Shown here: positions 1 through 64,000 of the stretch, one piece after another
How the letters are laid out: the number at the start of each line of letters is the position of its first letter
Position numbering within the stretch: position 1 is the first letter of the stretch
Assembly (NCBI RefSeq): GCF_037392515.1
Contig: NC_090280.1
Location: forward strand, 74,016,504-74,080,503
DNA length: 64,000 bases
Source: Haliotis asinina
Taxonomy: Eukaryota > Mollusca > Gastropoda > Lepetellida > Haliotidae
Direction of reading: 5' to 3'
Notes under the pieces: model-generated
Database searches by the model: none
Told to the model about the DNA's origin: nothing
Seen by the model: the letters and a program-made list of their open reading frames with translations, nothing else
Translations under genes and position numbers: made by a program

Positions 1-32
1 GAACTTTCCATTTCACAAGGACAGACTGCTGG

Positions 33-188
33 AGTAAGTGAGTTCTGTGACGCTTTTAGAAATATTCCCACAATATCACAGCATGGAGCACCATAAATGG
101 GCTTTACACATTGTACCCATCAGGGGAATTGAACCTGGGTCTTTTGTGTGAAGAGCAAACGCTTTAACCACTAGGCTACCCAACCACA
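33..188 (-). mobile_element. SINE A (tRNA-derived), full
   Basis: On the minus strand GGGTAGCCTAGTGGTTAAAG (A box) is followed by GGTTCAATTCC (B box), then GATATTGTGGGAATATT and a GTCACAGAACTCACTTAC tail. Confidence 0.8.
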
Positions 189-1032
189 CTATGGATAGCT
201 CGAATATTGATGAGCACTAAATACAGCAACAAACTTGTGAACGCTAACTCAGATAGGTCTGATTAAACATCCCACTTCTATGTGAATTACACATGGGGTT
301 TACAATATCACCGCCAGCTCTCAATGACTTGTGATCACATCATACCATATTTGCTTGTCACCAGTCATGGGTTTGTCAGGAGCGTGCACACCTGCATTTG
401 TAATTGTATTATGTTTTGTGTATGAACGTAAGGTAATACTTTAGTTCTGCAAGAAAACAAGCTAGAGAAAGAACGAGCATCAGACCTCTTCACCCATGTT
501 CAATTTACTTTTTGTATTATTTCTTTGTGGTCGCATTTCACTCCTCCAGAGTGATTGGGGTTTGACAGTAATAAAAATTGACTGTTTTAATATGAACTTT
601 ATATTTTTGTGGTTGCTTACTGTAATGTCCATCTCTAGATCCTTGTAAACACAGAAGGCCATTTTCCTTCCTTGTATTCTGAAGAACAGAAGAAATTCAA
701 ACACATGTACCAATGTTGACACGTATGCTGCTTCACATCCAGGGGCGTGGGAGACATGGATTCTGAATTTCACATAGATAAACATCCCCACCCTACTGCC
801 TCGAATACAAGGCACTTATTCAGGCTAAATATTACTTGCGCTATAATCAGGCTGTTTTGAAATTACGCCATTTACCATTTTGTTCTACAGCAGTTTCAAG
901 ATGTAACCGTAACAGATGCTATATATCTTTTGCTGCAGGGTGACAGCAACAACATAATGGCCGAATTTATCAATAACTTTAAACAAATGTATTTGTTACA
1001 AAATCCCAAGAGAAAAGTTGAGTGTTAACAGT
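189..1032. other. no gene seen
   Basis: AT-rich, without repeats I recognise. A 111-codon frame at 480-815 (minus) has no domain. Confidence 0.5.
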
Positions 1033-1311
1033 GCGTGAGTCCAGTTTTACCCCGCAATATTCCAGCTGAATGGCACACGTCTGTAAATAATCGAGTCTGG
1101 ACCAGACAATCCAGTGTTCAACAGCATGAGCATCGATCTTCACAATTGGGAACCGATGGCATGTGTCAAACAAGTCAGTGAGCCTGAAACTAGCCTCCCG
1201 ATTCCGTTAGTCGCCTCTTGCGACAAGCAGAGTTGCCTTTTATGGCGAGCATGGGCTACTGAAAGCCGGTAAACTGCAATCTAGTCAAAGCCTGTTCTAC
1301 CCCGGATCTAC
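1033..1311 (-). mobile_element. SINE B, diverged
   Basis: Recognised from AGTTTTACCCCGCAATATTC through CCTCTTGCGACAAGCAG. The head region is repeated past 1262 (two CTGTTCTACCCCGGA-like blocks). Confidence 0.7.
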
Positions 1312-1345
1312 CTGCAATCTGGCCATGGCCTGCTCTACCCCGGAC

Positions 1346-1812
1346 CCACCCGGGTCGAGTTTTAATAGACCAAATGTATCGATATATAGCAAATATCATT
1401 GCATGATTATCACTTACTCTGCCTCTGACTTCACTCTCGCACAGATCGGCTAGATCGACGATCAAAACATGGACGTGCATTTACACAATGCATCTGAGCC
1501 ATCTTAATCGCGTCATATATAAATGCATCAGTACATACAATGATACTTGACTGGCTGTTGGAAGCGCACATCTGTATTGTGCATCTTACCACTTTGGGAG
1601 ACGAGTTAACGAAAATGGAGTTTGTGTGGTCTTGTGTGGACTGAGCCCGAAACTGCCAAAATACAAAACGGCAATTTACAGCTGGAGTCAAAACGGTAAT
1701 ATTAACTTTTGAACGCTGGAATGTTTCATTTTGCGATTGTAATTTGGGTTATTAATTTCTTCAAAGCAATTTTGGCATATGTAAAAGTAAAAGTAAAATT
1801 AGGACTCAGAAT
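1346..1812. repeat. sequence weakly repeated near 11.7 kb
   Basis: CCGAAACTGCCAAAA plus neighbouring blocks recur at 11751-11860 in the same orientation. No coding. Probably an old non-autonomous element. Confidence 0.35.
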
Positions 1813-1831
1813 GTGTTAATATTAGCCTATA

Positions 1832-1968
<137 letters not shown>

Positions 1969-2387
1969 ATAGTACCAGGAACAGTTTACATTTTGCTTTC
2001 CTGATCTAGAGGTAAGAACGGATACATGATCTCATGCACTGTATGGCATAGAACACAGTGCAAACACTGTTAGGATCACTAGCTATCAGAGACATCGCAG
2101 TAACTTGTGTGTGGCTTGTACAAACCAAGAGGCCTTTCTGTCCCCTGTGTGCCTGTACATGAGGCAGAAGCGATGGATCACCTGTCATTGTTATCGCATT
2201 GAATGTGTTCATATTAACTGTTGTAAGTAAAGGAACTATATTTCTCTCAATAGCACCATGAACACATAACATCAACCCCCTGGGTCAGTCATTAATAATT
2301 ATTGATCCACTGGGGAACAAGTGACTCGGTGTGAAGCTTTTACAAGTCAAGGAACCTTTGTGTGCCCGATGCATCTATACAAGTGAG

Positions 2388-2538
2388 ATGGGGGTAGCCT
2401 GATGGTTGGACCGTCCGCTCATTACTCTGAAGACCCGGGTTCGATTCCACAAATGGGTACAATGTATGAATCCCATTTCTGGTGTCCACTGTCATGATAT
2501 TGCTTAAACTGGGGCATAACCAGGCTCACTCACTCCAA
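2388..2538 (+). mobile_element. SINE A
   Basis: GGGGTAGCCTGATGGTTGG, then CCCGGGTTCGATTCC, tail CAGGCTCACTCACTCC. Confidence 0.75.
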
Positions 2539-2904
2539 ATGAGGCTATACCTTTGGTGCTTAGGTGTTGCCAACGTTATTCGGTGAACAGATCTTGTAAA
2601 TTATCGATTACAGTTACAATGTTCTGAACATAACATCATAAAGTTCTCGTATCGGTCATTTTATTCAGGGTTTTCCAAAGTAAACTCAAGTAGTGACTGA
2701 ATTGCGGTTTGGGTGGGGTGGGTGGTGGTGCGTGCGTACCCCTGCACTCTGTCTCTGGGTAGGCCGATGGGATAGCGTTTAGTCATAAAACAAGAATGTC
2801 ATTGCCTTTTGCGGTAAATTCCGAAAGTCATGTCAAATAGGTTTTTTGTCGTTGTGTCGTCTTTTAAAGACGTTCTGAAAACCCTGATGTACACATTGTG
2901 AATG

Positions 2905-3183
2905 GACCCGGAAAGGTCCCGGGGTAGAATAGGCCTTCAGCAACCCAAGCTGCCATAAAAGGCGACTCAGCTTGTCGTAAGAGGCGACTAACGGGATCGG
3001 GTGGTAAGGCTCGCTGACTTGGTTGACACATGTCATCGGTCCCAATTGCGCAGGTCGATGCTCATGTTGTTGGTCACTGGATTGTCTGGTCCAGACTCGA
3101 TTATTTACAGACCGCCTCCATATAGCTGGAATATTGCTGAGTGCGGCGTAAAACTAAACTCACTCACTCACACTTACTCACAT
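2905..3183 (+). mobile_element. SINE B, full length
   Basis: Runs from GACCCGGAAAGGTCCCGGGG to ACTCACTCACTCACACTTAC; few changes, so young. Confidence 0.85.
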
Positions 3184-3987
3184 TGTGAATGAGAACGTTA
3201 GGCTACAGAGTGCTTCGACAGGTTCGCACCACGTGTACATGCTATCCATAGCTTTAAGATACTGTGTGAAACACGTGCTTTAAATGTGCATTCCTGTGTA
3301 CTGGCGTATGATTGCCTGTTTCAAAACTATAACCTTGTATATAGGTGCTGCAGAATTAATGCTCGAGTGTATAAGTTACCTCCACACCACACGTCTGTTC
3401 TGGTGATCTGTTTTGCCAGAAAGTGGACGGTAATTTGTTGACTGTTTTCACAAAACATCAGCCTAGGTTATTGAGACAACAATCTTGCAGTCTGTGTGTG
3501 TGTGTAACTTTTAAACTTAGAGCATTGGCCGTGTAATCAACACATCTAACACATTACCAATTTTATATATACTCTACATTCCAAGTCAAACTTCTTACAT
3601 GCAAATCATCAAATCGAACACCTTATCTCACTAAGAAAGTGATGATATATCAATAAAACAACGTGGAATGGAATGTTTATATCGAATCATTACAATTATC
3701 CTTGTAACATCTAAGAAAGTAACGCATATTTTACACCAACTTGTTTAACTTTGATATTTTCACTAGCCGAAGTGCTTACTGCTTAATTCACCATCACGTA
3801 ATATTAAATTTCATGTAATTGATGGTAGCCTGTAAATATTTGCGCGTTGATAATCCAGTGGTCGATAATGTGAGCCAAAACGAATAATGTCCAGGGCTGA
3901 AGAAACCAAGACACTGCGTTTGATCTTCTAAACTATCTCATTTTCAGGACATATTCAACCCAGAATCTCCATGAAGGCCAAGTACGA

Positions 3988-4168
3988 AAGAGTGAGAGAA
4001 TGACTCAATATGGTTTGGGCAATATTTTAGCAATATTACAGCACTATCATGGCAGGGACACCAGAAATTGGCTTCCCATAATGTACCCATGTAAGGGATC
4101 AAACACGGGTCTTCGGTGTGACGAGCCAACGCTTTAACCCCTTTAACTGCTAGGCTAGGCCACCATGG
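3988..4168 (-). mobile_element. SINE A
   Basis: Read on the minus strand: TAGCCTAGCAGTTAAAGG with a small duplication in the A-box region, B box GTTTGATCC. Confidence 0.7.
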
Positions 4169-4237
4169 CTCATACTATAAGTACTTCAGGAGTTCAGATC
4201 TCATTGTGGCACCTCAGGTGGCCAATTTCTGCTGTTC

Positions 4238-4298
4238 CCAGGTGATAAGTTGCTAGAATATTGCTAAAAGCTGCGTAAAATCAACTCACTCACTCAAG
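4238..4298 (+). repeat. SINE A tail fragment
   Basis: TAGAATATTGCTAAAAGCTG then CGTAAAATCAACTCACTCAC. Confidence 0.6.
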
Positions 4299-4871
4299 TG
4301 GAAATGACGGTTTGCAAAGACTCTTACAATGTCATCTCAGAAGGCTGACCCCACCTCAGGAGGTTATGAGGTTAGTTCAATGTCCAAATCTTCTTCCACA
4401 ACCTATACACAGTTAAGGTCAAATGGCTCTTGGATAACACAAGGTGTACTTTGCGGCTATCCAAAGTTCCTTGCTTACCCAAATCACTTCACTTAAGAGC
4501 CTTGAGTATGTGTAAAATATGTGACTGCATCCATGTGAGGAAACATCTTCCATCTTTACACTCTCTTCAGGTTCGATGCCAGTGAGCTTTGTCTGATTTT
4601 GAAAATGTCACCCAAATCCAGATCATGGTTTTACAAGCAATGAACAAATTAAACTCACAATGTGCCTCTGCAGGTAATTTATTTACTCATTATATTTGAT
4701 TACAGCGTGAGATATGCTTCAGCAGCTGACTAAATTATTGTGGTCCTTGTTAACTGACACACTCAATCATATTCAAACTACATAATGCTGGTTGGGGTGG
4801 ACCAGATAGTCCATCAATTGACATGAGCATGCATATCTTAAAATGTGTTCCTGGATCGATCAGTGATCGTT

Positions 4872-5098
4872 GTTTAACATAGCAACATTCCAGCTATATG
4901 GCAGCAGTCCGAAAATAATTGACTCTGGATCATACAATCTAGTGATCAAAAGCATGAGCACATGACTATGCTATTCGGGTACGTTGACATGAATGTGTCA
5001 ACCAAGTCAGCAGGTCTAGCCACTCAATCCTAGTTGCCTTGTAAAACATTCATGGGTCCAATTCCAATTCTAACACGGATCCTCTTGGGTATGTTCCA
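4872..5098 (-). mobile_element. SINE B, old copy
   Basis: Only the core is clear: CATTCCAGCTATATGGCAGC, GTGTCAACCAAGTCAGC. Heavily mutated. Confidence 0.5.
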
Positions 5099-5219
5099 AG
5101 GACGTCCTTGGAGGGAAAAGGCACACATCCTTCTTTGCCAAACTGGTATGGTAGCGGGACTCTCACTTCCTGTAAAGCTTCCTCACATTCATTGTACAAA
5201 TTAGGATGAGTCAGGTGTT

Positions 5220-5352
5220 GTGGGGTAGCCTAGTGGTTAAAGTGTTTGCCCGCCTTGCTGATGGGTACACTGAGTGGAGTCCATTTCTGGTGTCCCCAGC
5301 TATATTACTGGATTATTGCAAAAGCAGGTTAAAACCAAACTCATTCACTCAC
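5220..5352 (+). mobile_element. SINE A ending inside the zinc-finger ORF
   Basis: GTGGGGTAGCCTAGTGGTTA, shortened B-box region, tail AAACTCATTCACTCAC. Its last bases, read on the minus strand, supply the TGA that ends the zinc-finger frame at 5349. Confidence 0.8.
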
Positions 5353-6497
5353 AAGGGCCAGTCAACATCATGAGTAGCCAAGTGTTTTTTTCGTTGAAGT
5401 GGCCGTGCAAATTCTTTCTCACACAGGAAACAAGGATATGGCATGACTTCAATGTGCACTGCTGCATGCTGCTTCATACGATGAACATTTGTAAATGTTT
5501 TCCCACAGTCTGTACATGAACAACGTTTTTTTCGTTTTTTTTCCTTGTGTGTCAGCATGTGTTTCGTCAATTCTGCTTGCGTTGGAAATGTTTCCCCACA
5601 CTCTGTACAAGGTCTTCTTGGAAGATGAATTTTCATATGCATCTTCAGGTCAGATGACCGTGGAAATGTTTCCCAACATTCTCCGCAGGAATATGCTTTT
5701 CGTTCAAGATGAACCTTCATGTGTTTCCTCTTTGAATAAAGTTGTGTGAATCTAGCTCCACACAAGTTACAAAAAGTGGAATAAGGTTGTCGCTCAGCGT
5801 GAACTAGCATGTGTTCTTGAAGGTCACTTGGACGTGTAAATACTTTCTCACACCGATTACATGTAAAAGACTTGGGCTTTCTGAGGCACCTATGTGCCTT
5901 CCTTTCACGCTTTGTACTAAAATCCTTTCCACATTTACGACAGTGACGGACTTTTCTAACTTTATTCTGTTTCGGGGTGTTATTGGTTTCTATTGATGTC
6001 CCCTCACCTCCCTTGTTCCTGTCTTCATTGATGCCATTGTCTTGGATATTGACTTCAGAACAACCTCTGTTCTGTTCGTGGTTCCCTCTCTCCCCTAAAA
6101 TACTAGACATGTTACTGCTCTGAGCATCAGTGTTCATGTTTGGGGCCTCCGTCTCCACAACAGTGTCACAGGTGTTAATGTTCTGGGTGTCAGTGTTCTG
6201 GTTCATTGTTTTCTCAACAATGACGCAGGTGTTGATGTTCTGTGTTTCCGTGGTCTTGCTTGGGGCCTCTGTCTCCCCAACAATGTCACAGATGTTAATA
6301 TTCTGGGTGTCAGTGTTTTGGTTCATTGTCTCCACAACAGTGTTAAAGGTATTAATGTTCTGGGTGTCAGTGTTCTGGTTCATTGCTTTCTCAACAGTGT
6401 CAAAGGTGTTAATGATCTGGCTGTGAGAGTTTTGGTTCATTGTCTTCTCAACAATATCACAAGTGTAAATGGTCTGTGTGTCAGTGCTCTGGTTCAT
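5349..6497 (-). CDS. C2H2 zinc-finger ORF derived from a PRDM9-type last exon
   Basis: A 382-residue open frame. Residues ~1-130 are imperfect ~18-27-residue repeats (core MNQNTDTQNINTCD). A Gly/Asn-rich linker follows. From ~185 come one C2HC-type finger (RHCRKCGKDF) and six C2H2 fingers (FTCNRCEKVF, FCNLCGARF, YSCGECWETF, RPCTECGETF, CSCTDCGKTF, YPCFLCEKEF). Linkers between fingers are irregular, not TGEKP-like. Upstream sequence to ~6660 matches the PRDM9-like last exon: CAGCTCAGTTGAGG occurs in both, but here it runs into a TAA and a frame change before this ATG. The isolated finger is absent. The TGA stop lies in a SINE tail ending at ~5352. It could be a young zinc-finger gene or a decaying paralogue; no promoter evidence. 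Confidence 0.55.
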   Translation of the reverse strand: MNQSTDTQTIYTCDIVEKTMNQNSHSQIINTFDTVEKAMNQNTDTQNINTFNTVVETMNQNTDTQNINICDIVGETEAPSKTTETQNINTCVIVEKTMNQNTDTQNINTCDTVVETEAPNMNTDAQSSNMSSILGERGNHEQNRGCSEVNIQDNGINEDRNKGGEGTSIETNNTPKQNKVRKVRHCRKCGKDFSTKRERKAHRCLRKPKSFTCNRCEKVFTRPSDLQEHMLVHAERQPYSTFCNLCGARFTQLYSKRKHMKVHLERKAYSCGECWETFPRSSDLKMHMKIHLPRRPCTECGETFPTQAELTKHMLTHKEKKRKKRCSCTDCGKTFTNVHRMKQHAAVHIEVMPYPCFLCEKEFARPLQRKKHLATHDVDWPL

Positions 6498-6660
6498 TTC
6501 TCCTCAACAATATCACTGGAGTTACTGTTCTGTGTTTCAGTGTTCTGATCCTGACTTTCTGTTTACCCAATAATGTTGAGGGTGTTAGTACCATTTTCCA
6601 TGTTCCTCAACTGAGCTGACAGATGTCCTCCGGGTTGTGTACTCCTGAAAAATCATACTC
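6498..6660 (-). pseudogene. decayed 5' part of a duplicated PRDM9-type terminal exon
   Basis: On the minus strand an acceptor-like TTTTTCAG is followed by sequence that aligns with the start of the PRDM9-like last exon (shared SAQLR, then the N/T/Q-rich stretch). The aligned frame hits a TAA and then a TGA before the downstream 382-codon ORF opens in another frame. The acceptor phase also differs from the real gene. It therefore cannot serve as an alternative last exon in its present form. Confidence 0.5.
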
Positions 6661-7026
6661 ACTCTCTCACTAATAATAATAAGAACAATTCTAATATCCA
6701 GTAATACTAATTCTAGTAGAAAAACACCTAGTATCCAACTGACTAGTTACTCACTGGACTCTGTAATCAGAATTTAATTGTTATTACCCTGGATATCCCA
6801 AGCTGCCTTTTAGGCACTAGAAGGTCATAGTCGAAGGACTTTATCTCACCACTTCTGCTGGGTGAACAAAGGCAACTTAGAACAAACTCACTTGCCTAAG
6901 GTGATACCACATGTGTCACATGTGCTTCATTGTGGGGCAGAACTGAAGTCCAAGAAACTCTCAGGAGTCAAGCTGCCAAGCATGGTCACCCATCCAAGGA
7001 CTGTCCGAGCTTGATGATGCTTGATG

Positions 7027-7640
7027 AGGTCACATGCAACGTAAAACACAACTTTGCATATTCTGATACCTTTCAGTATGCACTTATCAAACCAAATCAT
7101 CAAAAATGCCAATTCAACCTATGAAGTTGAAAAAAAACTGTGATGTAAAGCTCGTGAAATCTAAGTTTAAACGATTCACTAATTTCCCCACAGCTCTGGG
7201 TGAAAACGTTTTTTTAACAGCTGTGCTGCACTGCGCCCATAACGCATACACAGTGAATTGGATGGCAGAGGGGGAAACAGTATGCATGCCCAGAGTATGA
7301 CGTTGTGAGCAGTAGTCTAATCATGGTTGTGTACACAAACAAGTAAATGATCTACTTGTAGCCTAAAGAATATGCTGACTGTGACAAGCAGCCTCGGTCA
7401 CACGGAAATGTCAATGTCTGGTATATTGACACCTCCATGTCTGCCTGCCTGTCTGCCAATGACAATATGCAGTGCTCAACTTCAATCATTGACCACATGC
7501 AATTTGAAATTAACACCTATTGTTATGTCGTGAACAGAGAACCTGCTCTGGTTGTTTAACTTCAATCATTGACCACATGCAATTTGAAATTAACACCTAT
7601 TGTTATGTCGTGAACAGAGAGCCTGCTAAGTTTATCAGCC
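7027..7640 (-). mobile_element. truncated copy of the TTAA/THAP element family
   Basis: Begins with AGGTCACATGCAACGTAAAA and follows the reverse complement of 10118 to ~9600 at roughly 80 percent identity by eye (shared AATGCCAATTCAACCTAT, CAGCTGTGCTGC, GTGAGCAGTAGTCTAATC). The other terminal repeat and the THAP part are missing. Its end holds two tandem 80-bp units. Confidence 0.6.
7481..7640. repeat. 80-bp tandem duplication
   Basis: Two near-identical units start TTCAATCATTGACCACATGC at 7481 and 7561. The second differs near its 3' end (AGCCTGCTAAG against ACCTGCTCTGG). Being so alike, it is recent compared with the element it lies in. Confidence 0.85.
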
Positions 7641-7908
7641 AATGAGCCAGCCAATGAAAAGATTTTGTTACAATTGAGTGCACACACAACGGCTCTGACT
7701 GGGTTTGGTATCTGTTTGGGTTTGGTATTAACTGTTTTAATCACTAAGCTACCCAAGTGGCCCCCTATGATGCAATGGACACATTAACACAAAATCAAAT
7801 CTCAAAGAACATGCTAATTTCAGTGTTAATTACACTTGGAGGAGGCAGACTGCAGCTTTTTGAATGTTGATGATTGCATTGCCCTCCATTACTTACACAA
7901 AATTGGGG

Positions 7909-8047
7909 CTGTAAGGAAGCCTGGTGGTAAAAGCATTTGCATATCACATCAAAGTATTGGGTTCGATTCCTTACATGGGTACATTGTGTAAAGTCCATCT
8001 CTAGTTTTCCCTGCAGTGAAATTGCTGGAATGTTGCTAATGACTCAC
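7909..8047 (+). mobile_element. SINE A
   Basis: AAGCCTGGTGGTAAAAGC and GGGTTCGATTCCTTACATGG; the tail is cut short after TTGCTAATGACTCAC. Confidence 0.7.
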
Positions 8048-8204
8048 ATAGAGAACTTGAAAAAGTGCATATTGTGCAGTGACTATGGTTTTGTGACACT
8101 TTCAGCAATTAATATTCTAGTATCTTCATGGGCTTCATGCACTGTACTCATATGGGGAGTTGAAAATTGAACCTGTGTCTTCTGTGTGATTAACTAACTC
8201 TCTC

Positions 8205-8218
8205 TCTCTCTATGTATG

Positions 8219-8252
<34 letters not shown>

Positions 8253-8306
8253 TGTATGTATGTATGTATGTATGTATGTATGTATGTATGTATGTATGTA
8301 TGTATC
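8205..8306 (+). repeat. (TATG)n microsatellite
   Basis: About 24 units of TATG after (CT)n, with one TATATATG interruption. Confidence 0.97.
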
Positions 8307-8852
8307 TTTTGTGGTTATGTATCTCCAGATTGTTACACACACATCACCCTTCCCTGTAAGTTGTAACTGATGAACAGAATAACCTCAAGTTCAATATGGA
8401 CCCAGCATCGTAACAAAATCATCACAATACCAGATAGGGGTAAATAAAATGTAGTGGTTGTTGCTAAAGTCAGTGTGGATATGCGGTATCAATCAAAGAT
8501 TATCATCACATGATCATGACTGGATTTCCCACTCAGGCAGAGCAGGCGATTTCATTATTTATCCCCTTAAGTCAACTATGAGTGTTCCAAGACATGACGT
8601 GTGCCCTCGACTAACAACTAGTCCCTGAAATGAACACACTGAACTGAAAAAAATAATGATTTACAGTCACTGAAACTGTGGAAATCTAGACATGTCACAT
8701 ATTCTAGACCTGCATCAGCCTCGATACGTCTAGGGCATACATTCCAAAAAGTCTCCACTATACCCTGGATGCATCTACGGCTCAGCTCAATGAATTTATC
8801 ACCTCCTTTGGCTGGCTTTTCATCCTCACAGGTGTCTACGCTGAGAAGTTAA

Positions 8853-10118
8853 AGGTCACATGCAACCAAAAAATCAAACATAATTAAAACACATTTATCA
8901 CTTATTCATGACATATAATATACATTGCTGCTTTTAAAAAAACCCAAATAAACAAGATTATAAGCGTACAATCGCGATTCAAAAGTGCAATATTTTGTAC
9001 TTGGGCTTACTTCCCCCGAAACGAAGCCCTCGGGAGACCGCACCCAGTCATAGCGGGTGGATATGCACTCAAGTGTAACGACGGCTACCGTTTGGCTGTT
9101 TCATTTGCGGATATGCTGAGGGTTCATTGTGTGTACAGAAAGATGATCTGTTTGATGGGCATTTTAGAAGTATAGCCAGTCACAAGACAAGTAAGATTCT
9201 TTTTGTGTTCTTGATGCATCGTTTCAGTGTGGATTCATATACTGTTGTCAAACAAAATCATATACACTAAAAGAAGTCGTTATCCATGACGAATGTATAT
9301 AGAGATGTTGGGTTTGGAAAATACATGTTCTCTGAATTTGCGCTCGATCCAATCAAAAATAATCTCAGTAGAGATGGTAAACTACTGCGTGGCTGGAATC
9401 TGTCATTCGTCCAAGTACAAAGCAAGACTTGAAACTGACAAGAGTTTGCACCAGTTTCCGTCAGATCCAGTCATCCGAAAAAAAATGAATGTAGTTTGTT
9501 TGCAACCCACAGACATAAAAACATGTCATGTGTATCACACGTGCCTAATTACATAATGTGGCAGACACGGGACTCGGGTGCACGAGTCATAAATCAACTT
9601 ATTTTCTTTATGTCGTATAGTCTGATAGGTGTTAAGTTCAAATTGCACGTGGTCAATGATTGAAGCTGTGTATTGCATGTTGTCTTTAGCAGACAGGCAG
9701 ACAGACATATAGGTGTGAATAAACCAGACAATGAGCTTTCTCTGTGACAGAGACTGCTTACCACAATCAACAAGTTGTTTTATGTAACGAGTAGATTATT
9801 TACTTGTTTGTGTAGACAACCAAGATTAGACTACTGCTCACGATCTCAGACGCTGGGCATACATACTGTGTCAAGCTCCGTGAACCTATTCACTGCGCAT
9901 GCGTTATGGACGCAGCGCAGCACAGCTGTTGAAACCAGTTTCCCCCCAGCGCTGGGGGGATTTAGCGAAACGTTTGAACTCCGATTTCGCGGGCTTTTTT
10001 TCATCGCGTTTTTTTCAACTTTATAGGTTGAATTGGCATTTTTTATGATTTGTTTCGGTAAGTGCATACCGATAGGTACCAGAATCTGCAAAGTTCTGTT
10101 TTACGTTGCATGTGACCT
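8853..10118 (+). mobile_element. Kolobok-like DNA transposon remnant with THAP domain
   Basis: The ends are perfect 14-bp inverted repeats AGGTCACATGCAAC / GTTGCATGTGACCT, flanked on both sides by TTAA (8849-8852 and 10119-10122). TTAA targets plus a THAP domain are the marks of the Kolobok superfamily. The body is 1266 bp, too short for a whole transposase, so this is an internally deleted copy. Its right half is homologous in reverse orientation to 7027-7640. It sits inside a foldback element. Confidence 0.65.
9374..9556 (+). CDS. THAP zinc-finger domain fragment of a DNA transposon
   Basis: From the ATG the frame reads MVNYCVAGICHSSKYK, then SLHQFPSDPVIRKKM. This is the start of a THAP DNA-binding domain: first zinc Cys pair, then the H-x-FP-x-D/DP core and basic helix. 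The usual Trp after RKK is Met here. The later C and H ligands fall in CHVYHTC or are missing, and the frame stops after 60 residues. It lies within the TTAA-flanked element and would have been the N-terminal exon of its transposase. Confidence 0.55.
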   Translation: MVNYCVAGICHSSKYKARLETDKSLHQFPSDPVIRKKMNVVCLQPTDIKTCHVYHTCLIT

Positions 10119-10954
10119 TTAAGCAGTCCAATCACTACTCACTTTTGCTGTTAAATTGTCTAACCGATTATACTTGGCAAAACAAACCATGCAGAGGTTC
10201 CATGAAACAATTAGGAGTTCTTGCACGTATTTTTCGGACCTATCAATTTGTTTGTATCATTTCCCCCCCAATCTGAGTCGCACTGCCAAAAACCTTTGCA
10301 GCTGTGACTGCTATCCTTGTTGGCACTAACAAACTGGGGTTGTAATGGCGGTTTTGCTAATTGGCGACTGTCAGAATGTGGAGCCAGCAAAGGGAGGTAA
10401 TGAAATCATTTGGGGCGACCCGGAGATGCATCCAGGGTATGGTGGTGTTCCATCAGAAAATATAGACTGGAGATATCGAGGATGGACCTGCATGGACGTT
10501 CTTGGATATATTTGTACCAGGGTCTGTGTGACAGGCTGCCTGTGTCCAAGCAACAGAGACTATGAGGCTATGAATACTGAAGGCTATATATTACTCAACC
10601 TTTATTACTCAACCTAACAATCTTCAATGACAATTTCAATTACAAGCTCTGTGTTACATTCATGTAAAAAAATTCTTTTCACAATGAGATCAATCTTCAA
10701 CGTTGTATAAAGCCCACTCCTGAATATCTGTTTCAAACATGACCTGAACCAGAGACCACAAATCTATTATATGGTCTCTGATTGAACTTTTCCCCTAAAT
10801 GAAAGGACTGGTATTGCACCACAGTCATGCTGTTTTGAAATTACCTCACATATGCGACTTCAGTTTCCGCCACGTTGGAACAAGACAATTTTGTAAGCTG
10901 AATGTTAGCACAGAACTCTGCTGTGAAACTGATTACACGCAAAGTGATGCACTG

Positions 10955-11300
10955 ACCATGTACTCCAGTTCTGGAATTTCTCCACTGGTTGCCAGTTCAA
11001 CAGTGTATCTTCTTTAAAATGCTGTTACTGACTCACCAAGCCCTCTACAGGGAAAAGAGCCCTCTGCCTTAAGGAGCTTATCTATATGTAAAAGCCATCA
11101 AGTCTTCTCTCCTCTGATCAGTCCTTGTTGTCCTAACAAGTATCCACAAGCAAAATGGGTGGCAGAGCCTTCTCCACTGTTGCACCTCAATTATGGAACA
11201 TTTTACCATCAGAACTCAGTCAAAGCCACCATCTGTGAATCCACTTTTAAAAGTCAACTCAAAACCCTTCTGTACAGAACTGCTTAAAATATTTAATCAT
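10955..11300 (+). mobile_element. LINE ORF2 C-terminal fragment (CR1/L2-like)
   Basis: Frames read LHWLPVQQCIFFKMLLLTHQ, ALYR, a gap, then GGRAFSTVAPQLWN and LPSELSQ. That order (LHWLPV...FK.L.LT..AL...RAF...AP.LWN.LP) marks the end of ORF2 in CR1/L2-type LINEs. It is broken by stops and frame changes. Orientation is opposite to the fragment at 13560-14300. Confidence 0.7.
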
Positions 11301-13094
11301 TTTCCCCTTTCATTCTCCTACATACGCCCAAGTGAGCAACTAGACAGATGGATAACAGATATGTTTCAGCTGCAACTGTGTATAGGGACATTATGAAACT
11401 TTAAGTTCAACCTGAATATGACGCTAAGGTATTACAACATGTCCAAGGGAAAATTGCTTTAAGCCACATCTTTCACTTATGTCAGTAATGAACAAACATG
11501 ACCAATTATATCATCACAATGTGACAATGGAACGAAAGCGGATCCGCACGGATTCGCAGGTCGGGAAGACCGTTTTGCACGATATGGGCACGTGCACCTT
11601 AATGTGCATCATACTACGTAGGTATGATTTAATGTTGCGAATAAAAGTTACAATACCTGCTCAAAACGGATCTGTATTGTCCGTTGTGTGTAAAATTGCC
11701 TTCGGTACACATGTAAACAAATGGGAGAGCGCTCGCCGATTGAGTTGAAGCCGAAACTGCCAAAACACAAAACAACAATTTCAAGCTGTGGCAAAAACGG
11801 CCATATTAGTGGACTGTCTGATATTCTGTACGTTCAAAAGTTGATATATTTTCACAAAGCGATTTTGACATGTTTACATATTTTTGTGCAAGTCTATGGA
11901 ACCTTGGCATAAAATGATGATTAGTTTGATAAACAGTCTATTACAGTTTCCAGCCCAACAAAAGGTGTTTAAATCAACAGTCGTGAAGACATAGAAAATT
12001 TCACCAAGTGTCGATTGATATGAATTTTATCAATACGAGTTGATAAACATGCAAATATCCGTGTCTTGCCAAGGATGGTTTTACTTGTATGAGCCTGTGT
12101 TGATATTACTGATATCAGTATACACGGGGGTGAGATGCTGCTTATCATGAACAATCATTCATTAGTTTTCAACAAAAATGTACTTCTCCGAACACGAACG
12201 TCAATGAGTTCAGTGAGTTAATTTTACACTGCACTTAGCAATATTCTAGCGATATAGACTGCAAGTCCTGGCAAAATCGCTTTGTGAAAATGCGAACATG
12301 AGTTGTCCACACATACTTTGAGTTCCGTTCTTGGCCTTACAGAGGGCGGTGTAAACGTGGTGGGCCCTTATTCTCCAAACGTTCGAAGCTCTAAGAATTC
12401 GTACCTTTGATCGTAGCCAATGTCTTAAGAATGGGCTTACCAAGTTTGTAATGTTACGAACGTTTCGAGAATAGCCTGGATGGATATTAGAACGAAGTTT
12501 ATCATCAAAAACTGTGTTGGACTGGAAATAGTGCTTGTGTGTCATTTTGTATGACAGTAGATTATGTACAATGCCCTGACTCACAATGCTATGACGTCAT
12601 ATACGTGATGACGTCGCAAAGCTATGTACTCTCCAATTTTGTAGAATATATTATTTTTTTAACCAGTTAGAACCTACTGAACTCCTCCATCCCATCCGCC
12701 CCTACTACGATCCACCAACTCCGATCCACCAATGAGTACCATTGCACGTGCATTTTGTGTAGAGTGCGTTTTACCGATTCTCTACAGACGTAATTGTAAC
12801 GTTACGTTTTGTTCAACGGTTCTTTCTCTCAAACATTCTGTCATCGGCAGCCATTCCCCCGCATGTTTTGATGCAGCATGCACTGATTTGTGTCAAATAT
12901 TTTCATAAAGTTCAACATTTTCAAGTGTCAAGTTTCTGTTTTTGAATGGTGTATACCGTAGGTAGTGTCATGTTTAACCTTGCACGAAGCATAGCCACCG
13001 GAGTGTAAATACGTTTTCATAAGAGAGTCGGCAAAATGGAATGTACACAAAGGATGACGAGGAAGGCGAGACAGACTGAGGATGGCAGCAGAGT
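11300..13094. other. no gene seen; old repeat traces
   Basis: Contains the 11.7-kb counterpart of 1550-1790 and an inverted 22-bp match, ATTTTCACAAAGCGATTTTG near 11850 against CAAAATCGCTTTGTGAAAAT near 12270, perhaps the ends of a MITE. Confidence 0.4.
12591..12615. promoter_or_regulatory. two CRE-like palindromes
   Basis: ATGACGTCAT at 12591-12600 is a perfect CREB/ATF site. ATGACGTCGC follows 7 bp later, in a 25-bp inverted arrangement. No promoter is recognised nearby, so a chance or repeat origin is possible. Confidence 0.25.
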
Positions 13095-13106
13095 CCTTTG
13101 ATAAGT

Positions 13107-13374
13107 GAGTGAGTGAGTGAGTGAGTTTAGTTTTACGCCGCAATATTACAGCTATATGGCGGCGGTCTGTAAATAATCGAGTCTGAACCAGACAATCCAG
13201 TGATCAACAACATGAGCATCGATCTGCGCAATTGGGAACCGATGACATGTGTCAACCAAGTCAGCGAGTCTGACCACCCGATCCCGTTAGTCGCCTCTTG
13301 CGACAAGCACAGTCGCCTTTTATGGCAAGCATGGGTTGCTGAAGGCCTATTCTACCCCGGGACCTTCACGGGTC
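13107..13374 (-). mobile_element. SINE B, full length with target-site duplication
   Basis: CCTTTGATAAGT flanks both ends (13095-13106, 13375-13386). This fixes the family limits: from ACCCGTGAAGGTCCCGGG-like head (read on the minus strand) to the GCGGCGTAAAACTAAACTCA tail plus (CTCA)n. Confidence 0.85.
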
Positions 13375-13432
13375 CCTTTGATAAGTACTTGCGTGTATTC
13401 CTGATACTTCTCAGATGAAAGAATATACGTAT

Positions 13433-13502
13433 AGTTGAGTGACAGAGTGAGCGAATATGGTTTTACGTCGCTTTTAGCAATGTTTCAGCAATGGCGAGAT
13501 GA
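13433..13502 (-). repeat. SINE A tail fragment
   Basis: GTTTTACGTCGCTTTTAGCA only; lies just past a SINE B. Confidence 0.5.
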
Positions 13503-13559
13503 GCTTAACAAATTGTGCCAATATGTGTAAGAGGTCTAATCAGAAGGCATACTTTATAA

Positions 13560-14300
13560 ACATCCATGTGTTGACATCTTCAAAACAATCTGGCATATAC
13601 TGGAGTGTGATGTTAGTGTCCTGGTAAGAATTAGAAACTGTTTGTAATCAGCATGTTGATGACACTGGACATTGTGGTCATCGTTTCACATACAATGCAA
13701 AATGAAAATTAAAGGCCCTATCACATTACCCTGCGAGACTCCACACTTGACCATGACTTCCTTCAAGTACGATCCATCAATGAAGACGGATTGTTACCAA
13801 GAAGTGATATAGGATTGCAACCACCTTAAGGCGGTCTCTGCAATACCTAGCTTGTGATGTCTTTTAGCGTCATTTAGAAGTTGTCGTAGATAATCAAGAT
13901 AGTCTATGGATTATCTTGTTTAATCTTTTCCACACAACGTTTCGAGATCATTACAGATCCCTTCGTCATGTGAGCTGACCTTGTGGAAATTCATCAGGTG
14001 AACTGATGAAGGGATCTACCGTTGTGTGGAAAGGATTAAAGATTACTCCATAAGATATCTTGGCCAGTACCAAACTTGATCCTCAGGGAATTTGCAGTGA
14101 TCAACAGTGATCAAGCAGCACTAAAAGCACCCTGTCGTCAACCTTCAGTCGCAGATCACTGGGCATCTTGAGGAGAGCTGTTTCGGTGCAGTGACGATAA
14201 TTTTTCAGCTGATCTGAATCCAACGTTGATTCCTTCAACAGAGGTTTCACGGCTGCTAAATTTAAGGCAGCAGGAACAATATGCAGGTGAAAAGGCTGAT
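13560..14300 (-). mobile_element. LINE reverse-transcriptase fragment with a nested insertion
   Basis: Minus-strand frames read VKPLLKESTLDSDQLKNYR, TETALLKMPSDLRLKVDD and LLVLLDHC. After an interruption of ~210 bp (13880-14092) they continue with RHHKLGIAETALRWLQSYI, VFIDGSYLKEVMVKCGVSQG and NVIGPLIFILYV. These are consecutive reverse-transcriptase blocks of the CR1/L2-like kind. The NYRPVSN block after NYR is partly deleted. Confidence 0.75.
13880..14092. mobile_element. Penelope-like terminal fragment, inverted pair
   Basis: TTTCCACACAACGTTTCGAG on the plus strand and GTTGTGTGGAAAGGATTAAA further on form two facing copies of the same sequence, each with GATCCCTTCGTCA or TGATGAAGGGATC. The orientation-corrected motif TGACGA - GGGATC loop GATCTC - GAAAC resembles a hammerhead core, as known at the ends of Penelope-like elements. 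It sits inside the LINE fragment above. The family call is from motif memory only. Confidence 0.4.
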
Positions 14301-15546
14301 GTACCACCATATGTTATGACTGACACTTGTTGTGAAATGTATATTAATTCCAGACTGCAATTAGGAGATAAACCTACTGTATTTTAGAATTACAGACAGT
14401 TCACAGGAATTGTAATAACTTTTATTTAATTCGAATGCGTCAGCATGTTTAAATTTACTAGGCTGCTGACGAAAAGTTGCATTTGGGCGGGGAAATTTCC
14501 ATGAGGATGCAACAGAACAAGAGAGTGTATTGTTGTCATTAGTACGGTAAGGTAATCAACTGTACTTCCATTATACTACTTCAGGTCAAGCAGTGTTAAT
14601 GGATAGGCGATACACATGTGTTGGGCAATTTCCTGGCGTTATTGTGTATTTGAAGGACGAGAGTTCATTTCACCGAGATGGCGTTAGCCAGTCGGAGATT
14701 TTGGGTGTACAATGTAATCGTGACTGGGCTAAATATTAGCCCAGAAATTTTACTTTTGAGAATGTTACTTTCCACTAAACAGATAGGGTTTATGAAAATT
14801 TTACAGCTTCTGTAATTGTACTCTACTACCGCTAAATTTGAAACAGCACACCACAGACCATATAATAGATCTAGTATCTGAGAAAACGTATGTCATAAAA
14901 ATATAATTTTGTTTTAACTGTTTATGTATCTGGACAGGTTTTCCTTCATCGTTTAATGTTAATTCATCTTCCGCTACAGTGTCAGTGAACATGGCGTCAT
15001 CGAAATAGTGTAAATCATTGTATGACCTCTTCAAACAGGGACAGTCTTAGTCTGTGACTTCATAGACATGTGGTATATAGAAATAGGACCGTGTGTGTTG
15101 TAAACGCTTACAAAATAGTGTGTAAATACCATTTTCTTATGAAACGGAACTGGTATTTGGTGTAACCTTAGTTGTTTGTAGTGTCTCTTTTCACTTTCAC
15201 AGAGAAAAGTCGGATTGGCTGAAAAGTTTGTTAATGTCTGAATTGGTTAATGAGTCTCATGTTTCGGTTTGATGCATTGTATCCATGTGGAGAACTGATA
15301 GCGGGCCTTGGCGTGATCAACGCTTTTGCCATTAAGCTACCCCGCGTGGCTGTGTGTATGAGATGATAAAAATAACTTGACAAGCATATCATGTGTACTG
15401 ATGTCTTAATTTTATTGTACCAAACTCCACATCAAAATATTTCTCAAATGCTAACTTGTAATGGGTCTGATGAAAAAAACATTGTTGACTTGTGTACCAT
15501 GATCTTACACCAACAATAACAAACAGTAGTTTCTTACTACCTCTAC
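14300..15546. other. no gene seen
   Basis: AT-rich; only one SINE A head fragment (15268-15352). Confidence 0.5.
15268..15352 (-). repeat. SINE A head fragment
   Basis: Minus-strand GGTAGCTTAATGGCAAAAGC; no tail. Confidence 0.5.
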
Positions 15547-15653
15547 AGACCCGTGAAGGTCCCGGGGTAGAATAGGCCTTCAGCAACCCAGCAACCCATG
15601 CTTGTCATAAAGGGCGACTCAGCTTGTCGTAAGAGGCGACTAACGGGATCGCT
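15547..15653 (+). mobile_element. SINE B head fragment
   Basis: Begins GACCCGTGAAGGTCCCGGGG and stops after GACTAACGGGATCG; the 3' two thirds are missing. Confidence 0.7.
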
Positions 15654-16146
15654 TCTGAGAACCCTTCGTTAGACATTTTGAACCATGCAATCAAACAATG
15701 AATGGTTCCTTGAAGCAACCAGATTTCAGATTTCTGAACCAGTTATTCTACCACTTTCATACCTTCTGCAACTCTTTTGTAACGTGATGCCACAGTTCTC
15801 ACAAAAGACCTAACATCATTTTTAAGACTTAAATAAGATATGTTTATCTGAATACTGTGCTCAATTGTACTGAGAGTTTTGAAAGAAGAATTGGTGCATA
15901 TTTGAGAGTTGAACTGATCAAACTTACTTCAGAATTGTTCTGAGATCCAGAAGCAAAGGCATCATGTGCCAGATGATTTGATTTCAACATGATTGTAAAA
16001 CCTTACATGGGGATACTCTGTGCAGAGCACATAAGTAAACACACAGAATAGAATCTGATTAACTGGGCCTGCCTTGTCTTTAAGCTACAAAAGAACACTA
16101 AGCTGCCACCAATGTTTACCAACGTGTTTGTTTCTTGTTTCAATCC

Positions 16147-16290
16147 TGCTCCATAACTGCTATATGATGGCAGCTTGTAAATAATTGAATCTGGACCAGA
16201 CAATCCAGTGACCAACACTGTTCTATCCAAGTGGGATATGATGACCAAGTCAGTGGGCCTGACCTCCCGATGATGTTATTCACTTCTTGT
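16147..16290 (-). mobile_element. SINE B core fragment
   Basis: GACCAGACAATCCAGTGACC and neighbouring blocks, diverged; ~270 bp downstream of the PRDM9-like stop codon. Confidence 0.55.
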
Positions 16291-16557
16291 GACCAGTATA
16301 GATTTCTGTAGAACCAATTCTAACCCAGAGCTTCATGAGTCCATGAGTGGTTGAAGGGAACATAAACGTGGCTATTATTATCAACCCAACATATACACAA
16401 GAGCTGGGAAAAGTACCATGAGGGTACCTGATCTCATGAGTTGCCTGAGGACCAATTCTAAACCAGATCTTCAAAGATCACTTCCCCTCATGTCTTGTGG
16501 CTGTAGACTTTATGACCTTCAACACCTACTGCAACAGTAAGTCCCAACTCAGCTCCA

Positions 16558-19500
16558 TCAACTGTGAGAGCGCATGTGTGTTTGAAGATTTCCAGACTGA
16601 GTAAAAGCCTTTCCACATTGACTACACTGATATGGCCGATCTCCACTGTGAGATCTCATGTGTACATGCAGGTGACTTGACGTTGTGAAAGCCTTCTCAC
16701 AAACACTGCACTGATGAGGCCGAACACCAGTGTGGCATCTCAAATGTTTCTGCAGACCACCAGACTCTGAAAAAGCCTTCTCACATACAGTACACTGGTA
16801 TGGTTTTTCACCACTGTGACACCTCATGTGTCTCTGCAGGTCTCCAGAGGTTGTGAATGCCTTTTCACACTCACTGCACTGGTAAGGCTTGACTCCATTG
16901 TGACACCTGATGTGTCTTTGAAGGTCACTGGACTTAGAGAATGCCTTCCCACACTCGTTACATGGGAAAGGCTTGACACCAGTGTGGCTCCTTAAGTGCG
17001 TTTGTAGGTTACCTGACTGTCTAAATGATTTACCACACACTGTACATCGATAGGGCCAGACACTAGAATGACACATCATGTGTTTCTGAAGGTAACTTGA
17101 CAATGGAAACGCCTTTCCACACTGACTACATTCAAAAGGCTTGGCTCCACTGTGGCAACTCATGTGTGCTTGAAGGTTACTTGGTCTCGTGAACGTCTTG
17201 TCACATTCACTACATTGATGAGGCTTGATGTCACTATGACACCTCATGTGAGAGGTCAGGTCGCTTGATGTTATAAACGTTTTACCACATTCACCACACA
17301 GATAAGGTCTGACGGCAGTATGACTCTTCATGTGAGTCTTTAAGTCACTTGTTTCAGCAAATGCTATTCCACACTCACTACACTTATACGGCTTGACGCC
17401 TATGTGACAACGCAAGTGCTTTTGCAAGTAACTTGATCGGGTAAACGTCTTGTCACACTCACTGCAGGGGTAAGGTCTCGCTCCACTGTGAAGTAACATG
17501 TGTCGCTGAAGGTCGCTGGATTGTGTGAACGCTTTTCCACACTCGCCACATGGAAAAGGCTTAACTCCACTATGGTATTTCATGTGCATCTTCAGGTGAC
17601 TTAATTGTTTGAATTCCTTCCCACACTGCCCACACTGGTAGCGCCGGATTCCAGGGGAACCATTGTCCTGTTTCATTGGCACCATCGATGCCCCATCGCC
17701 CCCAGCACTATTGGCACTTTCAGTGTTGCCACGGTTACTGTTCTGGTTCTCCAGTTCCTTTCCAAGGTCGGAGCTGTTAATGCCCTGAGTGTTCACTATG
17801 AACCTCAACTGAGCTGTCAGTTTTCCTTTGTGCATTTTCTTTAAGTGTTTCCATAAGAACAACACAGTTGAGAACCCGAGGTCACAGTTGTCACATGGGT
17901 AGCTTTCTGGAAAGAGATTCGCAAAACATATAAGAATGCATAAGAATGGCGAAAACAGGTAATAAACTACTAGTATAAATGAAGTCGCTTACTTCAGTCA
18001 ACTGTTCTAAATTAGATTTTGCCGAATATTCCATACTGGTTCAAGATACGGTTTACACATGACCTGATGTATTGTAAAACAAATTTGTATGTCTTGATAA
18101 TCAAAACACAATGAAAATTGGTGAACAAAACTTTACACCAAAAGTGAGTGAGTGAGTGAGTGAGTGAGTGAGTGAGTGAGTGAGTGAGTGAGTGAGTGAG
18201 TGAGTGAGTGAGTGAGTGAGTGAGTGAGTGAGTGAGTGAGTGTGGAGCTTATCCTCTTCATTATATTCACAGATTTATGGCAATGCCAGAATCTGGACTC
18301 ACTGACAACAAATCCACACATATTATAAAACACTTTCAAATTTAGCTCATTTATAACATCCTCATGCTATTTTATAAAAAATCTACTGGCAACTTGAAGT
18401 TCACCACCATCAGGGCCAAAACTAAATGTGGACACTTTTCACTTCAAAAGAGACTGAGAGAACAATTTACAGCAATTTCACAGACAGCTTTCACTTTTCC
18501 TGACAGGCTACCCAAGATAACAGATTTTTTTCCGTAAGTGGGCATGGTGGGGTAGGTGGTTATGGTGTTCACTCGTCATGCCAAATGCTGAGTTCGATTC
18601 CCCAGTGCTCCTGCCGTGACATTACTGGAATATTGCTGAAAGTGGCACAAAACAATACTCAGTCACTCACTCTTTGTGTAAGTGGGTTACCTTGACTTGG
18701 TGGCAGTTTGAGCTGTCTCTCAATACCGAGTTCCTTCCCATACTTGTGTCCGTACCATACAAGCAGCTCGGAACCAACACCAATCTTCTTGTACACTCTG
18801 TAGTAGATATGACCTTTGTATTGAAAGGCTATCAGATTCTGTTCCTCCTCTGTACGAGCACAGTTGACATATCTCATCCAGTTGGCGGTGCTGCAGTTGT
18901 GGCCGTCCACAAAGTGGGAAGGTTGTCCATCAGTGTGTATCTGAATGAAAATGAATGTAAAATTGTATCACAACATTGCACAGAGAAGTAAATGTTACAT
19001 AACGTTTGCTTCTGAAAACATTTCTTACCATGTCTCTAGAGACAACCATACATCAATTTTTGTACAGGTGAATGACCTTAGACATGTAATGATAATGAAA
19101 ATATCCCCAGTACTTTCAGTATCTAAACATGATGTTCCAAAAATTCAACTTCCTTTACCAGAGAGACAGGCTCGCTGAGTTGGTTGACACGTGTCATCGG
19201 TTCCCAATTGATCAGATCAATGCTTATACTGTCAATCACTGGATTGTCTGGTCCAGACTTGATATAATATTTACAGGCTGCCACCATATAGCAGAAATAC
19301 TGGTGAGTGCAGCGTAAAACTAAACCCACTCACTCACTCACTTTATCAGAGAGACCTGTGAAGATCTGGGTTAGAATTGGTCTTCAGTAACCCATGCTTG
19401 TCATAAGAGGTGACAAACAGGATCAAGTGGTCTGGGCTGATGGTTGATACATGTCATTAGACCCCAGTTGTGTGGATTGATGCTCATGTTGGTGACCACT

Positions 19501-22500
19501 GGATTGTCTGGTCCAGACTTGATTATATACAAACAGTTACAGCTAGACTATATTCGCAGAGTCAGTCAGTAGTCACTCTTTTATCGGTTTCCATACTGGG
19601 CATGTTGCTACTGTATCAGGTGTGGAGTAGACTCAAGTCATGCAACTCTGTGAGTCTTAGATGTTTCCAGGTTTGCTAAACCACAAGAATGGTTTAGCTC
19701 AAAATTGACCATACCCACGAAGATGTGGCTTAGAACTGATAATCAACAACCCATGCTTGTCATAAAAGGCGACTAATGTGATCGGGTGGTCAGGCTTGCT
19801 GACTTGGTTGATACGAGCCATCAAATCCCAGTTGTGTAGATCAATGATCTTGGTGTCAATCACTGGATTATCTGGTCCAGTCTTGATTTAGCTGGAATAT
19901 TGTTGAGTGTGGTGTTTAACAACAAACCAACTGGGAAAATTGTCTGGACAAAGTCACAAGTGTTTCCTTCTTTGTTGAATATGGGTATTGCCTTGTCTAG
20001 AATATCCTTGATATCTCCAGGGTATACATTCTGATAAATCACCACTGCACCCTTGGCGGATCTACTGCTAGATTTTTATTACCTCCCTTTGCTGGCTCCG
20101 CATTCTCACAGTAGCCCCCATTACAACTAAGCTTGCTCACAGTGCAACTCAGATTTGAAGGAAATCATAGAGACAAACTGTCAGGTCTGAAACTTTAAAA
20201 AAATATATGCAAGACTTCCTTCTGCCTCTTTCAGAGTTCCTCTGCATGAATTGTGTTTCCAAGTTTAATTGCTTAGAAAATTTAAAAAGTGACACTGTGT
20301 TGTGATTGGTATGCTCAACTTCGCATCGTAAGCACCTGATTGGATAAAAAGCCAGCCAAGGGAGGTAATAAAATTATTGGGCCGAGCCATAGATGCATCC
20401 AGAGAATAGTGGATATTTATCGGAACATATACATTGCAGATATTGAGGATGTGTCAAGAAACATGGCCAGTCAAAATCTTGACTTGATTTTGACAAAAGG
20501 TCACAAGTCTCTGTTACACCAAGGGAAGCAACTCTGCACCTGAAGAGGGCTAACCAGGCTTTGTAACTCTGCGAACTAAGTGTAACATTGCAACAATGAC
20601 TGTGAGACAAACTCTTTAAACAGGGTTACAATACATTTTGCAGTACAAGGCTGACAACAGGATTGTCCACACAAATGTATTGTTCATTATGGTTTATTCA
20701 TAGTACGAACTGTACTGTTATCCAGACAGGTTATTAGGTTTCAGTTTGTGTACTTGCGAACAGTTTGCAAAAACAAACCTGACATTAGCGACACCTTACT
20801 TTGCTCAAGAATGAAAAAGGCATGTGGTTTCACCAAGTGCGGGGTTCAAAGTGAAATTGTAGTTAGTTTGTTCCGATATGTTGGTTAGGCCTTGAGATTA
20901 GTGTCATTTGGGTGTTAGATTGTTTGACAGAGGTTTAGTGTAAAAGAAAGTTAGGAAGGTAAGATATTGTATAATACAATAAAACGTAAATTAAAAAATA
21001 TTAAGTTCTGATCTTGTGGGTTCATTTTTATATCACAACTTGTACAAAACATACCGACCACAAGGCCTTTGGTTTAGTGTATGAAAATTTACTTCCATGA
21101 TGGCTGTCTAGCAGAGAAATGCATAGACTTTTGACAAAACGATTTGATTTCTAGACATTTGAAGAAAGATTTAAAAGGGTTAGTAATATGACATTACAAA
21201 ACAGAAAATACCAAATTTTGGAGCTGCATCATGGTATGCCAAACCGAAGGCAGATTACTGCAGTTCTACTAATACCAAAGGGTACTGTTTTACCGCTACC
21301 ATTAAACAACCTTTCTGTACAACATCTTACTTGCCAGCTGTATCCTGATCGTTTAGGAGGCTCTTCATTGCTGATGATGTCTCCCTCATATGGACCGAAA
21401 CAGGTTCGTGGAACAAAGTCCTGGTATGTCCAAACTCCAAGACCAGCTCCTGGAATACCCGATTCCTCAATCTCCAGACCAACAGGCAAAGTTTTCCAAG
21501 CCCTGTCTACACTTCCTGGTCTTTCCTGGAATATTCAAGGGACAAGTATTGATTCATGTCAAATACATGACAAACTATCAAATCAGCACTAGTTAATCAT
21601 CATTTGAAAGAAATATTTGGACAATTGAAAATGGAGCTAAAGTACTGATGGAAATAAAAAAAAACACACTTTTTTTACGAATGTATGTCTCCAATTTATG
21701 TAGTTATTGTGTGAAAGTGTGAGATATCTGTTAAACAATGTTCGGCCGAACTACAGTCTCAGAGGTAGGGAGATAGGACACATATAGAAAGGACTTTACT
21801 AAGGAGAGATTAGTGCAGAAATGAAAATGCAGTCCAAAGCGACTTATCTGGAAGAAACCATGACTTTTTGCAAATTAGTGTGCAATGCTTTTCATTACAA
21901 AGGACACTTTTCAAACGCCCATTTTGAAATCAAGACATATCAGTTGAGATAAGATAATCCTATAGGCAAAGAAACTGGGGACGAAAACAGCATGTCATAA
22001 CAGTTTACAAATAATATCCAGAATTGTAGAGGGGTCATGCCACCTATATATTTTCAGACATTTAGTAAGAAGGCTGATTTCAGCTTTTGTGTGGGTATCA
22101 TACTTTATCAAACTTTGTGAAAGAAAAGCATATAAGATGTTAACCAATAGAGCAGACATATTCAACACACATGAAAAAGCATAAAATATCTTTGAGATGA
22201 CCCTTTGTGAATGCAGGCAGCACATGCAATTTCATGCTAGTTGAGTCGACGGCTGTCGCCAGACCTGGTTGAGCAACATGATTGGAATCTATAGTCCAAT
22301 CTACTGTTTTTAGCAGCTATTCGTGATTTTTCTAAGTTTTGCCTGAATTTACAAGCTTAAGTAACCATGTTTTTCTGGATCCAATGACACATCACACTGA
22401 AATCCCACTCAGGCTGATGTGGGTTATTTCGAAATATGCTATTTGCAATTGTGTAATGTTTAGGGGATACCGAAAATAGCCTAAAAACAGTTTGGTCTTT

Positions 22501-23948
22501 TTCCTATTTCTGACAGTACTTTAATGATAAACTTCAGTCTCAACAGATTAGAATTCATTTTCACTTTAGGCAGTCACAATATCATCAATAATTATAAACT
22601 TTAAAAAAATAAAATCCCTTTTACAAAACTTTGACATAATATAGTAATAGTGAGTTATTCTATTTAAGTTTCAGATAGTCGATCAAACAGGTTTAAAAGG
22701 CAAAAATAATCATGATAGATGAATTCAACCAGAGGCTTAACTTACACTAACCTTAACCTACTGTTGATTTCTTGAGAAAATACTGTTACCCAAACTGATT
22801 ATTTGACAGCAGGTTATAACTTGTCATTTCTTCATGTAGATTATAATGTTGTATTTGTAGATGAACGTTTCTTTCACACAGTAGAATCATCTATGTAAAA
22901 GTAAATGACATAGATATGACCATAGACAAATTTTATCTTTTCCACTGAGTCACAAATGTAATTCCACAGAATATGATCAAATCCTCTAAGGAATTTCAAC
23001 TATTAACATGATGAAGATGTATACCTTTACGTCTGTAACCATGATGAGAGGTCCATGCGCAGAACAGTCCCCTTCGTACTCAAGGTTGCAGTCCTCACAA
23101 TCTGAGGAACACAAAAACACTATTGAGTGAGAGAGTGAGTGAGTTTAGTTTTATGCTGCACTCAGCAGTATTCCAGCTACATGGCTGTGATCTGGAAATA
23201 ATCAAGTCTGGACCAGACAATCCAGTGATCAACAGCTTGAGCATCAGTCTGCACAATGGGGAACTGATGACATGTGGCAACCTAGTCAGCAAACCTGACC
23301 ACCTGATCCTGTTAATCGCCTTGTGCGACAAGAATGGTCGCCTTTAGTGGCAAGCATGGATTGCTGAAGACCTACTCTACCCCAGATCTTCACAGGTCAA
23401 CAGGTCAAAAACACTAGTGACGATCTGACTGAGCAAGAAATAGTAAAAGACAGACACAGATGAATTGCAAAAGACAGACACAGATGAATTGCAGTCTAGT
23501 TTGAAAACTAATAAACATAACACAGAGAAAGGGACAGCCAGGTGTGAGAGAAAGCATGGAGACAGCACAGCACAGGTTAATGAATAAACTACTTTCTCAG
23601 CACTTGTGCATGTGCTTCTCAAACACCTGGCTGTGCCTTTCTCTGCACTTCTCCCTCGAATAAACAGTGAACTGTGTCAATATTTTAATGACAGTTTGTT
23701 AAACAGCTGTTTTATTTTTAGGACAAAAACTATGCAAAAACCTTTTGATGTTTTGATCATGATCAGCATTTCGAGTTACACTGCAATTCATTGGTCTGCT
23801 TTTGAGTCAAACTATAGAAAGACTACTTACATAAAAGACTGTCGTCAGTCGGCACCTCCACAACCATGTAGTTACTCCAGAGTCTCTTGCACTCTCCTGG
23901 ATGTGAGCTTTCTACATATGGCTCCTGTTTCAGCAGAAATTCAAGACA
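16558..23948 (-). CDS. PRDM9-like: PRDM9-like histone methyltransferase with SET domain and C2H2 zinc fingers, 5'-incomplete
   Basis: Family role: PRDM9 methylates histone H3 (K4/K36) at sites chosen by its zinc fingers; in vertebrates this places meiotic recombination. Five exons join in frame with GT-AG borders and matching phases: 23948-23831, 23101-23025, 21525-21331, 18940-18691, 17906-16558 (663 codons with stop). In this partial protein residues 41-57 form a C2-CH zinc knuckle (CEDC, then DCSAHGP). Residues 78-205 are the SET domain: [26 protein letters not shown] (Y111), [22 protein letters not shown] and ELLVWYG, whose Tyr193 matches the catalytic Tyr of PRDM9. Residue 216 onward is an isolated finger ([10 protein letters not shown]), as in PRDM9. 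Residues 303-662 are 13 tandem 28-residue C2H2 fingers. Introns hold SINE B copies, a foldback element and a (GTGA)n tract. Exons upstream of 23948 (KRAB, SSXRD) are not identified, so the start is open. The phase agreement at every junction makes a pseudogene unlikely. Confidence 0.9.
18143..18242 (+). repeat. (GTGA)n microsatellite in PRDM9-like intron
   Basis: About 25 units. The unit equals the tail of SINE A/B, and a SINE tail is the likely origin. Confidence 0.97.
18540..18672 (+). mobile_element. SINE A in PRDM9-like intron
   Basis: GGTGGGGTAGGTGGTTATGG and GAGTTCGATTCCCC; its tail ends ~20 bp from the SET exon donor at 18690. Confidence 0.7.
19160..19535 (+). mobile_element. two SINE B copies in tandem
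   Basis: 19160-19343 lacks its head and ends (ACTC)n. 19350-19535 has a head but no tail. They lie in the intron between the SET exons of the PRDM9-like gene. Confidence 0.7.
19716..19935 (+). mobile_element. SINE B, diverged, shortened near its tail
   Basis: CATGCTTGTCATAAAAGGCG and GGATTATCTGGTCCAG are clear; the GACCGCCGCC block is deleted. Confidence 0.65.
19965..20480 (-). repeat. foldback element C, uninterrupted copy
   Basis: About 510 bp with ~120-bp inverted arms (GATATCTCCAGGGTATACAT ... TTACCTCCCTTTGCTGGCT against AGCCAGCCAAGGGAGGTAA ... GCAGATATTGAGGAT). The centre aligns with 10123-10360 in reverse orientation (shared CATGCAGAGG, ATTTTT). It lies in the intron between the two SET exons of the PRDM9-like gene. 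Confidence 0.65.
21526..23024 (-). other. PRDM9-like intron, no other feature seen
   Basis: 1.5-kb intron between the zinc-knuckle and first SET exons; donor GTATAC, acceptor AATATTCCAG. Confidence 0.6.
23125..23398 (-). mobile_element. SINE B, near full length, in PRDM9-like intron
   Basis: GAGTGAGTGAGTTTAGTTTT at the left, CCAGATCTTCACAGGTC at the right; moderately diverged. It begins only ~24 bp from the zinc-knuckle exon acceptor. Confidence 0.8.
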
Positions 23949-24002
23949 CTGCAGGAAAACCTATTTGATCTCAAGTTACCAGATTTTTATACATGCCCTT
24001 CC

Positions 24003-24232
24003 TCAACAATCTCCAGGGTATGTACGTTCTGATAAATCTCCAAAAGTACCCTGGATGAAGTACCCTCAATAATTGTATTGCCTCCCTTTGCTAGTTTCAT
24101 TTTCTCACAGTAGCCAATGGTACACTCATCTTCTCAGCGTACACACCTGATTGGATAAAAAGCCAGCAGATGGAGGTAATATAATATATCGGGCTCAGCT
24201 GTAGATGCATCCAAGGTACTTAGGACTAGTGA
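24003..24232. repeat. foldback element C, internally deleted
   Basis: Two inverted arms of the C family with almost no centre: CTCCAGGGTATGTACGTTCT ... CTCCCTTTGCTAGTTTC on the left and AAAAGCCAGCAGATGGAGG ... GTAGATGCATCCAAGG on the right. It lies ~55 bp upstream of the first recognised PRDM9-like exon. Confidence 0.55.
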
Positions 24233-24365
24233 TCCAGTGATCAACAGCAGGAGCACCTATCTACACAACTGGGATATGATGACGTGTCAACCAAATCATC
24301 GATCCTGGTAGTCACCTCTCATGACAAACTGGTTACTGAAGATCAATTCTAACTCAGATTGTCAG
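24227..24365 (-). mobile_element. SINE B fragment
   Basis: GATCCAGTGATCAACAGCAG to ATTCTAACTCAGATTG, without tail; next to the foldback copy at 24003. Confidence 0.55.
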
Positions 24366-25453
24366 TTTACATCTGTCTTGGTAGGGTAAAGTGGATTTGA
24401 AGGTTCTAAGTGATTTCAGTGTCCACATAACATGACCTAACAAGGGTTTGTCAGATCTTGTAAAAAGGTATTACCTGTAGTAAAGATCTGTAGTATTTCA
24501 ATGAGACAGTGACTACAGAGACCTAATCATCCCTCTAATAATCAACAGTGATTAGGGTTTGAACTTGAAACATGGGGGCCTAATTATTAGTTTTAAGGGT
24601 CCTAACAAGCAATATGAGGGTCCTGTGAAGTAACAGTGTACATTTTGATAATTTCTGGAATGCATCATTGATCATGTGGATTGATGAATGATATAATACA
24701 CGTAACTGCTCTGAAAGAAACAACTAAACACTTAGCAAAGTAATAGAATGAATGAATGAGTTTAGTTTAATGCTGTTTTAAGCAGTGAAAAGTCATAGAT
24801 GTCTTGTGGGTATTATGAATAATACTGTACATCCCTCTGTACACAGTGAATTGTTTTTTTCTGGCCGTTCTCTACATTTCTGACTACTGAATGAACATTT
24901 GAATGTCGTGTAAGACCCTGATTTGTCAAGTCTGAATGCCTTAGATGAAACTGACACATCAGCAACACTGACTGCAAGCACTTCTTTTGTAACTTGTAGG
25001 GTGGGCGATAATACCTGTTAACCGATATACTGCAATTTGAGCTTCACAATATGATATATTGTGGTACATTTTTCGCGATCTGGTTCAACATATATGATCA
25101 TCAATTTCCATGACAGTAATTAGTAATTTTTGTGATGGACTTAAAAATACTAATTAAATTTGTATTATATTATTATACAATAATAGACTTAAGAATGTTT
25201 CGTGCTCATATAATTGCATTTACATGACTCTTCAACCATTTGAATAAAACAAAATAGAATAGATTAGAATACAAATATAGACTTTTAGTACATCAGCTTG
25301 GGGCAAATGAATTAAGATGAGAGTTGGAACTGCAAATGTTTCGTTTCAGTATGAACTTGGGAGAAATAACTGAAATAGATTATTTGATTCTACCCTGCTT
25401 ATACACAGTAGCACTGTCCGGACTCACAATATACAAAATATAAAGTCACTTAC

Positions 25454-25507
25454 ATGGCCATCCATCTTCAGAGTCCCTGCAACAGTAGCGAACAGCTATT
25501 TGTAGAC
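25454..25507 (-). other. candidate upstream exon of the PRDM9-like gene
   Basis: A 54-bp stretch with a good acceptor (TTTCTTTCAG) and a strong donor (GTAAGT) on the PRDM9 strand. Only one frame is open and reads through RYCCRDSEDGWP, an acidic Trp-containing stretch loosely like the SSXRD region before the SET domain. It ends in phase 1, while the exon at 23948 must begin in phase 0. It cannot join directly to that exon, so another exon would be needed. The call rests on splice sites and weak resemblance. Confidence 0.25.
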
Positions 25508-25552
25508 CTGAAAGAAAAGTAATTATACAGAATAATACAGAAAATTTGGCCA

Positions 25553-25872
25553 TGGTGGGCGAGATGGCTAAGGCGCCAGGCTAGTGATCCAGCGAGGTTG
25601 AGGTTTCAGGATTGAGCCCACCGGTGACCGGATGTAAAAACCTTGGAGTCAACTTTTTGTGCAGACTCTTTCAGTCTTGTCACAACCCGTTAGGATGAGA
25701 GAGCCATACTAAACTCGATGTGCCTAGTGGCAGCAAGAGTTGTATACTCCCCAGGGAGTTGAGATTGAAATACGAAGTGCTGCTGACATTGACATCCAGT
25801 GATCGAGGGAAAAATACCAGCGCCTTGAGCATGCACTAGTGGGTGGTTATGTGCGTTATATAAATATCCATC

Positions 25873-25932
<60 letters not shown>
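25553..25932 (+). mobile_element. second tRNA-derived SINE family with (CTAT)n
   Basis: Head GTGGGCGAGATGGCTAAGGC with a tRNA-like A box, then GGTTTCAGGATTGAGCCCAC. A long body ends GTGCGTTATATAAATATCC and runs into (CTAT)n. The tail differs from SINE A and B, so it uses other LINE machinery. Confidence 0.6.
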
Positions 25933-25987
25933 GTTCTATTTACTGTTATAGATATTTATCAATATACATTGTTCACACAGGCTGAGG

Positions 25988-26155
25988 GTCAGTGGGAAGT
26001 CTGGTGGTTAAAATGTTTGCTTGTCATGCAGAAGAGTTCAAGACCTGGGTTCAATTTTACAAATGGGTACAAAGTGTGAACCCTTTTTGGGTGTCCTCGT
26101 TCTAATATTGCTGGAATATTGTTAAAAGCGGTGTAAATCAATACTCAGTCACTAT
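25988..26155 (+). mobile_element. SINE A
   Basis: GGGAAGTCTGGTGGTTAAAA, CTGGGTTCAATTTTAC, tail GCGGTGTAAATCAATACTCA. Confidence 0.7.
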
Positions 26156-26315
26156 CCCACCACAACCTCTGGGTGAAGATCAAAAGACACATCCATAGAA
26201 TGCACTCACAGCCATCGACTTTCAAATCTAGTTAGAGATGAGTGAAGTTTGGGCTGATGAGATGATATTTCAATTATAAAAAAATAAACACAATGCACGA
26301 CAAACATTTACTTTC

Positions 26316-26640
26316 CCGTGATCAACAACATGAGCATCAATCTACACAGTTAGAATAGGATCACATGTGTGCAACTACAGGACTGACCACCCGATCTTGT
26401 TTGTCACCTCTTATGACAAGCATGGGTTGCTGAAGATCATTAAAAGGTGACTATGCTTGTCGTAGGTCAGACTCACTGACTTGTTTGACACATATCATTG
26501 TTTCACAATTGCGCAGATTGATGCTCATGCTGTTGATCACTGGATTGTCTGGTCCAGACTTGATTATGTACAGACCACAGGCATATAGGTGGAATATTGC
26601 TGAGTGCGGTGTAAAACTAAACTCACTCACTCACTCCAAT
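26316..26640. mobile_element. two SINE B fragments, head to head
   Basis: 26316-26444 is on the minus strand without its tail. 26445-26640 is on the plus strand without its head, ending ACTCACTCACTCAC. Together with the next copy they make a three-SINE cluster. Confidence 0.7.
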
Positions 26641-26713
26641 GATACAGACATACTTACGACAAATGAGAAAGTTTGTTTCTCAGTGTCACATACCGATTAC
26701 ACACATTCTCTTG

Positions 26714-26981
26714 AGACCTGTGAAGGTCCCGGGGTAGAATAGGCCTTCAGCAACCCATGCTTGCCATAAAAGGCGACTATGATTGGTGTAAGAGGTGACT
26801 ATGGGGATTGGGTGGTCAGGCTTGCTGACTTGGTTGACAGTCATCAGTTCCCAATTGCACAGATTGATGCTCATGTTGCTTATCACTGGATTGTCTGATT
26901 CAGGCTCAATTATTTACAGACCGCCGCCATATAGATGCAATATTGCTGAGTGAGTGAGTAAAACTAAACTCACTCACTCAT
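26714..26981 (+). mobile_element. SINE B, full length
   Basis: Head GAGACCTGTGAAGGTCCCGG, tail ACTAAACTCACTCACTCA. A second B copy lies just upstream in the same direction and a third in the opposite direction. Confidence 0.85.
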
Positions 26982-26989
26982 TCTCTTGA

Positions 26990-28790
26990 ACACATGAAAC
27001 GTCGACAAACACTAGAGTTATCTCCCTTACAATAATTAGCGCTTGATTTGCCCAAAAAAACCATAAAAGAGTCGCCTATACAGTTAAGTCCACTCTTTGA
27101 GGGTGGTATGATAGTGCATTCAATGATGGTGTCTTATGCAGCCAGCAGGTGAGCATGCCAAGTGTATATCTTAACGTTGGGACTAACAATCAAGAAAGTC
27201 ACACAATGCAGGTCCTGCAATGTGACATATCTCATACACGTTATCAATATCTGATCAACCAACAGACTTGTCAACAACGCGATATATGGCTTTAAGAGAG
27301 ACCTGATCTGTGAAGGAACATACTGTCAGGATTTGTTTCCCATCGCAGTGCTTTTCCCTTGTTGTTTGCATTATTTCATCGCTGTGTCAACAAATGTCTT
27401 CTGTGCGTTGATGTCTCAGCCTTTGCACAGTCGAAGTCACTTTGTGTCGAATCCTCTTCCGGTACTGACGTTGTCAAGAGTTCAAACCTTTTAGCCATCT
27501 GCTGATCACTGTATGGAGCTTACACAAACTCACCTAGACTGGTTCCGGCAAATCGACCTTTCTCTTATTGACAGCTAGATGTGCTGGGTCAGAGTGACCT
27601 CTTACAGATTAGCAGAGCTCCAGATAAGGCCGTATCTCCGAATAAAAAATATGCACGATACGGTAGGAAAACAAAATCAGAAAACGTAGCTCACACGCAC
27701 CACAGCAATGGTGTACGGTCTAAGAATCATTTACGGACGTGTTTATCTAAAAAAACGTATTTTATCTGAAAAAAAGGTATTAATTGCTTTATTGTTTATT
27801 GACCTGTTTACACGAGAGTAGCGATGTTGTGGTCCATATATTAAACGAAACACGAGATTACTTACACGCCATTAAATTACATTCAGAACTCAAACTTTTC
27901 CCAGTACTCTTGCATTGAAAATATAGGGCGTACATATACTTCTCATGTTGAAAAATTATCTGGAGTCATGGATTAGACTTACGCAGACGTATTTTTCCAA
28001 ACCACAAAGCAGACAAACCATAGTTCTGTATGATTTATGTCTGCCCACTAGTGTTTTGTATCTGATTGAGTCAGATGTCATAATTGTTCTACATTTTGTT
28101 ACTCAGAGTGAGAGGAGTGAAGGTCAAGAGGTCATTATTAATGTGAATTTATTCTCCTACCCTCATCCCCCCTACCGCTACCTACAATTAATTACATTTG
28201 TTTTTAACCGATTTAACTTTTTTTGGTGCATTTTGTCCGTGATGGGTTCTACTGTTGAGTGTAAACAGCTTATAACACTCATCGTAAACGGAGGAGGTGT
28301 CTACATAATCGTACGTATAGTTTCTATGTAAAAGAACTACTTTAAGTGTAAATGTGTGTTTTACTGGCTGTTTATTGTAATCGTTCTTAATTTCCTATAC
28401 GACGACTATGTCCCTCGACAAAACAGATCTTGATATTTGCGAACCACGAATCGCAACAATCAATAGAAAACTGTCTTAAAGTTTCCTCTTATGGACGATC
28501 GATCTATATATTACCTATTTATGCTCAATATCTGGGCGCATTTGTGTCGACACCCTTGTTGTGTTGTTCTTTTGCATTTTGTATAATGTCACAACCACTT
28601 TGAAATGATTACACAATGTCATTTAGAAAGTGGTCAGTTGCAACATATGTCATATTTGGGATTTCACTTCTTTAGTAAAGTACAAATTCCCATCCAGGAT
28701 TCGAACCCGCACCCTAAGAGTCAAGTACCTAATCGTCAGCACACAAAGGGATGGACTCAACCCCAAACGTTCTAGAATTTGTACCTTTAA
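26990..28790. other. no confident gene; possible PRDM9-like 5' region
   Basis: Fewer repeats than elsewhere. It holds the small ORF at 27376-27498 and a strong donor-like GTGAGT on the minus strand near 27530. A plus-strand 128-codon frame at 27945-28331 has no recognisable domain. Confidence 0.35.
27376..27498 (-). other. short 40-codon ORF upstream of the PRDM9-like exons
   Basis: An ATG-started reading frame, MAKRFELLTTSVPEEDSTQS and onward, acidic and Ser/Thr-rich, placed where a first coding exon of the PRDM9-like gene could lie. A GTGAGT donor-like site lies about 35 bp upstream of it on the same strand. I cannot find a good donor inside the ORF, and the peptide matches no family I know. 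It may be a first exon, an upstream ORF or chance. Confidence 0.15.
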
Positions 28791-28795
28791 AGTGA

Positions 28796-29056
28796 GTGAG
28801 TTTAGTTTTACGCCGCTCTCAGCAATATTCCAGCTATATGGCGGCGGTCTGTAAATAGTCGAGTCTGTATCACACAATCCAGTGATCAACAACATGAGCA
28901 TGGATCTGTGCAATTGTGAACCGATGAGATGTGTCAATCAAGTCAGTCAGCCTGACCATCCGATCCCGTTAGTCGCCTCTAAGGACAAGCACAGTCGCCT
29001 TTCATGGCAAGCATGGTTCAGCGCTGAAGGTCTATTCTACCCCGGCACCTTCAAGG
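28796..29056 (-). mobile_element. SINE B, full length
   Basis: Flanks TGTACCTTTAAAG and TGTACTTTTAAAG, a 13-bp target duplication with one change. Good match to the family along its length. Confidence 0.8.
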
Positions 29057-29322
29057 ATCTGTACTTTTAAAGCATCGTTAATGATGTAATGCACTGACTA
29101 AAGGATTTTTATGGTTATACATACAAAAGCAGTTCCCATTGACCTCTGTAACACGTGACTGTGTGAATTAAAGCATTAAAGCAACGTTTGTGTTCTTATT
29201 ACCCGATACTCCTTTTTGAGATACTCTCTCAAAAAAGAAACGCACGAGTGAATTGTATTTTTTCAACGCACCTTCATCCAAGTCGGTATACAGTATTTCA
29301 TATGCAACTTTCGTGTGTTGGG

Positions 29323-29372
29323 TCTCTCTCTCTTCCTCTCTCTCTCTCCCTGTCTCTATCTCTCTCCTTCTC
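29323..29372 (+). repeat. (CT)-rich microsatellite
   Basis: CTCTCTC runs with small interruptions next to TTTTTGAGA TACTC TCTCAAAAA, a 9-bp hairpin at 29212-29234. Confidence 0.8.
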
Positions 29373-29459
29373 CCTAACGGTAACGGAGTGCATCTATGCA
29401 ATGTATATACATTTGAACGCTTGAGTTTGTGGATGGTAAGTATACTTGAAATATGAAGA

Positions 29460-30690
29460 TACTCACATCAAGTTTGGCCAGAACGCTCGAGATTCAAGTT
29501 TGGGGAGGTCAGATACATGGTGTTGATTCGAGCTGAAACAGTTCCTTTCGTCCTTCTGGTCAAAAGGCGAATTTATGTTTATTATTACACAACGAGTGGA
29601 AAGGTATTTGGCAATATCGTCTGACTTGACATCTGGAGCTATTCCACAAAGGAAACACGCGTACTGACGCGCACTTTGTCTACACCTGAATTTATTATCA
29701 CTGTTCTTGATTTCATTTATATCTGGATCCTGTAGCAATAGGCCGGATTCCTCAGCTGACACTGTGAAGACCTCGCACTGTTGACTGTCTTATGAAATGT
29801 AGATGGTGCTTTACGCGGACATGTAAAGATGTTATCAAATTCTTTAGAATCATTCTCTTCAGATCCAGGATTGACAGTGTCATCTTGTGACCTTGGCAAC
29901 AAAGCTTGTGCCTCCTCGTGAACGTTTGCAGTGCATGGGCTCTGGGCATGTTTTGCTTGAGTTTACCGTTACTGTTGTGTTTGTCACACTGATGTAAAAC
30001 TCGATGGCGTTGGCTGTTTACTGAATATTCATTTACTGTAGCCACATTCTTGTGAGAAGTTGTAGATCTTTGCTTGCCTTTATCAATGTGGCCCATTGTG
30101 ACGGGTATGCCCTGTGAAGGGGGAGGGTTGTTTAGTTCTGCAATTTCTGCATTAGCAATGCTATTTTTTGCTTCGTGAGGTGAGGGGCAAAAGGTTAAAA
30201 ACATTTGGCCATGCGCTTAGTCAAGTTTGACGTATTAAAAAACGTTGTATTGCTTTAGCACAAATCCTTACCAGATTTTTTAAGGTTTTGAAATTTTGAC
30301 TCAAGGCTGGTAAAGTTGCGTTCATTACTGATATATCTTCTGATATTTACCGTTGATTTTCTTCAAGTGTTCTGGAGACCTCCTTCAGGGAGGTGACGGC
30401 ACTCTTGAATTCTGTTATTTCACGGGCACTATCGTCTCGCACGCCGTATTTATTGATCTCAACGTCATACATGTCCCTTTTTAACTGTATGATTAAACTA
30501 GCTTGAGAGGTATTGCACGTGTCACTATTGTCTTCAAAAAGTAAGGCTGACTTACGTCATTGTCTACGTACACTGAGCTGCTAGTTTGTGGACATAACTT
30601 CATGCTCCTGGACACCTCCTCCTCCAAGTTAATGGAGTCATTGACATTTTCTCGAAAGAGGTAACCTCATGCGACCTGTTGTCCGCCATC
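29460..30690 (-). pseudogene. LINE ORF1 remnant
   Basis: Starts near ATGGCGGACAACAGG (MADNRS). An acidic stretch is followed by a coiled-coil-like segment (REITEFKSAVTSLKEVSRTL), a basic Ser/Asn-rich middle, then an RRM-like C-terminal part (CFLCGIAPDVKSDDIAKYL, later FWP). That layout is typical of ORF1 proteins of some non-LTR retrotransposons. Several frame changes split it into ORFs at 30204-29752, 29902-29717 and 29762-29463. No ORF2 follows. It could instead be a broken host gene; the RRM-like pattern favours LINE. Confidence 0.4.
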
Positions 30691-30699
30691 TTCAACGAG

Positions 30700-32039
30700 T
30701 GTTGCTTTTGGAGAGTCTGCGGTTTGGGAGAATTTCATTTCTTCCCATTATGACTACTCCTAGTTTGACTACTCGTGAACATAAACCTATAATGGAGCGA
30801 CCCTGCACTTAATAATGAACTGTACCTCTGTAGCCGATTAGTCCCAGTTTGTCTACTCTAAATCTGTAAACCTATAAAGGAGACTCCCCGGGACTACCTA
30901 TAATGATTAGAAGCCAAGTGAATCGGGAATCTTGAGATCATTCATTGTTTGATTTTTGGAGATGACTCCACTAACTTGTATTGTAAACTTATAGTACAGG
31001 TTGATTGTTTTGAAATTTGGACATGAATCCTCCAACTTCCCTTCAAACTATTAACTGCTGAGCGCAAAAATATTCTCAATCATTTTACTTGGGAGACTGT
31101 AACAGTTGACTGTTGTTGAATATCCCTGATTTTACTGAGCGCGATTATGCCGTAGACTTCGTTGCCCTGTGGGGCTGTAAAGGCCATTCCCTGAATCAGT
31201 TTAAAACCATGATAAACCTAACAGACACTCACAATTACTTGATTTAAAATTTTGGGACTAGATTTTGTCAAATCATCCATTGTCACCTCAAGGTCGCCTG
31301 TACTGATCTAAACGCAGACAGATACAATCGACACATACTCCCCATCAAACGTTTATATTCGCTTGTGTAAATATAACCACTTTCTTCAGACAACTGTTAT
31401 AAACTAAAATTTGCAAAATACTAGTATTACATACTGTTTACAGCTACTTTTAAACATGAACCGATGTATTGCAAAACAAATTTGAAGCGTTCGAAAGATC
31501 ATTGTCATGAATTCAATAAATGATAAAAATCAGCGAAAAATGCCCAAACATCCACGTGCTCATGATAAAAAATGATCCCACAATTTGATACATGGTTTAT
31601 GAGAATTGGAGATGTGAGAAAGTTTTTCCTTACTTCCTGGAGTTTCCATTGTATACTATTCAAAGACATAAACCGTTACAGATATCAGAAAGTATGGTTA
31701 GAATTAGAAGACTGATTGGTATTAATCCTGTCTTACATAGCAATGCAGGTCTCTCATTTACGGAAAGTATCTTTTTTGAAATGTGTACATATCTATATCT
31801 CTCAAACAAACGTTTTCTCAGTTAAATTCTGTTGTACATATCGTAGTTTTGGAAGACGACCTTTCCATGTCGGATAACCTGTGCACAACAATTTTCTTGA
31901 ATGAATAAAATATGTTTCAATCAGTTAAAACAATCAAAACCCCTGTTTTCAAATTCGAAAGTAATTCCCAGAGAAACAGGTTATCATTTAATTACAACGA
32001 AGTTCTGTTTTCAAAAAGACTTCTCAATAATGTGTTTCA
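30700..32039. other. no gene seen
   Basis: AT-rich sequence up to the edge of the segmental duplication; short frames only. Confidence 0.5.
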
Positions 32040-32547
32040 GTCTCACTCGAACTGTCAAGGCAGTGGACTGTTCCATTTTATACCCGTAAGTGTTACCCTA
32101 ATTAACCTCCTAGTTTAGGGTCTGTCAAATGGATGTCTGTCAAATGGGTGTATGTCGTTTGGGATATAATCTGGTATACCTGTCGATAATTATGCGTTTA
32201 GTCAATGTCACCAGTAGTGGAAACCTGTTTCACAACAGCGAGTTCAGCAGCCAGTATTAACCATTGCGCAACACCACTGTTGCTCCACCCCGACATTTCG
32301 AAACCCCCTATCCCCCTGTATCTGTTTGGCTTTTACAATATGTAACTCTGACCTAGTTAACGTGTCCGGACGTATCAGTGCTGTGGGCGAGTGTAAACAC
32401 CGTCTTGTGTGACGGGATAGACGTACAGTGTACGCTGCAGACGGTGAACAACGGTAAACTAGCTGAACGTGCACCTTTCGACTTGTATCCTACTTTAGGG
32501 CCATTCTACAACATTGCTGTTAAATTGGTTGTCTCATCAAGGTGACA

Positions 32548-35500
32548 ATGTCCAAGTTAGAAGAGGTCAAGAAAGAAATAGCCAAGTACGACTATGTCCG
32601 GCTGTCGCTTTGCGACCTGAACGGCACTTATCGAGGCCAGCTGGTTTCGGGACGCCATGCAGCGAGTTACTTGGATAACGGGCTCAATTTGTTTGAAGGT
32701 AAAACAGCTTACCACCCACTTTATACACCTGGCTTTACTGTCGTTAACGTTGGTGTAGTGTGTTCACCGCTGAACCTGGCGTTGTAATGGTGAGAAAAAG
32801 TTATGGTATTTGCTGTCGAGGTTGTGAAGTTGGGTATATGAAATAATGCCGTTGGATGTCGAGAGTGTGATGTCGGGTATATGTAATATTGGTGTTGGAT
32901 GTTAAGATTATGAAGTCGGGTATATGACACGGTGCAGTTGGATATCGAGGTTGTGAAGTCGTTTATGTGAAAATGCTGTTGGATGTCAAGACTGTGAAGT
33001 CACTATGAGTGAGTGAGTTAGTCTTACGGCACACTCCAGCTATATAGTGGCGATCTGTAAATAATCGAGTCTGGACCAGACAATCAAGTGATCAACATCA
33101 CGAGCATCGACCTACACATCTACAATACGATGACATGTGCCAACCAAGTCAGCGAGCCAGACCACCCGATCCTGTTAGTTGCCTAATACAAGCAATCCGT
33201 GAATATGCGGGATAGAATAGACCTTCAGCAACCCATGCTTGACCATGCGTCAACCCATGCGTCAATACTTGTCGTAAGAGGCGACCAACGGGATCGGGAG
33301 GCTAGTTTCGCTGACTTAGTTAACACATGTCGTCGGTTCCTAGGTGCACAGATCAATACTCATGCTCTTGGTTACTGGACTGTCTGGTCCAGACTAAATT
33401 ATTTACAGACCGGTGCCATATAGCTGGAACATTGCTGCGTACGGCGTAAAACTAAACTCACTCGCACTCACTCCTAAGACAAGCATGGGCTACAGAAGAT
33501 CAATTTTAAATCGGGTCCTCACACGTCTCACTGTTCAGAACATGATAATGAAGATGCACAGACCATCATCCCGGTGCGTCTAAGCAGTGATGTCCGCTGT
33601 CGAGGGCTTGATGCCGTTGTAATGATGCACACTGTAAGGGCCTTGAAGTGGAACGTGTTAATGAGGATGGAGAGTCAGAGAATGAGTGTAATTCTAAGCC
33701 GCTTTTAGCAATATTCCAGCAATACCACGGTAGGGGGACACCAGTAAAGGGTTTCACACATTAGTCCCGAGGTTGGGAATCGAACCCGGGTCTTTGACAT
33801 GATGAGAGGACGCTTTAACCACTAGACTATCCCATCGCCCCATGATGATATAGAGGTTGTCATCTGAAGTAGTAGAAGTAGTAGTAGAAGCTGTCGATAT
33901 TGTGTGACAACGTATAGTGAGTGAGTGAGTGAGTGAGTGAGTTGGTGAGTGAGTGATGTTAATTAGCAAAATTCCAGCAATATAACGGAGGTGGGCTTCA
34001 GACATTTTACCTATGTGGGGACATATATGCACATGTAGGTACTTAGGTACATCAGAAAGATTTGCCATAAACCTTTATACATAAGAATGCTCTTTCATTT
34101 TTTTTTTCAAGACACGGGTAGTAAGTAACCGGTCTGTATGTAAAATGATGCAGTCCACAATTAGTGAGTGGGTTTAGTTTTACGCCTCTTTCAGCAATAT
34201 CACGGTCGGGACATGCATCCGTTCCCGTGTTCAGACATGGATAAGTAGCCCCCACCAAACTGCAATATTTGGTAACATATTGAGCGTTTTGTAGTCGTCA
34301 TTATTCACAACAATATGCTTGTAGATCATAGGGTGATATTATTGATATTACTGCTCTCCAGGTGGACAGACCTCATTAACCTTTGAAGACAATGACTTTT
34401 CAGCCGATGCCAATATTATCGTGAGAAAGTGAAAATCGACACTACAAACATCTATGGTTACACTGAATTCCAATTCCTTGTTTCATAACAAAATGGTATT
34501 TAGAAATGAATTTTAATTTTAAACTTTAATAACATCGTATTTCTATATTTTATGGCGAGAATTAGACAGCATGACCTTAGCTAAGACGTCACAGACTGCC
34601 TCTGTTTGATAATGTCGTAAAATGATTCACAATGCATCTGGCTTACTGGTTACACATGTTTTTTGTGTATATTCGGGATAGTTCTGTAACGCAGAATGCG
34701 GTTGATACATTATCAGTTCTGTACCAGACCGCCAAACTATTCTAGCGGCAAAGCCTTGTTTTGAGATTTCCACGAATTCCAGATTTCCATATCTCAGAGC
34801 TCGGTGTACGACAGAGCACTCTGCGCGACGTGTTTTCACGGATTAGAAGGAGCGTAGTGTCGCAATACACAAGTACTTAAATATATGAAAAAATACTAAT
34901 TAATATTTATGCATCCAGTTAGAATGAATTAGTCTAAAAATTATGGTTGCGCAATAGGACGGAACCCAGTCAACATGAACCGAGATGTGTAATTAATGTT
35001 TTGAATTGACAATAAGTCAATGAGTGAATTTAGTTTCACGCAGCTGTCAGCTATATTCCACCTATGTGTAAATACTCGAGTCTGAACCAGACAATCCAGA
35101 GGTCAATAGGAGGAGCATCGATCTACCCGACTGACAGGTGTCAACCAATCCCGCAATCCTGACCACCCGATCTCGTTAGTCGTCTCTTGCTACAAGCAGA
35201 GTCCCCTTTTGTGGCAAGCAGGGCTTGCTTAAGTCCAATATTCTACCCCTGGTCTGACAACAGCAAGTATTGCGATCAGTGTTAACAATACCGCTATTGC
35301 AACCACATCATGACCTTTTGAATTCCCCTGTCGGTTGATATAGCACTGACCTACTTACCAAGTCCAAGTGTAGCTGTACTGCCGTTTCATCGTCACGTAT
35401 CAAAGATAGACGTACAATACACGGCAAACACCCATAAAGTGATCGTGTCCTCCCCGTTCATATATATGACACAACCGATATATACACTTAAGTACTCTGT

Positions 35501-38500
35501 CCTCAACACCCGTGAAGGTCCAGGGGTAGAATAGGCTTCAGCAACCCATAAGAGGCGACAAACGGGATCGGGTGTTCAGGCTCGCTGACATGTCATCAGT
35601 TCCCCATTGCGCAGTTTGATGCTCATGTTGTTGGTCACTTGATTGCCTGGTCCAGTCTCGATTATTTACAGACCACCGCAATAAAGCTGGAATATTGTTG
35701 AGTGTGGTGTAAAACTAAACTCACTCACTCACTGTCCTAAAAACTTAAAAAAAAAAAAGAATTTGTTTGGCTTCAGCTTTGAGCCGTAATTTCAGTGAAT
35801 GAGTGAGTGAGTGAGTGAGATTTACGATGCACTCAGAAATATTCCCGCTAAGTGGCGGCCGTCTGTGAATAATCGAGTCTGGACCAGACAATCTGATATC
35901 TGTCAACCAAGATAGCGAGCCTGACCACCCTATGACATTTGTCGCCTCTCATGCACGGCAAGCATGGGTTGTCGAAGATCAGTCGTAACCCAAATCTTCA
36001 CTGGTTTGTCGCAGTATGTAGAGTAATGTTGGGGTTTTCAGATTGTTATAATCTAACGAAGCTTTGATGCCGGGTTTGTGATGTTGGAGTATGTAATGTA
36101 ACGATGTCTGATGTCATGCTTGTGATGTTGAAGTATGTAATGTAACAATGTTTGATGTCGATTTTGTGATGTCGGAGTATGTAACGTAACGATTCTTGAT
36201 GTCGAGTTTAGGCAGTCGGAGTATGTAATGCCAAGCATGGGTTGTCGAAGATCAGTCGTAACCCTGATTGTTATGATGTAACGAAGCTTTGATGTCGAGT
36301 TTGTGATGTCGGAGTAATGTAACTATGTTTGATATCCAGTGTGTCATGTCAGAGTATGTAATGTAACGATATTTGATGTCCAGTTTGTGATATCGGAGTA
36401 CGTAATGTAACGATGTTTAATGTCGTGTTTGTTATGTTGGAGTATGTAATGTAACAATGTTTGATGTCGAGTCTGTGATGTCGGAGGGTGCAAAGTACCG
36501 ATACTGATACTGATGCTGATATCAGATATCAGGCTGTGACAACTTAAGTCATTGCCTCTGGGCCTATTTTGCACGGGCACGAAACTGGGTACGTGACCAC
36601 AAATATGGTTCCGATAACAGACTTAACTTGAGATGTTCCACTGAACCGCAACGGGGTAATGACCAAAGGCATTTAGTAGTCAGGGCTTAGGCCGTGTGAC
36701 CGGTGCCAGTTTACACTTTTCACGCAGAGGTTTCGAATCCCAACAAGGGTACAATGTGTGAAGTCCATCTCGTGTTTCCCACGCCGTGACATTGTCGGAA
36801 TACGTGACGTAAAACTAAACTCACTTACTCCTCGTTCTCAGAGGATCTTCTCAAGGGGCATTGTGTTTCAGGACATTCATATTCCATAACGTAGCCTGGG
36901 GCTGTGGAGTAGCTTAGTGGTTACTGCGTTCGCTTGTCACGCTGAGGACCCGGATTCGAGTACACACACGGATACCATGTGTGAAGGCCATTACCGGAGT
37001 CCCTCGTCGTGATATGTCCGGGATATTGCCAAAAGCGGCGTATAACAATACACAATCACCCACTCACTCACTCACTACAACGTGCCTGTCTGGCATGACA
37101 TTTCGCTGACCAAATGTCATAGCAACAGAACATGACTGGGTTCTTGACCGGCGAGTAGGAAACAGTCCATACCTGCCAAAGAAAAGCACACAGAAAATGT
37201 AGAATGTGTGTTACTGGAGGATTGGAAATGCAATTGCAGGGACGACATGGGACCTTATGCTCAAGATATGTCTGGACGGCTTTGGAGGTCATACTGATAT
37301 AGTGACATACATCATACGTGATTTGTGAAAGTGGTAGTGATGACACAGAGGTGTTTGTTTGATTTTGTTATTTCATTTCAAGTACCAACATGATTGGAAA
37401 AGAACAGTTTGTTTTATGAGTTTTCAAACGCATTTGTACTTTGTACATTAAATGTTTATGAATGCAGGCTTGATCTCGTCACTATATGGCTGGAATAACG
37501 CCTGTGTGACGTAAAGCCCAACTCGATATACATTGATAATGTTTTTGATCAGGTGTTTAGAACATAACATTATTGTAATTCAGATAACTGAAATATCCCC
37601 TTGGGGCTAACCTCAAGTCTCATTCTGTAATACTGCCTCTAGCTTACCCTAGTGACTTACGATTGCTTTAGGGGTTTGTGAAAGGGGTCCCTAGGATATA
37701 ACCCGTGAAGGTCCCGGGGTAGAATAGGCCTTCAGCAACCCATGCTTGCCATAAAAGGCGACTCAGCTTGTCGTAAGAGGCGACTAACGGGATCGGGTGG
37801 TCAGGCTCGCTGACTTGGTTGACGCGTGTCATCGGTTCCCAATTGCGCAGATCGATGCTCATGTTGTTGATCACTGGATTGTCTGGTCCAGACTCGATTA
37901 TTTACAGACCGCCGCCATATAGCTGTAATATTGCTGAGTGCGGCGTAAAACTAAACTCACTCACTCACTTAACTTGAGAGATCGACCGTGGGAGCGGTGC
38001 CAGTTTACACTTGTCAAGCAGAAGATTCGAATCCCAACACGGGTACAATGCTTGAAGCCCATTTCGTGTTTCCCCCGCCGTGACATTGTGACATGGGACT
38101 TCATGCTCAAGAACTGTCTGGACGGCCGTGGAGGTCATACTGATATCGTGACATGCATCATACGTGATTTGTGAAAGTAGTAGTGATGACACAGAGGTGT
38201 TTGTTTGATTTGGTTATTTCATCCCACTAAACTCACTCACTCACTCACCCTAGGATATAAGCTGAAAGGTGAGGTAAATGTGTTTCTGATCCTTAAACTA
38301 TTTAGGAATACAACTCGTTCAGCAGGATCCCGAATAATTCCCAGGTCATAAACATCCCCATCGCCCTCATTTTATGTAACATGAGGTATTGATACTCACT
38401 ATTTAAATGCCCTACAACGATTCGATCTGATAGTCGGACGTTTGAATCTCCTAAACCACCTGGTGCTTAATGGTTTCAATGCTGTCAAGTAATGTTATTT

Positions 38501-39690
38501 ATGTCCACATTGCAGGGGTCTTGTTGGCCGGTCCAAGAACAGAAAAAGTTTTCATAGATCACCCAAAGATGTTCAACTTTGGCAGCATGTTGAGCTACCC
38601 AGACCCTGACACGCTGAGACCAGTCCCTTGGGTTGCTGATGGGGTCAAGGTCGCTGAAATGTTATGCGAATCTCGGTGGAAGAAGGGCGGTGTTCCCCAG
38701 GAGGCGTGTCCACGATACGTTGCTAGGAAACAGTTGAAGAGGTTAGACGAACATGGATACAAATTGTACTCTGGTTATGAAATTGAATTTAAAATGATGC
38801 ACAGGGATACAATGGAACCTGTGTTTTATGGCCAAGATGCTTACAGTCAGAGGTTACTTCAAAAGCAATGCAAAACGTTACTTCACTTTGACAAAAACTT
38901 AAAGGAATCTAACATTGATGTTGAGCGGTATCATCCTGAGTTTGGTTCTGGTTTGTTTGAAGCTGTGACCAAACCGAAGTATGGCATAGAGTGTCCCGAT
39001 ATGGTCTTAAACTTGAAACAGGGCCTGATGGAGATGTCTGATGTGAAAGATGTAGTTATCACTTTCATGTCCAAACCGGAACTGGACAACAAAGCAACAG
39101 GAATTGGTGCCCATTTCAATTTTTCACTCTGGAACCAATCTGGAGACAGCCTGTTCTATGATGCTGACGCTCCTGATAATTTATCTGTTATGGCAAAGCA
39201 GTGGATTGCTGGCATCATGAAACACAGTAAGGCACTATGCGCTTTTAACAGCCCCACCGTCAACTGCTACAGGCGGCTTCACCAGCCCTTTTTCCCTTCA
39301 GCAATATTCTGGGGTATAGAAGATCGTGAGGCATGTTTCCGAATTAAGAATGACGGTCCTTCCGGTACATACATCGAAAATAGACTTCCCAGTGGAAAGA
39401 GTAACCCTTACCTCATTGTGGCGTCTACAATCGCTGCAGGGCTGGACGGTGTAATCAACAAACTGGAGTGTCCACCGCCGGGAAAGACAGAAAAGACAGA
39501 GAACCTGCCAAGAACACTGTCTGAAGCTCTTGAGGAACTGGAACGGGATGAAGCATTGGTAGATGCCCTGGGCAATGAACTTGTGACTTGGTTCGTGAAA
39601 TGCAAGAGAGATGGGGAGATTGCAAAATATAAAGACTTGCAAACTGACGAGGAACGATTTGCTCGAGAGAAAGAGGCCTATTTTCTATGA
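32548..39690 (+). CDS. LGSN-like: lengsin / type-1 glutamine synthetase-like protein, copy 1
   Basis: Two exons: 32548-32698 and 38516-39690, phase 1, GT-AG (donor GTAAAA, acceptor ATTGCAG), giving 441 residues. The N-terminal beta-grasp-like part (residues ~15-95) precedes the GS catalytic barrel. Metal-ligand glutamates are kept: E139 and E141 in YEIEF, E192 and E199, E338 in IENRLPSGKSNPYL. H250 in GIGAHFNFSL matches the ATP-site His; the second His of that motif is N252. Arginines R321, R326 and R340 are present. The flap Glu that deprotonates ammonium in GlnA has no counterpart in HQPFFPSAIFWG. Vertebrate lengsin is a lens protein without activity; this relative keeps more ligands, so it may bind nucleotide and metal or act on another amine. 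The ATG follows GTGACA; the upstream frame is short. Intron 5.8 kb, filled with repeats. Confidence 0.92.
32812..33000. repeat. ~43-bp minisatellite in lengsin intron, copy 1, first array
   Basis: Four to five units of GTCGAGGTTGTGAAGTCGGG plus TATATGAAATAATGCTGTTG. It lies ~110 bp after the exon-1 donor. Confidence 0.75.
33003..33475. mobile_element. two SINE B copies, facing outwards
   Basis: 33003-33186 on the minus strand, 33187-33475 on the plus strand. The pair is shared with duplication unit 2 (55010-55438). Confidence 0.75.
33682..34022 (-). mobile_element. two SINE A copies, second without head
   Basis: 33682-33842 is full (minus-strand GGATAGTCTAGTGGTTAAAG). 33918-34022 has only (GTGA)n and the 3' half. 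Neither is seen in unit 2. Confidence 0.7.
34240..35010. other. duplicated intron block without gene
   Basis: Matches 55565-55925 in part (TAGCGGCAAAGCCTT, GAGCTCGGTGTACGACAGAG). The 70-codon minus-strand frame at 34627-34839 is broken in unit 2. Confidence 0.5.
35014..35250 (-). mobile_element. SINE B, diverged (unit 1)
   Basis: GTCTGAACCAGACAATCCAG and ATCTCGTTAGTCGTCTCTTG are clear; counterpart at 55935. Confidence 0.65.
35509..36010. mobile_element. two SINE B copies facing each other (unit 1)
   Basis: 35509-35735 on the plus strand and 35797-36010 on the minus strand. In unit 2 only the second is present (56445-56625), so the first inserted after the duplication or was lost there. Confidence 0.7.
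36045..36500. repeat. ~43-bp minisatellite in lengsin intron, copy 1, second array
   Basis: About ten units of GATGTCGAGTTTGTGATGTC plus GGAGTATGTAATGTAACGAT. The unit aligns with that of the array at 32812, so both are one family separated by 3 kb. Confidence 0.8.
36690..36835 (+). mobile_element. SINE A-like copy
   Basis: TTTCGAATCCCAACAAGGGT and ACGTGACGTAAAACTAAACT; the head is replaced by GACCGGTGCCAGTTTACAC. Confidence 0.6.
36900..37075 (+). mobile_element. SINE A, full (unit 1 only)
   Basis: GGAGTAGCTTAGTGGTTACT, GGATTCGAGTACAC, tail CCCACTCACTCACTCAC. Confidence 0.75.
37250..37385 (+). repeat. block repeated within the 3'-flank insert at 38090-38230
   Basis: GTCTGGACGGCTTTGGAGGT to TTGATTTTGTTATTTCAT matches 38117-38228 with several changes; it is the original, non-inserted version in unit 1. 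Confidence 0.75.
37689..38260 (+). mobile_element. SINE B insertion carrying 3' flanking sequence
   Basis: CCCTAGGATATAA stands on both sides (37689-37701 and 38248-38260). Copy 2 has the empty site near 57672 (GCCCTAGAATATAA). The insert is a full SINE B (37702-37970), then ~260 bp starting TTAACTTGAGAGATCGACC that matches the flank of the copy-2 SINE B at 57241 without a difference seen over ~150 bp, then a second ACTAAACTCACTCACTCA tail. Confidence 0.75.
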
Positions 39691-40183
39691 TGAAAAAATG
39701 ACGGAATGTGGCATTACTGTTTCTCAGAAGAAAATGGTGATGCAACTTGTTGTCGACGTTACTGGAATTTTACTGAGTTAGAAAGATAGCAATGGTGCGT
39801 TTAGTAAATATCTTAGTTTCTTCTCTTTTTCTGACCCGAAAAAGTGCCATTATCTTGAATTCATTCACTATATATTTGATATCAATACCCTGTCGTGTAA
39901 AGTTAGAAATGTTGATGCACCATAGTGTTCACATTTTGTAGAAAGTTCAAAGAAACAATATGTGCTGTTAGGTTTGTGTACGGACTGATCTGTTCTCTTT
40001 AACACTGTGTTTGGTTGCTGCACGAAAATAACATGAGAGGGGTTGAAATGTCGGTACCGTCTTTCTTGGAACCCAAAACAGAACCATGGGTACTGAACGA
40101 TGTTGCGTGTTGATAATCATTCATGATCATAAGTACATATAGATTATATCTTCCCTATAGATCTATTGTCAGAATTGTTCTTC
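39691..40183 (+). other. lengsin copy 1 3' region
   Basis: Conserved with 59132-59520, including GATGCACCATAGTGTTCACA-like and CGGACTGATCTGTTCTCTTT blocks. No clear AATAAA within 400 bp of the stop. Confidence 0.5.
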
Positions 40184-40325
40184 AGGAACCCGTGCTCGTT
40201 AGAAGCGACTAACGGGATCAGGTGGTCATCGTATCTCAATTGCATAGAGGGATGGTCTTGATGATGATCACTGGATTGTCTGGACCGCCTCCATATACAT
40301 GTAGTTGGGATGTTGCGTGATTATG
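40184..40325 (+). mobile_element. SINE B, old (unit 1)
   Basis: GCGACTAACGGGATCAGGTG and GATCACTGGATTGTCTGG remain; partner at 59930-60075. Confidence 0.5.
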
Positions 40326-40925
40326 CAACAAACAAAAGCTCGTTACTGGTGGCAGTTGAAGGTCTTTTTGTGTGTGTGGATCATCGTCATTGCTTTCTCT
40401 TTTCCCTTCGTAGTATTGTCCATCTCTTATTATTGACGAAGGATGTGGGGACATCCCCAAACACCATGCTCGCTCGAACAGCTGTAGTGTAGAGTAAGTG
40501 AGTATAGTTATATGCCGCTTGTATCATTGTCATTGGTACTTCTACCTTAATCCGACATTTCTACACAAATAGCAATAAGGGCTTCATATTTGCTTTAGAA
40601 TTGTCACTGATACATATTTGTAAAGATGGAGAATGTGGGAAGTAGACACCGGGATTATTTTTGAAACGAAATGGCTACACGATGATGTATACTTATTGAT
40701 AAACACCTTCACTTTAATGGCTATTGATTGCCTGTGATGGAAAACGTGTTGATTGCTTGAAGCTTAATGTATTCAAACTATTTAACCTTGCTTCTATTGG
40801 AACTATAGAAATAAATCATCGGTAAAAAGAAAGGGGTAGTCCCTGTTTTCATCAAAAGTACATATTTTGTCACCTTCGTGCCTACAGAATCGTACTACAC
40901 AAAGTTGCATGGGGTCGTCATATTA

Positions 40926-41093
40926 AAGTGAGTGAGTGAATTTAGTTTAACGCCAATTTTAGCAATGTTCCAACAATATCACGACGGGAGACAGGACAAA
41001 TGGGCTTCACAAACTGTACCCATGTAGGGAATCGAAACCGGGTCTTCGACGTGATTAACGGACGCTTTAACCACTAGGCTACCCGATCACCCC
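40926..41093 (-). mobile_element. SINE A, full (unit 1)
   Basis: Minus-strand GGTAGCCTAGTGGTTAAAG and GGTTTCGATTCC; shared with unit 2. Confidence 0.8.
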
Positions 41094-41239
41094 TCATCAT
41101 ATTAAAGGTAATGTACGTTTTGAAATACTATTTCAAGAAGACACATTTAATGAAACAGTGTCCGTTGACACGTAAATCACTATGACATCAAACACGCAGC
41201 CCATAATGCTTTTGATCACCCGGGAGTATGAATGTTCCT

Positions 41240-41599
41240 ACTAAATACTAATAGGTCCAGAGATAATGAAAGCGTGGATATTCGGTGTGAAGAGCGAACC
41301 CAAAGAGGGAGAGGGCACAGTGACAGGGTGACTTGTAGTTTGTTACACTTGTGGGCAAACTGACTGAGGTCTGGGAACTGGGCTGACGACTCCAAGCGGT
41401 CACTGGTCTCCTGCACTTGGCATCAATGAGCAAGATAACACCAGCATTCGGCCTCAGGTACACATCCAGATGTCACTCATGTGGCGAACCCCAGCCATGT
41501 AGGACAAGGACATAGTAGGAATCTTTGGCAACATTGTAATCTGGACATCTTTATCCTTGGCAATCTCCAGCAGTACATGCCATCTCTGTGTATATTTGC
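41240..41599 (-). pseudogene. unidentified exon-like fragment, duplicated copy 1
   Basis: On the minus strand a strong acceptor (TGTGTTTGCAG) opens into a coding-like frame. It is more diverged than its partner at 60996-61369. It keeps YLRPNAGVILLIDAKC and, in another frame, RLESSAQFPDLSQFAHKCN. I do not recognise the family. Frame changes suggest it is decaying, or that an intron is being missed. Confidence 0.35.
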
Positions 41600-42359
41600 C
41601 TGCAAACACAGAACATATATTGTATCATTGTTCTGAAATACGGGATATTTTCCTCATTCAGACCAGGGCTACTCTACAACACCTCTACATGTATATAGGC
41701 TCCCTGCTCAGATTTACAGAAATAATTCAGACTTATGAAATAGAGCGAAACAGAACATTTCTTATGTTTTACTCAATAACGAGAATTTGAAAAGCTGTCT
41801 CAGTTATATTAATTTTGATCTCCATTTTCAAGTTGTTAGATAATTAGCATATGACTTTAACACTATATGAATAGCTCGTCCTAAATCAGTCACGGTTTAC
41901 TTGATAAGCGCTATGTACTAATCGTTAAAGATCACATATACCCTAGGGGCTGCAAATATATAAATCACTCGCTGGCATCGTCATAAATGAAACCCCGCCA
42001 TTAAAGCTACTCATTTCGATCTTTAATTACCTTAAATCGATCTTTTTGACAACAGTGCACAATTCTCAGCCGCAAACGAAATTTTAACCAATCAGAGCGG
42101 CGTGTCTCCGTGGCTTAAAGTGAGGTACAGATATGAGGGCCCATGCAGAATTCATCTACAGTTCAGGGGGTAAAATATTTCGTTTACAGGTTTGTACAAA
42201 CCTGAAATCGCGACAGCTGTTGTGAAAAATGAAAGCTATAAGTTGTCACAATCTACTATCATTTAGTTTTGTCTCCTGCTTTGCCTAGTTTCCTAGTTAC
42301 AACCCTTGGTTTCATAGACGATTCTGCCAAAATCACTTGATGTCGCTAGGTTATAATCC

Positions 42360-44230
42360 GTGTTAGTTGGTATAAACCTACATTTTATGTCTATGAATAT
42401 ACATTTACTAATCCATACTGAATACACTCTGTCGTGTCCGTGTTCGTGCAGGGATAATCTACAACATATAGGCTCCCTGGTTTGTGTAAAAACAACACCC
42501 TTCTTTCAAATACCGGATACTGTGTCTATTCAAACACTCGACCTCAACCTTTGTCAAATCGTGGATCGGGAGGAATCATATTAGCTGTGAAAAGACATCT
42601 GAGAGACTATATATCTGTGATCCCAAGGACAAATGATATATCTTTATGGTGTAAAAGTTCCAAGACTTATCTCAAATTCCCATCTGATTTAATCATAGGA
42701 TGTGTTTACATGCCGCCAGAAAACAGTAAATATGCAGATAAAGAACACTTGATATTGTTAGTATGTCTACACTTACCAACTATGCCTGCATAACTGGTGA
42801 ATTTAATGCTCGGACAAAGGACTCGATTGTACAGTTTTGATAGATTTTTTAGGGATAATGACCTAACTGACGAATTCCTATTGTACTATAAAGTGGAAAT
42901 ACTTAGTGCAAATAATATCAACATTGAGAGACATAACATTGACAAAATTGTAAACTCATATGGTTATATGCTCTTGGATGTGTGCAAAAACAATGGTGTG
43001 TATATTGTTAATGGGAGAGTTGGCAGAGACAAGGATATCGGAAAACATACTTGCAAGAATGTCAGTGTTGTTGACTATTGTGTTGCCACGGCCGAAATCT
43101 TTCCTCATATAGAGGATTTTGAAATATGTGACTTTGATGGAATATTGTCAGATGTTCAATCAAGTTAAGATGTGAGGTGAAGGTATGTAATCTTACACAA
43201 ATAAGTGAGAAGGGTACTGCATGTTTAAAACTGAATCCATAGGAATCCTGTAAACGTGATGTTTATGTAAACCAGTTTGATAGTAATGTATTGCATGAAA
43301 TCAGTAAGCTAATTGACTCTGTCGATTATAGTATTGTATCTGATTGTATAAATGGAATTACGAATGTCATGTCACAAGCACTTGTTGACGCAGCCAAGAA
43401 TACATTTGGGTGTAAAACTATCCAAAAAGGGGACAAATCAAATCATAAACCATGGTTTGACAAAACATGTAAACTGGCCCGAAGGAATTACCATAAGCAC
43501 AAAAGATTGTATGGGTTACATAAAGGCAATGTTGAAAGAGGGCTATTCATTGCGGCCAGTTAATTCTACAGAAAACATATGAGAAAGTCTTACAAATTAT
43601 TAAAAAACTAATGTACACAGCGGTTGCGTGAGACAAACTGCAGTGACCCTAAAACGTTTTGGGGTATCCTGAAATCATTTGGTAAAAGCGCAAATCAGCC
43701 GTGTGAAATTAAAATCGACACATTATTTAACCATTTTTTAGCCTGAATACCGATGTCCATAACGAAAATGTAGGAATGAGTGATGTGTTCTCAGCTGACA
43801 TAGCCGTGTTAGACAGTCGGATCACTGAAGCTGAGATTACGGCATGTACGTAATGAATATATCAAAGCCTCTACTGAGGTAATGCTACCAGCCTATGTTT
43901 AATTGTTTAACCTGGTGCTAGATCATGGGGTTTTTCCTCAAGCTTGGTCAGACGGTTACATAAAGCCCATTTAAAAAAAGCATGGGTAGCCAAGCCGACC
44001 CCAATAACTACAAGGGGTTATCCATTGTTAGTTGCTTAGGCAAGCTGTTCACGGCAATCCTATCCAAGCGCCTTCAAAATATCAAAATATGAGGAAGAAA
44101 CTGTTTTGTGTTTTCATCGATTTTCGTAAAGCATTTGATACTGTCTGGCGCTATGATCTCTGGCTAAAACGTATCAGCAGATCGCCTCTTTTTATTAAGT
44201 TTCAAATTGTATACAGGCATGATTAGAAAG
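42360..44230 (+). mobile_element. non-LTR retrotransposon ORF2 (endonuclease and partial reverse transcriptase)
   Basis: Successive frames give an AP-endonuclease domain (GGIILAVKRHLRDY, IGCVYMPPEN, a degenerate GDFNAR as GEFNAR, then SVVDYCVATAEIFPHIEDFE and SDVQS), a linker (NHKPWFDKTCKLARRNYHKH, DPKTFWGILKSFGKS), and the first reverse-transcriptase blocks, ending with FCVFIDFRKAFDTVWRYDLW. Many stops and frameshifts. The YADD block and everything after it are missing, which is the reverse of the usual 5' truncation and implies a later deletion. Clade not assignable by eye. Confidence 0.8.
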
Positions 44231-44544
44231 TAATTATGATTATAAGATGAAATATAAAGACGTACATTGACTAGTGTCTACATATACTGGTGAGTGAACG
44301 TTTATAAACCAAGTGAATTTAGCAAGTGAAGAAATTTATCGCGCAGTGTTGTCACTTCGACCCCCACTTCGCTTCTGTGGAAGAAGTCGATATGTTACAA
44401 GATGTGTCATGCAAAATCCCTTAAGTCATTATTCAAATACATATTTAACTACTAGTAGAAAGTAGTTTTGATTTTCTAATTTGATAAAAACAAACCATAA
44501 TCTCAATAATTTTAACGCACTTTAGCAATATTGCTCAAAAGCAT

Positions 44545-44625
44545 GAAATTATCGGGCCGTAGATGCGTCCAGGGTATAGTGGAGATTTATCGGAACGAAC
44601 ATTTTGGAGATATCGAGGATGAGCA
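44545..44625 (+). repeat. foldback element C arm fragment
   Basis: A single arm (GGGCCGTAGATGCGTCCAGG ... GAGATATCGAGGATGAG), joined directly to a SINE A tail fragment (GCGGCGTAAAATCATACTTA) that ends at about 44665. Confidence 0.5.
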
Positions 44626-44665
44626 TGAAGCGGCGTAAAATCATACTTATTCGCTCACTGCAGTA

Positions 44666-45427
44666 CACGTGTACATGTATCATGCATAATCTGTTCCTGG
44701 TTATTATGTACAATGCTGATCAGATGTCTGAATGCCCCAAAAGATCATAAACAAATTGTAAATCATCTATACCATAAAATATATGTTATATACGGGAATT
44801 CCTGATAATCTTTCACCTTATGAAGGGTAAAGAAGTAGCCCAGAAACTTTTCCAGAAAGTCTTTAGCATAGATTTTTTTTGTTTCACCCCTAAACTGTGA
44901 TACGGGAACACTGTTTTACTGTCCTTTGTCGACAAACATTTAATTTTAGTTAAAGATTGACTGTGTGTTTCTTTCGTTGCATTGAGGTATGAAACTAAAA
45001 ACCAATGTGCAAACTGTATGAATCCGCGTACCGAACTTTTCAACGTCGGATAATTAGTGCACAGTCCTTTTCTTGAGTGATCAGCAGGGAGCCTATATAG
45101 AGAGGGAGGAGAAACTCCTCGAAAAGCCGCTGGAATTATGTCTAGCCTCGTCACGTGACCAGTGTAGACAATATGGCGGCAGTTTAGTATTTAAGATTGA
45201 TCCCGGTTTATTTTCAACACCTGATTACCTTCGCTGAGTGTTGTAACAACTGGAAACCTATATGTAGTGGATATGTTAACTATTTTGTCACTTCAGTTTA
45301 AGTCAAGTAATTGTTATTAGTGTCAGCATTGGGACAGTAGATTTGTAGTTAAGTTTCAAGTCGGTATGTTATAGCTCACTGGCTTCCTTTCTCGATTCAC
45401 CGCGAAGATAGACTCAATTAAATCGAT
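44666..45427. other. no recognised gene
   Basis: A 113-codon minus-strand frame at 44813-45154 (PTLKSSVRGFIQFAHWF) has no family match by eye. Confidence 0.4.
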
Positions 45428-46005
45428 AAAAACATTTTTCACACATTCGTTTAATTTTTAGAAGGGAAGCATACCTTTAGTTGGAAGCTAGTTGCAAGTA
45501 GTAGTGATAGTTTTATGACTGAGAAAATGGTTACTTTGTATTTGAGGTGTGTGAAAAATGTGACATATCGCCTATCTGTTCTGATCCGCCATTGAAATAC
45601 TAAACGACGTTGTTCGAGTGTTCCTAGATATTGCTTCAAAAACATCTTTCACATGCACTTTTCATTCTTATCAGGGGAATATATTATCAGGTGTAATGTG
45701 TTTGCAAGTCATAGTGATAGTTTCATCATCTTAAAAATCTGTTAGGGTGTATTAGAGGTGTGTGAAAAATATGACATTTCATTGATCTATTCAGCCATTG
45801 AAATACTACTCTGCGTTGTTCGAGTGTTCCTAGATATTGCTTCAAAACATTTTTCACATACACCTTTCATTCTTATGAGGGGAGTGTAGTATCAGGTGAA
45901 ATGTGTTTGCAAGTAATAGTGATAGTTTCATCATCTGAAATACCATGTTATGGCGTATGTGATGTGTGTGAAAAATCTGACGATCTGATCTGATCCGTCA
46001 TTGGT
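45428..46005. repeat. three tandem ~207-bp units
   Basis: Units start AAAACATTTTTCACAC at about 45428, AAAAACATCTTTCACATGC at about 45638 and AAAACATTTTTCACATAC at about 45844. Each holds AGTGATAGTTT, GGTGTGTGAAAAAT and GTTCGAGTGTTCCTAGATAT (the last unit is incomplete). Identity by eye is about 80 percent, so it is an old array. Confidence 0.75.
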
Positions 46006-46610
46006 GCTGGTGATGCATAAGGGTTATACTTCTGTAACTTCTTTCTTTCGTGTTGATCTTAATATTTTTTGTTGATCTTTAATTTGAAAGGTGTTTATAA
46101 CGCTTTGTGATAATTCTAAATTTTCTGTTTTTGAGTGGTGTGTGACAGTGTCAGTTAACATTTTGTCAATGTCCACATTCAGTAAGATATCTGAATTAAA
46201 TATTAATGCAAACAAAAATGTCTCAATGTAGATTTTTTAATTAAAAATACTGCTGATGTTAACACATGTGTTACTTTTGCATTCTTAAACATGTTTTGGG
46301 AGGAATGACAGTGGCGTATCATTTATTCTTTTATTCATTCACATATGTACTTCCTTTTTTCTTTATTTCTTTTTTTATTCACTGATAATTCTTGCTCTTA
46401 ATTCTCATTATAATTCATTCATTCCTTGTAAAATTCCTACTGATGCAATAAACTGGCTGAAGTTCTGAAGCTGAAGTTGTGTTAGGAACGAGCCAAGTCA
46501 CTGTGTGCGTTGGAGCATGACGAGACACAGGTTAATTAGTACACATGGTAAAGAAAGCAAAAGAGTGACCTCTCTCTGTTGTAGATTATCCCTGGTTTCA
46601 GTCTCTCAAG

Positions 46611-46836
46611 TATGGTGGCTGAATTGCGCCATCGCTTTCTCGCCTTAAATTTGGTGGCGACATGAGACGAGAAAGCGATTACACGAGACGAGAAAGCGAT
46701 AGCACGAGACGGAGAGAGCGATAAAGTGATAAAGCGAAAAAGCGATAGCGCGATAAAACGAGAAAGCGATATAACAAGGCGATAAAGCGATAGAGCGAGA
46801 AAGCGATATTTACCTTAATTCTGCCCTGTCTGCACA
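46611..46836 (+). repeat. left terminal inverted repeat of the MULE-like element
   Basis: After TATGGTGGCTGA it is mostly degenerate ~12-20 bp units built on ACGAGAAAGCGATA and GCGATAAAGCGATA. Such subterminal repeats are common transposase-binding arrays in large TIR elements. Confidence 0.65.
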
Positions 46837-47843
46837 TGTCACATTGCCTGTGTATAACCAGAGACCATACAAAAGAGGGACGGCCCTCAAGCCAATGCAC
46901 GAAACCATCAGCGCTGCGGCTTGTACTGCGCAGCCTATCCGGAAGCTGACTGAAACGTGTGTTCAATTCAGTCATAGATTTCGCGTATTTTCATTACAAA
47001 GGTAAGATGTAATTTTTGTCATTTATACTTGTGTACAGACTTATATTTGCAATAGTGCGTCTGAGGTTTAGTTGGGGTGCTAAAGCATATACATGTCTTT
47101 GTATTTGATGAATGCTGTCATGTGTGATCGTTGTTCTGTGAGGACAATGGCGACGGCGCAAAATCGGCGAAAATCCCGATTTTGATTTTCAATAACGACT
47201 ACTAATTCTCAATACCAGTCCTTAGTTACCGGGATGTAATAGAAGCAGATTAGCTCAAGCTTGGTTTAGTGGTATTTATAAGTCTGTGGAAGTCGCGTAA
47301 TTCATTATTTACGCTCATGCAATACGACGAAGTATGAACGTTTTCTGAAATATTTACTTAATTTTCGCACGCTTTCACAATAACAGCTTACTACTAGCAT
47401 TTTTAAAATAAAATTGTGAACATTCACGGCGATTTCTTCTCTTGTTTGGTACCAAGTATATATGGCTACGATCGATATTTTACTTTTGATGGCTTTTTTA
47501 CGTAAACCCACATTTGCATCATGTACTGCACATTTCAATTACCATGTAGCAGACGACACAGCATTCATTTTGTTTATTAATATGACTCGAACATATATTT
47601 CATTCATTCTACAAAAGTCTGACACACTTTTGGGATGACAGTAATTGTACATATTTTCATTTTTGTTCATTGTGATGAATATAGTTGCAGCAAATATCCA
47701 TATTTATCATGAATTAGTATATTTTTCTCTTTTTATCATTATTCCTCTTAATGAAGTTTAATTATGAGTTACATCACCTTATTCAAGTTTATACTGATAT
47801 AATTACACCAATCAAAGCATAAACATATTATGTTTTCTTGTAG

Positions 47844-48277
47844 ATGTCCAGGAAAAAGAAGTTTCAAGGAACAGTTCTTGGTTATTGCAGGTAAGTAATA
47901 ATGAAAATAATATGTTCAAAATGATGTCTCTGTTAACTAAGGGTGCACACCAAAGAAATCATTTTATTGAATGAAAACTTGTTGATAAAAAAATGATAAT
48001 TTGCAGTTATTGGTAGTTATTATTCTATTGGTATTTGGATTGTCCTTTACCTGCAGAAATAAGTTTAAAATATCAAAGCGTTTGTATAATCAAGAATTAA
48101 TATTGCTTCTTAATTTTTCTTTAATATCAAAATGGTGCATCTCCTTTTTTCAGTTCAATAGATGCAATGTGTGACAGAGCATGGAAGTCATTCTTCATTG
48201 ACCTCACCGATGAACGCACAGATACCCGATGCCCACAAGAAGTTGATGGTTGTTCTGCCATAAATTATGCGATTTAG
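47844..48277 (+). pseudogene. 5' exons of the MULE-like element's coding region
   Basis: ATG after TTCTTGTAG reads MSRKKKFQGTVLGYC and ends at a consensus donor (CAG/GTAAGT, ~47890). After TTTTTTCAG at ~48154 the frame continues in phase as SSIDAMCDRAWKSFFIDLTD and stops after GCSAINYAI at ~48277; coding-like sequence goes on beyond that stop. Matching phase across a good donor and acceptor argues this was a real spliced gene. Family of this N-terminal part not recognised. Confidence 0.4.
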
Positions 48278-48570
48278 TTAAAACTGCGCGAAGATCTAAA
48301 TAAGTATGATCTCTGGTATTACTTAATCCAACGGGAAGCTGAATCCCCATTTGTTTTAGTCGCATAGAAACGAAATGCACATGCTTTCAAATTCTGTGGC
48401 ATTTTTGTAATTAATCTTTTAGTTTGTCCAGGTAATAATCCAACAATAACTCCAAAAACCGAAAGTGTTTTCGTTGAAGAAAATGAGTGTTATTAAAAGC
48501 CTGTGAAAAGAATAACAATCATTATTGTTAAATCACTAACTAGGCTGTTGAAGACGGAGATGGTGACAAA

Positions 48571-48867
48571 TTGCTGGTGTTTTCGACAGAAGAAGCACTC
48601 TCAACGTTACAGCAGGCTGATGTCCTCTTTATGGATGGAAGTTTCTATTCGTGTCCAAGACCTTGGCATCAGTTGTACGTGATTCACTCTCTCACTGGCA
48701 CTACTATGATTCCCTTAGCTTTCTGTCTCATGCCTGATCGTCAACGAGGTACCTACTGTAGACTTTTTCATGCGCTGATGTCAATTATTATTCTTAATTC
48801 ACTTACTATAAGGTGTGCATCATGTATAGCTACATATATATCTAAATATAATTACCTATGTATTTAG
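48571..48867 (+). pseudogene. MULE-type transposase DDE domain fragment
   Basis: Reads LVFSTEEALSTLQQADVLFM, DGSFYSCPRPWHQLYVIHSL, PLAFCLMPDRQRGTYCRLFH. This is the pattern of the MULE transposase domain, with the first catalytic Asp in FMDGSF. The frame ends soon after. The rest of the catalytic domain was not found within the next 700 bp. Confidence 0.65.
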
Positions 48868-49249
48868 CTGAATAAATGTTTATGAACCCGGTACAGCTAT
48901 AGTTGTTTACGGTGCTGTTGGAACGTATGTGTAAGAGTATGTTGATGAGAAACTTGGAGTAGTCACAATGGGAAGATATCGATGGAACAGTCTAACATTG
49001 ATGAAGGGGAGAGAGCTAGCAACCACTGGACTGGAACAAGTTGTATATTGGATGGGTAGTCAAACTGGGAGTAGTCATAATGGGAATGAACCATTAATTC
49101 CTGGCTTACAATTCTTTATTGTCACTTCCCTTGATAAATGGCACCATTGTTATCTCATCACTCATGCGTGGATGAACAATCCCTGGCTTTCATTTGCCCA
49201 TCCACCCTACCAGTTTAGCGCTAATTAACTACCAGCTTCCCATGTTATC

Positions 49250-49475
49250 TTATGACTGTTGTTTCAAATGTTCGTATATAGCTTTCCGTTTCCTAGTTTC
49301 TTCATACATCTGATGAAAGGAATAAGAATATGCTTCCCAACATCGTGTTCCACAAATAAAGAAGTATTTCTCTTCAGCTATTTACTTGTACTTTTTATTC
49401 CATGGGCTAAAGCTACACATTTGCAGTGAGCCATAAAGACGAGTATCAGGAAGTGAGATAATACCTTGCAAAGCC
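49250..49475 (-). other. coding-like fragment, unidentified, inside the MULE-like element
   Basis: On the minus strand frames read KALQGIISLPDTRLYG and, after one stop, KYFFICGTRCWEAYSYSF and QMYEETRKRKAIYEHLK. The composition is protein-like but matches no family I can name. It faces the transposase fragments and could be a second gene of the element. Confidence 0.2.
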
Positions 49476-49480
49476 TTAAC

Positions 49481-50918
49481 AATCAGTACCTTCCCTAGCC
49501 CCCATGTTACCGGGGTAACACGGTCAGTACCTTCCCTAGCCCCCATGTTACTGGGGTAACACGGTCAGTACCTTCCCTAGCCCCCATGTTATTGGGGTAA
49601 CACGATCAGTACCTTCCCTAGTCCCAATGTTACCGGGGTAACACGGTCAGTACCTTCCCTAGCCCCCATGTTACCGGGGTAACACGGTCAGTACCTTCCC
49701 TAGCCCCCATGTTACTGGGGTAACACGGTCAGTACCTTCCCTAGCCCCCATGTTACTGGGGTAACACGATCAGTACCTTCCCTAGTCCCCATGTTACCGG
49801 GGTAACACGGTCAGTACCTTCCCTAGCCCCCATGTTACCGGGGTAACACGGTCAGTACCTTCCCTAGCCCCCATGTTACTGGGGTAACACGATCAGTACC
49901 TTCCCTAGTCCCCATGTTACCGGGGTAACACGATCAGTACCTTCCTTAGCCTCCATGTTACCGGGGTAACACGATCAGTACCTTCCCTAGTCCCCATGTT
50001 ACCGGGGTAACACGATCAGTACCTTCCCTAGCCTCCATGTTACCGGGGTAACACGATCACTACATTCCCTAGCCCCCATGTTACCGGGGTAACACGATCA
50101 GTACCTTCCCTAGCCCCCATGTTACTGGGGTAACACGATCAGTACCTTCCCTAGCCCCCATGTTACCGGGGTAACACGATCAGTACCTTCCCTAGCCCCC
50201 ATGTTACCGGGGTAACACGATCAGTACCTTCCCTAGCCCCCATGTTACCGGGGTAACACGATCAGTACCTTCCCTGGCCTCCATGTTACCGGGGTAACAC
50301 GATCAGTACCTTCCCTGGCCTCCATGTTACCGGGGTAACACGATCAGTACCTTCCGTAGACCCATGTTACTGGGGTAACACGATCAGTACCTTCCCTAGC
50401 CCCCATGTTACCGGGGTAACACGATCAGTACCTTCCCTAGCCCCCATGTTACTGGGGTAACACGATCAGTACCTTCCCTAGCCCCCATGTTACTGGGGTA
50501 ACACGATCGGTACCTTCCCTAGCCTCCATGTTACTGGGGTAACACGATCAGTACCTTCCCTAGCCCCCATGTTACTGGGGTAACACGATCAGTACCTTCC
50601 CTAGCCCCCATGTTACTGGGGTAACACGATCAGTACCTTCCCTGGCCTCCATGTTACTGGGGTAACACGATCAGTACCTTCCCTAGCCCCCATGTTACCG
50701 GGGTAACACGATCAGTACCTTCCCTAGCCCCCATGTTACCGGGGTAACACGATCAGTACCTTCCCTAGCCCCCATGTTACCGGGGTAACACGATCAGTAC
50801 CTTCCCTAGCCCCGATGTTACTGGGGTAACACGATCAGTACCTTCCCTAGCCCCCATGTTACCGGGGTAACACGATCAGTACCTTCCGTAGACCCATGTT
50901 ACTGGGGTAACACGATCG
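49481..50918. repeat. 41-bp satellite array, about 35 units
   Basis: The unit carries GTTACCGGGGTAAC, then ACGATCAGTACC, TTCCCTAGCCCCCAT. GTTACC/GGTAAC form a 6-bp hairpin arm in every unit. Units vary at CCG/CTG and at ACGGTCAG/ACGATCAG. The first ten units repeat a longer order (CCG, CCG, CTG, CTG with the GGTC form), then the GATC form takes over. No coding frame persists. Confidence 0.95.
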
Positions 50919-51135
50919 GGGTTAAATTGGTCTTCAGCAGCTTATGCTTGTTGAAAGGGGTGACCAACGTGATCGGGTGGTCAAGCTGGTTGACCACATG
51001 TCATCGTAATCCAATCACGTAGATCGGTTCTCATTATGTTGATCACTGGATTGTCTTGTCCAGACTATCGATTATTTACAGAACGCCACCGTACAGTTGG
51101 AATAGTGCCGAGTGCGATATTAAACAACAAACCAA
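50919..51135 (+). mobile_element. SINE B next to the 41-bp satellite
   Basis: Starts right where the last satellite unit ends (GATCGGGGTTAAATTGG) and ends TTAAACAACAAACC without (CTCA)n. It may mark the array border. Confidence 0.65.
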
Positions 51136-52252
51136 TCTCCCTGCTACCCACGTGGTTTTACGTTGGCAAAATCCTCTATCATATTCTCTCTGGACGTCGG
51201 GCTTTATTGTATCAGTGATGGAATGTTATACACCCTGTGCCTTTCATCAGGACCTGTACATATTTCAAACATATATATTTCTACACATATATTTCTTGTG
51301 GTAAAAAGGTATTGTTTCAAATGTATGTGTCATAATATTATTATTGCTGTCCATAAGCTTGAACATAAATCGATACTTCAACAAACTGTCTCTCCTCATT
51401 TTCAGACTCTAGACTTGAGACAGTGCCACAATTCTTCGACGTGGTAGGTGTGTTAAACGAAAACGTCATATAATCATCACTTTGGGAATAATGCACTATA
51501 TAATAAAACACCTGTAAAATATAAAACTCACATATTCATAGTGGTGTATTAATGAACATTAGATGAAGAAATAGCAAAGACAAAGTCAGGCGTTTTTGCA
51601 CCTTTTACTATGTTGAGGGCTTTATATTGTTGGGAGTGTAGTTTATCATAATTGGTAGGGGATAAAGGAGGTGTAAAGATGATACGTGTTTTGTAGATGT
51701 GAAGGAGGGTTTATTTGTCTGCAACCCAGTGAATGTCACCTGTTGCTCTTATTAGATTCAAATAGTTTTAACATAAGTTGACCAAATTATAAGCAAGATA
51801 ATACAGGTAGATAATTATATATATTGAACGACCTTCAAGTCCTCGTCTGACAACGAAAATGTTACAGACTTGAAAAACGTCAACTGGATACACGCGTCAC
51901 CAATCAGCTTATCAAAGTCTATGCGTTCACGAGCATTTGTATCCTTTGAGATATGTACATGTAATACATGTATACAGAGATAGGTAAAACAGTGTATTCA
52001 TAAGTTGCGATGGCGGTCAGATATGGCAAACGGAATGTTTTACACATCAACATTCGACATATAAATGTCATTTAAACTGTCTCAATCATATATTCATAAC
52101 ATACCTTTAGTGACGATATGTATGAGATGAGATAAACGTGATACAGACGAAAGGGTTGTTATTTACATGGACACGTGACTTCACCGTACATCATGCATTG
52201 TTAATGAGTAAACATCAATCAATTTACTGAACAAATTTTATTCACGTATATA

Positions 52253-53045
52253 CAGTAGAACACGGATATAACGAACTCCAAGGGACCAAGGGATTTAGTT
52301 CGCTATATCCGTTGTTCGTTATTCACGTTTGACCGCCATATTGGCTTGTAGAGATGAAGAGACACGTATATACATGGGCTACATATTTTTATTCTTGTAC
52401 ATTGACATTAAAATTCTGATTTCATTGTTCAAATACATTATCTAGAACATGTTTAACAATCACAACAATTTCAACAATATAACACTTAACTGCGTTTAAC
52501 ATAGTCCACAATTTTGCTCTGCACGCCACGTCCTGCCGATTTCATTTTGTTGACTGCTGCTCATACATCTGCTAGAGAGTCAAAAGTAGAATTGTCTGAT
52601 CCTTCACACACAAGCAGATGACGCTGTGTCTCTAATGCTGCATTGGCCTCAGCAAATGATGGCTTCGGACGAGGTTCATCATCTTCACTGTCCGAGTCGG
52701 GAGCAGGTGCACAGGCAAGGTGCGCACATTCTTGAAGCATCTAGGCTTTTCTGACTTTCCGACGACTAACAGCGTAAGTTTTTCACTTCCACTCATGTTT
52801 GCCGCTACCAACAATGTTATCCTCTCCTTAGAATTTTTTCCACCACTGCATTTTTCACTGTATAAGACTTTCCTGCAGTATTGCACATCACGTGCTTGAT
52901 AACAGTGTCTACACCACAACGTCGCAAATAATTTAATAAAGAAGCTGCACATCCATAGCCCTTTCCCCATTGCTCAGCACACCAACTCCTAAATGCCACT
53001 CGAAGTTCACTATGGTCAGTTTGACCAACCTTTAAATGCGTACTA
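52253..53045 (-). mobile_element. Tigger/pogo transposon remnant
   Basis: Left end TA + CAGTAGAACACGGATATAAC looks like a pogo-type terminal repeat. Minus-strand frames read [40 protein letters not shown] and [11 protein letters not shown], the transposase core of Tigger/pogo elements. The C-terminal tail ([20 protein letters not shown]) follows in another frame. The N-terminal half and the right terminal repeat are missing. It is nested in the MULE-like element. Confidence 0.75.
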
Positions 53046-53789
53046 TTTCAGCTTTGACTGGACGAGCGTCTGACTGCATCGTTTCATTTGCCTAGGACTG
53101 TGCCTAGACCATGGACTGTGGAATGGTTCTTTTTCTACATTTTGGTACGAAGGTGCTTTACTGTCAAGCGCGTCTGTTCGTTCCAAGGGTAGGAGCGACT
53201 TGGGTTCATATAGGTGAAGATCGTCAGTTAATAAATTTTATCATCTTTAATAATTCAAGAAAATACAGCTGTATTTTTGATAACTGTGAAATACAACAAA
53301 GGGACATAAACATAAATGGTTCCAGTTTGTTGGACTATTGCTAAGAGCAACGTAATCTCATCTCACTCACTTAATCTGGGTTGTTGCAGTGATTTTATAT
53401 TTGGATGAGTGTTTGGATGTGGTTGAATATACCGTATTGGGTTGCGTTAGTGCTGTCACAATGCCTTATTTATTCCGACACGCTGGTCACACAATATCAT
53501 ATATTTACTGTTTGGTGTCACTAAGCTGGTTAAGGCAATTCCAGTTCAGTGATGGCATAAAATATGTAATTCCTTTTGTCACTTCACAAAATGAAAGTTT
53601 CCGGTATTTCACCATATGACTGTTGAATTCGTATGAATAGTATGCCAAAGGAAATCTACATCTATCTTAGACGAATCTCTAAACGTCAAGTCAAACAACA
53701 TCATTCTTGGACAAGAACATTACTGAAAACCATATAATACCATTAAGAAACTACGTATGGCGATTGAGCTCCAGTTTGTAGTCAATCAT

Positions 53790-54029
53790 GCCAAGACAGG
53801 ACTGAATTGTGGGTAATATCGATTCTCGCTCTCTCGCTTTCTGACTTTCTCGCTTCCTTGCTCTATCGCTTTTTCGCACAATGATTTCACTTTCTCATCT
53901 CGCGTTATCACTTTCTCGTTTTGTGGTATCGCTTTCTCGCCTCATGTTATCGCTTTCTCGTCTCGCGATATCACCTTCTCACCTCTAAAATTTAAGGCGA
54001 GAAAGCGATGGCCCTAATCAGCCACTATA
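53790..54029 (-). repeat. right terminal inverted repeat of the MULE-like element
   Basis: The mirror image of the left repeat: TATCGCTTTCTCGTCTCGCG units end in TTAAGGCGAGAAAGCGATGG and CAGCCACTATA. It abuts segmental duplication unit 2. Confidence 0.65.
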
Positions 54030-54549
54030 CTCAAGACAGTGGACTATTCCATTTCATATCCGTAGGTATTACCCTAATTAACCTCCTTCAGTGTCTGTCA
54101 AATGGATGCCTGTCAAATGGGTGTCTGTCGTTTGGGATATAATCTGGTATACTTATAGATAATTATGCGTTAAGTCAATGTCACCAGTGGTGGAAACCTG
54201 TTAAGTCCGTAACATTTAAGACAGTGTCACAGTGGTGGAAACCTGTTACACAACAGCGAGTTCAGCAGCCAGTATTAACCATTGCGCAACACCACTGTTG
54301 CACCACCACGACAATTCGAATATCTGTTCGGCCTTTACAATGTGTAACTCTGACCTAGTTAACATGCCCCAACTTATCAGTGCTGTGGGCGAGTGTAAAC
54401 ACTGTCTTGTGTGACGGGATAGACATACTGTATACGCTGCAGACGGTAAACAACGGTAAACTAGCTGAACGTGCATCTTTCGATTTGTCTCTACACCTTA
54501 GGGCCATTTTACAACACTGCTGTTTATTGGTTGTCTCATCAAAGTGACA

Positions 54550-57500
54550 ATGTCCAAGTTAGAAGAGATCAAGAAAGAAATAGCCAAGTACGACTATGTC
54601 CGGCTGTCGCTTTGCGACCTGAACGGCACTTATCGAGGCCAGCTGGTTGCGGGACGCCATGCAGCAAGTTACTTGGATAACGGGCTCAATTTGTTTGAAG
54701 GTAAGGCAGCTTACTACCCACTTTACACACCTGGCTTTACTGTCGTTAACGTTGGTGTAGAGTGTGCACCGCTGGACCTGGCGGTGTAATGGCGAGAAAA
54801 GAAAGTTATGGTGTTTGATGTCGAGGTTGTGGAGTTGGGTATATGAAATAATGCTGTTGGATGTCGAGGGTGAGACTTCGGGTATATGAAATATTGGTGT
54901 TGGATGTTAAGATCGTGAAGTCGGGTATATGACACGGTGCAGTTGGATATCGAGGTTGTGAAGTCGTTTATGTGAAAATTCTGTTGGATGTCAAGACGGT
55001 GAAGTCACTATGAGTGAGTGAGTTAGTTTTACGGCACACTCCAGCTATATGGTGGCGATGCTGTAAATAATTGAGTCTGGCCCAGACAATCCAGTGATCA
55101 ACATCACGAGCATCGACCTACACATCTGCAGTACGATGACATATGTCAACCGAGTCAGAAAGCCAGATCACCCGATCCTGTTAGTCGCCTAATACAAGCA
55201 ATCCGTGAAGATGCGAGGTAGAATAGTCCTTCAGCAACTCGTGCTTGAATAAAAGGCGGCTATACTTGTCGTAAGAGGCGACTAACGGGATCGGGAGGCT
55301 AGTTTCGCTGACACATGTTATCGGTTCCAAGGTGCACAGATCGATGCTCATGCTGTTGAACACTGGATTATCTGGTCCAGACTCGATTATATATAGTCGA
55401 ATATAACTGGAACATTGCTAAACTCACTCACACTCACTCTAAAGACATGGGCTACAGAAGATCAATTTTAACTCGGATCTTCGCAGTTCTCACTGTTCAG
55501 AACGTGATAATGAAGATGCACAGGCCATCATCCCGGTGCGTCTAAGTAGTGATGTCCGCTGTCGAGGGCTTGATGCTGACACTACAAACAACTATATTTA
55601 CACTGAATTCTGTTTTTTGTGTGTGTTTATTCGGAATAGTTCTGTAACGCACAATGTGATGCAATATCAGTTCCGTACCAGACCGCCAAACATTTCTAGC
55701 GGCAAGGCCTTAACTTTTCTTGTTTTGAGATTTTCTCGATTTCCAGATTTCCGTTTGTCAGAGCTCGGTGTACGACAGAGCACGCTGTGCGACGTGTTTG
55801 CACGGATTAGAACGAGCGTAGCGTTGCTATGCACACGTACTTAGATGTATGAAATAATACTAATTAATATTTATGCATCTAGTTATAGATGAATTAATCT
55901 AAAAATTCTGGTTACGCAATTTAGTTTATTTACGCAATTTACTTTTACGCCACTCAGCAAGATTCCAGCTATGCGTAAATAATCGACTCTGGACCAGACA
56001 ATCCAGTGATGAACAGCAGGAGCATCGATCTACCCAAAAGGGAAAAGGTGACAGGTGTCAACCAATCCTGCGAGCCTGACCACCCGATCCCGTTAGTCGT
56101 CTCTTACTACATGCATCGTCGCCTTTTGTGGCAAGCAGGGCTTGCTTAAGTCCTATATTCTACCCCTGGTCTGACAACAGCAAGTATTGCGATCAGTGTT
56201 AACCATACCGCTATTGCAACCACATCATGACCTTTTGAATTCCCCTGTCGGTTGATATAGCACTGACCTACTTACCAAGTCCAAGTGTAGCTGTACTTCG
56301 TAACCGTTTCATGGTCACGTATCAAGGTTTGACGTACAACACACGGCAAACAACCATAAAGTGATCGTGTTCGCCCTGTTCATATATATGACACAACCGA
56401 TATACACACTCAAGTACTCTGTCCTCAACACTGTAAACAAACAGAGTGAGATTTACGCAAATATTCCCGCTAAATGGCGGCGGTCTCTGAATAATCGAGC
56501 CTGGACCAGACAATCCGATATCTGTCAACCAAGATAGCGAGCCTGACCACCCTATGACATTTGTTGCCTCTCATGCACGGAAGCATGGGTTGTCGAAGAT
56601 CAGTCGTAACCCGAATCTTTACTGGTTTGTCGCAGTACGTAGAGTACTGTTGGGGTTTTCAGATTGTTATAATCTAATCTGTATCTACAATCTTTGATGT
56701 TGGAGTATGTAATGTAACGATGTTTGATGCTGTCTTTGTGATGTCGGAGTATGTAATGTAACAATGTTTGATGTCCAGTTTGTGCAGTTAGAGAATGTAA
56801 TGTAACGATACTGATGTCGAGTCTGTGATGTCGGAGTGTGTAACGATACGGATGCTGATATCAGATATCAGGCTGTGACAACTTAAGTCATTGCCTCGGG
56901 GCCTGTTTTGCACGGGCACGAAACTAGGTACGTGACTACAAATATGGCTCCGAGAACAGACTTAACTTGAGAGACCCGTTAAGGTTCCGGGGTAGAATAG
57001 GTCTACAGCAACCCATGCTTGGCGAAAAAGGCGACTCAGCTTGTCGTAAAAGGCGACCAACGGGATCGGGTGGTCAGGCTCGCTGACTTGCTTGACACAT
57101 GTCATCGGTTCCTAATTGCGCAGGTCGATGCTCATGTTGTTGTCACTGAATTGTCTGGTCCAGACTCGATTATTTACAGACCGCCGCCATATAGCTGTAA
57201 TATTGCTGAGTGCGGCGTAAAACTAAACTCACTCACTCACTTAACTTGAGAGATCGACCGTGGGAGCGGTGCCAGTTTACACTTGTCAAGCAGAAGATTC
57301 GAATCCCAACACGGGTACAATGCTTGAAGCCCATTTCGTGTTTCCCCCGCCGTGACATTGTGACATGGGACTTCATGCTCAAGAACTGTCGCATTTGTAC
57401 TTTGTACATTAAACGTGTATGAATACAGACTTGATCTCGTCACTATGGCTGGAATAACGCCTGTGTGACGTAAACAACAACTCAGCACAAATCGATTAAT

Positions 57501-59131
57501 ATTGATAATGTCTTTTGATCATTAGTTTAAGAACATAACATTATTGCAATTCAGGTAACTGGAAAAATCCCTTGTCGACGGCAAACAAGGCCCGCGCTGA
57601 ATCCTTTCACGAAGCAATCTTTAAAAACCTTTAGTTCTCTAACACGCTTTGTGACAGGAGGCCCTAGAATATAAGCTGAAAGATGAGGTAAATGTGTTTC
57701 TCATCCTTGAACTGTTTGGGAATACAACTCGTTCAGCAGGTTTCCGAGTACTTCACAGGTCACAAACATCCCCATCGCCCTCATTTTATATAACACGAGG
57801 TAACGATACTCACTATTAAAATGCCCTATAACGATTCCGGGCTGGTCCCCTGGTCATACGATGCGATCTGATGGTTGGACGTTTAAATCTCCTAAACCAC
57901 CTGGTGCTTAATGGTTTCAATGCTGTCAAGTAATGTTATTTATGCCCACATTGCAGGGGTCTTGTTGGCCGGTCCAAGAACAGAAAAGGTCTTCATAGAT
58001 CACCCAAAGATGTTCAACTTTGGCAGCATGTTAAGCTACCCCGACCCTGACACGCTGAGACCAGTCCCTTGGGTTGCTGATGGGGTCAAGGTCGCTGAAA
58101 TGTTATGCGAGTCTCGGTGGAAGAAGGGTGGTGTTCCCCAGGAGGCGTGTCCACGATACGTTGCTAGGAAACAACTGAAGAGGTTAGACGAACTTGGATA
58201 TAAATTGTATTCTGGTTATGAAATTGAATTTAAAATGATGCACAGAGATACAATGGAGCCTGTCTTTTATGGCCAAGACGCTTACAGTCAGAGGTTACTT
58301 CAGAAGCAATGCAAAACTTTACTTCACATTGACAAAAACTTAAAGGATTCTAACATTGATGTTGAGCGGTATCATCCTGAGTTTGGTTCTGGTCTGTTTG
58401 AAGCTGTGACCAAACCGAAGTATGGCATAGAGTGTCCCGATATGGTCTTAAACTTGAAACAGGGCCTGATGGAGATGTCTGATGTGAAAGATGTAGTTAT
58501 CACCTTCATGTCCAAACCGGAACTGGACAACAAAGCAACAGGAATTGGTGCCCATTTCAATTTTTCACTTTGGAACCAATCTGGAGACAGCCTGTTCTAT
58601 GATGCTGACGCTCCTGATAATCTATCTGTTATGGCAAAGCAGTGGATTGCTGGCATCATGAAACACAGTAAGGCACTATGCGCTTTTAACAGCCCCACCG
58701 TCAACTGCTACAGGCGGCTTCACCAGCCCTTTTTCCCTTCAGCAATATTCTGGGGTATAGAAGATCGTGAGGCATGTTTCCGAATCAAGAATGACGGTCC
58801 TTCAGGTACATACATCGAAAATAGACTTCCCAGTGGAAAGAGTAACCCTTACCTCATTGTGGCGTCTACAATCGCTGCAGGGCTGGACGGTGTAATCAAG
58901 AAACTGGAGTGTCCACCGCCGGGAAAGACAGAAAAGACAGAGAACCTGCCAAGAACACTGTCTGAAGCTCTTGAGGAACTGGAACGGGATGAAGCATTGG
59001 TAGATGCTCTGGGCAGTGAACTTGTGACGTGGTTCGTGAAATGTAAGAGAGATGGGGAGATTGCAAAATATAAAGACTTGCAAACTGACGAGGAACGATT
59101 TGCTCGAGAGAAAGAGGCCTATTTTCTATGA
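54550..59131 (+). CDS. LGSN-like: lengsin / type-1 glutamine synthetase-like protein, copy 2
   Basis: Exons 54550-54700 and 57957-59131 with the same phase-1 junction as copy 1 (donor GTAAGG, acceptor ATTGCAG) and the same 441-residue length. Differences from copy 1 are V7I, S34A, H130L, F175I, E181D, N365K and N404S. None touches the presumed metal or nucleotide ligands. Many other base differences in exon 2 are silent, which points to both copies being under selection. The intron is 3.3 kb, shorter than in copy 1 because several repeat insertions and a local duplication there are absent. It lies directly in tandem with copy 1, same strand, 22 kb away. Confidence 0.92.
54815..55008. repeat. 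~43-bp minisatellite in lengsin intron, copy 2, first array
   Basis: The counterpart of 32812-33000 with about the same unit number, so the array predates the duplication. Confidence 0.75.
55010..55438. mobile_element. two SINE B copies, facing outwards (unit 2)
   Basis: Orthologous in position to 33003-33475. The second copy has lost the GACCGGTGCCATATAGC block and part of the tail. Confidence 0.75.
55935..56165 (-). mobile_element. SINE B, diverged (unit 2)
   Basis: Counterpart of 35014-35250; shares the odd GCAAGCAGGGCTTGCTTAAG. Confidence 0.65.
56445..56625 (-). mobile_element. SINE B (unit 2)
   Basis: Counterpart of the minus-strand copy at 35797-36010. Here the GTGAGTGAGTGAG tail is nearly gone. 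Confidence 0.65.
56690..56850. repeat. ~43-bp minisatellite in lengsin intron, copy 2, second array
   Basis: The counterpart of 36045-36500 but only about four units, so the array has grown or shrunk since the duplication. Confidence 0.75.
56974..57238 (+). mobile_element. SINE B, full length, in lengsin copy 2 intron
   Basis: Flanked by ACTTAACTTGAGAG on both sides (56960-56973 and 57239-57252). Copy 1 has the site without the insert at ~36610. Shares the unusual AGCTGTAATATTGC with the insertion at 37702. Confidence 0.8.
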
Positions 59132-59929
59132 TGCAAAAATAAAGGAATATGGCATTGCTGTTTCTCAGGAGAAAATGGTGATACAACTTATTGTGTAAGT
59201 TACTGGAATTTTACTAAGTTAGAAATATATTGACGGTAGATTTAGCAAATATCTTAGTTTCTTCTCTTGAACTCATATATATTTCATATCAGTACCCTAT
59301 TGTGTTAGAAAGTTAGAAATGTTGACGCACCATAGTGTTCACATTTTGTAGAAAGTTCAAAGAAACGATATGTGCTGTTAGTTTTGTGCACGGACTGATC
59401 TGTTCTCTTTAAAATTGTGTTTGGTTGCTGCACGAAAATATGAGAGGGGGTTGAAATGTCGGCACCGTCTTTCTTGAAACCCAAAACAGACCCATGGGTA
59501 CTGAACGATGTAAATCATCTCAGGATAAGATGTCCTTAGCGCAATCTCACCTGGAGTCATGCCTTGGAACCCTGTTAAACAAGTTCCAGAATCCCGTCCT
59601 CCACTGACACAGGGCGCAACTCAAAGCAAACAGGTTGCTCAGTTCGTTGTGTCTTACGACCAGCAATGAGTTGCTGAGGATCTATACTCCGGATCCCCTC
59701 TCGGGATACGATTTGTCCGGGTCAGTTAATTAACTACTCAGAATATTCTGATCACAGGAGGTGTCTACTGTATTGGCTTTGGCATGTGGCGTGTGGCATG
59801 TGGCATGTGGCATGTGACTTGTGGCGTGTTGATGATCATCCATGATCATAAGTACATATAGATTTTTTTGCCTTATAGATGGAACGTTTGCACCCCTATC
59901 CATCTCAGATCTATTGTCAGAATTGTTCT

Positions 59930-60075
59930 TCAGGAACCCACGCTTGTTGTAAGAAGCGACTAAGGGGATCAGGCGGTCATCGTATCTCAACTGCACAGAG
60001 AGATGCTCATGATGATGATCACTGGATTGTCTGGACCGCCTCCATATACATGTAGTTGGGATGTTGCGTGATTAT
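59930..60075 (+). mobile_element. SINE B, old (unit 2)
   Basis: Partner of 40184-40325. Confidence 0.5.
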
Positions 60076-60694
60076 GTAACAAAGAAAAGCTCGTTACTGG
60101 TGGCAGTTGAAGGTCTTTTTGTTTGTGGATCATCTTAATTGCTTTCTCTTTTCCCTTCGTGGTATTGTCCATCTCTTATTATTGACGAAGGATGTGGGGA
60201 CATCCCCAAACACCATGCACGCTCGAAGAGCTGTAGTGTAGAGTAAGTGAGTATAGTTATATGCCGCTTGTAGTATTGTCATTGGTAACAGGGCACTTCT
60301 ACCTTAATCAGACATTTCTACACAAATAGCGATCCAAATAGCTTCCATATTTGCTTTAAAAGTGTCACTGATACATATTTGTATAAATGGACAATGTACG
60401 AAGTAGAAATCAGAACGCCATTTTGAAACGAAATGGCTACTCGATGATGATAATGTATACTCATTCATAAACACCGTCACTTTAATGGCTATTGATTGCC
60501 TGTAATGGGAAACGTTTCGATTGCTTGAAAGATAATGTATTCAAACCTTTTAACCTTGCTTCTGTTGGAACTATACAAATAAATTATCGGTAAAAAGAAA
60601 GGGGTTGTAACTATTTTCATCAAAAGTACATATTTTGTCACCTGCGTGCCAACAGAATCGTACTGCTCAAAGTTGCATGGGCTTGTCATATTAA

Positions 60695-60840
60695 AGTGAG
60701 TGAGTGAATTTAGTTTAACGCCACTTTTATCAATGTTCCAACAATATCACGACAGGAGACAGGACAAATGGGCTTCACACATTATACCCATGTAGGGAAT
60801 GTTGGACGAACGCTGTAACCACTAGGCTACCCGATCACCC
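60695..60840 (-). mobile_element. SINE A (unit 2)
   Basis: Counterpart of 40926-41093 with a ~22-bp deletion that removes the B box. Confidence 0.75.
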
Positions 60841-60995
60841 CTTATCACATTAAAGGTAGTATAAGTTTTGAAATACTATTTTATGAAGAAACATTTACTG
60901 AAAAAGTGTCCGTTGATACGCAAATCACTATGACATCAAACACGCAGCCCATAATGTTTTTGATCACCCGTGAGTATGAATGTTCCTACTAAATA

Positions 60996-61369
60996 CTAAT
61001 AGGTCCAGAGGTAATGAAAGTGTGGATATTCGGTGTGACGAGAGAACCCCCACTGTCCCACAAGAGCATCAAAGAGGGAGAGGTCACAGTGACAGGATGA
61101 CTTGTAGCTTGTTACACTTGTGGGCAAACTGACTGAGGTCTGGGAACTGGGCTGACGACTCCAAGCGGTCACTGATCTCCGGCACTTTGCATCAATGAGC
61201 AAGATAACACCAGCATTCGGCCTCAGGTACACATGCAGAATGTCACTCATGCAGCGAACCCCAGCCATGTAGGACATGAACATAGCAGGAATCTTCGGCA
61301 ACATTGTAATCTCGACATAGTTATCCTTGGCAATCTCCAGCAGTACATGCCATCTCTGTGTATATTTGC
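60996..61369 (-). pseudogene. unidentified exon-like fragment, duplicated copy 2
   Basis: After the acceptor TGTGTTTGCAG the frame reads KYTQRWHVLLEIAKDN, LPKIPAMFMSYMAGVRCMSD and YLRPNAGVILLIDAKC without a stop for ~120 codons. This is long for noncoding sequence here, and the composition looks like a real protein. Past LIDAKC the alternative frame (QFPDLSQFAHKCN) looks more protein-like, so a frameshift or splice site probably lies there. No donor was settled on. Function unknown. Confidence 0.4.
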
Positions 61370-62217
61370 CTGCAAACACAGAACATACATTATAGCATTG
61401 TTCTGAAATACGTCACTTTTTCCTCACTCAGACCAGGGCTACTCTACAACACCTCTATATAAGCTCCCTTCTCAGATTTACACATATAATTCAGACTTAT
61501 GAAACGGAGCGAAACAGAACATTTATTATGTTTTACTCAATAACGAGAATATTATATGCTGCCTCACTTAGTTTTGATTATCATTTTCAAGTTGTTAGAT
61601 AATTAGCATATGAGTTTAACACTATGTGAATGGCCCGTCCCAAATCTATAACCAGTCAGAGTTTACTTGATAAGCGCCGTGTCTGTAGAGAGGAGTAAAG
61701 ATTCCTCTATGATAACACACTAACCGATAAAACTGCTAGATATTTTTTGTCATTTCTGCATTTTCGAGTCTTTCAACGTACGAGGTAATCTCATGACTCG
61801 GGTGGGCAGGAATGGAGATGGCAGCATTTGTACGTTTACAAATTAGTCCGTTGAACGTGCAACCATATCTCGATCTATGGCAGCATCGGTGGTATTTACA
61901 TCGGTGGTGTATAACGGAATTTATTCTGGGTAGTCTACTCATGAAAGGCACAGAATAAAGACTGGCCACCAATCGATGCTTCTCTTGGTTATTTGAAGGT
62001 CTTGCTAGGATATTATAATTATCCGAGACCACATATAAACCCTAAATGGTTACTATAAGGTCAAGGATATTTTATTTGCATTTAATACCTGCAAACAGTT
62101 ACGGATGGGTTGTTTATCCTTCTTAGTATTGTCATGGTTAAAGCGCTAAGGTGAACAAAGGTCAGTAACTGAAATATCATACAATGTGATAATGTTCAGT
62201 ACAACTCCATAGAACGG

Positions 62218-62395
62218 ATCCTCATCAACCCATGTTTGCCGTAAGAGGAGGATCGGGTGCTCAGACTCGCTTGCAACGCATTCCTGTAGATCTATACTCA
62301 TGGTGTTAATCACTTGCAGATTCTCTTGCAGACTCGATTATTTACGGGCTGCTGTCATGTAGGGGAATATTGTTAAATGCGGTATAAAACAACAA
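62218..62395 (+). mobile_element. SINE B, old copy
   Basis: CTCGATTATTTACGGGCTGC and GCGGTATAAAACAACAAAC remain; no (CTCA)n. Confidence 0.55.
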
Positions 62396-62648
62396 ACATA
62401 ATATTTTAGTGCAGATATGTCGTATATATGTAGGACGTCAGCATCACCTTCTTCTCGGAACTGCATCACTTGACACTATAGTGAGCAACACTGACACACA
62501 GTAGGGTTGTGTTAGGTGATTCACCAAGCTGATATACGGTTGGGTGGCATACATTGCGACGTGAGTCCACGAAACCGGCCTTATGCTCACTATTGTATAT
62601 TTGTGTGTGGAACTCAAGAGAGTAAATATGTCAGCACACGGGTACTGG

Positions 62649-62751
62649 TATATAAGCAGAAGAAGATTTAGCTAGCTGCAAATCAATCGTGAAGAGAAGA
62701 ATAAATATTGACTCCTTTATGGTACGACGACACTACAAGAAACAGGTCACA
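62649..62751 (+). promoter_or_regulatory. candidate TATA promoter and first coding exon
   Basis: TATATAAG at 62649 is followed 70 bp later by ATG GTACGACGACACTAC (MVRRHYKKQVT), which runs to CACA/GTGAGT, a good donor, at 62751. A short first exon of a gene reaching past the window is possible. No second exon was recognised. Confidence 0.2.
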
Positions 62752-63091
62752 GTGAGTTCATTGGCGACAAGCGTGAGCTACCGTGGATTCAACCTCATTG
62801 GCAATGCATAGGGGTGTATTTGATGAAATGGGTGTCGCTTTTGCACCCGGCCCCGTTCAATCGTGCGACAGCAGCGATAGGTGACCTAACACCTACACTT
62901 TAATATGCTCTCTATGACAGTCATAGCGGTAAGATCGCTTGTGGATCTTCATGGGTCGTAGACAAAAGACACTAGTATCATTTGCCTGAGACAAACGCTC
63001 ATACATGATATTACCTTTTGTGGGTCCGTACAAAGTGACAGTAGCATGTTTTTCTAACGCTGCGTCACCTCGTATGAAAGATTTTCCCTAA

Positions 63092-63425
63092 ATGAGTGAG
63101 TGAGTTTAGTTTTACGCCGCACTCAGCAATATTCCAACTACATGGTGGCGGTCTGTAAATATTCGAGTCTGCACCAGACAATCCACGGATCAACAGCATG
63201 AGCATTGATCTACGCAACTGGGAACCGATGACATGTGTCAGTCACGTTAGTGAGTCTGACCACCCGATCCCGTTAGTCGGCATTTTGACGTCTATGACGC
63301 ACGTTATCATACCCAATTCTCCCCACAGATACTCATTCTGTTGATCAGTGGAATGTCTAGTTTAGACTCGAGTATTTACTGAACGTCTCCGTACAGTTGA
63401 AATACTGTTGAATGTTGCAAAGAAA
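63092..63425. mobile_element. two SINE B copies facing each other
   Basis: 63092-63280 on the minus strand is young (GAGTGAGTGAGTTTAGTTTT). 63285-63425 on the plus strand is old and has no tail. Confidence 0.65.
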
Positions 63426-64000
63426 CTAGTACAAATGGATGATATTGATGAAAACAGATATTACTGACCAAACATTTACAGAAAAATACATTGAGAATAA
63501 AATGTAAACATGATTATTCTCAAACCGAATAATTGTGACATTGATTGTTAAAAGAGCACGGGAAACTCTGTGAAACCAAGGAATCAATTACTGGAAGTCT
63601 TCGTAAAATCTCTGACCATACACTGTATTTACCCAAATTGTTTATTCGAACTTTTTAACTTGCACGAAACTGTAAACCATATTGGATCAACAATAACCAA
63701 GACATCCCATGAAATCTATATGGCAAGTCTAGACTTCCAGTTTCTGGAAAAGGAAACCTATAGCTCCTATTCAGTGTATCTTTTTATCATAATTTAGGAC
63801 CCGATATGTTTCTGTAAAATATATTCCTTTCAGAAATTACACGTTAGTCTATCGAGCTGAGTTACTCGTAATGACCGACGTATTCTCGTTCTACCTCAGT
63901 GGATCTATGATTTCCAGGGTATGATGATGCATATTTATCTCAACTGTCTTGCTCTAAGGCGGGCTTGTCTGTGACTAGCTTTCGCTCGTCACACCAACAA
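63426..64000. other. no gene seen
   Basis: AT-rich right end of the window; a 75-codon frame at 63570-63797 is probably chance. Confidence 0.5.

Follow-up and report, generated by a model that had tools for sequence, protein, structure and literature searches.

A PRDM9-type gene of the abalone Haliotis asinina, probably a chromatin or gene regulator beside a fuller PRDM9 copy

Outside vertebrates, it is an open question whether recombination is placed by PRDM9. Full-length PRDM9 homologues are noted in cnidarians and sponges by a 2026 paper, which regards the retention of the function across 600 million years as unknown (PMC13186367), and a 2018 review states that non-vertebrate orthologues "have not been carefully examined" (PMC6116924). 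A gene of Haliotis asinina raises the question in a mollusc. It lies in the window, i.e. the whole stretch of 64,000 nucleotides that was analysed (C1:74016504-74080503, in a genome of 1.143 Gb and 159 contigs), and a sequence-only reading had proposed that it could set recombination sites; here it is considered together with the other PRDM9-type copies found in the same genome.

The window gene is real. It consists of five minus-strand exons (Table 1), separated by introns of 729, 1499, 2390 and 784 nt that all have GT...AG ends; all four junctions are in phase, which confirms the earlier join into a zinc knuckle, a SET domain and 1+13 fingers. The resulting model of 662 aa contains a zinc knuckle, a PR/SET domain, one post-SET finger and 13 tandem fingers, and Pfam recognises in it PRDM2_PR (145.9 bits), SET and 13 zf-C2H2 stretches. 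Tyrosines 111, 177 and 193 of the model correspond to human Y276, Y341 and Y357; all three catalytic tyrosines are kept, including residue 193, already named as the catalytic one, and the sequence blocks singled out at the same time, ELLVWYG among them, are intact as stated. The finger exon is open over its 1349 nt and its 13 fingers are intact. The description of the gene as complete-looking holds for SET plus fingers, but not for the 5' end: no start-codon exon was found, and the model, which does not begin with a Met, must lack one or more 5' exons. An alternative acceptor is possible for exon A, 24 nt further in.

Table 1. Coordinates of the features in the window (position 1 is the first nucleotide of the window)
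Feature	Coordinates	Strand	Description
Window gene, whole model	16558..23948	-	five exons
Exon A	23831..23948	-	pre-knuckle segment, SSXRD position, LRxR core absent
Exon B	23025..23101	-	zinc knuckle
Exon C	21331..21525	-	PR/SET N-terminal half; Tyr equivalent to human Y276
Exon D	18691..18940	-	PR/SET C-terminal half; Tyr equivalents to human Y341 and Y357
Exon E	16558..17906	-	post-SET finger, spacer, 13 tandem C2H2 fingers, stop
Second C2H2 exon-like ORF	5352..6503	-	384 aa, 6 regular fingers; downstream of the window gene, same orientation
Glutamine-synthetase-like ORF	38455..39687	+	neighbour of the window gene
Second glutamine-synthetase-like ORF	57896..59128	+	98.5% protein identity to the ORF at 38455..39687

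The family of the gene was assessed by searching PDB with its 243-residue knuckle-SET-finger part, which matched 15 sequences. Three PRDM9 entries come first (188, 171 and 168 bits), followed by PRDM11 (101 bits) and PRDM14 (91 bits). Human PRDM9 (4ijd, E=1.5e-54) is matched over query residues 33-240 in a single alignment, which runs across all four junctions from upstream of the knuckle to the post-SET finger; its gaps are small, the largest being an 8-residue PRDM9 insertion near the last junction. By SET-region score the gene is PRDM9-type, as had been proposed. PRDM11 has a zinc knuckle and SET in common with it. On the PDB scores, where PRDM11 reaches 101 bits and PRDM9 188, membership of PRDM11 or another PRDM family was rejected, though the tree alone would be insufficient to reject PRDM11. 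In this tree of eight rows the window gene groups with a copy at C1:80.84 Mb (88/95), and the two are joined to two copies on C13 (80/90); human and mouse PRDM9 stand with PRDM11 across a 98/96 branch, whereas PRDM14 falls with the mollusc copies. The branches of PRDM11 and PRDM14 are long and their placement is unsure. The topology fits duplications within molluscs, but it does not cleanly separate PRDM9 from PRDM11 and cannot by itself tell kinship to one from kinship to the other.

The SET part of the window gene, used to search the whole genome, has 32 matches with an E value of at most 10; 35 candidates were scored. Knuckle and SET are both present at four loci: the window, C1:80.835-80.844 Mb, C13:28.663-28.678 Mb and C13:11.763-11.772 Mb. 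Egg lysin, a family of vetigastropods (abalones and kin), has 10 matches in this genome at E up to 1; seven of the ten are over the Pfam cut-off, all of them on C14, as fits a mollusc and probably a vetigastropod.

The copy at C1:80.835-80.844 Mb, 6.8 Mb from the window gene, is its sister; it has a finger ORF of 752 aa with 13 regular fingers, the C-terminal part of its SET domain is 93% identical in protein to that of the window gene, and exon D has 95.5% DNA identity over 246 bp. Over SET exons B-D, 37 of 109 synonymous sites and 44 of 410 nonsynonymous sites are changed between the two copies (Fisher p=5.6e-8), with a dS of 0.451, a dN of 0.116 and a dN/dS of about 0.26; this pairwise ratio suggests constraint on both copies, without proving it for each. 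On this comparison, the window gene and the sister copy are a diverged, SET-constrained pair. Each has a glutamine-synthetase-like gene upstream on the opposite strand, with 78% protein identity between the two, and the shared neighbour suggests a segmental duplication. Duplications within molluscs are the most likely origin of the window gene.

Two further finger exons lie downstream of the window gene in the same orientation. One is the second C2H2 ORF of the window, in which no post-SET finger was found and which looks decayed, given the stops and the frame change just upstream of it; the other is an orphan exon at about C1:74.0003-74.0013 Mb, which includes a post-SET finger and whose acceptor is plausible. 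No SET match belonging to either was found, and it is a minor possibility that they are alternative terminal finger exons of one SET module.

A fuller PRDM9 copy is located at C13:28.66 Mb, where KRAB-like, SSXRD-like, knuckle, SET and finger-array segments follow each other in this order. Upstream of its knuckle, three exons are found in order on one strand: a KRAB-like exon, DIDQFFTKAELSTLSDYEKLRLRNMRKNYEMMAELG, with 40.5% identity to human PRDM9 KRAB (E=2.7e-7); a middle exon with EDSDSDEEW (E=1.0); and an SSXRD-like exon, YPLRPRPGLNYMRMEGPDDDHFL, matching the human SSXRD segment at E=0.010. The two exons are named from these matches to the human sequences and from their collinearity, since the Pfam models miss both. 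Genome searches with the Pfam KRAB and SSXRD models gave nothing over cut-off; these negatives are uninformative, since the models miss the C13 copy too, and they were dropped as evidence in favour of direct probes. The other C13 copy, at 11.763-11.772 Mb, has an SSXRD-like exon, a knuckle and SET as far as IYYQ; about 33 kb of downstream sequence contained neither a VWYG exon nor a finger array, and KRAB was not matched in the roughly 27 kb upstream of this copy.

At the window gene, no match to the human KRAB probe in the 40 kb upstream is better than E=4.3, and the KRAB probe from C13 has no match there with an E value of 1 or less. This absence holds only as far as the incomplete 5' end allows, since a KRAB exon that is remote or divergent could escape. 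Similarly, no convincing KRAB match was found in the 31 kb upstream of the sister copy. Genome-wide, the C13 KRAB exon matches only C13 itself and C1:79.549 Mb; the latter match is on the plus strand, opposite to the window gene, has 74% identity and is followed by an MPVMKPDFM exon, and no SET match was found near it. Exon A of the window gene keeps NYM..E.P.DD..LY and lacks LRxR, which we take to be the core of SSXRD from the human sequence; both C13 copies have this core at the exon A position (YPLRPRPGLNYMRMEGPDDDHFL and YPLRQRPDLNYMRLEGPDDDNFL).

The finger arrays were compared by the contact-site share, i.e. the formula of Baker et al. for amino-acid diversity at contact sites, the in-genome controls being only the sister copy and the second finger ORF of the window. 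The share is 0.226 for the window gene (12 of 13 units), 0.273 for the sister copy (13 units), 0.187 for the second finger ORF (6 units) and 0.634 for the C13 array (10 readable units of 13); pairs of units have a mean DNA identity of 0.639, 0.634, 0.511 and 0.944, respectively. With 23-residue units, which keep all the regular fingers, the shares become 0.285 (13 units) for the window gene, 0.353 (13) for the sister copy and 0.686 (11) for C13. Thus, the window fingers are diverged and not homogenised, with little of their diversity at contact sites. The slow arrays are not wholly devoid of contact-site diversity, since four random sites hold as much of it in 2.8% of shuffles for the window gene and 0.1% for the sister copy (0.028 and 0.001); the value for C13 is 0.035%. 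In Table 1 of Baker et al. human PRDM9 has a share of 0.687 and the cattle chr1 copy 0.684; complete orthologues range from 0.331 to 1.0 and partial ones from 0.158 to 0.331, with one at 0.524, so that the two vertebrate ranges meet at 0.33 (PMC5519329).

The C13 array consists of 13 units of about 84 bp, 12 of them near-identical and the last one diverged. In the 10 whole-frame units (the last excluded), DNA differences fall at helix codons -1, 1, 2, 3 and 6; the two exceptions are a silent change in a first codon and the linker of a unit that has a one-base deletion. Four different units of the array each carry a single-base indel that breaks the frame; by eye, these indels lie at runs of 2-3 like bases. 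The copy may be misassembled or recently dead; we think assembly error likelier than decay, since so little else differs between the units.

In vertebrates, rapid finger evolution was found only together with KRAB and SSXRD, with one possible exception (Baker et al. 2017, PMC5519329). The abalone genome repeats this rule, as seen from the C13 copy set against the window gene and its sister. The complete PRDM9 of mammals and salmonids shares with the window gene the zinc knuckle, SET, post-SET finger and terminal finger exon; however, in the latter KRAB was not found, the SSXRD core is absent and the fingers are not homogenised, and it is the C13 locus that resembles the complete type. Conversely, PRDM9-beta of teleosts and other partial vertebrate copies have a PRDM9-type SET and C2H2 fingers with KRAB/SSXRD missing or eroded, as the window gene has, and in both SET is constrained; the contact share of the window gene falls within the 0.158-0.331 of all the partial vertebrate copies but one (PMC5519329). 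It differs from them in belonging to a mollusc, with a separate origin, and in its single uninterrupted array of 13 fingers; moreover, fish beta copies have the catalytic Tyr substituted, whereas the window gene keeps its catalytic tyrosines (PMC5519329, PMC11703093). Lottia gigantea also has a gastropod Prdm9-type gene with a C2H2 array, but its 23 fingers are in concerted evolution, with a male-gonad EST, while the 13 of the window gene are diverged; by the published description, the counterpart of the Lottia array looks to be that of C13 (Oliver et al. 2009, PMC2779102).

Taken together, the window gene shows the features of a PRDM9-beta-like partial copy: SET with fingers, no KRAB found, no SSXRD core, slow fingers and a constrained SET. 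With a probability of roughly 0.62, it is a partial, SET-competent-looking PRDM9 paralogue that acts as a chromatin or gene regulator and does not place recombination, a role proposed because KRAB and SSXRD are missing. Its 13 fingers would bind a fixed DNA target, at which the SET domain would methylate histone H3 (K4/K36); lacking KRAB and SSXRD, the protein would pass no sites to the meiotic break machinery and would work on chromatin or gene expression, as is thought for the KRAB-less PRDM9-beta of fish. If the animal uses PRDM9 for recombination, this role would belong to the fuller C13 copy. Swordtail fish with a partial PRDM9 copy recombine like knock-outs (PMC5519329).

Three other explanations were considered. 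The window gene might be a germline helper of the fuller PRDM9, pairing with it or regulating meiotic genes with no hotspot role of its own; both functions have been raised for non-canonical salmonid copies (PMC11703093) and the constrained SET agrees with them; such a role seems unlikely. It is quite improbable that the gene does place meiotic recombination, through a KRAB exon that was not seen or that molluscs can dispense with. The PRDM9-type SET with its three catalytic tyrosines, the missing 5' end and the broken frame of the competing C13 copy in this assembly all speak for it; however, KRAB was not found in the 40 kb upstream, the SSXRD core is absent, the fingers are 64% alike with no focus on contact sites, and a fuller copy exists elsewhere in the genome, so that the recombination role first proposed for the window gene is unsupported. 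Least probable of all is a functionless, decaying duplicate, to which the missing start exon, the decayed-looking finger ORF nearby and the orphan finger exon at C1:74.001 Mb would point, against the open finger exon with its 13 intact fingers, the intact splice sites and a dN/dS of about 0.26 to the sister copy at dS 0.45.

A gastropod Prdm9 is already in print and a PRDM9 with 10 fingers is reported for the bivalve Mulinia (PMC10451705); in the accessible portion of the open-licence PubMed Central literature, no mollusc-specific study of PRDM9 paralogues appears other than Oliver 2009 and that survey of PRDM genes in Mulinia. What is new is one genome with both kinds of copy side by side: a fuller, fast-fingered copy beside KRAB-less, slow-fingered ones that look catalytically intact. 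Fast- and slow-fingered copies in one genome are internal controls for each other, and they name both the gene to test for PRDM9-placed recombination outside the vertebrates and the negatives. A tentative reading, to which we give less than even odds, is that the PRDM9 family of the snail was divided independently: one copy has KRAB/SSXRD and explosive finger turnover, and two or more others are without KRAB, catalytically intact and fixed in their fingers. If this is true, the link between KRAB/SSXRD and finger turnover that is known from vertebrates would date back to the bilaterians, and PRDM9-directed recombination would probably be bilaterian-old as well.

The genome of Haliotis asinina holds a PRDM9-type gene fuller than the window copy (C13:28663000-28678500), in which a KRAB-like part, an SSXRD-like part, the knuckle, SET and a finger array are all present. 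Its frame is disrupted by four single-base indels, located in short base runs; the array is built from 13 fingers, each unit some 84 bp long, and 12 of the units are near-identical and distinguished almost solely by their contact codons, those of the finger residues touching DNA.

Further loci and exons were observed. At C13:11762800-11772400 lies a PRDM9-type locus in which an SSXRD-like exon, a knuckle and most of SET are present; no VWYG exon or fingers were found in a search covering about 33 kb downstream. The second PRDM9-type KRAB-like exon of the genome (C1:79548996-79549124) is followed by an MPVMKPDFM exon, with no SET match close to it. Downstream of the window gene, two finger exons without a SET match of their own (see table) may be alternative terminal exons or orphan duplicates.

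Additional finger exons and non-PRDM features
Feature	Position	Strand	Remarks
Finger exon with acidic repeats	window 5352-6503	that of window gene	downstream; decayed-looking
Finger exon with acidic repeats	C1:73998500+1696..2790	that of window gene	downstream; plausible acceptor and post-SET finger
Glutamine-synthetase-like ORF	window 38455-39687	+	first of two
Glutamine-synthetase-like ORF	window 57896-59128	+	second of two
Tandem array	window 49482-50917		41-bp unit, 35 copies, 95% matches

The two glutamine-synthetase-like ORFs, 98.5% identical as proteins, lie about 20 kb apart inside a duplicated block. Elsewhere, egg-lysin-family matches are clustered at C14:26671878-26961594, some with internal stops.

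The SET-C exon of the window gene (18691-18940) shows 95.5% DNA identity and a dS of 0.24 with that of its sister paralogue (C1:80837515-80837770), a likeness that ends near the exon edges; the SET-N exon, by comparison, has a dS of 0.84 and lacks such high identity, and synonymous changes differ between the two exons (Fisher p=0.002). Gene conversion confined to the SET-C exon may have occurred between the two copies.
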